Shown piece after piece: positions 1-50,097 of a stretch of DNA of 50,097 nucleotides. The position numbers were made by a program, and so were the translations under genes. The stretch is from Melioribacter roseus. Its GTDB lineage: Bacteria > Bacteroidota > Ignavibacteria > Ignavibacteriales > Melioribacteraceae. The stretch lies in contig DYLN01000011.1 in NCBI GenBank assembly GCA_020722085.1, forward strand, positions 1-50,097, written 5' to 3'. The notes beneath the pieces were generated by a model. It was not told the DNA's origin. It made no database searches and saw only the letters and a list, made by a program, of their open reading frames with translations. The stretch's first letter is position 1. The number at the start of each line of letters is the position of its first letter.

Positions 1-61
1 AGATTTAATCTGTTGGAAGGGGGTCCTTTTTTATTAAACGTTTTGGACAGATGTGTGAAAT

Positions 62-90
62 ATAATAAGTTAATGAAATTAAATTGACAA
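62..90 (-). promoter_or_regulatory. Candidate housekeeping promoter reading out of the window
   Basis: On the minus strand TTGTCA is followed after exactly 17 bases by TATTAT, one mismatch each from the sigma-70 consensus. It would drive a gene lying beyond base 1. In AT-rich DNA such matches also arise by chance, and the promoter consensus of this organism is unknown. Confidence 0.4.
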
Positions 91-108
91 TAGATTAATA
101 ACGTTTTC

Positions 109-137
109 ATATCAGGAAATTTTTTTTGATTTGTCAA
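109..137 (-). promoter_or_regulatory. Second candidate promoter, tandem to 62-90
   Basis: On the minus strand TTGACA, a perfect -35 box, is followed after 17 bases by TGATAT, a fair -10 box. It lies upstream of and in the same direction as the 62-90 site, so the gene beyond base 1 may have two starts and may be independent of the flagellar transcript. Confidence 0.35.
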
Positions 138-302
138 ATTATTTTTTTATTTCAGAGCATTTTTAACGAAGGTTTACCCAACCGGAGTTAATTCACCGCA
201 GAAGTTTTTACAAATATAGGGACTGATCAAAATTTGAATAAGGTCTTTGAGTTTTTTTATGAGGCTATTTTTTTGAATAGTTTTTAATCTTATTTTGAAT
301 TT

Positions 303-2198
303 TCATTTTACCACAGGGAAGGACAATGTTACTTTTGTGCCGGATTTTTTATCGCTTTGAATCCGGAATTCGCCGTTCATTAATTTTGTTAACTTATACG
401 CAATTGTTAATCCCAGACCCGCACCGTCATAAGCTCTTGTATATGGTTCTTCATTTTCCTGAACAAATGGTTCTAAAATTCTTTTTAACTGCTGCTTATC
501 AATTCCGCTGCCTGTATCAGAAATAATTATTTCCAGATTACTGCCAGTTAATCTCGAACTTAGAACTATTTCGCCTTCGCTGGTAAATTTTATTGCATTA
601 TCGACGAGAGCAAAAACTATTTTTTCTAGCTTTACCCAGTCGGCTTCTATTAAAACTTCCTCTTTTTCGAGAATAACATAAAATTCTAGATTCTTTTTCT
701 TCGCCTCTTCACTCTTCTTGCTGTATACCGACTTCAGTACTTTGTTACAGTTGAACTTTACACTTTCTATCTGAACCTCGCCGGATTCAATTTGCGAAAG
801 CTCAACAATATTAGAAAATAAATTCATAATTCTTGCAAACACTTCTTTTAAGACATTAATAAATTCTATTACCGAATCGTAGTCTTTTGTTTTTAACGCG
901 TCATCAATTATCTCGGCGTATCCGTTAACTGCATTTATTGGTGTACGAATTTCATGAGACATATTTTCAAGAAAAGTAGTTTTCAATTTATTTAAGTACA
1001 ACTCTTTTTCGTAAGCGATACGCAATTGTTTTTCATATAAAACTCTTTCTGTAATATCATGGATAGACATAACATACAATTTTTCGTTCTCGAGGTGATC
1101 GTTTATTTCAATCATTTTTGCCTGAAAAACTTTTTTGCCTATTTGACCGTTTTTTGATTCTCTCATGATCGGCAAATCCGGCAGCTCAAACCTAAACGAA
1201 ACGTCAAAACTATTTTCTACACTCAATTTGTTTACTGCTTTGTAAAAATTATCAACCAAAACCGGCTCTAATAAATCTTCAATTCTTTTCCCTTCAACTA
1301 TTTCTTTGTTGATTTCGAATGCAGTACAAAAGTTATCGTTGGCATTGGCAAAAACGTATTTGTCCTCTTTTTTTGAAATGATAAGTAGTAGGTCGGTAAT
1401 ATTATTTATAATTGATTTTAATCTGTTCTCGGACTTTTTGATTATTCTGTTTTTTTGAATATGATTGGTAATATCGTTGGCTTTGAATATAAATGCCCAA
1501 GATTCATTTATACTTGTAATAGGTTCAAGAATTAAATCATAAAAACTGATTTCCTTCTTTTTATTTTCGTAGCTGATTGACCCGTTCCACTCCGTTTTGT
1601 TATTCAGCGCAGTTGACAGTGATGCAAGTTCGCTCTGACTTAAATAAAAAGAAAAAACAGAAAGAAGCGAATTGTTATATAATGATTCAAGTTTTAAATC
1701 AAGAATGTTTTCGAAAGCCGGAGTAGTGTATAAAATTAATCCGTCGTAACTTATTATCATCACCGGTATGTTGCTGTGCTCAAGTGCCCGATAAAGATTG
1801 TTTATCTTTTCTTCAAATTTTGTTTCCGGATTTTCAAATTCAAAAAAACATATAACATACTCGCTGCCGTCAATCAATATCCGTTCGATATGTACTTTTA
1901 CATTTTCATAATCCTTATCAGCAAAATACATTTCGGTAACTACGCTTTCATAGTTGCTTTCTCTCAGTCCGAGAATTATATTTTCAATTTTAGGTTCGGT
2001 GTTTAATCTGCTTATTAAGTCACCCTCCGCCATGTCAAAATATTTTCTAAAATTGTTGTTGGCAAAAATTAACCGGGAATCCTGGTCTACAATTAATATT
2101 GGAGGGCTGCCGGGCAATTGATTAAGGAGTTTGTAACTCTGCAAAGTTTCTGCACTTATTTTCTTTTTGAAACCGGTATAGTCAACATATTTTAACAT
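303..2198 (-). CDS. Cytoplasmic multi-PAS sensor histidine kinase
   Basis: A 631-residue histidine kinase with no membrane segment, so it should sense a cytoplasmic signal. Three PAS-like regions lie at about residues 25-110, 130-245 and 255-390. A HisKA domain follows with the phosphoacceptor His415 in an SHEIRTP box, then an HATPase_c domain with the N box (Asn534 in DNAIKF), DTGSGI near 561 and GAGLGL near 592. All catalytic boxes are intact, so it should be an active kinase. It overlaps the preceding unknown gene by 17 bases and probably shares its sigma-28-like promoter. It has no receiver of its own. The nearby response regulators at 2870-3526, 3519-3917 and 5566-6276 are obvious candidate partners, but that pairing is inference. 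Confidence 0.93.
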   Translation of the reverse strand: MLKYVDYTGFKKKISAETLQSYKLLNQLPGSPPILIVDQDSRLIFANNNFRKYFDMAEGDLISRLNTEPKIENIILGLRESNYESVVTEMYFADKDYENVKVHIERILIDGSEYVICFFEFENPETKFEEKINNLYRALEHSNIPVMIISYDGLILYTTPAFENILDLKLESLYNNSLLSVFSFYLSQSELASLSTALNNKTEWNGSISYENKKKEISFYDLILEPITSINESWAFIFKANDITNHIQKNRIIKKSENRLKSIINNITDLLLIISKKEDKYVFANANDNFCTAFEINKEIVEGKRIEDLLEPVLVDNFYKAVNKLSVENSFDVSFRFELPDLPIMRESKNGQIGKKVFQAKMIEINDHLENEKLYVMSIHDITERVLYEKQLRIAYEKELYLNKLKTTFLENMSHEIRTPINAVNGYAEIIDDALKTKDYDSVIEFINVLKEVFARIMNLFSNIVELSQIESGEVQIESVKFNCNKVLKSVYSKKSEEAKKKNLEFYVILEKEEVLIEADWVKLEKIVFALVDNAIKFTSEGEIVLSSRLTGSNLEIIISDTGSGIDKQQLKRILEPFVQENEEPYTRAYDGAGLGLTIAYKLTKLMNGEFRIQSDKKSGTKVTLSFPVVK

Positions 2199-2808
2199 TT
2201 TTCAATTTCACTCTGTTAGTTGGTATATTATCAGTATGGAAAATGAATTTGTCCGGCACTAATTTCATTACAAATTCGATTAGTAATCCGGCGGTTCTTT
2301 TTAATTCCAGGTCAATTGCATCAATTATGTCGCCGGATAAGCCGGCAAGCATACTTTCGTTTAACTCCCTCCCTTTTATTTCTTTTGCATAATTAATTCT
2401 TGCAAAAAGGTTTTTCAAACTTTCAAATTCAAGCAATGTGCCGGGATCTAGCACATAGTTATTTGGAGCTGGTACTTCAAACAATAATGTAACAGAATCG
2501 TCTGACTCCATTTTAATATTTAAATTTACTGCCGATATTGCTTCGGGGTACGAAATATTTATTACGGTAAAGAAGTTAAAACCATTAGTCGAAAAAGAAA
2601 TCTCAAGTTTTTGATTCTCTTCATAAACGAGATTTTTTAACGACCATCCGAGTTTTGACAAATATTTTACAGCAGGAGACAGCTCGGCTTCATCGTCGGA
2701 TTCTCTATATTTTTCGTACAAAGACCTAAACGAATTTTTCTTTCGGTAAGCAGTGTTTTTCTGCTGCAGCAAATCATTTGAGGCTATATTTGATACTTTT
2801 GCAAGCAT
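2182..2808 (-). CDS. Uncharacterised protein of the motility-control block
   Basis: A 208-residue soluble protein I do not recognise. The first 40 residues are basic and probably disordered. The rest alternates predicted strands (about 65-125) with a helical C-terminal third rich in Leu and Ile. There is no signal peptide, membrane segment or clear motif. It overlaps the histidine kinase gene by 17 bases, which points to translational coupling and a joint role, perhaps as a regulator or ligand-binding partner of that kinase. The start is ATG, preceded by a GAGGG ribosome site 7 bases upstream. A sigma-28-type promoter lies directly upstream, so the pair is probably expressed late in flagellar assembly. 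Confidence 0.8.
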   Translation of the reverse strand: MLAKVSNIASNDLLQQKNTAYRKKNSFRSLYEKYRESDDEAELSPAVKYLSKLGWSLKNLVYEENQKLEISFSTNGFNFFTVINISYPEAISAVNLNIKMESDDSVTLLFEVPAPNNYVLDPGTLLEFESLKNLFARINYAKEIKGRELNESMLAGLSGDIIDAIDLELKRTAGLLIEFVMKLVPDKFIFHTDNIPTNRVKLKNVKIC

Positions 2809-2826
2809 AGATTTTCCCTCATTTTA

Positions 2827-2853
2827 TTATCGAAGGAAAGTCGGAAAAATTTA
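2827..2853 (-). promoter_or_regulatory. Candidate sigma-28 (FliA) promoter
   Basis: On the minus strand the -35 box TAAATTTT matches the enteric sigma-28 consensus TAAAGTTT in 7 of 8 positions. The -10 box TTCGATAA matches GCCGATAA in 6 of 8, and the 11-base gap between the two octamers is exact. It lies in the 61-base gap upstream of the 208-residue gene and its kinase. The predicted start leaves a very short leader (about 12 bases) that still contains the GAGGG ribosome site. The matching sigma factor is encoded in this window, although it lacks region 3. Confidence 0.5.
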
Positions 2854-2869
2854 AGCGGAGATGCAAAAA

Positions 2870-3526
2870 TCAGAGCTTGAGCATTTTTTGATTGGGTGTG
2901 TATTCAATTAATTCGGGGTTTTTAATATTAATCAGATTATTTACAAGCAGCTTAATCCGTTCAATAGATTTTCTAATTATTTGTATATCTTCTTTAACGT
3001 GCGAATATTCAACACCGTCTAGTTCTTCATTAAGGCTGTTAAAAGAAATAACGAGACTGCTAAGCGGATTATTAATTTCATGTCCTATTGTACATGCCAT
3101 TTCAATTATTGCTTTATTATGCTCTATGCCCTTCAATTCATTTTGAAGCATATTAATTCTTATACCTGTTCGAATGCGGGCTAATAATTCCTGGTTTTCA
3201 ATAGGCTTTACAAGGAAATCATCGGCACCTATGTCCAGTCCTTTTACTCTGTCGTTTAAAGACGGACGCGCTGTAAGGATGATATAATAAATCAATTTCA
3301 GTTTCTCATTTGACTTTATTTCTTTGCATAATTGAAGTCCATCCATTATAGGCATCATCCAATCTGCGATGATAACAATAGGCTGAAAAGTTTCGAGAAT
3401 CTCAAGCGCTTCTATGCCATTGTTACATGTTTTTACTTCGTAACCATTTTTAGTCAGAAGTTTTTCAAGAATATAACGCGTATCCTTCTCATCCTCAACA
3501 ATCAATATTTTTACTTTCTTATCCAC
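2870..3526 (-). CDS. Response regulator fused to a lone histidine phosphotransfer (DHp/HisKA) domain
   Basis: A 218-residue protein with an N-terminal receiver (acidic pocket IVEDE, phosphoacceptor Asp55, Thr in ILTAR, Lys in VKPIE), then a coiled linker and a HisKA-type dimerisation domain with His149 in the box IGHEINNPLSS. The protein stops right after this two-helix region: no N, G1 or G2 ATP-binding box follows, and the downstream bases encode an unrelated gene. It cannot autophosphorylate by itself. It could pass phosphate between its own Asp and His, like Spo0B-type phosphotransferases, or be phosphorylated by a partner. The start is GTG and it overlaps the upstream regulator by 8 bases. 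Activity is inferred only from retained residues. Confidence 0.9.
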   Translation of the reverse strand: MDKKVKILIVEDEKDTRYILEKLLTKNGYEVKTCNNGIEALEILETFQPIVIIADWMMPIMDGLQLCKEIKSNEKLKLIYYIILTARPSLNDRVKGLDIGADDFLVKPIENQELLARIRTGIRINMLQNELKGIEHNKAIIEMACTIGHEINNPLSSLVISFNSLNEELDGVEYSHVKEDIQIIRKSIERIKLLVNNLINIKNPELIEYTPNQKMLKL

Positions 3527-3917
3527 GGTTTGTTAATTCTCGTATTAAATTAATAAACATATTCAAATCGTTTATCGGTTTAGTTAGTATATAATCATTA
3601 TTTTCATCAAAAGAAATTCCTTCTTTCGCTGTTTTATTATCGTAGCCGGTTACTAAAAGTACAGGTATTTTCCTATACCTTTTATTTTCTTTAATCTTAG
3701 AGTATAAGATTTTCCCATTAATTTTAGTGTTATTAAAATAAGTTTTCGCAAGATTAATGTCTATTATAATAAGACAATAAGAGTCTGTATCAAGGCGTTT
3801 CATCACTTCATCACCGCTCTCTGTAAAATAGAGCAAATAACCGGCTTTTGTTAACACGATGCGGTAAAATTCCTTTGTAAAAGGATCGTCTTCTATAATT
3901 AGAATTTTATTCTGCAT
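3519..3917 (-). CDS. Single-domain response regulator
   Basis: A CheY-like receiver with the acidic pair in IIEDD, phosphoacceptor Asp53 in IIIDINL (numbered from the chosen ATG), Thr in LVTGY and Lys in LTKPI. There is no output domain. A TTG seven codons upstream (3938) would extend it into motB, but the ATG places the receiver at the protein's first residues, as is usual. Neither start has a good ribosome site. The loop after Asp53 carries an insertion (LAKTYFNNTKING) in place of the usual short MPxMDG turn, so its partner surface is unusual. It sits between the second stator pair and the REC-DHp gene. Confidence 0.88.
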   Translation of the reverse strand: MQNKILIIEDDPFTKEFYRIVLTKAGYLLYFTESGDEVMKRLDTDSYCLIIIDINLAKTYFNNTKINGKILYSKIKENKRYRKIPVLLVTGYDNKTAKEGISFDENNDYILTKPINDLNMFINLIRELTNRG

Positions 3918-3921
3918 TACA

Positions 3922-4686
3922 TTACAAATATTTGACAATAATACTAATTCTTCTGTTAACTACACTAAACGGATTATTTTTATCCCTTAATCTTTTATCG
4001 GCATAGCCTCTAATTTCATCTATTTGTTTATCCGGCACGCCTCCCTTTTCTAATGCAATCCGGGCAGCATTTGCTCTATCGGTACTAAGATAATAATTGT
4101 CATAATCTTTTCTAAAATTCTGATTATACGTTCTCGAATCCGTATGTCCTTCAACAACAATTTTATTTGGAAGCGATTTTATCTCACCGCCGATTTTCAG
4201 TAGAATTTTTTCTGCCTCAGGGTTTAGTTTAGCGCTGCCGATTTCGAAAAAAACATTATTTGCCGATTCAAGCATTTCAATTCTTAATCCTTCATCTACC
4301 ATCTTAAATTCAATTTGTTTACTAAGTTTTTCAAACTCCGGATTCTTAGAAAGTTCCTTTTGAATTTCCTCTTTCATTTTTTCAAATTTTGCTTTTTGAG
4401 CTTCTTTATCTATATTTTTATTACCAACAAAGGAGAGGTCGATTGCGCTGTTTTTTATGCCGCTTGAATTCTTAAAATTAATAGAAAAACTCGAAGGGTC
4501 TTTAAAATACCCAGCCACTGCTTTTTTTACTTCCTCATTTTGAGCAAGAATCCATAAAACGATAAACAATGCCATCATCGCAGTCACAAAATCCGCATAG
4601 GCTACTTTCCAGGCACCGCCGTGTGCATGACCATGTTTTTTTTTGCCGGTTTTATTAACAAAAACTATATCTTCTTTTTCAGCCAT
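3922..4686 (-). CDS. motB: Flagellar motor stator protein MotB (set 2)
   Basis: Anchors the stator to peptidoglycan and supplies the ion-binding aspartate. There is a basic, His-rich cytoplasmic N-terminus (KKKHGHAHGG), then one membrane helix with Asp32 in VAYADFVTAMM, the same number as the critical Asp of E. coli MotB. A plug and linker region follows, then an OmpA-like peptidoglycan-binding domain (VVEGHTDSR near residue 180, ending VNRRISIIV). At 254 residues it is slightly shorter than E. coli MotB (308). It overlaps motA set 2 by 8 bases. The pair resembles the enteric proton-type stator and differs clearly from set 1 in this window. Confidence 0.96.
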   Translation of the reverse strand: MAEKEDIVFVNKTGKKKHGHAHGGAWKVAYADFVTAMMALFIVLWILAQNEEVKKAVAGYFKDPSSFSINFKNSSGIKNSAIDLSFVGNKNIDKEAQKAKFEKMKEEIQKELSKNPEFEKLSKQIEFKMVDEGLRIEMLESANNVFFEIGSAKLNPEAEKILLKIGGEIKSLPNKIVVEGHTDSRTYNQNFRKDYDNYYLSTDRANAARIALEKGGVPDKQIDEIRGYADKRLRDKNNPFSVVNRRISIIVKYL

Positions 4687-5545
4687 CGGTGTGTTTTTTA
4701 CCTCTTATAAAATTTTCGAGTTCTGAAAAAGTGGGGCGCAAGTCAGAAAAAATTGTTCTCCTTGCCATCTCAACGGCAATTATCGGTGGGTTTCCTTTTG
4801 CATAAGCTACAATACAGACTTTTATTGTTTCTAGGTATCTAATTTTGCTTTCAATATCATGTTCAATATTTGTAGCAATCGGATTTACAAAACCATAAGA
4901 GAGCAGCACTCCCAGAAAAGTACCAACAAGTGCCGCTGCAACGTGATGACCGACAGCAACAGCACCTTCATCAATTGAACTCATAGTAACGATAATGCCT
5001 AAAACTGCAGCAACAATTCCGATACCAGGCAGTGAATCGGCAATTTTAGTTATTGTAGCGGGAATCGGTTTGGATTCTATTTCGAAAGTCTCTATTTCTT
5101 TATCAATAAGACTTTCCAGTTCGTGCCCGGGTATTGCGCCTGAAAGCATAATTTTCATTGTATCGCAGAAGAAGTTAACGGCAAATTTATTTTCAATAAA
5201 TTTTTTATTAACGGAAAGCACTTTGCTTTTTTCCGGCGATTCAATATGCGCCTCTATCGATAAAAGTCCATCCCTTTGAGAGATAAGAAATAAGTCGTTA
5301 AAAGATTTCAGAAGCTCAAGATAGTCCTGTTTTGTAATCGAATGATTTTTAAACAAATTTGGTATTGCACCTATTATTTTTTTCAGCATTGAAGGAGTAG
5401 ACATTATCAGCATACTTCCAATTCCGGTTCCTACAATAATCATAAACTCAGCCCATTGTAAAAGTAAAAGCAGCTGACCGCCTGCAATTGTAAAGCCGAC
5501 TATAATTGCAATTAAAACAACTGCTATACCGATTATTACAAACAT
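4679..5545 (-). CDS. motA: Flagellar motor stator protein MotA (set 2)
   Basis: The ion-channel stator subunit that pushes on FliG. Its 288 residues match the long E. coli MotA (295) rather than the short Bacillus type. Four membrane helices are visible: two at the N-terminus (to about residue 50), a large cytoplasmic loop holding the FliG-contact region, and two near 170-230. Conserved prolines occur in DSLPGIG and in FVNPIA at the helix ends, matching Pro173 and Pro222 of E. coli. It starts 20 bases after the REC-HPt gene with a GGAAG ribosome site, and is translationally coupled to motB set 2. Confidence 0.96.
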   Translation of the reverse strand: MFVIIGIAVVLIAIIVGFTIAGGQLLLLLQWAEFMIIVGTGIGSMLIMSTPSMLKKIIGAIPNLFKNHSITKQDYLELLKSFNDLFLISQRDGLLSIEAHIESPEKSKVLSVNKKFIENKFAVNFFCDTMKIMLSGAIPGHELESLIDKEIETFEIESKPIPATITKIADSLPGIGIVAAVLGIIVTMSSIDEGAVAVGHHVAAALVGTFLGVLLSYGFVNPIATNIEHDIESKIRYLETIKVCIVAYAKGNPPIIAVEMARRTIFSDLRPTFSELENFIRGKKHTDG

Positions 5546-5565
5546 GTTTTAACTTCCTAAAATTT

Positions 5566-6276
5566 TCAATAATGGACAGTTTTTAACTCATCTACCAAAG
5601 AAAAAATTTGATTGCATTTAGCTTCTATCAGGTCCCAATCAAGAGCATTTTTACCCAGCAATTTTTCAACATCTTCACTAATTGCAGTTAACTGGGGAAA
5701 TCTAATTGAGCCGCCGCTTCCCTTTATTTCGTGAACAACTGCTCTTATTAAATCGTCATTTCTTGTCTGAAGCCCGGTAAGAAGATACTTCTTTTTCTGT
5801 ACGAAACTTTTGATAAAAAAAGTACGAAGCTGGTTTATCATCTCTGCCGATTCACTCTCGGTAAAGTAGCTGTCTTTTTTTGCCCCAACAATTAAGTCTT
5901 TGCCTAACAATTCATTTATAGACTTTACAATTATTTCTTTTTTGAGGGGTTTCGAAATCACGCGGTCTGCACCGGCTTCAATTACAGCCATAACGTTGCT
6001 TTTGTTGGTATTTGCACTAATTACAATCACTGGAATTTTATTAAGCATGTCAATAAGCTTAATTACTTTCAGCATTTTAATTCCGTCAACATTGGGCATA
6101 ACAAGATCAAGCAAAATCAAATCCGGCTTATATTCAATTGCTTTCTGAATTCCCTCTAAACCGTCGCTGCATGTAGTAACATCGAAATTATATTCCTTAA
6201 AAAAATTTTTTAGGGAATAAAGAATCACATCCGAATCGTCAACCACAAGAACTTTTATCGTCTTTTTTTTATCCAT
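5566..6276 (-). CDS. Response regulator with C-terminal HPt domain
   Basis: Residues 1-130 form a receiver with VVDDSD, phosphoacceptor Asp57 in LILLDLVMP, and Lys in ISKPLKK. A linker then leads to a helical domain with the box VHEIKGSGGSIRF (His182), typical of a histidine phosphotransfer domain. It has no kinase or DNA-binding part. Such REC-HPt proteins act as relays in multi-step phosphorelays. The ATG overlaps the csrA stop (TGATG). An in-frame GTG one codon earlier is also possible. Its position between csrA and motAB suggests a role in motility control, but no target can be read from the sequence. Confidence 0.9.
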   Translation of the reverse strand: MDKKKTIKVLVVDDSDVILYSLKNFFKEYNFDVTTCSDGLEGIQKAIEYKPDLILLDLVMPNVDGIKMLKVIKLIDMLNKIPVIVISANTNKSNVMAVIEAGADRVISKPLKKEIIVKSINELLGKDLIVGAKKDSYFTESESAEMINQLRTFFIKSFVQKKKYLLTGLQTRNDDLIRAVVHEIKGSGGSIRFPQLTAISEDVEKLLGKNALDWDLIEAKCNQIFSLVDELKTVHY

Positions 6277-6518
6277 CACAGTCTTTGAATTTTATTTATC
6301 ACAAAATTTTCCGCCGGAAGAATTTTTTCTTTGCTGTTTATTTTTGCCTCATGATTAATTTGTTTTATTTTTTCATATACTTCCGAGCGGTATATTTCAA
6401 CATCTTCTGGAGCATAGAAACCTATCTTAACCTGATTTTCCTGAATGCCCAATATTTTTATTTTTATATTTCTTCCGATAAAAATTTCTTCTTCGATTTT
6501 TCTTTTAAGAATCAGCAT
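6276..6518 (-). CDS. csrA: Carbon storage regulator CsrA
   Basis: A dimeric RNA-binding translational regulator that recognises GGA motifs, usually repressing mRNAs by covering the ribosome site. The first 60 residues match the family: MLILKRK, EEEIFIG, VKIGFYAPEDVEIYR and EVYEKI. The conserved Arg in the EIYRSEVY segment, part of the RNA-binding surface, is present. A 20-residue Lys-rich tail follows, longer than E. coli CsrA (61 residues). It overlaps fliW at TAATG, the classic fliW-csrA arrangement in which FliW sequesters CsrA until flagellin is available. The flgB leader in this window carries GGA motifs and is a possible target. Confidence 0.97.
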   Translation of the reverse strand: MLILKRKIEEEIFIGRNIKIKILGIQENQVKIGFYAPEDVEIYRSEVYEKIKQINHEAKINSKEKILPAENFVINKIQRL

Positions 6519-6913
6519 TATCCGGCTTCCTCTACTTTGGAGAAAAGTTTATAGTTCAGCAGATATCTTTCTTCGTCAAGAATTTTCTGATAGCCGGCAT
6601 TATTGTCTCTGTTGATATAAACCGGCGCTTTCATATTTACGGTCACTTTAAGCGGGTCAGAATTTAACGTCACCAGCCCAAACACATCGGTCGAGTTGTC
6701 ATGAGGGTATTGATCATCAAGTACATCGAGATTTATAAGCGGAAATGCAACCTCGGCATCTTCGATGGAATTAAGCCAATGATAAATGCTGTTTTCCACT
6801 CTTATCAACAAAAACTTATGATAATCTTCGAACCCGAACAAACCGTTCTTAAAATAAATTATTTTCTCGGGTTCAAATTCTATTTCACCAAAATGAAAAG
6901 TTAGTATTTTCAT
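6518..6913 (-). CDS. fliW: Flagellar assembly factor FliW, CsrA antagonist
   Basis: A 131-residue soluble protein of the FliW family with the N-terminal beta segment KILTFHFGEIEFEPEKIIYF, then NGLFGFEDYHKFLLI and the LNSIEDAEVAFPLINL core. In Bacillus and Campylobacter FliW binds both flagellin and CsrA and so couples flagellin synthesis to secretion. It is immediately followed by csrA and preceded by motB set 1. The flagellin gene itself is not in this window. Confidence 0.95.
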   Translation of the reverse strand: MKILTFHFGEIEFEPEKIIYFKNGLFGFEDYHKFLLIRVENSIYHWLNSIEDAEVAFPLINLDVLDDQYPHDNSTDVFGLVTLNSDPLKVTVNMKAPVYINRDNNAGYQKILDEERYLLNYKLFSKVEEAG

Positions 6914-6920
6914 AATGTTT

Positions 6921-7601
6921 TCACTTTATAATTACTATGTCAACTCTTCTGTTTTTTGCTCTGCCTTCAACGGTAGAATTATCCGCAATAGGTTTATATT
7001 CTGAATAACCAACAATTGAAACTTTCTCAGGATCGAGTCCTTCGCTCTGAATTAAATAATATGCAGTGTTTAATGCTCTGTCAACCGACAAATGCCAGTT
7101 AGAAGGATAACTTCGATTATGAATCGGAATATTATCTGTATGTCCTTCAATCCGGATATCATTTGGAAGTTTTCTGACTATTGCTGCTAATTGTTGTAAA
7201 ATCAATTTCGATGCTGAATTCAACTCTGCACTTGCTGGGGGGAACAGAATATTTTCCATTATATGAATTGTAAAACCGCGTTCGTTTTCCTCAAGAGAAA
7301 CAGAGTTTCTGAATTCTTTTTTGTCTATAAGTCGCAGTAAATTGTTCCTCAAATCATCAATCTTTGAAGTTATTACCGGCTCTTTGGTTGATTTCAGACC
7401 TATCACTCTTCCGCCGGTGCCGAATGTGTTGCCGAGTGCAAATATCATTTTCGAATACTTGTTTAAATCAATATTAGAAATTGCATATAGAATTATGAAT
7501 AATCCCAAAAGAAGGGTTATTAAGTCAGCATAGGTAATTAAGTAACGGTCTTTGTCAGCTTCCTCATTGGGCAAAGAATTTTCATGCAATAAATATCTCA
7601 A
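6921..7601 (-). CDS. motB: Flagellar motor stator protein MotB (set 1)
   Basis: A short cytoplasmic N-terminus leads to one membrane helix with the ion-binding Asp in ITYADLITLLLGLF, a linker, and an OmpA-like domain (IRIEGHTDNIP, ending NRRVDIVI). The only upstream ATG (7733) would overlap motA by 136 bases and add 44 basic residues, placing the Asp at 70. I prefer the TTG at 7601, whose TTGA overlaps the motA stop and gives Asp26, within the usual 24-32 range. No strong ribosome site precedes either start. The sequence around the Asp resembles Bacillus-type MotB and differs from set 2. Confidence 0.93.
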   Translation of the reverse strand: MRYLLHENSLPNEEADKDRYLITYADLITLLLGLFIILYAISNIDLNKYSKMIFALGNTFGTGGRVIGLKSTKEPVITSKIDDLRNNLLRLIDKKEFRNSVSLEENERGFTIHIMENILFPPASAELNSASKLILQQLAAIVRKLPNDIRIEGHTDNIPIHNRSYPSNWHLSVDRALNTAYYLIQSEGLDPEKVSIVGYSEYKPIADNSTVEGRAKNRRVDIVIIK

Positions 7602-8368
7602 ACTTCTTGTTGATCTTTTTGAGGAAGCATGCTTATTAACCTTGCTTTCAGTATCGATGGAATCTCTCCGCTTTGAAGGGCTAACACGCCTTCCAGCGAC
7701 ATTTCCATCATATGTTTTTCTTCCAGATGACATCTTCTAAGTTTATCTCCAATTGGCAGCCATAACAGGTTTGCCGAAAAAACACCCCACAGTGTTGCTA
7801 TAAAAGCTGTAGCAATATTCTTTATTAAAACATTCGGGTCCGAACCGGCATTTGCTAAAGTCATAATCAACGCCATAACCGTTCCCAAGATCCCCATTGT
7901 CGGTGCATAACCGCCCATTTTAGAAAAAATAAATATGTTTGAATAGTGACGGTCCTGCATGCTTTTTATTTCGAGCATCGCAAGATTTTCCACCGTTTCT
8001 TTATCTGCGCCGTCTATTATGTAATGCGTTAATTTCTGTGGGAACTTATACCTCAAATGCACCAAATCTTTTTCAATAGCAAGCAGTCCTTCTTTTCTTG
8101 ACTTAATAGATAATCGAAAAAATTCATCTATTAGTTTATTTAAATCGTACGAACGCGGAAAGTAAGCAATTTTTATCAGCTTTAGAATGTTGGAAAATTT
8201 GTCAATGCCAAAACCGATAATTACTGCGGCAAAAGTTCCGCCGAAGACAATAAACAGCGGCGCAATAAGAAATAACGCTTTCAATGAACCGCCTTCCAGA
8301 AGGAAAGCGCCGAAAATCGAAACTATACCAAGTACAAGTCCATTAAGACTTCCAATTTTTTTCATCAT
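7598..8368 (-). CDS. motA: Flagellar motor stator protein MotA (set 1)
   Basis: A 256-residue MotA/PomA-family channel subunit of the short Bacillus/Vibrio type. Membrane helices lie at about residues 8-25, 30-55, 150-170 and 185-205. The cytoplasmic loop contains the SRKEGLLAIE segment that carries charged FliG contacts, and the GGYAPTMGILGTVMALI helix contains the conserved Pro. The C-terminal EEKHMMEMSLEGVLALQSGE is a family hallmark. It overlaps flgL by 4 bases (ATGA) and is followed by motB set 1. Its difference from the motA at 4679-5545 suggests two stators with distinct ion use or load behaviour. Confidence 0.96.
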   Translation of the reverse strand: MMKKIGSLNGLVLGIVSIFGAFLLEGGSLKALFLIAPLFIVFGGTFAAVIIGFGIDKFSNILKLIKIAYFPRSYDLNKLIDEFFRLSIKSRKEGLLAIEKDLVHLRYKFPQKLTHYIIDGADKETVENLAMLEIKSMQDRHYSNIFIFSKMGGYAPTMGILGTVMALIMTLANAGSDPNVLIKNIATAFIATLWGVFSANLLWLPIGDKLRRCHLEEKHMMEMSLEGVLALQSGEIPSILKARLISMLPQKDQQEV

Positions 8369-9267
8369 AAGAAATCAATTAATGATTTTGGAAGAATCAT
8401 TGCCGATAGCTTGTAAGACATTTGAAGAATGTAATCCTGGTTCTGCATTTCCATTATTGCTTTTGCCAGATCAACATCATTAACATTTGAGATTAGTTCC
8501 TGCAGCTTTACATTCTGATTGGTTAACATTTCGGAAGTGTTGTCAAGATTGTTTATAACCACACCTGCTTTTGATATTTGATCCAAAAAATTCGACTGAA
8601 TATTTTTTAATTTATCGATATCATTTTGATCCGGCTTAATACCCGAATTTAATTTATTGCGAATCGATATTAACAAATTGAATATATCATTGCCTGTCGA
8701 CGGGTCAACATTTCCGAAAACTTCACTCCCAGGCAAATTAATTTGTTCTTCCTGCTGAAAGGAAATATTTATTACTTGTTTACCTGAAATATCTGCAGGT
8801 TTAACAATAATGCCGGTATTGCTCACATTATAACCGAAAGGCAAGTCAGAAAAATCGGTGCCGCCGAAAATATATTTACCGTTATATTCCGTATTTGCAA
8901 GAGACAGAATCAAGTTTAATGCAGAATCAATTTCATTTGCGTACGAACTTAAAGTGCTGTCCTTAGTCGAATCGTTAACTTCGGTTAATTTAACAAGTAC
9001 GTTGGTTACCAAGTCGTTAATATTTTCAAGCACAGTTACTGTTTCTTCCATAAAATCTTTTCCATTTGCAATGCTCTTAGAATAGGTATCGTTTTGATTC
9101 AATCGTTTTTTCAAATCCAAAAGCCTAACTACATCTGTCGGGGAATCTGACGGGTTATTAATCTTGTTACCTGTAGAAATTTGCTCACTCAGATTGCTAA
9201 TCCTTGATTTAATACTATTAATATTATCCGTGTAATTATTTGTCAGCATTAAATCTGATATTCTCAT
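8365..9267 (-). CDS. flgL: Hook-filament junction protein FlgL
   Basis: A 300-residue flagellin-like junction protein (HAP3), close to the 317 of E. coli. The N-terminus has the flagellin-type helix with the box ISNLSEQISTGNKINNPSDSP, and the C-terminus has VNDVDLAKAIMEMQNQDYILQMSYKLSAM, both forming the polymerisation coiled coils. The middle carries a short D2-like region (about 130-210). It follows flgK by 3 bases and overlaps motA set 1. It should be exported by the flagellar type III system with the help of FlgN. Confidence 0.96.
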   Translation of the reverse strand: MRISDLMLTNNYTDNINSIKSRISNLSEQISTGNKINNPSDSPTDVVRLLDLKKRLNQNDTYSKSIANGKDFMEETVTVLENINDLVTNVLVKLTEVNDSTKDSTLSSYANEIDSALNLILSLANTEYNGKYIFGGTDFSDLPFGYNVSNTGIIVKPADISGKQVINISFQQEEQINLPGSEVFGNVDPSTGNDIFNLLISIRNKLNSGIKPDQNDIDKLKNIQSNFLDQISKAGVVINNLDNTSEMLTNQNVKLQELISNVNDVDLAKAIMEMQNQDYILQMSYKLSAMILPKSLIDFL

Positions 9268-9270
9268 AGC

Positions 9271-10626
9271 TCACACCATATCTAATAAAGTTTGGAACAG
9301 TTCATCTGCTACTTTTATTAATTTTGCAGAGGCGTCGTATGCCCTTTGATATTTCAAAACATTTGTCATTTCTTCGTCAACCGAAACGCCGGATACAGAA
9401 TTTTTTTGATTCTGTAATTGATTCAAAACAAGATTATTAGACGCAGACATATTGTCTGCACTTTGTTTATCACTTCCTACTTTATTCACAAGCAGACTGT
9501 ACTTTTCGCTTAATGTAGAACCGTCAATCAGTTTCTGATCAGCAAGTTCTGATATGGATTTGGCAATATCTCCGTTGCCGGAAGTGCCATCCGATGAAAC
9601 AGCAATTTTTCTCACATTCGACAGAATATCGGCATTAATTACCAGCTTACCATCGATATAACCATCAAAAAAGTTTATACCTGTTTGAGGTGGATTTTCT
9701 ATTGAATATCCCGCAGAATGAAGTGAATTAACAGAAGAAACAATTTGATTTGCAATTGCGTCAATATCGTCCTGATAACTTTTTATATTCTTATTGTACA
9801 GATCAGCAAAGGCGGAAAGCTCGCCGGAAGAAATAGAAGCTGCTTTGTTGTCGGAACTGATTAGGCTTATTTGTCCGTCTTGAGTCGATACATCAAAAAC
9901 CGCTGCAAAATTTGAGTCGACGGCAAACACACCGCCGATTGAAATCATGGCGGAATTATTATTGTTGTAGGTTACATTGACATCAACAAGCTTGCTCAAC
10001 TCATTTATACTTTTGTCCCGTTTATCAAGGAGATCATTTGGAGTTTGTCCGGCATAAGTAACGCCTGCTATTTGAACGTTTAGATTTTTTATATCCTGCA
10101 AAAGTGCATTTATCTGATTAACCTTGTCCCTAAACCCCGCTGCGATAGAGGATTTAACAATACTTAGATTGTTATTTATATCCTGAATTTTCAAAGAAAG
10201 ACTTTTTGCAGAATTAACAACGTCGTTTCTCAAAGCAGTTGAAGCAGGATTAACCGAGAGGCTCTGCCACGAATTAAAAAATTTGTCGAGTAAGCCTGAT
10301 ACACCCTGATCGGACGGTTCTGAAAAAAACTGTTCTACCTGTCCGAGAAGCTCAGCCTGCTTATCAGAGTACGACAATTTACTTGTATACGAATTTGTTT
10401 GCCTAACTATTAATTCGTCTGTCATTCTGCTGATTGAGGACAAAGTAACGCCAGTTCCCCAAAAAAATCCGGCATTAATTTCCGGTGTTTCTGCAGAAAG
10501 CAGAACCCGCTGCCTTGAATAATCCGGATTAGATGCATTGGCAATATTGTGCGAAGTTACACTTAATGCATTTTGATAAGTCATTAAACTTCTTTTCGCA
10601 ATATCTAAAATGCGGCTAACGCTCAT
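9271..10626 (-). CDS. flgK: Hook-filament junction protein FlgK
   Basis: The hook-associated protein HAP1, which forms the first junction ring on the hook. The N-terminus ALSVTSHNIANASNPDYSRQR is the canonical FlgK/hook-rod motif, and the C-terminus VDEEMTNVLKYQRAYDASAKLIKVADELFQTLL is typical too. At 451 residues it is shorter than E. coli FlgK (547), with a reduced outer domain. It follows flgN with a 1-base overlap and precedes flgL, giving the usual flgN-flgK-flgL string. Confidence 0.97.
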   Translation of the reverse strand: MSVSRILDIAKRSLMTYQNALSVTSHNIANASNPDYSRQRVLLSAETPEINAGFFWGTGVTLSSISRMTDELIVRQTNSYTSKLSYSDKQAELLGQVEQFFSEPSDQGVSGLLDKFFNSWQSLSVNPASTALRNDVVNSAKSLSLKIQDINNNLSIVKSSIAAGFRDKVNQINALLQDIKNLNVQIAGVTYAGQTPNDLLDKRDKSINELSKLVDVNVTYNNNNSAMISIGGVFAVDSNFAAVFDVSTQDGQISLISSDNKAASISSGELSAFADLYNKNIKSYQDDIDAIANQIVSSVNSLHSAGYSIENPPQTGINFFDGYIDGKLVINADILSNVRKIAVSSDGTSGNGDIAKSISELADQKLIDGSTLSEKYSLLVNKVGSDKQSADNMSASNNLVLNQLQNQKNSVSGVSVDEEMTNVLKYQRAYDASAKLIKVADELFQTLLDMV

Positions 10627-11081
10627 TAGATTTTCCTGTCAACTATTGACTTTTTTTCGGTTCCTACTAAACCAGTGATTAAATATTTTATAAAATTTCT
10701 GCCGTTTTCCGTAAGATATTTATTCTGTTCGTTTATTAATTGAATCTCACCAATAATTCTTTTTATCTGACTATTCATATCGTTAAATTCATTCCATATT
10801 TCAGGAGGAATTCTGTCTTTAATCGCAGCTAATAAACTTTCAAAACTGTTTTCATCTTCTTGAAGGCGGACTTGCAATTTCAATTTATCAAAGGCGGATT
10901 TGCGCAGTTTGTGAAGTTTTTGCAATTCAAAAAGAGCGTTTTCCTCTTTCTCAATTGTTTTTTGAAGCTGTTCAAAATTATACGACACAACAGCTTTTTG
11001 TTTTTCCAAAACTGCCTGATGAAGAACTTTTAAGCATCTTAAAAGTTCTTCGTTGACAGATTTTAATTCGTTTAACGACAT
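10626..11081 (-). CDS. flgN: FlgN-type export chaperone
   Basis: A highly charged, helical, small protein of 151 residues with long coiled-coil stretches, placed directly upstream of flgK. FlgN is the cytoplasmic chaperone that delivers FlgK and FlgL to the export gate. I chose the ATG at 11081, which has a GAGAGG ribosome site 5 bases upstream. A TTG at 11096 would overlap flgJ but has no such site. The call rests on fold-like composition and position, since FlgN sequences diverge strongly. Confidence 0.82.
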   Translation of the reverse strand: MSLNELKSVNEELLRCLKVLHQAVLEKQKAVVSYNFEQLQKTIEKEENALFELQKLHKLRKSAFDKLKLQVRLQEDENSFESLLAAIKDRIPPEIWNEFNDMNSQIKRIIGEIQLINEQNKYLTENGRNFIKYLITGLVGTEKKSIVDRKI

Positions 11082-11082
11082 G

Positions 11083-11931
11083 TTAACCTCTCTCAAAGGG
11101 ATGGATTTCCTTAAAATATTTTAAGTATCCCTTAACCCGCTGAATGTAATTTACAGTTTCTTCAAACGGGGGAATTCCGTTGTATTTAGAAACATTATTA
11201 GGACCGGCATTATAAGCTGCAAGAGAAAGCTCGAGATTTCCATTATAATTTTTCAGTAAATTTGAAAGATATTTTACACCACCTATTATATTATCGTACG
11301 GATTAAAGACATTCTTTACACCCAGGCTTACTGAAGTTGAATCCATAAGCTGCATTAAGCCTTTAGCGCCGGCAGACGAAACAGCATCATGTTTAGCTGC
11401 CGATTCGGCTAATATCACGGATTTAACCAAACTTTTATCGATGTCGTATTGCTTAGATGCTTCTTCAATTATATCATTATAATTTTTGAGCCGCTGTAAT
11501 GCTTCATAGGAGGGAGTATAAATATTTAATGAAGATCCGGCAGAGCTTTTATTTACGTTTTTCATCTCATCAATTAGCTGAGTTCGTTTATAAAAAATTG
11601 ACGGGTCGTACGGTTCGCCGGTTATTTTTTCGTAAAGTATCTCTGCTATTCCAAAACTCGTACTGCGGGATATATAGCTTGAAAGTTTTGATTCAAAAAC
11701 AGTATCGAAATCGTCTCCTCCAAAACCGCTGCTTCCAAACAAGCCGCCGGTAGATTTAGTCATACTTTTAACCATAAGTGAAGTAAGCAGCGACTCAAAT
11801 TCTTGTGCGGCTTTTGCAGCTTTCAATTTCTTAGCATCCGATAAAGAACTGCCGGTAATTGCATCCGGCTGATTCACCGGACGTGACAAATGTTTTACAG
11901 AATCGGTTATTTTTAAAGTTAATTCTTCCAT
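11083..11931 (-). CDS. flgJ: FlgJ-type rod protein with lytic transglycosylase domain
   Basis: Residues 35-105 are a FlgJ N-terminal rod-binding domain (AAQEFESLLTSLMVKSM, FGIAEILYEKI). A linker to about 145 is followed by an SLT (soluble lytic transglycosylase) domain with catalytic Glu176 in ILAESAAKHDAV, then GAKGLMQL and the closing LAAYNAGP motif. The enteric FlgJ has a glucosaminidase (GH73) domain at this place. Here the wall-cutting function is kept with an unrelated fold. There is no signal peptide, so it probably travels through the flagellar export gate and opens peptidoglycan for the rod. It lies between flgI and flgN. Confidence 0.94.
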   Translation of the reverse strand: MEELTLKITDSVKHLSRPVNQPDAITGSSLSDAKKLKAAKAAQEFESLLTSLMVKSMTKSTGGLFGSSGFGGDDFDTVFESKLSSYISRSTSFGIAEILYEKITGEPYDPSIFYKRTQLIDEMKNVNKSSAGSSLNIYTPSYEALQRLKNYNDIIEEASKQYDIDKSLVKSVILAESAAKHDAVSSAGAKGLMQLMDSTSVSLGVKNVFNPYDNIIGGVKYLSNLLKNYNGNLELSLAAYNAGPNNVSKYNGIPPFEETVNYIQRVKGYLKYFKEIHPFERG

Positions 11932-11934
11932 AAA

Positions 11935-13032
11935 TCACATTATGATTAATTCTGCAGTTAATGCTCCTGCTTCCTTCAATGCCTGGAAAATAGAAATAAT
12001 ATCTTTAGGCGACACTTTTAACGAATTTAATGCACTTGCTATTTCCTGAACGGTTGAAGCTTTATTGAGAGCAATTGTTTTCGATGAATCCTGCTGAGCA
12101 TAAGGAACAATGTTATTAAATATCGCCGTGGTTCCTTTCGAAAACGCTCCGGGCTGTGAAATTATAGGATAGGATCTGATAATAATATTCAGGTTCCCGT
12201 GAGTAATTGAAACCGGCTGAATAATTACATTGTGCCCGGCTACAACAGTCCCGGTTCTTTCATTCAAAACGACCTTAGCTACATCATCAGTTTCTACGTT
12301 AATACTCTCCAGCTCAGCAAGAAATGCAACCACGTTGTTAGACTTATCCTGAGGGACTTTAACATCTATTTCGGATGCATCAACTGATTTTGCAATACCG
12401 CCGCCGAATTTTGAATTAATTGCTGTTGAAACATTATTGCATGTTGTCAGATCGGGTTCCTTTAAAAATATTCTAATCTGCTGAAGCTTATTAAAATCGG
12501 TCGGTTTAATTTCATTTTTCAATACACCGCCTAAAGGAACTCTTCCGGCAAGTGCGTGATTTCTAGCAATTCTGTTGCCGGTAGGAGTACTCACATCATA
12601 TCCGCCTATTGAAACCGGACCTTGAGCAAAACCGTAAACATTGCCGTCAAGAGCTGAAAGAGGCGTCATTAATAATGTACCGCCGTCCAGACTCCGGGCA
12701 TCACCCATTGACGAAACAAGAACATCAAATTTTGTTCCGGGTTTGAAATAAGAATTAATAGTTGCCGTAACCATAACTGCAGCTACGTTTCTAACTTTAA
12801 GGTCGGCTTGAGGTACGGTTATACCGAATCTTTTTAACATACTTGTTATCGACTGAACAGTAAAAGTAGAACGGTAACTGTCACCGGTGCCGGCAAGCCC
12901 TACAACCAGTCCGTAACCAATAATTTGCTGTGAATTATTCCCCTCTAAAAAAGCAATGTCTTTAATTCTTTGAGCATTTATCAGAGAATTTATCAACAGC
13001 ATAATAATTATTATCTTAAAATTGATTTTCAT
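11935..13032 (-). CDS. flgI: Flagellar P-ring protein FlgI
   Basis: 365 residues, the same length as E. coli FlgI. A signal peptide (MKINFKIIIIMLLINSLINA, likely cut before Gln21) directs Sec export. The mature protein starts RIKDIAFLEG and contains LVVGLAGTGDS, the family's best-known motif, plus VVMVTATI-like and NERTGTVVAGHNV segments. It builds the periplasmic bushing around the rod. It lies between flgH and flgJ, and its presence indicates an outer membrane. Confidence 0.97.
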   Translation of the reverse strand: MKINFKIIIIMLLINSLINAQRIKDIAFLEGNNSQQIIGYGLVVGLAGTGDSYRSTFTVQSITSMLKRFGITVPQADLKVRNVAAVMVTATINSYFKPGTKFDVLVSSMGDARSLDGGTLLMTPLSALDGNVYGFAQGPVSIGGYDVSTPTGNRIARNHALAGRVPLGGVLKNEIKPTDFNKLQQIRIFLKEPDLTTCNNVSTAINSKFGGGIAKSVDASEIDVKVPQDKSNNVVAFLAELESINVETDDVAKVVLNERTGTVVAGHNVIIQPVSITHGNLNIIIRSYPIISQPGAFSKGTTAIFNNIVPYAQQDSSKTIALNKASTVQEIASALNSLKVSPKDIISIFQALKEAGALTAELIIM

Positions 13033-13041
13033 TTTTAATAC

Positions 13042-13743
13042 CTAAAATAACCAATGAAAAAACTTGGTCAGCCAGCCGGGCTTTTGTGCATTGTCGATTA
13101 TTCCGTTTCCCTCAAAGACAATTTCTGCTTCGGAAATATTATACGAGAGCACTGAATTATCGGCTGCAATATCCGACGGTCTCACTATACCTTTTATATA
13201 AATCATCTGGTCTTCGCCGTTAATCGATATTTTGCGGCTTCCTTTTATCAGTAAATTTCCATTTGCAAGCACTGAGTCTATTGTGGCACTTATTTTTGTT
13301 CTTACTACTCCAATAGTTTTTGTTGAACCAGAGCCGGAGAAGTCATTTCCGGTACTAAGTGCACCGTTGGCAGTTGTTGATGTTTTATTATTCATATCGA
13401 AGCTGGCACCAATGCTTAAATCACTTGTTCTGCCGGTTTTTGTTTCCGCATTATTTGATGCCTGTGAAGACTCTACTACAATTATTGTAATAGCATCACC
13501 GACTTTTGCAGCTTTATAATCGGAGAAAAGTGAATAACCGGCGTTGGGACTCATGTTTTGTGAATATAAAACCGAAACAAATAGAAAAAACAAGAGAGAA
13601 TGAATAAATGCTTGCCCGCCGAAGGCGAGGTCTCGCCAAAGGACGGACCCGCCGAAGGCGAGGTCTCGCCATAAGGCGGAAATGGATGAATGTACAAACC
13701 ATTCATTCTTCAATTCCTTCCACTTTATATTTTTACATTTCAT
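13042..13743 (-). CDS. flgH: Flagellar L-ring protein FlgH with repeat-derived N-terminal insert
   Basis: The outer-membrane ring of the flagellum. The conserved body runs from SLFSDYKAAKVGDAITIIVVE to VRPSDIAADNSVLSYNISEAEIVFEG. The N-terminus is odd. After 17 residues a 30-residue stretch (18-47) encoded by a GC-rich repeat carries two copies of LWRDLAFGG, and only then comes the hydrophobic core LLFFLFVSVLYS. Removing the insert leaves a normal signal peptide. There is no lipobox Cys, whereas FlgH is usually a lipoprotein. The ATG at 13743 was chosen over a TTG at 13755 because it lies just after the flgA stop. Whether this protein is still exported well cannot be judged from sequence. Confidence 0.94.
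   Translation of the reverse strand: MKCKNIKWKELKNEWFVHSSISALWRDLAFGGSVLWRDLAFGGQAFIHSLLFFLFVSVLYSQNMSPNAGYSLFSDYKAAKVGDAITIIVVESSQASNNAETKTGRTSDLSIGASFDMNNKTSTTANGALSTGNDFSGSGSTKTIGVVRTKISATIDSVLANGNLLIKGSRKISINGEDQMIYIKGIVRPSDIAADNSVLSYNISEAEIVFEGNGIIDNAQKPGWLTKFFHWLF
13603..13692 (-). repeat. GC-rich palindromic repeat inserted in the flgH signal region
   Basis: Two 23-bp copies of an identical GC-rich unit lie at 13615-13637 and 13648-13670, spaced 33 bp apart. Each contains the palindromes GGCGAG-AC-CTCGCC and CGCC-TTC-GGCG. The block is far more GC-rich than its surroundings. GAATG occurs at both edges (13598-13602 and 13688-13692), so the inserted unit including one copy is 90 bp, a multiple of three, and leaves the flgH frame open. 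It looks like a small REP or MITE-type element that inserted with a 5-bp target duplication. The family name is unknown to me. Confidence 0.75.
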
Positions 13744-13747
13744 CTTT

Positions 13748-14392
13748 CTACTCAATTATTAAAACTCTATTTTTATCATAAATTTTGGCGAAGAAATACT
13801 TGTTATCCGTTGTTCTAATTTTAATTACATCGCCGGTGTAACCTTCCTGCCGTGCAAACGCCGGCATGTTAATCATTACATTGCCTCTAATCATAACTGC
13901 TGTTACGCTTTGACCTAAATTTATATCCGGCAGTTTTTCTGTATTTTCAATTAAAACCGGCTCACCTTTTCTTATAAATGTTTTTGAACGTCTGCCTGAA
14001 ATTTGATCGAAAGACTCAGCAGCTTTGCCCGGCAGCGATGCAACATCAACAAGTCTGCTGACCAATTCCGAGCTTTCAATTTCTTCTTTTGGCTTTATAT
14101 CATTTTTTGCAGCAAGCACTTCTTTATATAGAGTTAATTCAACAGTTATGATAAATTTTTCAACTTTACCGTTAACAATATTTTGAGCGGTTATGTAGCC
14201 ATATTTCCCGTGTTTTTTAAATTCTGCGGTTTCGGGAATTGTAATTTTACCAGCATCTACTTTCGTAATAATTTTGAAAGAGAATGATTCATATCCTTTC
14301 AGTTTGAGTGAGAGATACTGTTTCAAATTATTTTCAAAATTTCCCGATGAAAGGGAAAAACTGCTCAATATGTAAACTACAAGTAAAAACAT
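13748..14392 (-). CDS. flgA: P-ring assembly chaperone FlgA
   Basis: A 214-residue periplasmic protein with a hydrophobic signal segment (MFLLVVYILSSFSLSSG). The C-terminal SAF domain is recognisable: AAKNDIKPKEEIESSEL, then RKGEPVLIENTEKLPDI, then QSVTAVMIRGNVMINMPAFARQEGYTGDVIKIR, ending in FFAKIYDKNRVLI. FlgA helps FlgI subunits assemble into the P ring. It sits between flgG and flgH, a common arrangement. Its length matches E. coli FlgA (219). Confidence 0.94.
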   Translation of the reverse strand: MFLLVVYILSSFSLSSGNFENNLKQYLSLKLKGYESFSFKIITKVDAGKITIPETAEFKKHGKYGYITAQNIVNGKVEKFIITVELTLYKEVLAAKNDIKPKEEIESSELVSRLVDVASLPGKAAESFDQISGRRSKTFIRKGEPVLIENTEKLPDINLGQSVTAVMIRGNVMINMPAFARQEGYTGDVIKIRTTDNKYFFAKIYDKNRVLIIE

Positions 14393-14396
14393 CTTA

Positions 14397-15197
14397 TTAT
14401 GTTCTCTTTAAGTTGTTTGCCATGGTCATCATGTTTTCGACAGTTTGAACTGTTTTGGAGTTGATTTCATAAGCTCGCTGTGCTGCTATCATTGAAATCA
14501 TTTCTTCAACAATATCCACATTAGAAGATTCAAGATATCCTTGATTAATCTCACCAAAACCATTTAACCCGGGAGTTCCATAAATGGGTGTGCCTGAAGA
14601 ATTTGTTTCTTCGTACAGATTATTTCCTATCGCCTTTAAGCCGCCGGGATTTAAGAATCTAACAAGCTGAATATTATCAAGCTGGATCTTTCCTCCTCCT
14701 ACCTGTTCAACTTCAACGGAGCCGTCTTTATTCACAACAAGACTCACTGAATCTTCGTCAAGAGTTATCTCAGGGTCAAGATAATATCCGCCGGCTGTTA
14801 CAATTTTTCCTTCTGAGTTAATCTTAAACGATCCGTCTCTTGTGTAAGCATAAGTTCCATCCGGCTTTTTTACCTGGAAGAATCCGTCGCCCTGAATTGC
14901 GAGGTCGAGTTGATTATTCGTCTGGGTCAAATCGCCCTGGCTGAAAATTTTTTGTGAGGAAACCGGCTGAACGCCGTTGCCGATTTGAATTTTATCCGAA
15001 GAAGCCTGTGCCGACTGAGTGAGATCCGAAGAAAGTGTACTAACCGGAATTTCCTGATACATCATATCCTGGAATTCGGCTTTGTTCTTTTTAAAAGCTG
15101 TTGTGTTGATATTAGCAATATTATTCGCAATAACTTCTATATTCAGCTGCTGTGAATACATTCCGGAAGCAGCCGTCCTTAATGCTCTTGTAGACAT
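14397..15197 (-). CDS. flgG: Distal rod protein FlgG
   Basis: A 266-residue distal rod protein, close to E. coli FlgG (260). The N-terminus STRALRTAASGMYSQQLNIEVIANNIANINT and the rod motif NTTAFKK are canonical. GDGFFQV near residue 105 and the C-terminal YLESSNVDIVEEMISMIAAQRAYEINSK are strong family markers. A perfect AAGGAGG ribosome site precedes the ATG. It follows flgF and precedes flgA, and is exported by the flagellar gate. Confidence 0.97.
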   Translation of the reverse strand: MSTRALRTAASGMYSQQLNIEVIANNIANINTTAFKKNKAEFQDMMYQEIPVSTLSSDLTQSAQASSDKIQIGNGVQPVSSQKIFSQGDLTQTNNQLDLAIQGDGFFQVKKPDGTYAYTRDGSFKINSEGKIVTAGGYYLDPEITLDEDSVSLVVNKDGSVEVEQVGGGKIQLDNIQLVRFLNPGGLKAIGNNLYEETNSSGTPIYGTPGLNGFGEINQGYLESSNVDIVEEMISMIAAQRAYEINSKTVQTVENMMTMANNLKRT

Positions 15198-15218
15198 ATT
15201 TCCTCCTTTTCTGCTTAA

Positions 15219-15929
15219 TTAAACTTTTCCGATTTCGCTGGCTTTTTCCATTATATTATCGATATAGTTCATTACCTTTTGCGCTGATTCAAAATCCTTG
15301 CTTACTTTGATCATGCTTTCCATCTCTTCAATTGCATTTACATTTGAATTTTCTAAAAATCCCTGCTGAATTTCGTACTCTGAAGTGTCCGCTGTATTAT
15401 AATCACCATAGACAAGTTTATAATTATTCGCGCCGGATTTTGTTATTTGATCGGTATTCTCGAACTTGACTATTTTAAGCGTATCCAGGTCCAGTTTGCC
15501 GACTTTAATATCGCCGTTTTTGTTTATTTGAATTTTCCTGTTATCATCGAAAAGATTATCGTTAATATTCAAAGGACCGTTTTCCCCTAATAATTTTAAT
15601 CCGTTTTCGTTTACAATGTAGCCTTCTTCAGAAATTGTAAATCTTCCGTTGCGTGTAAAATAAATTTCGCCGTTATCATCCTGCATTGCAAAAAAAACCT
15701 TCCCTTTTAAGCCGAGATCAAGAGGGTTGGACGTCTGAACCAATTCACCTTGAGAAAAATCAGTATACTCATTCAAATCGGGAAGATTGTATTCGTTCAT
15801 AATGTGGGAAAATGTTGAATCTTTTTTGTACCCTATTGAATTCAGGTTGGCAAGATTATTAGCAATTATATTTATCAGTTTATTGTTCTTTTCCAAACTT
15901 CTTGCAGCAGCATAAATTCCCTTAATCAT
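15219..15929 (-). CDS. flgF: Rod protein FlgF
   Basis: A 236-residue flagellar rod/hook-family protein with IIANNLANLNSIGYKK at the N-terminus, LGLKGKVFFAM in the middle and GFLENSNVNAIEEMESMIKVSKDFE at the end. It is more divergent than FlgG and lies directly upstream of it, as FlgF normally does, so I call it the proximal rod protein FlgF. It could also be described as an FlgG paralogue. It follows the 188-residue unknown by 2 bases. Confidence 0.92.
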   Translation of the reverse strand: MIKGIYAAARSLEKNNKLINIIANNLANLNSIGYKKDSTFSHIMNEYNLPDLNEYTDFSQGELVQTSNPLDLGLKGKVFFAMQDDNGEIYFTRNGRFTISEEGYIVNENGLKLLGENGPLNINDNLFDDNRKIQINKNGDIKVGKLDLDTLKIVKFENTDQITKSGANNYKLVYGDYNTADTSEYEIQQGFLENSNVNAIEEMESMIKVSKDFESAQKVMNYIDNIMEKASEIGKV

Positions 15930-15931
15930 CT

Positions 15932-16498
15932 TTAACTCCTAAAAATATTACTTGCTTCATTAGTTATGGAACTTCCTTTCATCTTCATTGCAAGCATTAA
16001 TTCGCCTTTTGCAATATTCATTTGTCTTGCTTTTGCTGTAACTTCTTTCTCATTTGATAATGTTGATGCAGTCAAACAAAGTTTTGTTCTTATTTCTTTA
16101 AGCTGCGGATCAATATTTTTTATAAACTTTTCCCTTCTCATTAACCCTATGTTTTCTTTTAGCCTGTCATTACCAGATTTTTTCCTTCTGCGTCTTAAGA
16201 AAACCCATACAAAAACCGTTAGGGAAGCCAGGATCATAATTCCTATTTTAATATAGAGCGGGTTGGCTGTGTAACGGAGAAGACTAAGAGAAGAAGGCTT
16301 TACCAATAGTTTTGTTTCTATTTTTTTATTTGTTTTATTTGCTGCAATTTCAGAGTGCGTCCTGTTTTTTTTCTGCAGCGCATTTTCAATCTGCATCTGA
16401 ACAATCTTCTTTACACTGACGGAATCAGAATTATCCGGCGTTTGTGGATGAACAGCACCAAAAACAACAAAGATCAATATGGGTAACAATTTTTTCAT
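15932..16498 (-). CDS. Unknown single-pass membrane protein
   Basis: 188 residues that I do not recognise. A signal peptide (KKLLPILIFVVFGAVHP) is followed by a polar 60-residue periplasmic part, then a membrane helix at about residues 84-101 (IGIMILASLTVFVWVFL), an arginine cluster RRRRKK and an 80-residue helical, charged cytoplasmic tail. The topology resembles FliO, but a better FliO is present at 27363. It overlaps the degenerate kinase gene by 4 bases and precedes flgF by 2 bases, so it is made together with both a regulator and rod proteins. A role linking envelope state to that regulator is possible but speculative. Confidence 0.8.
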   Translation of the reverse strand: MKKLLPILIFVVFGAVHPQTPDNSDSVSVKKIVQMQIENALQKKNRTHSEIAANKTNKKIETKLLVKPSSLSLLRYTANPLYIKIGIMILASLTVFVWVFLRRRRKKSGNDRLKENIGLMRREKFIKNIDPQLKEIRTKLCLTASTLSNEKEVTAKARQMNIAKGELMLAMKMKGSSITNEASNIFRS

Positions 16499-17790
16499 AA
16501 CATCTTTCTAACTATTGGGAACGAAAGCGAGATATTGGTTCCATTTATTTTATCTGTCTGCATACTTACTTTACCGTTGTATTTTTTCATCAAGCTGTTA
16601 ATCATTATAATACTTAAATCTTTTGTGGGATTCTCTTCATAATTATGAATAAGCGGTATAAAATCAGTACTGACAATTTTTATTGTAACATACTCGTTGT
16701 TACTTCTGGTTTGTATTAATATACCGCCGATATTTTTTTCTTCATCGCCGCCTAAAAGCGTGAAAACATTTGTCAGTATCTGCAGTATATCGTTGGGAAT
16801 TGACAGAATTGTTGGAATGTTTTCTTCAAGGTCTAGAACGCATTCGTAATTAATTTGATAAAATCTTGTGCTGACAACCGAATGATAATTTTGTATCAAT
16901 TCGTTTAAGTTACACGGCTGATAATTGGTTTTAGAATTATTTGAATCTACGAATCTAACTAGAGGATGAAGCAGCGATTTGATCTTATTTACCTGTTCTT
17001 TAATGTTTCTTAAAATCTCCTCAGCATCCTCGCCGGAGTCCATTGCGAGCAGGTCGGTGCTGCTTACTATTACCTGAAGCGGTGAAAATATATGCTCCAC
17101 CACACCGGAGGTTAGTTCACCAATTGCTGAGTATTTGTAATCATTTGTCAATCTTGACTGGTACAAATGAAGTTCTTTGTAAGTGTCGTTAAAATTTTGT
17201 TTAAAACTCAGCAACTCAATTTTTCTCGTTAACATATCGAGCAGTATTCCTACAACTTGAGAAAGTTTTGAATCATTCAGTAAATTATTAGAAGCCGAAA
17301 GAACAGACAAAAATCCTTTTTTGATTTTGTACTCAACAATCGGATAAATATAGTTAATAAAAGTTCTGCCGTTATAAAGCCGTTGTATACCTGCGGCAGA
17401 ATTTTTATTAAAAATCTGTTCAAGGGTGCCCGTCTGATAAATTCTATTAAGAAACTGTAGTTCTTCATTATTGAAAGATTTGGCAAACGGCTCAAGCGTC
17501 TTAGTCTCTTCATCGATGAAATAAATAGAAATTTCCTGGTATGGAATTAAATCCGCTAAAATTTGATAGAAAGTATCAATCAGGCTTTCTATCGTAGAGG
17601 CATTCTGGGTTCGTTTACTGAAATAATTAATAATGTTAATATAGGCTGGTTCTTTTCGGGGAATGTTGTAAACCGGAGAATGCTGTTTGCCCGAATAGCT
17701 GTTCATTCCCGTTGCTGCTGCTGAATGCTGCTTTACAAAAGAGTCAAAGTAGGGTTCATAGATGTGGGTGTTTTCTCTAATTAGCCTCAA
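16495..17790 (-). CDS. Degenerate GAF-type histidine kinase, probably without kinase activity
   Basis: 431 residues. Residues 55-195 look like a GAF-type sensor domain and 220-285 like a HisKA helix pair (SAIGELTSGV, then FSPLQVIVSS). The usual HE of the H box is reversed: Glu232 stands where the phosphoacceptor His belongs and His233 follows it. The ATPase-like part (about 325-431) keeps the ILQILTN helix but lacks the second Asn of the N box, the DxGxG box and the GxGLGL box. It therefore probably acts as a binding or scaffold protein rather than a kinase. TTG is the start, supported by AGGAG 6 bases upstream. It overlaps the second HDOD gene by 14 bases. Confidence 0.85.
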   Translation of the reverse strand: MRLIRENTHIYEPYFDSFVKQHSAAATGMNSYSGKQHSPVYNIPRKEPAYINIINYFSKRTQNASTIESLIDTFYQILADLIPYQEISIYFIDEETKTLEPFAKSFNNEELQFLNRIYQTGTLEQIFNKNSAAGIQRLYNGRTFINYIYPIVEYKIKKGFLSVLSASNNLLNDSKLSQVVGILLDMLTRKIELLSFKQNFNDTYKELHLYQSRLTNDYKYSAIGELTSGVVEHIFSPLQVIVSSTDLLAMDSGEDAEEILRNIKEQVNKIKSLLHPLVRFVDSNNSKTNYQPCNLNELIQNYHSVVSTRFYQINYECVLDLEENIPTILSIPNDILQILTNVFTLLGGDEEKNIGGILIQTRSNNEYVTIKIVSTDFIPLIHNYEENPTKDLSIIMINSLMKKYNGKVSMQTDKINGTNISLSFPIVRKML

Positions 17791-18667
17791 TTTTAACTCC
17801 TAATTCGTTTGCTTGTTCAATTAAAGTTAATACGTAATTATTGATAAAGTTGTCAACATCCTCAACGGAGTTGAATCTGAATACATCCAGTACTTTTGTG
17901 TCAAAAGTAAGGTCTTTATCCCAATAATATTTATCACCAAAAGTTTTGTAGATTAAATAATCTGCAAGATGGACAAGAGTCGGCAGGTATTTGTCAATCG
18001 ACGAATTGGAAGGAGTATGATGGAAATTAACAGCATTTGAAATTGCATCCGGTAAATTCCATTTGTTCAACAAAAACTTTGCGACCTCTTCGTGAGTCAT
18101 GCCGAGAATCTGTTTTTCCGCTTCCAGCACCGGCGTATTATTTTGCTGAACCTCTTCATAAATATGAACAAAGCTCGAATGCATAAATCGGTGTATAATT
18201 GAAATACCTATGTCATGAATAAATCCTGCAATAAAAGCTTTATCGGAATCAACGTAACCCAGATCATAAGCAATACGTTTTGATAAAAGTCCGGTGAGAT
18301 ATGAATGAATATAAAATTCTTTTTGGTCAAGATATTTATCCGATTTGTTCTTCAACAACTCAAGGATTGCCAGTGCAGTAACGATACTTTGCAATTCGGT
18401 ATAGCCTAGAATCATGATGGCAAAGTCAATCGAAGATACTATTTTCTGCAGTCCGTAATACGGCGAATTAGCAATTGACAGAATTTTAACAACAAGACTC
18501 TGATCTTTCGATATTTCTTTGCTCAATTCAGACGTTGTTGTTCTCTCATTATTAATTAATGTGAGAACATTTGAAAGAACTTCCGGCATCACAGGAAGAG
18601 TGTAAACATTATTTATTATTAATTCCGTTCTTTCTCTTTTCGGGTTGATCTCAGTTTCGTTAAGCAT
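17777..18667 (-). CDS. HDOD domain protein, second of a tandem pair
   Basis: A 296-residue HDOD protein, clearly a paralogue of the gene just upstream. Family landmarks are LPVMPEVLSNVLTLI, SKDQSLVVKILSIANSPYYG and the metal-like residues of the HD fold in FIHDIGIS, THEEVAKFLL, NKWNLP, NFHHTP and VHLADYL. HDOD proteins are signalling or scaffold proteins found near chemotaxis and flagellar genes, and no enzyme activity is established for most. It is followed by the degenerate kinase with a 14-base overlap, so the two are probably made as a unit. Confidence 0.93.
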   Translation of the reverse strand: MLNETEINPKRERTELIINNVYTLPVMPEVLSNVLTLINNERTTTSELSKEISKDQSLVVKILSIANSPYYGLQKIVSSIDFAIMILGYTELQSIVTALAILELLKNKSDKYLDQKEFYIHSYLTGLLSKRIAYDLGYVDSDKAFIAGFIHDIGISIIHRFMHSSFVHIYEEVQQNNTPVLEAEKQILGMTHEEVAKFLLNKWNLPDAISNAVNFHHTPSNSSIDKYLPTLVHLADYLIYKTFGDKYYWDKDLTFDTKVLDVFRFNSVEDVDNFINNYVLTLIEQANELGVKIEAN

Positions 18668-18672
18668 GGTTT

Positions 18673-19545
18673 TTATATTATTATGTTTTCAAAGTGCGAT
18701 TTAATTTTTTCTTCTAATGATTCAATGTAATTCTCAAGACGCTTGTGATTATCAAAACCTAAAATGGAAAGGACCTGTTCATCAAATTCAAAATTTTCGT
18801 CCCACATATAATCACCCAATTGTAGAAGATTAGTAATATAATCGGCAAGGTGGATAAACGAAGCAGCAAGCTTATAATTTTTTGACTCAGAAGGGAAATG
18901 ATGGTTAGCAACAGCATCGCTCAAACTTAACGGCAGATTCCATTTCTCAAGAAGCAGTTCCCCTATTTCCTGATGTGTAAAACCGAGAGTTATATTTTCC
19001 GCATAGAGACAATTGTGTTTATCCGCTGTTATAAGTTCTGTAATTTTTTTATACTCTCCCTCGTAGTATCTTTGAATTATTGAAATACCAAGGTCGTGCA
19101 GCAAACCTGCAGTAAAAACTTCACCTGGATTATTATAGTTGAACTCTTCAGCAATCTTTTTTGAAATACCCGCTGCCATAAGAGAATGGATCCAGTATTT
19201 TCTCAAATTAACATCGTCTTTACGTTTTCTGCTAAATGTTTCAATTATCGTTACAGCAACTACAATATCTCTGATATGGTCAAAACCCAGAACTACAATG
19301 GCAAATTCTATTGTGGAAACTTTACGCGGCAGCCCGTATAGCGGTGAATTTGCAATCTTCAAAATCTTTGCTGTTAATCCCTGATCTCTGTTTATAATAT
19401 TAGCCAGTTCATTAACACTTGTAAGGGGATTCCCCAAAAGATTATTTATCTCAATCATAATAGTGGGAATTGCCGGTAAATTTCTAATTAAACTTATATC
19501 CGGCTTTTTCTTTTCTTCTTTTATTTCTACTGCTGGTTTATACAT
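18673..19545 (-). CDS. HDOD domain protein, first of a tandem pair
   Basis: 290 residues with the HDOD pattern: LPAIPTIMIEINNLL, NRDQGLTAKILKIANSPLYGLP, then YWIHSLMAAG, GLLHDLGISII, THQEIGELLLEKWNLP, ANHHFP and IHLADYI. It aligns along its whole length with the next gene, indicating a tandem duplication that has since diverged. Its start overlaps the end of fliA by 8 bases, which ties its synthesis to the flagellar sigma factor. A role in controlling sigma activity or FlhF/FlhG is possible, but nothing in the sequence proves it. Confidence 0.93.
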   Translation of the reverse strand: MYKPAVEIKEEKKKPDISLIRNLPAIPTIMIEINNLLGNPLTSVNELANIINRDQGLTAKILKIANSPLYGLPRKVSTIEFAIVVLGFDHIRDIVVAVTIIETFSRKRKDDVNLRKYWIHSLMAAGISKKIAEEFNYNNPGEVFTAGLLHDLGISIIQRYYEGEYKKITELITADKHNCLYAENITLGFTHQEIGELLLEKWNLPLSLSDAVANHHFPSESKNYKLAASFIHLADYITNLLQLGDYMWDENFEFDEQVLSILGFDNHKRLENYIESLEEKIKSHFENIII

Positions 19546-20164
19546 TTATGTGAGCCAGTTTTTGTTTTAATGTATTTATTATTTTTGTATGCACCTGTGA
19601 TACTCTTGAAACCGTTACACCTAAAACTTTCGCTATTTCTTTGTAGTTAAGCCCTTCATAATAGTACAAAGTGATTATCAACCTGTCTCTCTCACTAAGA
19701 GCTTTCAGTTCCTTTTTCAATTCTTCTTTTAACTCATTCCCTTCAAGTATTTGTTCCGGTGTTTCTACTTCATCGGGGATTACTTCGTAAAGCTGGCAGG
19801 ATTCTTCGCCGTCGTAAGATGAATTCAGCGAGAGTTTAGGATAAACTTCATTTGAGTTTTCGGTCTTATAAATTCTTTGTTTAGCATTAACTTTTCTCAG
19901 TTCATCTATAATTTTTCCGCGGATTCTCTGTATTGCATACGTTTCGAACTTGGTACCGTACTCGGGATTAAATCTGTCGATTGCTTCACTTAAACCCTCG
20001 ATGCCGTATTGAAAATAATCCCTGTCTTCGAATATACCGTAGCTGATCAGCTTGGTATTATGAATTACGTAATGGACAAGATTCACATAATTCAGAATTA
20101 TTTCTTTTTTTACTTCCGGAGAATGTGTAGTCTTAAATTTGTTCCACAAAAGAATATTATCCAT
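19538..20164 (-). CDS. fliA: Flagellar sigma factor FliA (sigma-28), region 3 apparently missing
   Basis: Directs RNA polymerase to late flagellar genes. Region 2 is well kept (about residues 25-95: DRDYFQYGIEGLSEAIDRF, KFETYAIQRIRGKIIDELR), as is region 4 (155-204: LSERDRLIITLYYYEGL, EIAKVLGVTVSRVSQVH). Between them only about 30 polar residues separate DELRK from the LYEVIPDE linker. Enteric and Bacillus FliA/SigD carry about 50 more residues here as region 3, and total length is 208 versus about 240-255. A GGAAG ribosome site precedes the ATG. A TGGTATAAT promoter lies upstream of the co-transcribed 66-residue gene. FlgM, the usual anti-sigma factor, was not found in the window. Confidence 0.93.
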   Translation of the reverse strand: MDNILLWNKFKTTHSPEVKKEIILNYVNLVHYVIHNTKLISYGIFEDRDYFQYGIEGLSEAIDRFNPEYGTKFETYAIQRIRGKIIDELRKVNAKQRIYKTENSNEVYPKLSLNSSYDGEESCQLYEVIPDEVETPEQILEGNELKEELKKELKALSERDRLIITLYYYEGLNYKEIAKVLGVTVSRVSQVHTKIINTLKQKLAHINV

Positions 20165-20180
20165 TAGAAACTTCCGCTAA

Positions 20181-20381
20181 TTAATTACCATCTTTTTTGT
20201 AAAAAATTTTTGAAAACGATTTAATAAGAAGAATACTGAAAATACTTGCCACAAATGTTGTAAATAGAAAAAGTAAAAATGATCTGAAGATAACAGCTTC
20301 AAGAGGAAGCCCGCGGTAAGCAAAAAATATTATTCCGATGAAAAAGACCAAAAGCCCGATATTCAATATTATCTTGTTCAT
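20181..20381 (-). CDS. Small two-helix membrane protein of unknown function
   Basis: 66 residues with two membrane helices (about 4-22 and 31-54) separated by a short loop (YRGLPLEAV) and a Lys-rich C-terminus. The ATG has a GAAGGGAAG ribosome site. It lies between flhG and fliA, at the head of the presumed fliA transcription unit. I do not recognise a family. Its size and composition would fit a small membrane regulator or assembly factor. Coding status is supported by the good ribosome site and by the fact that it fills the gap between flhG and fliA exactly. Confidence 0.72.
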   Translation of the reverse strand: MNKIILNIGLLVFFIGIIFFAYRGLPLEAVIFRSFLLFLFTTFVASIFSILLIKSFSKIFYKKDGN

Positions 20382-20414
20382 CTTCCCTTCTCGTTTTTGT
20401 ATGAAAAGTCAAAG

Positions 20415-20423
20415 ATTATACCA
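20415..20423 (-). promoter_or_regulatory. Extended -10 promoter for the fliA unit
   Basis: The minus strand reads TGGTATAAT, a perfect extended -10 element (TGn-TATAAT), about 34 bases upstream of the 66-residue gene that precedes fliA. No good -35 box is seen, as is common for extended -10 promoters. It lies in the 79-base gap after flhG, so fliA and the HDOD-kinase block may be transcribed independently of the long upstream operon by the housekeeping sigma factor. Confidence 0.45.
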
Positions 20424-20460
20424 GATTGAAAATGCAAGAATCGATAAAATGAAAAGAATT

Positions 20461-21303
20461 TTAAGACCGTTTTAAGTCCGGCTGGCTACTATTATACAAT
20501 TGAATAAATTTCTCAATGTTTCGTTGCAGGGTCTGAAGTTCTGCAAATTCCCTGCTCCCAGGGTAATTCTCAACAAGAATTTCCTGCTGAACTAAAGAGC
20601 GGTGAATTTGATCCGATATGCCGACATAACCGAGGTAGAATACTTTCACTCTTAAGAAATTCGTCAATGCCGACTCAAGTTTTTTATACGTTTCAATTCC
20701 TTCCGACTCATTCTCTGCTTTATTTACAACAACAGCAAAGTTGTTCAATCTATTTCTGGAGTAAAAATGCTTTATCAAAACATAGGCATCCATAACGCTG
20801 GTTGGTTCGGGTGTCACTACAAAAAAAATAAAATCTGCCTTTTGAAGAATGTTAAGCGTGTAAGAATTAACTCCCGCTCCAGTATCGATTATTATGTAAT
20901 CGTAATTTTCAAGCAGCGAACTCAAGTTTCTGTAAAAAAAGGCTATCTGCGATTCATTAGGATAGCAAAAATCGGAACTCCCCGAATTTGCAAAGATGAT
21001 ATGCAATTTATCGCTTAATTTTTGAATCAGCTCATCCAGCAGCACTTCGTTGTTAAAAAAATTAACAATGTTTTTTTCGGTGTTATAATTTGTCACTATT
21101 TCGGCACTGGCAAGATTAATATCAAAATCCACAAGAAGAACTTTTTTATTTTGATGCGCAAAAAGATAGGCAAGGTTCACAGCAATAAATGTTTTGCCAG
21201 TACCGCCTTTGCCGGAAGAAATAGCAATAATTTTTTTCTCTGCCGTCTCTTTCGGATTTGATACTGCAAAAATTTGTCTTAATCTTTGAGCCTGATCATT
21301 CAT
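20461..21303 (-). CDS. flhG: Flagellar number regulator FlhG (MinD-like ATPase)
   Basis: A 280-residue ParA/MinD-family ATPase. The N-terminal motif NDQAQRLRQIF matches the DQAxxLR element that activates the FlhF GTPase. A deviant Walker A box (GKGGTGKT) lies at residues 31-38, followed by LLVDFDINLA and YIIIDTGAG. It controls flagellar number together with FlhF. It starts directly at the flhF stop (1-base overlap). A MinD-like C-terminal membrane helix is plausible near residues 265-275. Confidence 0.96.
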   Translation of the reverse strand: MNDQAQRLRQIFAVSNPKETAEKKIIAISSGKGGTGKTFIAVNLAYLFAHQNKKVLLVDFDINLASAEIVTNYNTEKNIVNFFNNEVLLDELIQKLSDKLHIIFANSGSSDFCYPNESQIAFFYRNLSSLLENYDYIIIDTGAGVNSYTLNILQKADFIFFVVTPEPTSVMDAYVLIKHFYSRNRLNNFAVVVNKAENESEGIETYKKLESALTNFLRVKVFYLGYVGISDQIHRSLVQQEILVENYPGSREFAELQTLQRNIEKFIQLYNSSQPDLKRS

Positions 21304-22436
21304 TAGACAAGACTTCTCCTGTAAATTAATTTAGCAATGTAGTCTTTATCGGCTGAGATTATATCATCGGGGATTATTTGACCGTTTGTCAGGAAAATTA
21401 CCGGAAGCTCAAAATCGTGAGATACATTCAGTATATTGCCGAAAGCGGCTGCCTCATCTATTTTGGAAAATAAAATAGAATTAATTCCAAACATCTTAAA
21501 CTTGTCAATACTTTCATACATATTTTTTGTGGAGCTGGTGGAACTTAGCACGAGGATAGTTTCATCGATACGAATACCGTCTAAATAACTTTTTATCGAT
21601 TTAAGTTCGGCGGTATTTTTTTGGCTTCTGCCTACTGTATCGATAAAAATAATATCCTTTTTCTTCAATTTATTCATTTGAGATACAACTTCTTTTGGTT
21701 CGTAAGCAACCAGCATTTCGATGTTGCTTATCTCGGAAAAAATTCTAAGCTGATCGATAGCACCAAGTCTGTATGTATCGATTGAGAGAATTCCCGCTTC
21801 GAGGTTATGAAGTATTTTAGATATTGCAGCAAGCTTAGCAATACTTGTTGTTTTGCCGACTCCGGTTGGACCCACAAGAGCTACTACCATTGGTTTTTTC
21901 TTTTTATCAACATAGAATTCCTTTGTATGAAGCATCGAAGAAATACATGAAACCACATAATCATCCAGATTCCTCTGCGTCAGCAAATTTTTGCTTTTTA
22001 AGAGCTGCTGTATGATTAATTTTACAATTGGCTGCTGAACCTCTTTAAATGAAAGAATTTCCGAAATCTCATCCAGGTCGGATTGCTGCACAGTATTATT
22101 TTCCCGGGTAAAATTTTTGACGTCTGTTACTTTTTCTTTTGAGAGTAAAAAACTTGTTTCACGTTTATCTGCATTTTCTGTTTCTGTATATTTTTTTAAT
22201 ATAAAATTTTTTCCCGGCGCAGTCTCCCCTTTTTCATCGACAAGAACATGAGAATCCAACGCTTCGTGTTTTGTATCTTCTTTGCCTGAAGTAATCTCAA
22301 AATATTTCATAACTCCATGCGGGGTATTTTTCTCCAATATTTTTGAAGAGAGAATAACCGAATCTTTTCCCATTTCTTTTCTCATTAGCTCTGCAGCCTC
22401 TTGAAGAGTTCTCCCCTCAAATTTTTTAATTTTCAT
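21303..22436 (-). CDS. flhF: Flagellar placement GTPase FlhF
   Basis: 377 residues of the SRP-GTPase family. An N-terminal B domain (KIKKFEGRTLQEAAELMRKE) and a polar linker to about 125 are followed by the NG domain with the P-loop GPTGVGKT (189-196), IDTYRLGAIDQLR and the DxxG box IDTVGRSQ. FlhF recruits early basal-body parts to the assembly site and is turned off by FlhG, which is the next gene. It overlaps flhA by 11 bases. Confidence 0.96.
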   Translation of the reverse strand: MKIKKFEGRTLQEAAELMRKEMGKDSVILSSKILEKNTPHGVMKYFEITSGKEDTKHEALDSHVLVDEKGETAPGKNFILKKYTETENADKRETSFLLSKEKVTDVKNFTRENNTVQQSDLDEISEILSFKEVQQPIVKLIIQQLLKSKNLLTQRNLDDYVVSCISSMLHTKEFYVDKKKKPMVVALVGPTGVGKTTSIAKLAAISKILHNLEAGILSIDTYRLGAIDQLRIFSEISNIEMLVAYEPKEVVSQMNKLKKKDIIFIDTVGRSQKNTAELKSIKSYLDGIRIDETILVLSSTSSTKNMYESIDKFKMFGINSILFSKIDEAAAFGNILNVSHDFELPVIFLTNGQIIPDDIISADKDYIAKLIYRRSLV

Positions 22437-24477
22437 TTGATACCTCTAATTTATCTATGAACTCAACTTCAATTGTTGACGGCAGTTCGGAATAAGATAA
22501 AACAGCAACATCCGGAAACGATGAATTAATGAGTCTGAAAAAGTATGGGCGAATAGTTGCATGAGTAATAATTATCGGCACATACCCGAGATTTCTAAAT
22601 TTGATTAAGATAGCCTCAAGATTTTTGTTCAATATTTTCAGAAGTGAGGGTGATAGACCGAGAGTGTGAACCGCCTCTTTTTGTTCCTGAAGAGATTTTG
22701 TAATTAATGCTTCGAGACTTTGTCCCAGCACTGCTGCATGGATTACACCGTTTGCATCTTTATAAATATTTGCAATTGTTTCGCCGAGCGAGTGCCTTAC
22801 ATACTCAGTAAGTACATCTACATTTTTAGTTACTCTTGAATAGTCAATTAATGCTTCGAGAATCTGTACCATGTCCTTAATAGGAATCAATTCCTTTAAA
22901 AGATTCTGCAATACTTTTTGAATAGTTCCAAGCGGGAGCTGGTCGGGATTAATCTCTTCAACTACAGCCGGGTAATCTGCCTTCAAATTTTCAAGCAGTT
23001 TTTTTACTGCCTGGCGGGAAAGAATTTTGTCAAAATTATTTTTAAGGGTTTCCTGAAGATGGGTCGATAAAACGGAGAGAGCATCTACAACAGTATATCC
23101 GAGAAGTTCAGCTTTATCTTTTTCCTCTTTGGATATCCAGAACGCAGGCAGTTTGAATGCCGGATCGAAAGTAGAAATCCCCTGCAGTTCCTCCTGAATA
23201 TGACCCGGATTCATTGCAAGCCACTTATCGACATGAATTGAATACTGCGCAACAACATTTCCCTTAATTTTTATTATGTACTCATTCGGTTCAAGCTGCA
23301 GATTATCTCTAACCCTTACGGGCGGGATAAGTACACCGTATTCCATTGCAATGTATTTACGTGTCGAAGCAATTTTTTTAAATAAGTCGCCGCCCTGTTT
23401 TTCATCGACAAAACTTATCAAGCCGTAACCAATTTCAATTTCGATCGGGTCTACTTGCAAATACTGTTCTACCTTCTCTTCTTTTTTAATTTCCTCAACC
23501 TCTACCTCTTGAGCTTCGGAGGCAGAGTCCACCAATTTATCTTTTCTTACAAGATAGCTGCTTAATCCTAAAACCGACGATAAGATCATGAAGGGAATTG
23601 TAGGCATACCGGGTACAAAACCAAATAACAACACCATAGAAGCAACAACTGCAAGCACTCTGGGGTTTGAAAGCAATTGAGATTTCATCTGAAAATCCAG
23701 AGCAGTGCCGGCAGCGCTACGTGTTACAACAAACCCGGCGGATGTTGCAATTATAAGTGCCGGAATCTGGGAAACCAGTCCGTCTCCAATAGTTAAAATA
23801 GTATATGTTTTTAAAGCGTCTTCGAAAGTTAATCCGCGCTGTACAACACCTATAATAAAGCCGCCGATAATATTAACGCCGTTTATCAGCAGTCCGGCAA
23901 TTGCATCACCTTTTACGAATTTACTTGCACCATCCATAGCGCCGTAGAACTCGGCTTCGCGGCTTATTCTTTCCCTTCGTTCTTTCGCTTCAGTATCGTT
24001 AATTAAGCCGGTATTAAGATCGGCATCAATTGCCATTTGTTTGCCGGGCATTGCATCCAATGTAAATCTTGCCGCTACTTCCGAAATTCTTCCGGAACCT
24101 TTTACGATAACTATAAATTGAATTATAACAAGTATTATAAAAACAATAACTCCTACAACGTAATTTCCGCCGACTACAAAATTTCCAAATGATTCAATTA
24201 CTTTACCGGCGTATCCGTCAATTAAAATTAATCTTGTTGAATTGATGTTAAGCGCTAATCTGAACAAAGTTAAAATCAGTAAAAGTCCGGGAAATACCGA
24301 AAGGTCGAGCGGCGATTTAATGTAAAGTGAGATAACAAGAATTAATATGGACATACTAATATTAAGAGCAAGGAAAAAATCCAGAAAGCCGGCAGGGAGC
24401 GGAAGCAGCATTAAGCCCAGCATTAATAACAACCCGAAGGCTAAAATAATATCGCTGTTTCTGTTTAGTACAAACAT
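22426..24477 (-). CDS. flhA: Flagellar export gate protein FlhA
   Basis: 683 residues, close to E. coli FlhA (692). There are eight membrane helices in the first 310 residues, with the family's charged loop DAMPGKQMAIDADLNTG near residues 140-155 and RREAEFYGAMDGASKFVKGDAI-like text near 170-195. A large cytoplasmic domain (about 340-683) forms the nonameric docking ring for chaperones and substrates. It follows flhB by 3 bases and overlaps flhF by 11 bases. Confidence 0.98.
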   Translation of the reverse strand: MFVLNRNSDIILAFGLLLMLGLMLLPLPAGFLDFFLALNISMSILILVISLYIKSPLDLSVFPGLLLILTLFRLALNINSTRLILIDGYAGKVIESFGNFVVGGNYVVGVIVFIILVIIQFIVIVKGSGRISEVAARFTLDAMPGKQMAIDADLNTGLINDTEAKERRERISREAEFYGAMDGASKFVKGDAIAGLLINGVNIIGGFIIGVVQRGLTFEDALKTYTILTIGDGLVSQIPALIIATSAGFVVTRSAAGTALDFQMKSQLLSNPRVLAVVASMVLLFGFVPGMPTIPFMILSSVLGLSSYLVRKDKLVDSASEAQEVEVEEIKKEEKVEQYLQVDPIEIEIGYGLISFVDEKQGGDLFKKIASTRKYIAMEYGVLIPPVRVRDNLQLEPNEYIIKIKGNVVAQYSIHVDKWLAMNPGHIQEELQGISTFDPAFKLPAFWISKEEKDKAELLGYTVVDALSVLSTHLQETLKNNFDKILSRQAVKKLLENLKADYPAVVEEINPDQLPLGTIQKVLQNLLKELIPIKDMVQILEALIDYSRVTKNVDVLTEYVRHSLGETIANIYKDANGVIHAAVLGQSLEALITKSLQEQKEAVHTLGLSPSLLKILNKNLEAILIKFRNLGYVPIIITHATIRPYFFRLINSSFPDVAVLSYSELPSTIEVEFIDKLEVSNEN

Positions 24478-24480
24478 TGT

Positions 24481-25569
24481 TTATACAATCTTTCTTTGTC
24501 TTTTAATTTTGCCTTTCATACTGTAGATATATGCCAGCACCTTTGCCACAGCATGGAATAATGATTCCGGAATTTCATCGCCTACATCGCATAACCTGTA
24601 TAATGACCTGGCAAGTTCCTTATCCTCATGAATCGGTACATTATGTTTTTTAGCAATGTCTTTAATTTTTTGTGCAACTTCATCTACACCTTTAGCAACA
24701 ACTTTAGGTGAAGAATTTTTCAAAGCATCGTATTTAAGAGCTACAGCAAAGTGAGTTGGGTTTGTAATCACCACATCTGCTTTTGGCACTTCATGCATCA
24801 TCCGCATACGAGCGGCGGTAAGCATTTTGCTTTTGATTTTGCCTTTCACCATAGGATCACCTTCAGCCTGCCTGTGCTCCTCTTTTACTTCCTGTTTAGT
24901 CATCATCATATCTTTCTTAAACTTATATTTCTGAAAAACAAAATCAGCGAGTGCAATAACTGCGAACAAAAGTGAAAGCTTAATAATTAATGATGTTGAA
25001 CCGTCAAGTATGTAATCAAGAATTTGAGGAATGGAAAAATCAATTAAGCCCGGTGCTTCCACAACATATTTTTTTACAACCAAATAAGTAAACAGTGCTA
25101 CTATTCCAAATTTCAAAAGTGTTTTGAGAACTTCAGCGAACGTACGCGAAGAGAAAAAAACCCGTTTGAATCCGTTAAGTATATTCAGCTTACTGGTCTC
25201 AGGTTTGAGAGCTTTAAAACTAAGTTTAAAACCCACTTGACCTATATTTGAAATCAGAGCAAACACAACAATTCCAATCAAAACAGGTGAAATACAAGTA
25301 AACAAAAATAAAACCCCTTTAAGTGCATAAAGCTGTACAACGTCTTTATTAATTGTCAAAGCGTCAAGAGAATCAAAAATATAACGGCTGAATGCTGTCA
25401 GATTATTTCCGATAAAATTCTTAAACAGCAAAAGCAGAATTAATCCTGCACTGAACACAACAAAAGAATTAATCTCAATACTTTTTGCGACCTGCCCTTT
25501 TTGTCTGCTTTCTTCTAATTTTTTAGGTGTCGCCTGTTCAGTTTTTTCCTGTCCTTCTATATCCGGCAT
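24481..25569 (-). CDS. flhB: Flagellar export gate protein FlhB
   Basis: 362 residues with four membrane helices in the first 215 and a cytoplasmic domain holding the self-cleaving NPTH motif (Asn270-His273, within VVITNPTHFAVALKYD). Cleavage between Asn and Pro switches export from hook to filament substrates, acting with FliK. The N-terminal EKTEQATPKKLEESRQKGQ is a strong family signature. It overlaps the fliR stop by 1 base and precedes flhA. Confidence 0.98.
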   Translation of the reverse strand: MPDIEGQEKTEQATPKKLEESRQKGQVAKSIEINSFVVFSAGLILLLLFKNFIGNNLTAFSRYIFDSLDALTINKDVVQLYALKGVLFLFTCISPVLIGIVVFALISNIGQVGFKLSFKALKPETSKLNILNGFKRVFFSSRTFAEVLKTLLKFGIVALFTYLVVKKYVVEAPGLIDFSIPQILDYILDGSTSLIIKLSLLFAVIALADFVFQKYKFKKDMMMTKQEVKEEHRQAEGDPMVKGKIKSKMLTAARMRMMHEVPKADVVITNPTHFAVALKYDALKNSSPKVVAKGVDEVAQKIKDIAKKHNVPIHEDKELARSLYRLCDVGDEIPESLFHAVAKVLAYIYSMKGKIKRQRKIV

Positions 25570-26345
25570 CAGCTTCCCATTACTTTAATTATCTGATATA
25601 AACTTTCTTCATAAGACCTCAGCATCATTTTCAAAACATAAATGTAGAGAGGAACTGAAAATGAAAGTATTAAAAATCCCAGCCCAATTTTTAACGGTTG
25701 AGTTACAAAAAAAACCGGCATCTGCGGAACGACCCGCGACAAAATACCTTCGGCAATATGAATAATGAAAAAAGAAACGAGAACCGGAGAAGCAATTTTA
25801 ACCGCTACGACAAAAACTGCCGACGAATATTTAATCAGCAGTTTATATAAGGGTTCATTTACAACATATTTTCCGAGTGGTATCACTCTAAACGAAGCTT
25901 CCAGAGCTTTAATCAGGTAGTGATGCCCATTAATAAGAAAAAAGACCAACATTGCAAGAAAATAAAGCGACTGCCCAATAACATCATTTTCGGTTTCATC
26001 AAAAGGATTAAGCAGCTGTGAAGCACTCAGTCCTACATCAAAACCCATCAAAGAGCCGGCAAATGAAATTCCGTAAAAGAACAAATTCAAACAGAAACCG
26101 ATTATTAATCCTGTTATAATTTCTTTAACTGCATTTAATGCAATAAACCAAAAATTCAATTCAATTTTGTATTGAGTTTTTTCGAGCACAAAAAACAAAA
26201 TGTAAGAAATCAAAATTGACAGAAAAATTTTGGTAATAACCGGAATTGAGCTGTGCCCAAATACCGGCGCAGCAATAAATGCGGAAATAATCCTCAAAAA
26301 AATTAAAAAGAAGATCACAAAATCTGCGGCAAGTATTCCGTTCAT
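25569..26345 (-). CDS. fliR: Flagellar export gate protein FliR
   Basis: 258 residues, nearly identical in length to E. coli FliR (261). It is strongly hydrophobic, with about six membrane segments and family signatures such as IISAFIAAPVFG at the start, GFDVGLSASQLLNPFDE mid-protein and PVLVSFFIIHIAEGILSRVVPQMPVF near the end. Together with FliP and FliQ it forms the helical core of the export channel. It overlaps fliQ by 4 bases. Confidence 0.97.
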   Translation of the reverse strand: MNGILAADFVIFFLIFLRIISAFIAAPVFGHSSIPVITKIFLSILISYILFFVLEKTQYKIELNFWFIALNAVKEIITGLIIGFCLNLFFYGISFAGSLMGFDVGLSASQLLNPFDETENDVIGQSLYFLAMLVFFLINGHHYLIKALEASFRVIPLGKYVVNEPLYKLLIKYSSAVFVVAVKIASPVLVSFFIIHIAEGILSRVVPQMPVFFVTQPLKIGLGFLILSFSVPLYIYVLKMMLRSYEESLYQIIKVMGS

Positions 26346-26611
26346 TTTATTACTGTTGTTAACAAATTAAAAATTCTGAGTGTAATCGAAATCATCTTAT
26401 CCATAATCCACGGCAAAAGAAAAATAATTGCTACTGCCGTAAACAAAATTTTCGGAACAAACGTGAGAGTCATTTCCTGTATTGAAGTTGCTGCCTGAAA
26501 AATTGAAATAACGATTCCCACAATCAACGATACACCAAGTATAGGCAGCAGAATTATAAACACTGTGTAAAAGGCCTCCGTTAGAATTTCGATCACGAGT
26601 TCTTCTGTCAT
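26342..26611 (-). CDS. fliQ: Flagellar export gate protein FliQ
   Basis: 89 residues, exactly the length of E. coli FliQ. Two membrane helices (about 15-38 and 52-75) flank the conserved loop SIFQAATSIQEMTLTFVPKI. It forms part of the FliP5-FliQ4-FliR1 channel. It overlaps fliP by 1 base and fliR by 4, indicating tight translational coupling. Confidence 0.97.
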   Translation of the reverse strand: MTEELVIEILTEAFYTVFIILLPILGVSLIVGIVISIFQAATSIQEMTLTFVPKILFTAVAIIFLLPWIMDKMISITLRIFNLLTTVIK

Positions 26612-27366
26612 TATCCGAAACTCCTTACTAATGAACCAACTACTAGATTCCAGCCGTCTACAAGTATGAACAGCAAAATCTTAAAAGGCAAAGAAACCAT
26701 CATCGGAGGTATCATCATCATACCCATTGAAAGCAAAATGCTTGAAACAATCATATCCACCATAATAAACGGGATAAAGAGAAAGAATCCCATGATGAAT
26801 CCAATTCTCAGCTCGGAAAGTATAAATGCCGGAATTAAAATATATGTCGGAAGGTCGGCTCTGCTTTGAGGTCTGCTGAGTTTAGCAAGACCGGCAAATA
26901 ATTCAATATCTTCTTCGCGTGTGCTTTTAAACATAAACTGTCTAATCGGCTCGATACCTTTGTCGTAAGCTTGCTGCATTTTTATTTTTCCATCCATCAG
27001 CGGCTGAATAGCTTCGTCATAAACTTTATTCCACGTAGGTGCCATTACAAAAAAAGTAATGAAAAGTGCAATGCCGGCTAAGAGTTGTCCGGGCGGCATT
27101 TGCTGAGTGCCCAAAGCATTTTTTAAAAAGTGAAAAACAATAATTGTTCTCAAATAAGAAGTAGTCATTATTAAAAGAGAAGGGGCAAGTGAAAGGACAG
27201 TCATTAAAAACAATATCTGCAAAGTAACGGAAACATCCTCGGGTTTGTCGGATGTTTTAATATCAATTCCAATACTCGGCAGGGGAATTGTAGGGTTAGT
27301 CTGCGCTTTAACATTTCCCGAAAAAATTATTAACAGCACAGTTCCAATAAGCAGTAGCTTTCTCAT
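26611..27366 (-). CDS. fliP: Flagellar export gate protein FliP
   Basis: 251 residues. A cleavable signal peptide (RKLLLIGTVLLIIFSGNVKA) precedes the mature part. Family signatures include LAPSLLIMTTSYLRTIIVFHFL, ALGTQQMPPGQLLAGIALF and the C-terminal VDMIVSSILLSMGMMMIPP. FliP forms the pentameric ring of the export gate, whose assembly FliO assists. It overlaps fliO by 4 bases and fliQ by 1 base. Confidence 0.97.
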   Translation of the reverse strand: MRKLLLIGTVLLIIFSGNVKAQTNPTIPLPSIGIDIKTSDKPEDVSVTLQILFLMTVLSLAPSLLIMTTSYLRTIIVFHFLKNALGTQQMPPGQLLAGIALFITFFVMAPTWNKVYDEAIQPLMDGKIKMQQAYDKGIEPIRQFMFKSTREEDIELFAGLAKLSRPQSRADLPTYILIPAFILSELRIGFIMGFFLFIPFIMVDMIVSSILLSMGMMMIPPMMVSLPFKILLFILVDGWNLVVGSLVRSFG

Positions 27367-27701
27367 CTAAGTTTTATGTTCCTTTTTAATATTTCCAAAA
27401 AGCCGGGATTATCCGTCGTACCAAAGTCTTCATCCAGTTCTTCTGTAAAGTCAAATTCTTTAAGCAGATTTATTGAATGATCGGTAATTCCGAGCACAAG
27501 CAGTTTGTCCTTTACTTTAACGAGCGAGATAAATCTTTTGGGAAATATCATCTGTGTATTAATAACCTTAACTGAAAATTCCTTAGAGCCGGCATATTTT
27601 GATCTGGCAGTATATTTTTTTACAAACCACAGAGCACCTCCAAGTAAAGCAGTAATTACAAGGAGGGGAAAAATCATTTTAAGTATATCGAAGAAGAGCA
27701 T
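27363..27701 (-). CDS. fliO: FliO, export gate assembly protein
   Basis: 112 residues with one N-terminal membrane helix (about 4-27) followed by a small basic cytoplasmic domain containing VKVINTQMIFPKRFISLVKVKDKLLVLGITDHSINLL-like text, typical of the FliO core (sequence broken here for brevity at KRFISLVKV and LLVLGIT). FliO stabilises FliP during assembly. Its position between fliN and fliP is the standard one. Confidence 0.93.
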   Translation of the reverse strand: MLFFDILKMIFPLLVITALLGGALWFVKKYTARSKYAGSKEFSVKVINTQMIFPKRFISLVKVKDKLLVLGITDHSINLLKEFDFTEELDEDFGTTDNPGFLEILKRNIKLR

Positions 27702-28093
27702 TACAAAATACCTTTTAAGCGGTCGGAAGTATCAATTAAATTAATTATACGAATTCCGAAATGTTTATCGATTACGACTACCTCACCTTCTGCGATTTTT
27801 TTATTATTAACATATATGTCGACCGGCTCGCTGGCTAATTTATCAAGCTCAATCACATAACCCCTTTCAAGTTCCAGGATATCTTTGAGGAGCATTTTAG
27901 TTCGTCCGAGTTCAATAAACACATTCAGTTGAAGATCGCGTATAAAATTGAGCCTTTCGGTTGTAATTGAACCCCGAAGTGAAGATTCATCAAATTCTTC
28001 AAAGTCGGCTGTTTTAACTTCAGTTTCAGGCTGCGGCTCTTTCTGAATTTCTTCTTGGTTATTTTCGTTTTGTAATTCGTTTTCCTGGCTCAT
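27701..28093 (-). CDS. fliN: Flagellar switch protein FliN
   Basis: 130 residues. The first 50 are acidic, Glu/Gln-rich and probably disordered. The SpoA domain follows: LQLNVFIELGRTKMLLKDIL, ERGYVIELDKLASEPVDIYVN and EGEVVVIDKHFGIRI. FliN forms the lower C-ring and docks FliH. It is a plain FliN rather than a FliY, with no CheC-like phosphatase domain, which fits the presence of CheZ in this cluster. It follows fliM by 16 bases. Confidence 0.97.
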   Translation of the reverse strand: MSQENELQNENNQEEIQKEPQPETEVKTADFEEFDESSLRGSITTERLNFIRDLQLNVFIELGRTKMLLKDILELERGYVIELDKLASEPVDIYVNNKKIAEGEVVVIDKHFGIRIINLIDTSDRLKGIL

Positions 28094-28109
28094 AACATTA
28101 ACCTGTTTC

Positions 28110-29099
28110 TTAAATAGTAGTTTGATTTTGATTAAGATTTCTGCGCGTTACCTTTACAGCGCGCTGTTTATTTGAAACTCCCGGTATTCCGTAAAACAAT
28201 TTCTTGTCATTATATTTTACTACACTTTCATCACCAATCTTACTCGACAGCATTATAATATCTCCCTTTTCCAGCTCAAGAAGTTCTTTAACAGTAATTT
28301 TTGATGAACCGAATTCAACCGTTACCGGTATTTCTACATCCATCATATTAAGCGTGATGATTTCTTTAGATGTTGTGCCCGGATATTTTGTCGGTCTTAG
28401 AGACGTAAATTTTTGTGACGATAATTTTGCCAAGATTGTATCAAAGGCAAAAGTTGCATAGCATAAATTCATCAGGTAGGTTTTTTCTGCAATAACTATT
28501 TCAAAAGTTATAAGAAGCACGGATTCATTCGGTGAGGTTATTTGTGCAAAGTCAACATCGGGTTCAAATCGATCAACAATAAAATCAAGTTTATCCACCT
28601 GCTGCCATGCTTTTTTGAGGTCAAGCATTACCCTTTCTACAGCAATTTGAAGAACTTTTTGTTCAATGGGAGTAATTATATTTGTTTGCTTTGTCCCGAG
28701 ACCGTTTCCTCCCAACAGGCGGTCGACAAGAGTAAAAGATAATTCAGGCGTGAACTCAAGAATTCCTTTTATGTCGGTGTTTTTTATTTCATAAGTAAAT
28801 AAGCAAGCCGGGTTTGCAACGGAAAGTACATATTCGGAATAATAAAACTGATCGACAGCGGTAACATTTATTACAACAACAGACTGAAGTTTTGAAACCA
28901 GAAACGATGCAAAATTTTCAGCAAAGATTTCGTGAATATTTCTTATTAGACGCAGCTGGTTCTTCGAAATTCTGTTGGGCAATCTGAAATCAAATAAAAC
29001 AGCTTCCTTCTGCTGCTCAGGCTGTGGCTTTTCTTCTTTACCACTTTTTACATTGTTAAGTAGAAGATCTATTTCCTGCTGTGATAATACTTCCGCCAT
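28110..29099 (-). CDS. fliM: Flagellar switch protein FliM
   Basis: 329 residues, close to E. coli FliM (334). The N-terminal CheY-P-binding peptide EVLSQQEIDLLLNNV is intact. A CheC-like middle domain (about 40-230) and a C-terminal SpoA domain (about 245-315: IPVTVEFGSSKITVKELLEL) follow. FliM passes the CheY-P signal to FliG and sets rotation direction. It lies between fliL and fliN. Its N-terminal peptide closely resembles the C-terminus of CheZ in this window. Confidence 0.98.
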   Translation of the reverse strand: MAEVLSQQEIDLLLNNVKSGKEEKPQPEQQKEAVLFDFRLPNRISKNQLRLIRNIHEIFAENFASFLVSKLQSVVVINVTAVDQFYYSEYVLSVANPACLFTYEIKNTDIKGILEFTPELSFTLVDRLLGGNGLGTKQTNIITPIEQKVLQIAVERVMLDLKKAWQQVDKLDFIVDRFEPDVDFAQITSPNESVLLITFEIVIAEKTYLMNLCYATFAFDTILAKLSSQKFTSLRPTKYPGTTSKEIITLNMMDVEIPVTVEFGSSKITVKELLELEKGDIIMLSSKIGDESVVKYNDKKLFYGIPGVSNKQRAVKVTRRNLNQNQTTI

Positions 29100-29119
29100 T
29101 TTCTCAAAACCGCCGGTGG

Positions 29120-29725
29120 TTAATTAATAATATACTTGCTGAAATAAACTTTATTAATCTTAACGTCGGGTAAAAGTGCCCCTACACCGTTTGAAATTTC
29201 AGTCCTTAATGAATCTTTATAAACAGAATTGCTCAATTGGTCGATTGTCTTACTGGAAAGAATCGAAATAATCTTGTCCTTTACTAAAATCTCTTTGCTT
29301 TGCATTTCTTTTTGATATTCTTCTCTCGGAAGATCAAAAGCAAGAGACGAGAGCAGTAATTTTTGTCCGTTCGTTCCCGCCGGATTTACAATTACATCTT
29401 CAACCGAGTAAATATACTTTCCAAGACTGTTTTGCTGATAAGCCGTATCGGCTGCCTGAGCAGTTTTATTTTCTGCTAATGTGTCCCGTGGTATCTCAAT
29501 GCTTGTGATGCCCTGGTTAATTTTAGGCAGAAGAATATTGGCAGTAACAAAGTAAACAATTACAAGCTGCAGTATAAATAATGGTAATCCGAATAAGATA
29601 ATTTTCATGTTAAAACCGGATTTTTTGACTATAGGCTCCGGAACTGGAGCGGTTTCTTCTGCCTGCGGCACGGATTCCCGAACTTTTTTTTCTTCGTTCT
29701 CCATCTTACCATTCATTTTTTTCAT
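29120..29725 (-). CDS. fliL: Flagellar basal-body protein FliL
   Basis: 201 residues. A charged cytoplasmic N-terminus (about 1-38) leads to one membrane helix (IILFGLPLFILQLVIVYFV) and a periplasmic domain with IYSVEDVIVNPAGTNGQKLLLSSLAF, a FliL hallmark. FliL surrounds the stators and helps torque. The start is uncertain: ATGs at codons 1, 4 and 8 are close together and none has a good ribosome site. It is preceded by the 265-base gap after flgE. Confidence 0.93.
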   Translation of the reverse strand: MKKMNGKMENEEKKVRESVPQAEETAPVPEPIVKKSGFNMKIILFGLPLFILQLVIVYFVTANILLPKINQGITSIEIPRDTLAENKTAQAADTAYQQNSLGKYIYSVEDVIVNPAGTNGQKLLLSSLAFDLPREEYQKEMQSKEILVKDKIISILSSKTIDQLSNSVYKDSLRTEISNGVGALLPDVKINKVYFSKYIIN

Positions 29726-29884
29726 GTACAGTTCAATAGATATGCCACTACTAATAATTGAAAATGAGGCAATTTGTGATAAAAGCGATGAAAATTCTGA
29801 CTAATATTGTGCAGTTGTCCATCGGACTCCAACGAAGAAGACAAATATAACAGAAGAGTGAAAAGTGGTAAGTTGTGTGAAGTA

Positions 29885-29936
29885 AATTCTCAATAATCAA
29901 TTCTCAATAATCAATTTTCAATGTGCAATGTGCAGG
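29885..29936. repeat. Short AT-rich tandem repeat
   Basis: Two perfect 14-bp copies of AATTCTCAATAATC (29885-29898 and 29899-29912) are followed by a degenerate third, and then by a doubled 7-bp unit (AATGTGC). It lies in the flgE-fliL gap. It may be slippage-prone, but no function is evident. Confidence 0.6.
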
Positions 29937-29937
29937 G

Positions 29938-29968
29938 AAGGAGGGAGAGCTAAATCAACTCCCCCCTT
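29938..29968. terminator. Hairpin after flgE, possible attenuator
   Basis: Read on the minus strand, AAGGGGGGAG pairs with CTCCCTCCTT through an 11-base loop, with one G-U pair, starting about 23 bases after the flgE stop. It is not followed by a U-tract on that strand, so it is not a textbook intrinsic terminator for flgE. On the plus strand a T-run does follow, with one A-C mismatch in the stem. It may reduce readthrough into fliL or protect the upstream mRNA. Confidence 0.3.
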
Positions 29969-29990
29969 TTTATGGAGGCGCTATGAAAAG

Positions 29991-31673
29991 CTATCTAATT
30001 AAATTGGTTATTTCCTGAAGCAGATTGTCTGCTGTTGTTATCACACGTGCATTAGCCTGGAATCCTCGTTGTGATATTATCATTTTCGTAAACTCTTCAG
30101 AAAGATCAACATTAGATTGTTCAAGAGCGCCGGATTGAATAGTTGTTGCCGAATTCTCTCCGGGGGTATCAATTCTCGGATCCCCGCTATTGGCTGCAAC
30201 ATTATACATATTATCACCAACACTTACCAGAGCGTTTAAGTTATTAAATGTTGCAACCATAATCTGTGCAAGTTTACGGGAATTACCATTCGAAAATATT
30301 CCGATTATATTTCCATACTGGTCAATATTAAGATTGGATAATGCGGCTGATGCCGAACCGTTTTGAGAAAGTGCGGCAATCTGCGAAGCCAAATTAGTCT
30401 GTGTTACTCCAGCAGTTCCGGTTCCAAAGTTAAGGTCTATAATCTGTGCTTCTGCACCGCTTGCCGGTGTAAATGTAACTTGCGGAATCGGAGGCGAAGA
30501 AGTTACCTGGTTACCCGCCTGCCAAATGCTTTGGATCTGACCGTTAGGATCAAAGTATATTTCCCCTGATGAATTTGAACTCAGAGTTCCGCTCGATGAT
30601 GGAACAGATACAGACCAGCTCCATCTGTTGCTGTCAACGTGATCAAATTTTACTGATAAAGTATGTGGATTACCAAGTGAGTCGAATATTGTAACAGCGC
30701 CAAGTACCGGCTCTGGAACTTCTCCTTTATCTACTCTTACTACAACATTGCTGTCAGCCTGCAGATTGCTAAGCGAAGAGAAATTCAATTTGTAGTCGAT
30801 TTTTTCTGTAGCATCTGTAATTTGGAACTGATCTGTTATACACGCACCCGTAACAGGATCAAAGTCCAATGGTTTATTACCTGTTATTGGGGTAGGAAGT
30901 GCACTGCCGTTTTTATCTCTTACTTCATAGTAGTATGTCCATTTGCCCGGATTTGAAGTATCTTCCTGAAATCTGCTCCACAATTGGTATTCCGTGCCAT
31001 CTTTGTTATAAATTTTACTTATACTCCAATCGGTAGCTAGCGGACCTGGATAAAGTAAGCCTGTACCGGGAGCTTCCAATTTTAAATTACCAACTAACTC
31101 AACAATATCGGTTCTTATTGTAGTAGAGCTGCTTTGCAAGTTGCCGCCCCACGATACATTAGTTGTTTTAACTGCAGGCAGTCTTAAGTTTTTATCAATT
31201 ACGACATCCTGCAAAGTTGTGCCGGCAGGAATTTCACCTAATCCATTTGCAATTTTGCCCTGCACAACCGCACCGTTCTGCGGATTTACAAGTTTACCGT
31301 CTGCATCAAAAATAAACGCACCGGCACGAGAATAAAATTGCTGCCCGTTACTCTTTAAAATGAATAAACCGGGTCCCTGCAATGCTAAATCCGTTGTTAT
31401 TCCAGTCCTTTCAAATGTGCCCTGGTTCCAATTACGATCAATTGAGTTAATCTTCATTCCAAGACCGATTTGAAATGAGTTGGTACCGCCGGTAGTACTT
31501 GTTGGATTAGTACCGGATTTGATAAACTGGTTAAAGGTATCGCTGAATGTAATACGCGAACCTTTAAAACCAATCGTATTAACATTGGAAATATTATTAC
31601 CAATTACATCCATCATAGATTGATGGTTTCTCAGACCGGATACACCTGCAAAAAGAGAGTTTAGAAGTGCCAT
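29991..31673 (-). CDS. flgE: Flagellar hook protein FlgE
   Basis: 560 residues, longer than E. coli FlgE (402) because of larger surface domains. The N-terminus ALLNSLFAGVSGLRNHQSMM, with NNISNVNTIGFKGSR, and GPGLFIL near residue 100 are canonical, as is the C-terminal SNVDLSEEFTKMIISQRGFQANARVITTADNLLQEI. About 120 copies per turn-set build the hook. A strong AGGAGG ribosome site precedes the ATG. The 117-base leader carries three GC-rich hairpins. Confidence 0.98.
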   Translation of the reverse strand: MALLNSLFAGVSGLRNHQSMMDVIGNNISNVNTIGFKGSRITFSDTFNQFIKSGTNPTSTTGGTNSFQIGLGMKINSIDRNWNQGTFERTGITTDLALQGPGLFILKSNGQQFYSRAGAFIFDADGKLVNPQNGAVVQGKIANGLGEIPAGTTLQDVVIDKNLRLPAVKTTNVSWGGNLQSSSTTIRTDIVELVGNLKLEAPGTGLLYPGPLATDWSISKIYNKDGTEYQLWSRFQEDTSNPGKWTYYYEVRDKNGSALPTPITGNKPLDFDPVTGACITDQFQITDATEKIDYKLNFSSLSNLQADSNVVVRVDKGEVPEPVLGAVTIFDSLGNPHTLSVKFDHVDSNRWSWSVSVPSSSGTLSSNSSGEIYFDPNGQIQSIWQAGNQVTSSPPIPQVTFTPASGAEAQIIDLNFGTGTAGVTQTNLASQIAALSQNGSASAALSNLNIDQYGNIIGIFSNGNSRKLAQIMVATFNNLNALVSVGDNMYNVAANSGDPRIDTPGENSATTIQSGALEQSNVDLSEEFTKMIISQRGFQANARVITTADNLLQEITNLIR

Positions 31674-31702
31674 TATAACCTCCTAAGATTATTTTTCGAA
31701 AT

Positions 31703-31776
31703 GGTTCAGCTTCAGTCAGTCGGCTGAACCTGCCTGCCAGTTGGCAAGCCGGAGCGTCCTCGGAAGGTCCCGCTCC
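31703..31776 (-). repeat. Cluster of three GC-rich inverted repeats in the flgE leader
   Basis: Three palindromes follow one another: GGTTCAGC/GCTGAACC (31703-31710 with 31723-31730), TGCCA/TGGCA (31735-31746) and GGAGCG/CGCTCC (31751-31756 with 31771-31776). The block is sharply more GC-rich than its surroundings and sits between the TIGR02530-type gene and flgE. It resembles a small dispersed repeat element. It would also give the flgE mRNA a structured leader. Confidence 0.6.
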
Positions 31777-31790
31777 ATTGTTAATTAATT

Positions 31791-32165
31791 TTATACAAAA
31801 ACTACACTGTCAATATTTGTGAAAACATCGCTGTCTTCATTTCCAATCTGCATTGCTGTAATCACCGTTTTGTTAGGAATATTAATTATGAAAGCCGTTT
31901 TATCCATCATTATTAAAGAATCTTTTGCTCCTTTCATTTCGGCTTTTTCCACGCCTTCATTTAGTCTCTGCATCTGATCATCTGAAAACTGAATATTTCT
32001 CGACTCCATTCTTTTGAGTGCATGATTGGAAAATTTTACTTTCTCAAGCTCCTTTGAGAAAATATCATTAAAGCCGCTTTTAATATCTTCCAATTGCGCC
32101 GAACTAAAACTTCCTTTTTCTATCAGCGGCAGAAATGGAACTTTTATACCGTTAATCTCGCTCAT
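31791..32165 (-). CDS. Flagellar operon protein of the TIGR02530 type
   Basis: 124 residues that match my recollection of the small flagellar operon family found between flgD and flgE in many bacteria: FSNHALKRMESRNIQFSDDQMQRLNEGVEKAEMKGAKDSLI broken as FSNHALKRMESRNI and LNEGVEKAEMKGAKDSL, then DKTAFIINIPNKTVITAM. The biochemical role is unknown. It is thought to be connected with hook assembly by position only. It lies 53 bases after flgD. Confidence 0.88.
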   Translation of the reverse strand: MSEINGIKVPFLPLIEKGSFSSAQLEDIKSGFNDIFSKELEKVKFSNHALKRMESRNIQFSDDQMQRLNEGVEKAEMKGAKDSLIMMDKTAFIINIPNKTVITAMQIGNEDSDVFTNIDSVVFV

Positions 32166-32218
32166 TTCCTTCTCCTAGAAATGTACCAGTGTGATTTAGT
32201 CGATTACAATCAATTATT

Positions 32219-32890
32219 TCATGGTTTCAACACTTCCAGAATATCCGATAATGAATATTCGTTTGAATTAATTATTAGCACTGTTCCCTGTTCGGTAAAT
32301 TTAACACCATCAATAATTCCGTATATGAAACTAGTCGTTTTTTGCTGCTCATTAGTTGATGCATCAATTGCATTTAACTTCATAATATAATTACCCTCTG
32401 GTAATTTTCTACCATTATTATCGGTAAAATCCCATAAAAGTTTATGATCGCCATCCCAGCCTTCAAGTCCGTCAAAAGTTTTAACCAAATTTCCATTCTG
32501 ATCATAGATATTTAACGAAACAGAGCTTGCCTGAGCGGGCAGGGTGTAGCCGAATTCAACATTTCCCTGTCCGTTGTAGTTAATTGTGTCTGAGGTAACT
32601 TTTACTTTATTGCCAATTAACGTTGCGCTTAGAGTATTATTAACCGATTGCGCCAATAAAAGATTTGCATTGATACTGTTTTCAACGGCATTGTTCAAAT
32701 TCGACAACTGCTCCAATGAACTAAACTGAGCTAATTGTGCTGCAAAGTCAGTGCCTTCCAAAGGATTGAGCGGGTCCTGGTTTTTTAGTTGAGCAATCAA
32801 CATTTTAAAAAAATCATCCTTGCCCAGAATTGAATTATTGCTGCTCAAAGTGGAAGTGCTGCTTGTTGTATTGTTAACATCAGAAACCAT
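32219..32890 (-). CDS. flgD: Hook cap protein FlgD
   Basis: 223 residues. The N-terminal signature [20 protein letters not shown] and [20 protein letters not shown] is exact for the family. A FlgD Ig-like/tudor region follows with the [18 protein letters not shown] segment. FlgD caps the growing hook and is removed when FlgK arrives. It follows fliK by 8 bases and has the usual place between fliK and flgE. Its length matches E. coli FlgD (231). Confidence 0.97.
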
Positions 32891-32898
32891 AATTCCTC

Positions 32899-35697
32899 CT
32901 AAATAATAAAATCGTATGTGTTGTAGCCCATATTTTTTACTATTTCTATCTTAACATTTTTCATTCCGGCTGGAGTAATATTTTCAACTGCTGCTTTTTT
33001 CTTTTTATTCGTTTGTGCAGGTTTTTTTTGTCCCGAATCTGTAGTAACACTGTAATTCTTGACACTCAATCCGCTCTCGAGAAGCGCATTTTGAAGAACA
33101 TCTACATTATTTTTTAATATCTGTTTCACAAGATCATTTTCAACATGAATTTTCGCACTCACCGCGTTTTTATCGACTTCAATAGAAACATTTATTTTGC
33201 CGAGATTTTCCGGTTCAAGCTTTATAACTATCTCTTTTTTATCGCTGTTCTTAATTGAATTCGATAATTCATTTATAAGATTATTTATATGCACTGCCGG
33301 TTTTAAGTTTGTATCAGAAATTCCGGGTTTCATTATTAAAGTATTGTTTAATTTATCAACTATATAAGCAGCTTTTTCACTGCCGGCAAAACCGTTATTG
33401 TTTTCCCGCGGAGTGGTCAATTCCGATTTGCTGGTATCGGTAAATTTTGATGTGTCAGTTAATTCTTTAATGCTGCCTGACGAAACTGAGTTATCTTTTC
33501 CGTTTACATTTTTGTCTGCCTGTGTCATATCCTCTTTTTTCGAGGCATTGACAACATCTTCTGCCTTATCTGCAGAATAATTATTGCTGGTATTTACAGG
33601 CTTATTATCATCCAATACAAAATTAAAATTAGCAGACTTGGGTTGATTATCATTGTAAGTTTTGGAAGCCGCAGAATTAACTTCAATAATTTTTGTTTTC
33701 ACGCCGTTGTTTTTATCGGCACCGGTTTCAGCAGTATTGTGATGAGAAGAATTTTCAGGACTTTCCGCAGGGTGTTTATCCGCTTGTGAGTCAATTTCAG
33801 CAGAGTTCAATTTGTTATGCAGGTCAATAATCTTACCGGAAGATTGTAAATCTGGTTTCATGCCGTTCTTAGTTTCACCATCATTTTGATTTACATTAAT
33901 AGAAGCAGCCGTTGTTTGCTCAAAATTAATTCCACGAAGCGGCTCATTCCAATTAGTATCGGCAAAATTCTTACTCTGGCTTTGCTGCATATTTTTTAAC
34001 AACTCAAACGAGGCATTGACAACATCTTCTGCCTTATCTGCAGAATAATTATTGCTGGTATTTACAGGCTTATTATCATCCAATACAAAATTAAAATTAG
34101 CAGACTTGGGTTGATTATCATTGTAAGTTTTGGAAGCCGCAGAATTAACTTCAATAATTTTTGTTTTCACGCCGTTGTTTTTATCGGCACCGGTTTCAGC
34201 AGTATTGTGATGAGAAGAATTTTCAGGACTTTCCGCAGGGTGTTTATCCGCTTGTGAGTCAATTTCAGCAGAGTTCAATTTGTTATGCAGGTCAATAATC
34301 TTACCGGAAGATTGTAAATCTGGTTTCATGCCGTTCTTAGTTTCACCATCATTTTGATTTACATTAATAGAAGCAGCCGTTGTTTGCTCAAAATTAATTC
34401 CACGAAGCGGCTCATTCCAATTAGTATCGGCAAAATTCTTACTCTGGCTTTGCTGCATATTTTTTAACAACTCAAACGCACTCGAATCTGTAGTTTCGGT
34501 CTGTGCCGGTGCAGTTTGGGAACGGACTTTATCCGGCTGATAATTTCTGATATTAAATATTGCCGGTGTATTATTGTCGTTTTCTTCGGGTTGAATGAAA
34601 ATAATACGACCGCCGGCAAGTTTATTGCTTACATCAACAGAGAAATCATCAACATTCTTTGTGCCCGAATTATTTAATAAACTTTTCCCGTCATTTGTTT
34701 TTACAGAATTATCAAAAGGTGATTCCGCAATTTTAAACTGTAAATCTAAATCCGGTTCAGATGCCGAAGGGTTAATTTCAACTACAAAAAGCTTATTGCT
34801 TCCATCTTTTTTGAAGATGGAAGCATTAGATAATTCCGGGGCAGTTTTGCTTTCCCGGGTAATTTTTAATAACTGCTCGTTTACTTTTTCATTTTCTGAA
34901 TCAGCAGCATTTGTAAAATTTTCGGCATTTGCGGCTGTATTTCTAAATTCGACTTTCGACAGTTCATTATTAAAATCATTTAATATTGACTTTGCCGTTT
35001 CGCTTTGGATACTATTAGCTTCCGACTGTTTTATGACGAACTTAATACCGTTTGATAAAATTTCAATATTGCTTCCCTGTTGATTAAGCAGATTTAAAAT
35101 TGTGTCGTCAATAGAAGCATTTCCGTTCGCTGCATTTTCATTTTTGCCTTTATTCGGGTGATTTATTTTTAACTCATCTATTCCCCCTACGTTATTAATA
35201 TCATTGATAAGCTGTGAAAGCTGATCTGCATTAACAACTATGGAAAATTTCTTTATCAATATATTATTTGTCGCTGAAACTTCTTCTTTTACTTTATTAG
35301 TCTTAATTTGATTTAAAAGAAAAAGTAGCTGGTTAAAATCAACCAAGAGAGGCAGATTGGTATTCATAGTCCCGGGAATAGTCGCTTTTTCTGTTTTGTC
35401 TTTTGACTCTGTTTTAGACCCTGTTTCTTTGCTTAACCCGATGTTCTTTTCTCCGCGGACAGAATCAGGGAACATCAGTTTAATTAGTGATAAAGTGTTA
35501 CTCCCCTTCGCGTCTAATAATTTATTCCCAGAAGCAGCATCAGTGTCCGCATCCATGTTGGCAACTTCATCAGAGCTGTTCATATTCAATTTTATAATAT
35601 CGCTAAACAAATAAGTGGTTTTTGGAACTGATCTGCTGCGGCTCGCCCCGTTATTAGCAGGGATATCAAGAAGGAATATTGGGTTAAATGTCATCAT
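32899..35697 (-). CDS. fliK: Hook-length control protein FliK with internal tandem duplication
   Basis: 932 residues, more than twice Salmonella FliK (405). The first 800 residues are polar, Asn/Ser/Lys-rich and probably unfolded, as expected for the secreted ruler part. The C-terminal Flg_hook domain (about 810-900) has [19 protein letters not shown] and [22 protein letters not shown], which contacts FlhB to switch export specificity. Residues 408-563 and 564-719 are identical copies encoded by a perfect 468-bp tandem repeat. Without it the protein would be 776 residues. It starts by overlapping the MotE-like gene by 4 bases and precedes flgD. Confidence 0.95.
33541..34476 (-). repeat. Perfect 468-bp tandem duplication inside fliK
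   Basis: Bases 33541-34008 and 34009-34476 read identically, by eye, along the full 468 bp (156 codons), with a further CG shared at the right edge (34477-34478). The frame is preserved. Absence of even silent changes indicates a very recent event or active gene conversion. The 2-base shared edge fits illegitimate recombination or replication slippage. An assembly error should also be considered. Confidence 0.95.
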
Positions 35698-36275
35698 AAG
35701 GGTTCTGTATATCTTTTTGCCGCATCAGGACTCAGTTCAGATAAAATAGCAGCGGCTTGCTTTCTTTTTATCTTATAAAGTATTTCTCTTGATTCATTAT
35801 CGGAATATTTTTGAATTATTTTAGCTGCCTTTTTTGGATCCATGCTTTCGAACAATTTTGCGGTTTGAGAAAGCCACTCCTCATCTTTTTTTTTATTAGT
35901 CAGCGATGAATCAGCAGCAACTTTCTTTACACTTCTCTTATTCATAATATTTTCCACCATTTTACGAATCATTCTTAACGAATCAAGCAGTTTATCATTC
36001 AACGGCGAAGCAATGAATACAGTATCATATTTGGTAACAATTTCCGGTAAACTTTTATTTTGCAAAGACTGGCTTAATGATAAACCTGCCGCAGAAGCCT
36101 TTCCCGACCCCCGAACAGGCTTGGGATTCACCGAAGAAATTTTACTTACAGCACTTCTAGCTGAAAAATCAAACCGGAAAATATTTGTGTAATGCTCATT
36201 GAGCAGATAGATTACTAAGGTAACAATCAAAAAAGCTGCTAAGAAAATAGTCGAATATATAATTTTATTTTTCAT
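35694..36275 (-). CDS. MotE-like flagellar protein with MgtE N-type domain
   Basis: 193 residues. One N-terminal membrane helix (about 5-25) is followed by a basic periplasmic stretch, a coiled coil and a C-terminal MgtE intracellular-N-like domain (about 135-193: LFESMDPKKAAKIIQKY, AAAILSELSPDAAKRY). Proteins of this build, called MotE or YlxF, lie between fliJ and fliK in many bacteria and are reported as chaperone-like partners of MotC-type or export proteins. It overlaps fliJ and fliK by 4 bases each, so it is part of the tightly coupled export set. Confidence 0.88.
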   Translation of the reverse strand: MKNKIIYSTIFLAAFLIVTLVIYLLNEHYTNIFRFDFSARSAVSKISSVNPKPVRGSGKASAAGLSLSQSLQNKSLPEIVTKYDTVFIASPLNDKLLDSLRMIRKMVENIMNKRSVKKVAADSSLTNKKKDEEWLSQTAKLFESMDPKKAAKIIQKYSDNESREILYKIKRKQAAAILSELSPDAAKRYTEPL

Positions 36276-36706
36276 AAGCCGCTCCGAGAAAATTTCCGCA
36301 CAGAAACTTCGTCAAATGTTTTATTTTCTTTTTTGTTTTCCTCGTAATTAAACTCTTTTCTGAAATTGTCCTCTAGAGTATCAAAAATTTTATGTTCTTT
36401 AGTTTTTTGAATCAGATCCTCACGCAGAATTTCTCTTTGTTTTTTCAAGCTTTCTACTTTCTTATTAAGCAGATCAATTTTTTTCAGGATAAGCAGTTCA
36501 TGACTTTTCTTAAATTGAATTTCACCCATAGTTTTAGCTTTTGCACTTTCGGCAACAGCTTCCTTCAAATTTTTTGAGAGAATTTGAATTCCTTCCTGAA
36601 CGGATAAAATTTCTTTTTCGATATTGCTTAAAGCAGATTGAGCTTTATTCTTAAGCTGTTTTTTTACTTTCTTAATAGACTCATATTTGTAAACAAATAC
36701 AGACAT
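36272..36706 (-). CDS. fliJ: Flagellar export chaperone FliJ
   Basis: About 144 residues, almost entirely charged coiled coil (SVFVYKYESIKKVKKQLKNK at the start), matching FliJ in size (147) and position after fliI. FliJ is the stalk in the FliI hexamer and opens the FlhA gate. I chose the ATG at 36706. A TTG two codons upstream would overlap the fliI stop. The call relies on composition and gene order, since FliJ sequences diverge strongly. Confidence 0.9.
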   Translation of the reverse strand: MSVFVYKYESIKKVKKQLKNKAQSALSNIEKEILSVQEGIQILSKNLKEAVAESAKAKTMGEIQFKKSHELLILKKIDLLNKKVESLKKQREILREDLIQKTKEHKIFDTLEDNFRKEFNYEENKKENKTFDEVSVRKFSRSGL

Positions 36707-36708
36707 AA

Positions 36709-38031
36709 TCAACTCAACGGAAGTTCGATAATTTTTTCGAGCAGTGCTTTTGATTGTTCAAAAGTAGATTTTTCCATCATGTCCTGTTTAAGAAAAACTC
36801 GAAGTTCTCCGATTTTCGAAATTGCATGGTCAATTTGAGGATTGCTGCCTTTTACATAAGCACCGATGTTAATCAAATCTTCGGCTTCGTTGTATGCAGC
36901 GAGAATCTCATTGAAAGTCATTGCTCTTTTTCTATGCTTCGGATCGACTATATCAGGCATTACCCTGCTAATACTTTGGAGCACATCAATTGCCGGATAT
37001 TGTCCTCTGTTCGCAAGTTTTCGTGACAAAACAATATGCCCGTCTAAAATTGAGCGTACCGCATCGGCAATCGGCTCGTTCATATCATCGCCATCTACAA
37101 GAACAGAATAAAAACCTGTGATAGAACCTTTGGCGGTATTGCCTGCTCTTTCAAGCAGCTTTGGCAAAATTGCAAATACAGAAGGTGTATAGCCTTTTGT
37201 AGTCGGCGGCTCTCCTACTGTTAAACCTATTTCTCTTTGAGCCATTGCAAATCTTGTTATTGAATCCATCATCAAGACAACATTTTTCCCCATATCGCGG
37301 AAGTATTCAGCAATGGTCGTTCCTATGTAAGCACCTTTAATTCTAACCAGTGCTGATTTATCGCTTGTGGCAGCTACAACAACAGATTTTTTTAATCCCT
37401 CTGCTCCGAGATCTTTTTCGATGAATTCCCGTACCTCTCTTCCTCTTTCTCCGATAAGAGTTATCACATTGACATCGGCATTAGTATTTCTTGCAATCAT
37501 ACCCATTGTAACGCTTTTGCCAACTCCACTTCCGGCAAAAATTCCAATTCTTTGGCCTTTCCCCACGGTAAGCAAACCATCAATAGTTTTAATTCCCGTC
37601 TGCAAAGGTTCCCTTATTCTTTTTCGTTCGAGCGGATTCGGCGGTTCTCTGTAAAGTGTTCTCAAAGTAGAGTGTTCAATTTCGCCTTTGCCGTCGATAG
37701 GATTGCCGAGCCCGTCAATTATTCTTCCCAGCAGTTGTGTGCCGAGCGGAATTGAAAAAGATTTTTCGGTTGAAATAATTTCGCATGCTGGGGAAATTTT
37801 TTGCACCTCCCCCAATGCAATTGAGAGAACTTTTCCTTCTTTAAACCCTACAACTTCTGCTTTACAAACTTCTTCGCCGCTGCTGTTAACTACTTTGCAT
37901 ATTTCACCCAGAGATACATTTGGTCCCGAAGAAACTATTACCAAGCCGGTTACATCGGTCACTTTGCCGTTGACCTTTACAGGGTCAAAATCGGCTAGAG
38001 CGTTTTTGTATTTATTTATCAGATTTATCAT
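36709..38031 (-). CDS. fliI: Flagellum-specific ATPase FliI
   Basis: 440 residues of the F1-beta-like type III export ATPase family. The Walker A box GSGVGKS lies at 167-173, followed by VVVAATSDKSALVRIKGAY, MMDSITRFAMAQREIGL, the GEPPTTKGYTPSVFAILPKLLERAG region and the typical VDGDDMNEPIAD and ILSR segments. FliI with FliH and FliJ energises substrate unloading. It follows fliH by 4 bases. Confidence 0.98.
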   Translation of the reverse strand: MINLINKYKNALADFDPVKVNGKVTDVTGLVIVSSGPNVSLGEICKVVNSSGEEVCKAEVVGFKEGKVLSIALGEVQKISPACEIISTEKSFSIPLGTQLLGRIIDGLGNPIDGKGEIEHSTLRTLYREPPNPLERKRIREPLQTGIKTIDGLLTVGKGQRIGIFAGSGVGKSVTMGMIARNTNADVNVITLIGERGREVREFIEKDLGAEGLKKSVVVAATSDKSALVRIKGAYIGTTIAEYFRDMGKNVVLMMDSITRFAMAQREIGLTVGEPPTTKGYTPSVFAILPKLLERAGNTAKGSITGFYSVLVDGDDMNEPIADAVRSILDGHIVLSRKLANRGQYPAIDVLQSISRVMPDIVDPKHRKRAMTFNEILAAYNEAEDLINIGAYVKGSNPQIDHAISKIGELRVFLKQDMMEKSTFEQSKALLEKIIELPLS

Positions 38032-38035
38032 ACAA

Positions 38036-38656
38036 TTACATTTCCGGCATTACATTCAAACTTTCAAGCATTCTTTTAATTTCTTTCAATTGTGCGTTTA
38101 CTCTTCCATCAACATTTCCTATATCTGTTTCTATAAGGCATCCACCGGGCTCGATTTTTTCGTCCGGCTCAAATTTTATTTTAGAATATGAAGTATCATT
38201 CAAAATGTTTTTGTTTTCGTTGCTCAATCTTTTTAGGTCATCCGGATTTATCTTAATTATTACGTCGTTTGCACCGATTACTTTTTTCATCGCAAGGGCA
38301 AGTGTTTCGTTTATCCGTGAATTCTTTTCGAGTTTTTCCTTAATTATTTTTTCGGAAATTAAAAAAGAAAGTTCAAGAACAATTTTCTCAAACGATTCCT
38401 CGTAAGCTCTTATCGAATTATTTAGATGCGAAGTAATTTCATTTAATTCTTTCATTCTCTTTTGAACCTTTTCGGTATAAGTGTTTTCAAGTTCCTCTTT
38501 GCACTTCAGATAACCTTTTTCATAGCCTTCCGAATAAGCAGTATCAATTAAACTCTGTTCTTTCTTTTCTTTGGATTCAACTACATCCACTTGGAAAGAA
38601 TTGAGTTCTTTAATGTTTACTTTTTTCTTAGCCGATATTTTTAGTATTCCAGACAT
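38036..38656 (-). CDS. fliH: Flagellar export regulator FliH
   Basis: 206 residues. A long coiled-coil N-terminal half contains the GYEKGYLKCKEELENTY helix, and the C-terminal half is the FliH/V-ATPase subunit E-like domain (KKVIGANDVIIKINPDDLKRL, EPGGCLIETDIGNVDGRVNAQL). FliH is a dimeric regulator of FliI and tethers it to FliN. It lies between fliG and fliI, 43 bases after the fliG stop. Confidence 0.95.
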   Translation of the reverse strand: MSGILKISAKKKVNIKELNSFQVDVVESKEKKEQSLIDTAYSEGYEKGYLKCKEELENTYTEKVQKRMKELNEITSHLNNSIRAYEESFEKIVLELSFLISEKIIKEKLEKNSRINETLALAMKKVIGANDVIIKINPDDLKRLSNENKNILNDTSYSKIKFEPDEKIEPGGCLIETDIGNVDGRVNAQLKEIKRMLESLNVMPEM

Positions 38657-38699
38657 AAATTTTTCAATCGATTATTTACAATTGATAGTTAAGTGCCGA

Positions 38700-39743
38700 C
38701 TAGACATAAATATCTTCCATGTTACCGCGTATATTCAAGGAAATTTCACCGTTTTCTTCCATTGTTTTTACAGTTTCCATTATTCTTGCCTGTGCTGCTT
38801 CTACTTCTTTCAGCTTAACCATACCCATATATTGCAGTTCTTCTTTCAGCAAGTCGGAGGCTCGTTCGGACATGTTGGAGAAAATTTTGTTTTTTAATTT
38901 TTCATCGGCAGTCTTTAGTGCCAAAACAAGATCTTTCCTTTCAATATTTTGCAATACCTTCTGAAGATCTTTATCGTGCATGTGAATTAAATCTTCGAAC
39001 AAGAGCATCAGTCTCTGAACTTCAGCGGCAACACTTGCATCAATCTCTTCTATTTTTTCGAGGACTTCCTTGCTCATGGAAATACTGGATCTGTTCAATA
39101 TAGAAGCAAGAGTCTGTGGACCGCCGAGTTTTTTTATTGACTGACTTATTGTTAGTCCAGCCATTTCATCTACAACTTTTTCAATTCGTTTGAGAGTTTG
39201 GGGCGACACTTTTCCAAGAGTCGCTATTCTATATGCTACTTCAGCCCTCAAAGATTCCGGCATCTCCTTCAAAGCACTTGCAGTCTGGTCTGGATTTAAA
39301 TGAGAAAGTATGAGAGCGATAGTTTGAGGGTGTTCCTTATTAAGAAAACTTATAAGCTGTGCCGAATCGGCTTTTTTCAGAACATCAAACCCTTTAAGTG
39401 TTGTAAGGTTTTTTACTTTTTCAATTATTTCTGCGGCTTTAGCTAGTCCAAATGATTTCTCAAGAATGCTTTGTGCATATTCAATACCCCCTTCCAGCAT
39501 ATATTCCCTTGCAGTCACCATGTTGTAAAACTCCGTAAGGACCTGGTCAACAGTACGGGAAGGTGTGTTTTTCACCTGTGAAATCTCTGCTGAAATCATT
39601 TCCACATCGGTAGTATCCAAAAACTTAAAAACTTCAGCCGCAGTTTCCACGTCAAGAGCAACCATAAGTAGTGCAGCTTTCTGAACACCTTTAATTTGCG
39701 GTGTGCTCTTATCTCTTATTTGCAGTCTGTCTGCCTCATTCAT
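38700..39743 (-). CDS. fliG: Flagellar motor switch protein FliG
   Basis: 347 residues in three helical domains. The N-terminal part (GVQKAALLMVALDVETAAEVF) binds FliF, the middle part (LNKEHPQTIALILSHLNPDQTASALKEM, split here at LSHLN) carries the EHPQ motif that contacts FliM, and the C-terminal part (LFEDLIHMHDKDLQKVLQNI) holds the charged torque helix facing MotA. It overlaps fliF by 8 bases. Length is close to E. coli FliG (331). Confidence 0.98.
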   Translation of the reverse strand: MNEADRLQIRDKSTPQIKGVQKAALLMVALDVETAAEVFKFLDTTDVEMISAEISQVKNTPSRTVDQVLTEFYNMVTAREYMLEGGIEYAQSILEKSFGLAKAAEIIEKVKNLTTLKGFDVLKKADSAQLISFLNKEHPQTIALILSHLNPDQTASALKEMPESLRAEVAYRIATLGKVSPQTLKRIEKVVDEMAGLTISQSIKKLGGPQTLASILNRSSISMSKEVLEKIEEIDASVAAEVQRLMLLFEDLIHMHDKDLQKVLQNIERKDLVLALKTADEKLKNKIFSNMSERASDLLKEELQYMGMVKLKEVEAAQARIMETVKTMEENGEISLNIRGNMEDIYV

Positions 39744-41343
39744 CTTCGTGCAACCATGAATTTATCAATTTTGCTGCGTCTACTGGATTTTTAGAAACAT
39801 AATTAGAAATCCTTTCCTGCTGCATTCTTTTTCTTAATGCTTCGTCAGAAATTTCATCTTCAATATCACCCATCTGCAGTTGTAACTTCTTCCTTTTCAC
39901 AAGCGGCTGAGTTACGCCGGCATTCTCTTCCGGTGCAGCCTGGAGAGAAAGAGTATTGTCTATTTGTCCCGGCTGAACAGGTGCTAATAAAATTCTCTCC
40001 GTTTTTAGTCTCTGCATCAATTTTTTAATTATAAACAACGAAGCACCAATCGCCAGAATTATCAAAACCAAATTAATCCACTTGTCAACATTGTCAGGTA
40101 TTAAATTATTATTTTTTTCAATTTGGGGAACATTAAATGCAGTAAGGCTTGTCTGTTCAAAAGGAAAGCTAACAATTGAAAAACTGTCTCCTCTGTTTTC
40201 ATCGTAACCGAGTGCATTTTTTATTATGAGACCGAACTTGTTAAGCTGTTCCTGAGTACGCTGTTGATATGTAAACTCTTTTTTACCGTTTTTTTCTATT
40301 TCCTGTGGAATATCGTTTATAACTGCTGCAATGCTGATTCTCTTTATATTGCCGGTACCTTCAACAACTTTCTGTATCGATTTATTTATCTCATAATTGG
40401 TAATTGTGTTTTGACTAACGTTAGCAGTTGAGTCGTTTAATTTTTTGCCGCTATTTTCCGACTTAACGGTTTGTTCGCTTATGGCAACCTGCGAATCGGG
40501 ATCATACTGCTCCATTGTTTTTTCAACCTGGTCAAAATTCAAATCCACACTAACCTGAACAGCAGAATTTCCGTATCCCAATACATCATCAAGTATTTTC
40601 TGTGCTTTCTGGCTAAAATATTTTTCCACCGACTGCTTTAATTCATATTGAGTTGATGTTGCCGCTATTAAAGAATTATCGTCATTATTTTTTGAAAGGA
40701 GATGTCCCTGAGTATCAATAATTGTAACTTTGTCATGATTCAACCCTTCAACACTGCTTGATACAAGATTTACCATTGCGGTTATATTCGATTGTGAAAG
40801 ACTATAACCGGGCTTAAGTTTCAAAACTACGGATGCAGAAGGAAGTTTTTCTTCGTCTTTAAAGATGGATTTTTCAGGCATAACTATCATTACACGTGCG
40901 CCTAAAACACCCTCTTGCTGCATTATTGTTCTCGCAAGTTCTCCTTCAAGAGCACGTTTATAGTTTAGTTTTTGCATAAACTCCGACATTCCCATTGTGT
41001 TCTTGTCAAAAATTTCGTAACCGATTATCCCTGAAGAAGGTATTCCTTTGCTTGCAAGAGCAAGTCTTGTCTCATAGACTGCCTCCTGCGGCACCTTAAT
41101 AGTCCTGCCGCCGTTTTCCAGCTTAAAAGAAATTTTCTGGGAGTTGAGGTAATCCACAACCTTTGATGCATCCTCTTCGGAAATATTTGAATACAGATTA
41201 GAATAATTTGGTTCATTAATAATGCTGATAAAAACTCCAAATAAAACAATTACAACAATAAGCGCACCGCCAATTAAAATTTTCTGCTGCGGTGCAAGTC
41301 TGTTAAACAGCTGCAACAATTCGCTGAATGGATTTTTATTCAT
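39736..41343 (-). CDS. fliF: MS-ring protein FliF
   Basis: 535 residues, close to E. coli FliF (552). There is a first membrane helix near residues 20-43 (ILIGGALIVVIVLFGVFIS), a large periplasmic part with the YscJ-like RBM domains (ARVMIVMPEKSIF, ASVVLKLKPGYSLS), a second helix near 425-447 (WINLVLIILAIGASLFII) and a cytoplasmic tail that binds FliG. FliF builds the ring on which the whole motor assembles. It starts 2 bases after the fliE stop. Confidence 0.98.
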   Translation of the reverse strand: MNKNPFSELLQLFNRLAPQQKILIGGALIVVIVLFGVFISIINEPNYSNLYSNISEEDASKVVDYLNSQKISFKLENGGRTIKVPQEAVYETRLALASKGIPSSGIIGYEIFDKNTMGMSEFMQKLNYKRALEGELARTIMQQEGVLGARVMIVMPEKSIFKDEEKLPSASVVLKLKPGYSLSQSNITAMVNLVSSSVEGLNHDKVTIIDTQGHLLSKNNDDNSLIAATSTQYELKQSVEKYFSQKAQKILDDVLGYGNSAVQVSVDLNFDQVEKTMEQYDPDSQVAISEQTVKSENSGKKLNDSTANVSQNTITNYEINKSIQKVVEGTGNIKRISIAAVINDIPQEIEKNGKKEFTYQQRTQEQLNKFGLIIKNALGYDENRGDSFSIVSFPFEQTSLTAFNVPQIEKNNNLIPDNVDKWINLVLIILAIGASLFIIKKLMQRLKTERILLAPVQPGQIDNTLSLQAAPEENAGVTQPLVKRKKLQLQMGDIEDEISDEALRKRMQQERISNYVSKNPVDAAKLINSWLHEDE

Positions 41344-41345
41344 AA

Positions 41346-41642
41346 TTAAACAGGCATTCTAATTAATTCTTTGTACATATCAATTGCTTTGTTACGAATT
41401 TCCATAAGAAGCTGTAAATTGGTTTTAGCTTTCTCTCCAGCAATCATTACTTCGTGCAGAGGAATGTCTCCCCCGTTGATATATTTTTCAGTTGCTTTTT
41501 CTGCTTCGAGCTGAGAATTTTTGACATTGTTAATCAGATTGGAAAAAAGGTTTTCAAAATCTGTCGGTGTATTTGTTTTATTTTTTTCTATAAGAGACGG
41601 CGTTTGTACAAAATTTTTTATGCTGTTTATTTCCATTTTCAT
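41346..41642 (-). CDS. fliE: Hook-basal body complex protein FliE
   Basis: 98 residues, close to E. coli FliE (104). The signature region is present: FENLFSNLINNVKNSQLEAEKA, split as FENLFSNLINNV, then GGDIPLHEVMIAGEKAKTNLQ and LLMEIRNKAIDMYKELIRM. FliE connects the MS ring to the rod and is the first export substrate. It overlaps the 93-residue unknown by 4 bases (ATGA) and precedes fliF. Confidence 0.97.
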   Translation of the reverse strand: MKMEINSIKNFVQTPSLIEKNKTNTPTDFENLFSNLINNVKNSQLEAEKATEKYINGGDIPLHEVMIAGEKAKTNLQLLMEIRNKAIDMYKELIRMPV

Positions 41643-41920
41643 CCTCTCTTATCGATTAAAGTCCCTATAGTAACTTCGGATTTTTTGCCTGCTCTGCTGT
41701 AAAAACTGTATTTCATAATATCCGATTTGCTTTCGGGAAACATTGAAACAAAAAGTTTTTTTTCTTCTTTGTTTAAGTTTTCCGGCTGAATTTCTTCTGG
41801 ATTAGGCAATGTCTGTACAACGGAATTTTTTACTTTCGGATGCTGCCGCATTATACCGTTCTGACTTCCGGTTTTCATCAACGGAGAATAATTACCGATA
41901 TTGTTAAAAGATAATTTCAT
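41639..41920 (-). CDS. Small unknown protein between flgC and fliE
   Basis: 93 residues I do not recognise. The first half is polar and probably unfolded (NIGNYSPLMKTGSQNG). The second half is charged with KEEKKLFVSMFPESKSDIMKYSFYSR and ends in a Lys/Arg/Gly-rich tail. There is no signal peptide or membrane helix. It starts 2 bases after flgC and overlaps fliE by 4 bases, so it is translated with the proximal-rod proteins. It could be an export substrate or FliE partner. It does not resemble FlgM. Confidence 0.72.
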   Translation of the reverse strand: MKLSFNNIGNYSPLMKTGSQNGIMRQHPKVKNSVVQTLPNPEEIQPENLNKEEKKLFVSMFPESKSDIMKYSFYSRAGKKSEVTIGTLIDKRG

Positions 41921-41921
41921 A

Positions 41922-42428
41922 TCAAATCTCCAGTGTATCTTTTACGATTTGTTTTGTTGAATTAAGAGCGGTCAAATTTGCCTCGTAGTTTCTTGTTGCT
42001 TCAATCATATCAACCATCTCGTTGATAATATTCACATTAGGCATTTGAACATAACCGTTTTCATCCGCATCGGGATGATTCGGCATGTACACAAGCTCGC
42101 CTTCAGTATTGTCAAGCTCAACCTCCGAATCGACACCGTCGCCGCTGTTTTCATTTGTTCCCGGAAACCCGGTCTGCAAATTCGTTATATGATTTTCCTC
42201 CGTTCCCTGAAGTCTGATCTGAGGCTGCATATCATTAGCCTGAGTATTAACCGTACTTTGTTCATCCTGAATTATTCTGAGGAACTGTCTTTTGTAAGGT
42301 GTGTTATCTTTCGTTCTGGTAGTTTCTGAATTGGCAATATTTTCTGCAATCAGATTCATTTTTTTTCTCTGAAGTGCCAGACCTTTTGCACTAATATCGA
42401 AGGCTTTAAATGCTCCGCTAATTTTCAT
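41922..42428 (-). CDS. flgC: Proximal rod protein FlgC
   Basis: 168 residues. It has the rod/hook N-terminus (ALQRKKMNLIAENIANSETTRTKDNTPYKRQ, with ENIANSET as core) and the C-terminal MPNVNIINEMVDMIEATRNYEANLTALNS, exact for FlgC. It is longer than E. coli FlgC (134) owing to an acidic, Gly/Asp-rich middle insert (about residues 90-115: NENSGDGVDSEVELDNTEGE). It overlaps flgB by 1 base. Confidence 0.96.
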   Translation of the reverse strand: MKISGAFKAFDISAKGLALQRKKMNLIAENIANSETTRTKDNTPYKRQFLRIIQDEQSTVNTQANDMQPQIRLQGTEENHITNLQTGFPGTNENSGDGVDSEVELDNTEGELVYMPNHPDADENGYVQMPNVNIINEMVDMIEATRNYEANLTALNSTKQIVKDTLEI

Positions 42429-42817
42429 TATTGACCTCCGCCTTTAATTACACTTTGTAATGTTTTGAAATAGTCGCTTATTTTTTTCGAGGCAAAACGG
42501 TAATTGAGCGTATTTTTGGCAAGCTCTGCCATTTCTTTTTCGATATCAACATTGTTTCCGTTTATCAGATAACCGTCGGGTTTTTCTTCTGTTATTTCAA
42601 AGTCATTCTGATTTGGATTCTGAAATGTTCTAATGTGCTGCGGCTCGGTTACTTTCAATAATGAATTCAATTGCTCGTTAAAAGTACCGCTGAATTCTAC
42701 ATCCTGTCTGTGGTAGTTTTCGGTGTCAGAGTTTGCAATGTTTTTATTGATTATCTGGTTTTTAATCGAGCAGTAATTAAGAAATTTTTCGAGTAGATTT
42801 ATATTCGATACTGGCAC
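42428..42817 (-). CDS. flgB: Proximal rod protein FlgB
   Basis: 129 residues, close to E. coli FlgB (138), with the rod motif NQIINKNIANSDTENYHRQDVEF and the C-terminal YLINGNNVDIEKEMAELAKNTLNYRF. The start codon is GTG at 42817, with AAGGA 7 bases upstream. This GTG is the 3' arm of a 9-bp perfect inverted repeat. It opens the flagellar structural block after a 119-base gap, so it is the likely first gene of a new transcription unit. Confidence 0.95.
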   Translation of the reverse strand: MPVSNINLLEKFLNYCSIKNQIINKNIANSDTENYHRQDVEFSGTFNEQLNSLLKVTEPQHIRTFQNPNQNDFEITEEKPDGYLINGNNVDIEKEMAELAKNTLNYRFASKKISDYFKTLQSVIKGGGQ

Positions 42818-42863
42818 AGCAAATCCTTTTTTTTGTAACTGAAAAACAATTCCAGTGCCAGTA
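42809..42863 (-). promoter_or_regulatory. Hairpin covering the flgB ribosome site and start codon
   Basis: On the minus strand TACTGGCAC (42863-42855) pairs perfectly with GTGCCAGTA (42817-42809), which is the flgB start codon plus six bases. The 37-base loop holds the ribosome site AAGGA and a second GGA next to the 5' arm. Such a structure in a readthrough transcript could block translation. The two GGA motifs also suit CsrA binding. The function is inferred. Confidence 0.45.
42845..42860 (-). promoter_or_regulatory. Candidate sigma-54 promoter of flgB
   Basis: The minus strand reads TGGCACTGGAATTGTT. It matches the -24/-12 consensus TGGCACG-N4-TTGCW with the exact spacing, except for T instead of G at position 7 and T instead of C in the -12 GC pair. 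It lies 28 to 43 bases upstream of the flgB GTG. Early flagellar operons depend on sigma-54 in many bacteria. No sigma-54 activator is present in this window. Confidence 0.35.
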
Positions 42864-42936
42864 AAAAATTATTTTTTTATAAAATTTTAATCGGTTTGAG
42901 GATTAGATTTGGCTAAAATTGACCATTTGTTATTTA

Positions 42937-43182
42937 TTATTCAGAATAATCGAGCGTAATTTTTTTTGTTTGTCCGCAGGAACAGATAAATTTAATTTCT
43001 TTCACAATATCATCTGTATCCTTCTTTAAGATAATTTTAACATTTTCGTGAGGTTCTTCTTCAACGGTAATTTTAGTATTTCCTGCAATAACGGCTTCAT
43101 TTTTTTTAATCACATTTTTTTTAGAAGAAGATGAGTTCGGAATAATTTCCAAATAAATCGGTTCTGAAAAATTATTTCCCAT
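42937..43182 (-). CDS. Small CxC-motif protein after cheB
   Basis: 81 residues I do not recognise. Predicted strands (IYLEIIPN, EAVIAGNTKITVEEE, NVKIILKKD) lead to a C-terminal FICSCGQTKKITLDYSE with two cysteines spaced CxC followed by Gly, like one half of a zinc or metal knuckle. There is no membrane helix. It starts 1 base after the cheB stop and is the last gene of the chemotaxis block. It could form a metal-bridged dimer. No family or function can be named. Confidence 0.75.
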   Translation of the reverse strand: MGNNFSEPIYLEIIPNSSSSKKNVIKKNEAVIAGNTKITVEEEPHENVKIILKKDTDDIVKEIKFICSCGQTKKITLDYSE

Positions 43183-43183
43183 T

Positions 43184-44248
43184 TTAGACTCCCATATTGA
43201 TTAAATCTGGAATTTTTTCAAGGGGCGAGACAATATCTGCTAATCCGCCTTCAATAACAGATTTAGGCATACCATATATAACACAGGTTTCTTCATCCTG
43301 TGCAATACATTTACCGCCGTTTTGTTTTATTTTTTTTACACCTTTTGTGCCATCTTTCCCCATGCCGGTCATGATTATACTCAGTAGTTGATTCCTATAC
43401 ACATCTGCAGCAGATTCAAACAAGACATCAACCGAAGGTTTATGCAAAGTATCGTTAGGGTAATCGGAAATTTTAATAGAGACTTCATCGAGACTGTTTT
43501 TCAAAACAGTCATCTGCTTTCCGCCCGGTGCAATATAAATAGTTCCTTTTTTAACTGGTTCGGAATTAACACCTTCTTTAACTTCCACCTTGCACAGTGC
43601 ATTTAGACGGCTTGCTAATGATGCTGTAAATTTCGGAGGCATGTGCTGAACTATAAAAATCGGCACTGATAATTTCTGAGAAATTTGAGGCAAAATTTTT
43701 TGCAGCGAAAACGGTCCGCCGGTAGAAATACCCATGCAAATTGCTTTATAATTATTTTTTATTTTTGATTCGTCATAAACAGGCTTAACAACAGCTTTGT
43801 CCAAACCAAGCCTGCTTATTCTTGCATACGTTTGCTGAATTTTCTTTTTGTGAGCAATCGACTTTACTTTGTAAATGATTTCTTCTTTGAGTTTAACAAA
43901 GTCGAGATTCACGAAAGACTTTCCCTTTGGAATAAAATCAACCGCTCCAAGTTCGAGTGCCTTTAGGGTACTTTCCGCACCTTCTTCGGTAAGAGAACTT
44001 ACCATTAAAACTGGAGTTGGAAAATCCTGCATTATTTTTTTAAGAGCGGTCAATCCGTCCATCTTGGGCATTTCAATATCGAGAGTAACTACATCGGGGC
44101 GCAGTTTTTCAATTTTCTCTAAAGCTTCAAGCCCGTCTCTTGCAGTATCAATAATTTCTATCGATTGATCCGCCTGAAGAATCAAAGTCAACGATTTGCG
44201 CATAAAAGCGGAATCGTCTACAATCAAAACTCTTGTTTTTACGTTCAT
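43184..44248 (-). CDS. cheB: Chemotaxis methylesterase and glutamine deamidase CheB
   Basis: 354 residues. The receiver has VLIVDDSAFMRK and phosphoacceptor Asp57 in VVTLDIEMPKMDG. The C-terminal methylesterase (about 160-354) has the catalytic Ser in GISTGGP, His in VQHMPP and Asp in MTGMGKDGT. It demethylates receptors and is activated by CheA. I chose the ATG at 44248, which places the receiver at the N-terminus and Asp at 57 (E. coli 56). An ATG six codons upstream is also possible. It follows cheA. Confidence 0.97.
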   Translation of the reverse strand: MNVKTRVLIVDDSAFMRKSLTLILQADQSIEIIDTARDGLEALEKIEKLRPDVVTLDIEMPKMDGLTALKKIMQDFPTPVLMVSSLTEEGAESTLKALELGAVDFIPKGKSFVNLDFVKLKEEIIYKVKSIAHKKKIQQTYARISRLGLDKAVVKPVYDESKIKNNYKAICMGISTGGPFSLQKILPQISQKLSVPIFIVQHMPPKFTASLASRLNALCKVEVKEGVNSEPVKKGTIYIAPGGKQMTVLKNSLDEVSIKISDYPNDTLHKPSVDVLFESAADVYRNQLLSIIMTGMGKDGTKGVKKIKQNGGKCIAQDEETCVIYGMPKSVIEGGLADIVSPLEKIPDLINMGV

Positions 44249-44285
44249 ATTTCTGTCCGGCTGCATACAGTCTGAGACTGAGTAT

Positions 44286-46109
44286 TTACAATTTCTTCAT
44301 ATTTATTAATTCACCCATATCAAGGATCATAACAACTGTACCATCTCCCATTATAGTTGAACCGGCAATCCCTTTCACATCGCCGAGATAACTGCCAAGC
44401 GATTTAATTACTACTTCTTTTTGTCCAAGTAATTCATCAACTTTAATTCCGAATCTTTTTTCCGCAATTCCACACATAACAATATACTGCCAAACAACCG
44501 TTTTATCAGAATAATTGTTCCTGTTGAGGAGGTGGGTTAAATCTACAATCGGCAGAACAATATCACGCACTCTTATAACTTCATTACCGTTAACGGAATA
44601 AATGTTATCACTGTGTACTCTTATTACCTCAACAACGCTGCTTAATGGAATTACGTAATATTCTCTTGCTATCCTAACAATCATTCCAGTTATAATTGCA
44701 AGAGTCAACGGAAGCCTGATAATTATTTTAGTGCCTTTGCCAACAGCAGATTCAACATTAATGATACCCCGCAGCTTTTGAACGTTTGTTCTCACTACAT
44801 CCATCCCCACACCTCTGCCGGAAACATTTGTTACCTTTTCAGCTGTGGAAAACCCGGGCAGAAATATGAGATTGTATATATCCTGCAGCGAAAGTTCGTT
44901 TGCCTTTGCTTCGGAAATCAAGTTTTTGCTTACTGCTTTTTCTTTAATTAATACTGGATCAATTCCTTTTCCGTCATCTTCAATTGAAATGATAATATCA
45001 TTTCCTTCCTGGTGAGCCGAAAGAACAATCTTTCCAGCCGGGTCCTTGCCGGCATTTTTCCTTACTTCCGGAGTTTCTATCCCATGATCAACAGAATTGC
45101 GGACAAGATGTACCAACGGATCATATATCTCTTCAATTAGAGTTTTATCCAGTTCGGTCTCTTCGCCTTCAATTTCCAGACGAATATTCTTATTCATCTC
45201 TTTTGATAAATCTCTTACCAGTCGTGGGAAGCGGTTAAACACCTTACCGATTTTTATCATTCTTGTTTTCATCACAACAAGCTGAAGTTCGTTAGTCATC
45301 AAATCAATATGTTTTGTTGTCTCGGATAAATCTCTTGCAAGGTCGGTCCCTTCAAATTCTGCGGCAAACCGGCTTGAAATCTGCGCCAGTTGATTTCTGC
45401 CGAGTACAAGTTCTGAAACTATATTTAACAACTGGTCGAGTCTTTCAACATCGACCCGAATGTTTGTGTCTTCCTTTTTGGAAGCGGTATTTAATTTTTC
45501 TTTTTCTGTATCTGCCGGTTCTTCCGCTTTTTCTGCCGGATGATTTTCTGTATTAGCATTATTTTCATTACCTGCCGCTGTTGTTTTCTCCAAGTTATTT
45601 TTAGCAGACTGATTTTCCCCGGGATTAATTTTTTCTTTTGCTTTCTTCCCTTTGAGTTGCCCTTTCGCCACAGGCACAGAATTCCGGGAGGAATTTCTGT
45701 TCAAAATGTTATCCAGTTCTTTGATACTCTTCTGAATATTTACATCCTCATTTTTCTTTGTTTCTATCGAGTTTAAAAGCAGCTTAATCCTGTCAAAAGC
45801 TGAAAGTAAGCCATCCATCATTTCAGAGGTTAAACTGACTTCGCCTTTTCTGAGTTTGTTTAATATATCTTCACACCTGTGAGTAAGAAGCGGAAGTTTT
45901 TCCAGCCCTAGGAAACCGGAGGTTCCCTTAATAGTATGAAAGGCTCTAAAAACTTTATTGAGCAGTTCGGAATCTTCAGGATTGTTTTCAAGTTCGACAA
46001 GATCGAGATCCAAATTTTCGATGATTTCTTTTGTTTCGACAATAAAGCTTTCAACAATTTCTTTCATTCCGGGGTCGTTAAAGACCGCAAGTTCAGTTGT
46101 TGTTTTCAT
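44286..46109 (-). CDS. cheA: Chemotaxis histidine kinase CheA
   Basis: 607 residues. The P1 HPt domain has His58 in FRAFHTIKGTSGFLGL. A long Glu/Asn/Lys-rich linker (about 125-215) takes the place of a P2 CheY-binding domain. P3 (VDVERLDQLLNIVSELVLGRNQL), the P4 kinase (LVHLVRNSVDHGIE, SIEDDGKGID, SGRGVGMDVVRTN) and a P5 CheW-like domain complete it. The ATG lies 1 base after the cheZ stop. A TTG at 46133 would overlap cheZ. CheW and receptors are not encoded in the window. Confidence 0.98.
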   Translation of the reverse strand: MKTTTELAVFNDPGMKEIVESFIVETKEIIENLDLDLVELENNPEDSELLNKVFRAFHTIKGTSGFLGLEKLPLLTHRCEDILNKLRKGEVSLTSEMMDGLLSAFDRIKLLLNSIETKKNEDVNIQKSIKELDNILNRNSSRNSVPVAKGQLKGKKAKEKINPGENQSAKNNLEKTTAAGNENNANTENHPAEKAEEPADTEKEKLNTASKKEDTNIRVDVERLDQLLNIVSELVLGRNQLAQISSRFAAEFEGTDLARDLSETTKHIDLMTNELQLVVMKTRMIKIGKVFNRFPRLVRDLSKEMNKNIRLEIEGEETELDKTLIEEIYDPLVHLVRNSVDHGIETPEVRKNAGKDPAGKIVLSAHQEGNDIIISIEDDGKGIDPVLIKEKAVSKNLISEAKANELSLQDIYNLIFLPGFSTAEKVTNVSGRGVGMDVVRTNVQKLRGIINVESAVGKGTKIIIRLPLTLAIITGMIVRIAREYYVIPLSSVVEVIRVHSDNIYSVNGNEVIRVRDIVLPIVDLTHLLNRNNYSDKTVVWQYIVMCGIAEKRFGIKVDELLGQKEVVIKSLGSYLGDVKGIAGSTIMGDGTVVMILDMGELINMKKL

Positions 46110-46110
46110 A

Positions 46111-46782
46111 TTATTTACAAAATAGTTTATCAACTTCTTCTTGAGAACTAAGATTATTCGAATCCATAATCATATCTGCTACTTTTTGATGATCATCTTT
46201 TTTGATATAAGAGGCATTCGGATCAAATGTAATTTTTTCATCAAGTTCCAGATTCATCCGATCTATTTTGTCCAGATCAGCGTCCTCAATATCATTAATA
46301 AGTTCTCCAAGTTTCTTCTGAACCGATTCGATCAAATGGTTAACAGCTGCAAGCTGCTGTGCAGTAATATCCTGCACCTGGAGTGAAAGTGTAATATTGT
46401 TCGAATAATCCTTTATCTTTTTAATGCTTTCTTTTGCTCCTTCAAGTTCTTCAGCAGTAAAGATCGATTTCATCTCATTAAATTTTCCGTCGTATGTTTT
46501 TTCCAGTTTGGAAATTTCACCCGAGATATTATCTACCATATCAAGAATTTCAGTTGTTGCCAGCTCGGTAGCGTGGGTTACATCGTTAATTTTATGAGAA
46601 GCCTTGGGAATTTTTGAGGTGCTTTCAGAAATGGAGTTATTAATATTTTCCAGCAGCGGAACTGTTTCTCTCATAAAATCTATTAAGTTTTGAATTATGG
46701 GAATAATCTTCTGACCGTAATTAAAAACCAATTTAAGGTCGTCGAGCTTGTTAAATACCTGTACAATGTTTTTAGAGCCCAT
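46111..46782 (-). CDS. cheZ: CheZ-type chemotaxis phosphatase
   Basis: 223 residues forming a long helical hairpin. The active-site motif DITAQ (Asp138, Gln142) matches the DxxxQ of E. coli CheZ (Asp143, Gln147), within LQVQDITAQQLAAVNHLIESV. A flexible linker ends in a C-terminal peptide LSSQEEVDKLF, equivalent to the CheY-binding tail of CheZ. It dephosphorylates CheY-P. It lies between a cheY and cheA. CheZ outside Proteobacteria is less common but documented. The match rests on these two motifs and on context. Confidence 0.92.
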   Translation of the reverse strand: MGSKNIVQVFNKLDDLKLVFNYGQKIIPIIQNLIDFMRETVPLLENINNSISESTSKIPKASHKINDVTHATELATTEILDMVDNISGEISKLEKTYDGKFNEMKSIFTAEELEGAKESIKKIKDYSNNITLSLQVQDITAQQLAAVNHLIESVQKKLGELINDIEDADLDKIDRMNLELDEKITFDPNASYIKKDDHQKVADMIMDSNNLSSQEEVDKLFCK

Positions 46783-46788
46783 AAAAAT

Positions 46789-47172
46789 TCACCTATTATA
46801 TGTTTCTAATATTTGATTTATTTTTTCTTTCAGCACTTGTGGAGTGAAAGGTTTAATAACATAATTATTAACGCCTGCCGTCATTGCATCTACAATATCT
46901 TCCTTTACGCCCCTTGTAGTAACCATCAGCACGGGAAGTTTTTTCAGTTTTTCATTAGATCTAATTGCTTTAAGCAAATCCAACCCCGAAAGTCCCGGCA
47001 TATTCCAATCGGTAATTATAAAATTAATTGTGCTGTCGGCGGCAAGCTTGTTCAATGCGTCGCTGCCGTCAACGGCTTCTACGAAATTTTCGTAGCCTAA
47101 ATTCTTTAATGAATTAGCGACTATCCTGCGCATGGTTAATGAATCATCTACAACTAAAAATTTCAGCGTCAT
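46789..47172 (-). CDS. cheY: Chemotaxis response regulator CheY (copy 2, next to cheZ)
   Basis: 127 residues, the length of E. coli CheY (129). VVDDSLTMRRIVANSLKNLGY, phosphoacceptor Asp55 in FIITDWNMPGLSG, Thr in MVTTRG and Lys in VIKPFTPQVL are all typical, and the DWNMPGLSGLDLL stretch is very close to enteric CheY. It lies 6 bases upstream of cheZ, so it is the best candidate for the motor-binding CheY. Confidence 0.96.
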   Translation of the reverse strand: MTLKFLVVDDSLTMRRIVANSLKNLGYENFVEAVDGSDALNKLAADSTINFIITDWNMPGLSGLDLLKAIRSNEKLKKLPVLMVTTRGVKEDIVDAMTAGVNNYVIKPFTPQVLKEKINQILETYNR

Positions 47173-47181
47173 AATTACCTC

Positions 47182-47547
47182 TCAGTTTAAGTATTTAGCA
47201 ACTTCATAAACTACCCTTTTAGGGTCGAATGGTTTAATCAAATAAGAATTTGCACCGGCATGAAGCCCTGCTTCAACTTCATTTTGACCGGATAAAGAAG
47301 TTAGAATAATTATCGGTATATCTTTAAACTCGGAACTATTTCTGATAGTCCGAACAAGTTCTAGTCCGTCAATATTCGGCATATTAAGATCTGTAATAAT
47401 AAGATCAATTTTTTCGTTTGGTAGTTTTTCAAGTGCTTCCATTCCATCTGAAGCAGGAATAACACTGTAGCCGTGCGAGAGCATAGCAAAAGCCACAAAT
47501 TTTCTGATAGTCGGCGAATCTTCTACCACTAAAATTACCTTCTTCAT
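47182..47547 (-). CDS. cheY: Chemotaxis-type response regulator CheY (copy 1)
   Basis: 121 residues, a single receiver with VVEDSPTIRKFVAFAML, Asp53 in LIITDLNMPNIDG, Thr/Ser in ILTSLSG and Lys in LIKPFDPKRV. It is a different subtype from the next gene and resembles PatA/TCP-like stand-alone receivers that often serve as phosphate sinks or bind other partners. It lies between cheR and the second cheY, 4 bases after cheR. Confidence 0.94.
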   Translation of the reverse strand: MKKVILVVEDSPTIRKFVAFAMLSHGYSVIPASDGMEALEKLPNEKIDLIITDLNMPNIDGLELVRTIRNSSEFKDIPIIILTSLSGQNEVEAGLHAGANSYLIKPFDPKRVVYEVAKYLN

Positions 47548-47551
47548 TTTA

Positions 47552-48442
47552 CTACTCCTTTTTATAACCGATAGTTTTTGGGAAACTAACGAGTTTAAAT
47601 GCTTTAGAAACCCCGTTCAGTGTTTCCGAATAGCCTATAAATAGGTATCCGTTTCTATTCAGCGAATCGTAAAGATTTGAGACAACACGGGCTTTAGATT
47701 CGGCGTTAAAATAAATTAACACGTTTGCACAAAAAATAATATCAAAATTGTTCATCTGTTTTACGGCAAAAGTATCATACAGGTTCAAAGTCTTGAAAGA
47801 AACCATTGATCTAACTTCGGGCTTCAACTCGTAGAAATTTCCATTTCTGTTGAAATACTTTTTAATGTAATAGGGAGAAGTTTGATGAAGAGAATATTCC
47901 CGATAGACAGCTTTTTTAGCTGCTTCAATTACAGCTTTATTAATGTCTGTACCAATGATTTCAAAACTGAAATTTGGGAATTTTGGTTTCACTAATTCCG
48001 ATATTATCATAGCAGCCGTGTATGCTTCTTCCCCGCTAGATGAGGCTGCACTCCAGATTCTGATTTTAGTGATCCCCTGAGTTATTTTGTTCTGAATTAA
48101 TTCAGGAATAATAGTTGTAACAAGCGAGTCAAACTGCGGCTGGTTGCGGAAAAAGAATGTTTCGTTTATTGTTATCGCATCATAAAGATGGCTTATTTCT
48201 TTTGAAAAATTAGTAGTGTCAATCACATAATTAAAATATTCTTCAAATGAACTTAATCCCAGATAATTAACTCTTCGCAGCAGTCTGCTTTCTAAAAGGT
48301 ACTTTTTATTATTCTGGAAATAAATCCCTGTATTATCAAAAATAAATTTTCTCCACATACTGAATGATTTATCCGACAAAGTAATTTTTGGCAGTGAGAT
48401 ATTACTTAATAACCCGACTGGTACGGCTGTCTGTTGAAACAT
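47552..48442 (-). CDS. cheR: Chemotaxis receptor methyltransferase CheR
   Basis: About 296 residues. The N-terminal helical domain (FRKFIFDNTGIYF-like text, YLLESRLLRRVNYLGLSSFEEY) is followed by the SAM-dependent methyltransferase core with IRIWSAASSSGEEAYTAAM, FEIIGTDINKAVIEAAK, ITINETFFFRN and FDIIFCANVLIYF. The usual GC-S of the SAM loop is AS-S here. I chose the ATG at 48442 because AAGG lies 9 bases upstream, whereas for the ATG two codons earlier it would be too close. Confidence 0.96.
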   Translation of the reverse strand: MFQQTAVPVGLLSNISLPKITLSDKSFSMWRKFIFDNTGIYFQNNKKYLLESRLLRRVNYLGLSSFEEYFNYVIDTTNFSKEISHLYDAITINETFFFRNQPQFDSLVTTIIPELIQNKITQGITKIRIWSAASSSGEEAYTAAMIISELVKPKFPNFSFEIIGTDINKAVIEAAKKAVYREYSLHQTSPYYIKKYFNRNGNFYELKPEVRSMVSFKTLNLYDTFAVKQMNNFDIIFCANVLIYFNAESKARVVSNLYDSLNRNGYLFIGYSETLNGVSKAFKLVSFPKTIGYKKE

Positions 48443-48493
48443 TAGCATAATCCTTTTTGAGAATATAATCGTTAAACAAATTGCTTTATGCTT

Positions 48494-49882
48494 TCAAAAG
48501 GCTGAAAGCGTTTTTGTTTCCATTAAATATAACTGTTGAACGGTTTGTCTAATCATTTCATCTTCATCGTTAAGCAGTTTTGATAAAATGTTTTGCGGCA
48601 TCTTAAAGTTATTCTGAGCTAAAAGCTCAATTACTCTTAAACGGTTCCAAACTATCTCATCTTCAAGCATCGACTCTGCAAGCACAACGGCATTTTTATT
48701 GTCAATCGTAAAAATCAACTCAATGCACATTCTCCTTACTTCTTCATCGGAATGTAACAAATATTTACTAAGTGTATTTGCAACTTTCCGCCTCAATAAT
48801 TCTTGATCGGGTTCCAGTACCTGTTCAAGAGAGTTTAAAATTAAAAAATTAATAAGACCTATTATTTCTTTACCGTTATTCTTATTATTTTCTAAATAAT
48901 CGGCTAAGCCGGACAAAAATTCCAAAGGTTTTTCAATTGCTTTCCCGGCAATCAAATTATCCAATTCAGTATCCAATCCGTAGATCTTGAACATGTAATC
49001 GTTTAACTGTTTATCGTCAAATTGAATTGCAAGCTCGAGTGCAGCTTTTTTAAATTGCAAATCCGTTGTATCAACGGCTGTAAGAATCAAGTTCCTCATT
49101 TTTTCATCATGAGGAACGTCAAAACCGTATTTCTGCCGCAGCGAATTAATCGTATCAATAGCCGCAAATAATAATGCGCCGTCAAGATCGTTCATTTTGT
49201 TAAGTAAGAAGAAAAAAGACTTCTCGTCACCTATTGATTTCAAGCTCTCAATGATGGAGTACTTTGACAGATAATCAGAATTATCGAATACGCCCAGCAT
49301 AAATTCCAAAACTTTGTCCCCGCCTATCTTACCCATTGCTTCGAGGACCGAAGCATTATAAATTTCTTCCTGACCAAAAAGCTCAATTATATAATCGATT
49401 GAAGACTGAAGTCCTATGTTGCCTAATGCTTCTATACAGGAAAGTTTAATATTGGAATCGACACTGTTTTTTAAAACTTTGATAATATATTTTTCTGCCG
49501 AGGCATCGCCGATTTGTCCTAAAAGATCAATAATAAATTTCTGATCATTTTCGTTTGCATTCTCCAATTTCTGAAGTAAAGAAAAGACAGCAGGCTTGCC
49601 AATACGATATAAAATTTCACCGGCAAGATTCCGCAATGCTATATTTTCCGAAAAAATCAGATTAGTTAGTTTTAAGATCAGAAGATTACTTCTTAGCCGA
49701 ACGAATAACTGGAATGCAGCGTCTTTTACACCGTTATCCGGATCTTCCAAAAGCTCGCAAAGCTTGTCTGAAAACTCCTCGTCTAAATCACAGTTATTAA
49801 TTTGCTCAATAGTATTTCTTCTAACGGAAGGATCGGGAGAATTAAGTTCCTCCAGAATTTTTTTATTATTCTTTTCAGCCAT
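48494..49882 (-). CDS. HEAT-repeat protein heading the chemotaxis block
   Basis: 462 residues built of HEAT/PBS-lyase-like repeats of about 30-38 residues throughout, for example NSPDPSVRRNTIEQI, EDPDNGVKDAAFQLF, SVDSNIKLSCIEALGNIG and DEDEMIRQTVQQLYL. There is no catalytic, membrane or signal segment, so it is a cytoplasmic protein-binding scaffold. The ATG has AGGA 7 bases upstream. It lies 45 bases upstream of cheR and is the first gene of the run, so it may tether Che proteins or receptors. That is inference from position. Confidence 0.9.
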   Translation of the reverse strand: MAEKNNKKILEELNSPDPSVRRNTIEQINNCDLDEEFSDKLCELLEDPDNGVKDAAFQLFVRLRSNLLILKLTNLIFSENIALRNLAGEILYRIGKPAVFSLLQKLENANENDQKFIIDLLGQIGDASAEKYIIKVLKNSVDSNIKLSCIEALGNIGLQSSIDYIIELFGQEEIYNASVLEAMGKIGGDKVLEFMLGVFDNSDYLSKYSIIESLKSIGDEKSFFFLLNKMNDLDGALLFAAIDTINSLRQKYGFDVPHDEKMRNLILTAVDTTDLQFKKAALELAIQFDDKQLNDYMFKIYGLDTELDNLIAGKAIEKPLEFLSGLADYLENNKNNGKEIIGLINFLILNSLEQVLEPDQELLRRKVANTLSKYLLHSDEEVRRMCIELIFTIDNKNAVVLAESMLEDEIVWNRLRVIELLAQNNFKMPQNILSKLLNDEDEMIRQTVQQLYLMETKTLSAF

Positions 49883-49913
49883 AAAATTTTCCTGTGAAAC
49901 AGTTTTTATATCA

Positions 49914-49944
49914 ATTATAATGCCTGAACTTGCTTTCCATTCAA
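49914..49944 (-). promoter_or_regulatory. Weak candidate promoter of the chemotaxis block
   Basis: A perfect TATAAT (49919-49914) lies 32 bases upstream of the HEAT-protein ATG on the minus strand. The nearest -35-like box, TTGAAT (49944-49939), is 19 bases away, longer than the usual 17. A housekeeping promoter here is plausible but weakly supported. Confidence 0.28.
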
Positions 49945-49951
49945 GCCGTGG

Positions 49952-49968
49952 TCGGAATGGCTTTCCGA
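49952..49968. repeat. Short GC-rich inverted repeat
   Basis: TCGGAA (49952-49957) pairs with TTCCGA (49963-49968) around a 5-base loop, and an imperfect extension (GTGG with CTAC) lengthens the stem. It is GC-rich in AT-rich surroundings. It may be a third relative of the small repeats seen in flgH and before flgE. Confidence 0.45.
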
Positions 49969-50097
49969 TCTACAACAGCCGTTTGCTGCCCATATTTAAT
50001 CAATTTTCGCAGATACCCATTTGAATTTACAGCACCAAACTTTTTTCAATTAATTTTGTCTGCTTAATATTAAACAGTTGACAAACTTTAGGCACAC

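Follow-up and report, generated by a model that had tools for sequence, protein, structure and literature searches.

The stretch of DNA analysed (the window; 50,097 nucleotides of a Melioribacter roseus contig) carries flgH on the minus strand (13042–13743), an entry in the list of open reading frames that encodes a flagellar L-ring protein of 233 aa. Residues 73–236 of the product match the Pfam family FlgH (PF02107, 2.4e-49). The start codon is the ATG at 13743, and an alternative TTG at 13755 would give four more residues. According to Pfam, the genes on the two sides of flgH encode FlgA- and FlgI-family proteins, one each, and the remaining neighbours resemble flagellar rod genes by eye. 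Elsewhere in the window, an ORF of 932 aa (32899–35697, minus strand), whose C-terminus resembles the FliK hook-length protein, contains 468 bp (156 codons) duplicated in tandem with 100% identity (33541–34478); the duplication is very recent if not an artefact of assembly.

The repeat block in flgH

A GC-rich block (70% GC, versus 36% for the window) lies in frame within flgH, after the start and before the hydrophobic segment LLFFLFVSVLY. It consists of two tandem units with a period of 33 bp (13615–13680) that are 91% identical, namely CCCGCCGAAGGCGAGGTCTCGCCAAAGGACGGA (13615–13647, plus strand) and CCCGCCGAAGGCGAGGTCTCGCCATAAGGCGGA (13648–13680, plus strand). Each unit contains GGCGAG-GT-CTCGCC and the 23-mer CCCGCCGAAGGCGAGGTCTCGCC, located at 13615–13637 and 13648–13670, so that the two palindromic, in-frame 23-bp units near the 5' end of flgH described in the initial annotation were confirmed. 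The hairpin of the block is strong (RNA −51.6 kcal/mol, z −3.3; DNA z −3.1), and the expected number of occurrences of the 22-bp core in shuffled windows was 0.00.

FlgH was present in 41 of 58 genomes, including the source genome. In the 40 relatives the alignment starts no earlier than residue 50, and ordinary short signal peptides are seen in the 16 complete N-termini inspected. The closest comparison for empty sites was a genome of the same genus and a different species (G001). Both the start MK(C/H)KNI and the cleavage region SQNMS are conserved between the two proteins, with 60 residues ahead of SQNMS in the FlgH studied here versus 18 in the same-genus protein, a difference of exactly 42 codons. 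The G001 gene, shorter by 126 bp, represents an empty site, and the insert is therefore not common to all related flgH genes. These comparisons support an insertion: neither G001 nor any other relative with a match has the block in its FlgH.

The motif GAATG occurs on both sides of the block (13598–13602 and 13688–13692, both plus strand) with a spacing of exactly 90 bp, as had been noted. Deletion of these 90 bp had been proposed to restore the leader, but 12 residues would still be extra relative to the same-genus protein, and the true insert may therefore be larger. Because the same-genus FlgH is exactly 42 codons shorter and the relatives align only from residue 50, the insert is probably closer to 126 bp than to 90 (13597–13722, unstranded, 42 codons), with borders that are only approximate since signal peptides do not align. 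An exact 9-bp pair, AGAATGAAT on the plus strand (13597–13605) and its partner on the minus strand (13701–13709, reading ATTCATTCT on the plus strand), may represent terminal inverted repeats. Enclosing 13597–13709, it would extend the element beyond 13692, which is suggestive only, the pair not being significant alone (shuffle p 0.18). An inverted repeat in the copy at C133 gave p 0.03.

The insert would add a long polar n-region (..ALWRDLAFGGSVLWRDLAFGGQAFIHS) to the leader of FlgH, leaving the hydrophobic core and cleavage region behind it intact. From the sequence, signal-peptide function is predicted to be retained and the lengthened protein would still be exported. As the added residues precede the hydrophobic core, lengthening the n-region, the insert should be removed together with the signal peptide on export.

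Distribution of the repeat family

The family was defined by degenerate patterns and by three profile models with rough E-values, R1 being trained with the flgH units included, and R2 and R3 being built without flgH. Related copies were found at about 15 loci of the source genome (E<0.01 by R1 or R2), i.e. flgH, C184, C121 (two), C67, C53, C333, C21, C12, C133, C298, C214, C85, C137 and C35. The genome search proposed in the initial annotation, for which a lack of other copies would have spoken against mobility, thus recovered a multi-copy family. R1 gave 13 matches at E<0.006, and R2 added C85, C137 and C35. Weaker matches were observed at C115, C38, C113, C152 and C37. The link between flgH and the family is not circular, because models made without flgH match it: R2 with E 0.007 genome-wide and 9.8e-05 within the window, and R3 at both flgH units (E 8.6e-07 for the first and 1.9e-06 for the second).

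The centre GAGRTCTCGCC is common to a simple form of about 35–45 bp (CCCGYC-NNN-GRCGRGGTCTCGCC-TAAA-GGCGG) and to a 75–85 bp composite form. Most composite copies are intergenic. The flgH copy comprises two units, about 113–126 bp including flanks, and at C133 flgH-like ends enclose a middle of the composite form, making this copy a mosaic.

Other short repeats were also detected. A long GC-rich mosaic of CGTCAGACTTCGCTCGTCAGAGTTCG and GTGACGAAGTCACG lies between family copies at L068/L097 (G000:C121, about 18290–18490), and a comparable block occurs at C152 (L109); from these mosaics it seems that more repeat families exist in the source genome. A possibly related repeat, with three tandem 23-bp units resembling ACTCGCCTTCGGCGGAGTTTTCA, lies at L065 (G000:C73, 15862–15921), near a stretch that reads N.

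No match to R1 or R2 was found in G001, and in ten other genomes R1 gave only weak matches (E>0.03), in two of the ten. Of 395 scanned genomes of the phylum, the source genome alone matched at E<=1e-4 and the other 394 did not; with a maximum of 16 candidates scored in each genome, weak copies elsewhere in the phylum may be missed. R3 detected nothing at the flgH loci of 29 relatives, and the exact 22-mer, with up to two mismatches allowed, matched flgH alone across 79 genomes of the taxonomic family. Searches of viral contigs, phages and plasmids for the repeat gave zero matches. Rfam holds no family for it, and a single sub-threshold Rfam match was dismissed as chance. Among 84,980 species genomes searched by pattern, one MAG, L076 (JAHIPW010000051.1), gave a match, where a similar palindrome at 385–410 (26 bits to R1) adjoins a GIY-YIG-like ORF. 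This palindrome is either convergent or horizontally shared.

Copies in coding regions and their flanking motifs

In hemG (protoporphyrinogen oxidase, TIGR00562), a 72-bp in-frame insert of 24 codons, in which the palindrome is combined with a GAGTGCA minisatellite, is missing from nine relatives, G001 included. The data support tolerance of the repeat in frame in the export-signal region of FlgH, with hemG as a second clear case. The protein encoded at C184 has about 12 codons more than six relatives, and at C12 (CcoS-like) and C37 (glycosyltransferase-like) family copies coincide with C-terminal extensions. The composite copy at L157 (G000:C12, 6507–6586) is fused onto the C-terminus of the CcoS-like ORF (TIGR00847), which it lengthens. 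An RlmI-like protein (C115) has 14 extra codons, but was dropped as proof of insertion because the G001 protein is equal in length and different in sequence; it represents either an older, eroded insertion or something unrelated. The linker at C38 was too variable to judge. flgH and C184 share one reading frame of the repeat (SA[LF][WR]RD); in hemG, C115 and C38 a second frame is used. That the choice of frame is non-random is only a lead, as it comes from five cases, three of them weak.

GAATG had been regarded as resembling a simple 5-bp target duplication. Among 17 copies, however, it occurs within 30 bp on the left in four and on the right in six (background 2.8%), and AATG is present on both sides in six (background 1.8%). 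Since these motifs flank other copies far above background, a simple target duplication is not supported, and element ends or a preferred target motif are more likely. A clean target duplication was not found among the family copies. At hemG, the unoccupied G001 site already has the left GAATGCA, and the insert brought the right one, which would fit duplication of a preferred target. CCATTC lies to the right of three of the four simple copies (at two besides flgH), a pattern noticed post hoc.

Origin of the family and comparison with known systems

These results make it probable that the block in flgH represents a copy of a small, non-autonomous palindromic family that multiplied in this lineage and inserted in frame at tolerant sites. 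As far as searched, the family seems to be new, lineage-restricted and of MITE/RPE type. It would have multiplied mostly or wholly after the split from G001, with copies inserting between genes and into coding genes where length and frame permit, such as the leader of FlgH, a loop of HemG and a loop of the C184 protein, and possibly at an earlier time the PUA domain of the RlmI-like methyltransferase. We infer that the copies were most likely moved by a trans-acting enzyme and that selection then retained only those insertions that were in frame and fell at tolerant sites. The original proposal of an element that had moved into flgH and been tolerated as an extra leader holds with respect to insertion, frame and a dispersed family, but probably not with respect to size (90 bp, 30 residues), as G001 lacks 42 codons. 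A more far-reaching version, a recently active, species-restricted palindrome that uses GAATG-like targets and preferred frames, and whose ends and length are shaped for translation as it lengthens the export signal of FlgH, appears rather doubtful.

Membership in a REP/REPIN family of the GTAG or CGTC type, mobilised by a RAYT, is unlikely. The palindromic units of 30–40 bp, paired in flgH, would fit such a family, CGTC REPs are known to sit within genes without a dedicated transposase (PMC3733652), and the source genome contains two Y1 transposase genes (PF01797, the only transposase family searched). However, no R1 match was present at the loci of either Y1 gene, and a RAYT link was rejected as no copies adjoin them. 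Moreover, the cores and flanks of 17 copies showed no GTAG tag at the unit ends, and CGTC or TGTC is found in some copies only, where it lies in the first stem instead of tagging an end; several copies have CGTC there, whereas flgH, hemG and C121a lack it.

Formation of the palindrome in place by slippage or template switching, with no movement of an element, could account for the tandem 33-bp units of flgH, the mosaic structure of several copies, and the hemG insert, whose GAGTGCA minisatellite extends the native GAATGCAGAGT sequence. It is nevertheless a shade less plausible than a REP origin, as slippage cannot create a specific 40–85 bp sequence common to about 15 dispersed loci. The strong hairpin on the coding strand, roughly 60–130 nt past the start codon, might instead mark an old functional part of flgH, e.g. 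a regulatory mRNA hairpin, but its absence from every relative with a FlgH match and the occurrence of the same family in unrelated genes make this highly improbable.

Most descriptions of protein-coding palindromes come from Rickettsia and Wolbachia, and genome decay may explain why they are tolerated there. With a family of this kind in a 3.6-Mb genome that has a flagellar gene cluster, and with filled and empty sites that can be compared with a same-genus relative, the movement of such repeats, the reason for their staying in frame and the tolerance of proteins can be studied in a second system.

The initial annotation considered coding mobile repeats in export signals to be rarely described, yet precedents exist. 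RPEs are palindromes of 105–146 bp that form in-frame fusions in 19 Rickettsia reading frames; Wolbachia and Methanocaldococcus jannaschii also have protein-coding palindromes, and the Yersinia YPAL/RU-2 MITE (locus YPO1552) forms part of the signal peptide of a predicted exported protein (PMC2229807). As in the Rickettsia, Wolbachia and M. jannaschii systems, short hairpin palindromes of one lineage are found here both between genes and in frame in conserved genes (PMC2229807). The likeness extends to a palindrome dispersed in several copies in one genome (about 15 loci) and to in-frame insertions at sites empty in relatives (24 codons in hemG, 42 in flgH). The comparison with the Rickettsia families is one of kind, not of sequence: the present family belongs to another host lineage, its units are shorter and GC-rich in an AT-rich genome, and it has fewer intragenic cases (two clear and two probable). 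As with YPAL/RU-2, a MITE-type element contributes to a signal-peptide region (PMC2229807), but the Yersinia MITE helps to form the signal of a putative new protein, whereas the flgH copy adds a polar leader to a conserved flagellar protein whose own signal stays intact behind it. REPs with GTAG or CGTC tags are likewise palindromes of 20–40 bp that occur as dimers and in some cases within ORFs (PMC3733652). The present family differs from them in that neither a consistent end tag nor an association with a RAYT was found. A literature search on such repeats in Ignavibacteria returned nothing. Since RPEs, the Yersinia MITE and REPs in ORFs have already been described, the apparently new repeat family represents a further case of a known kind.
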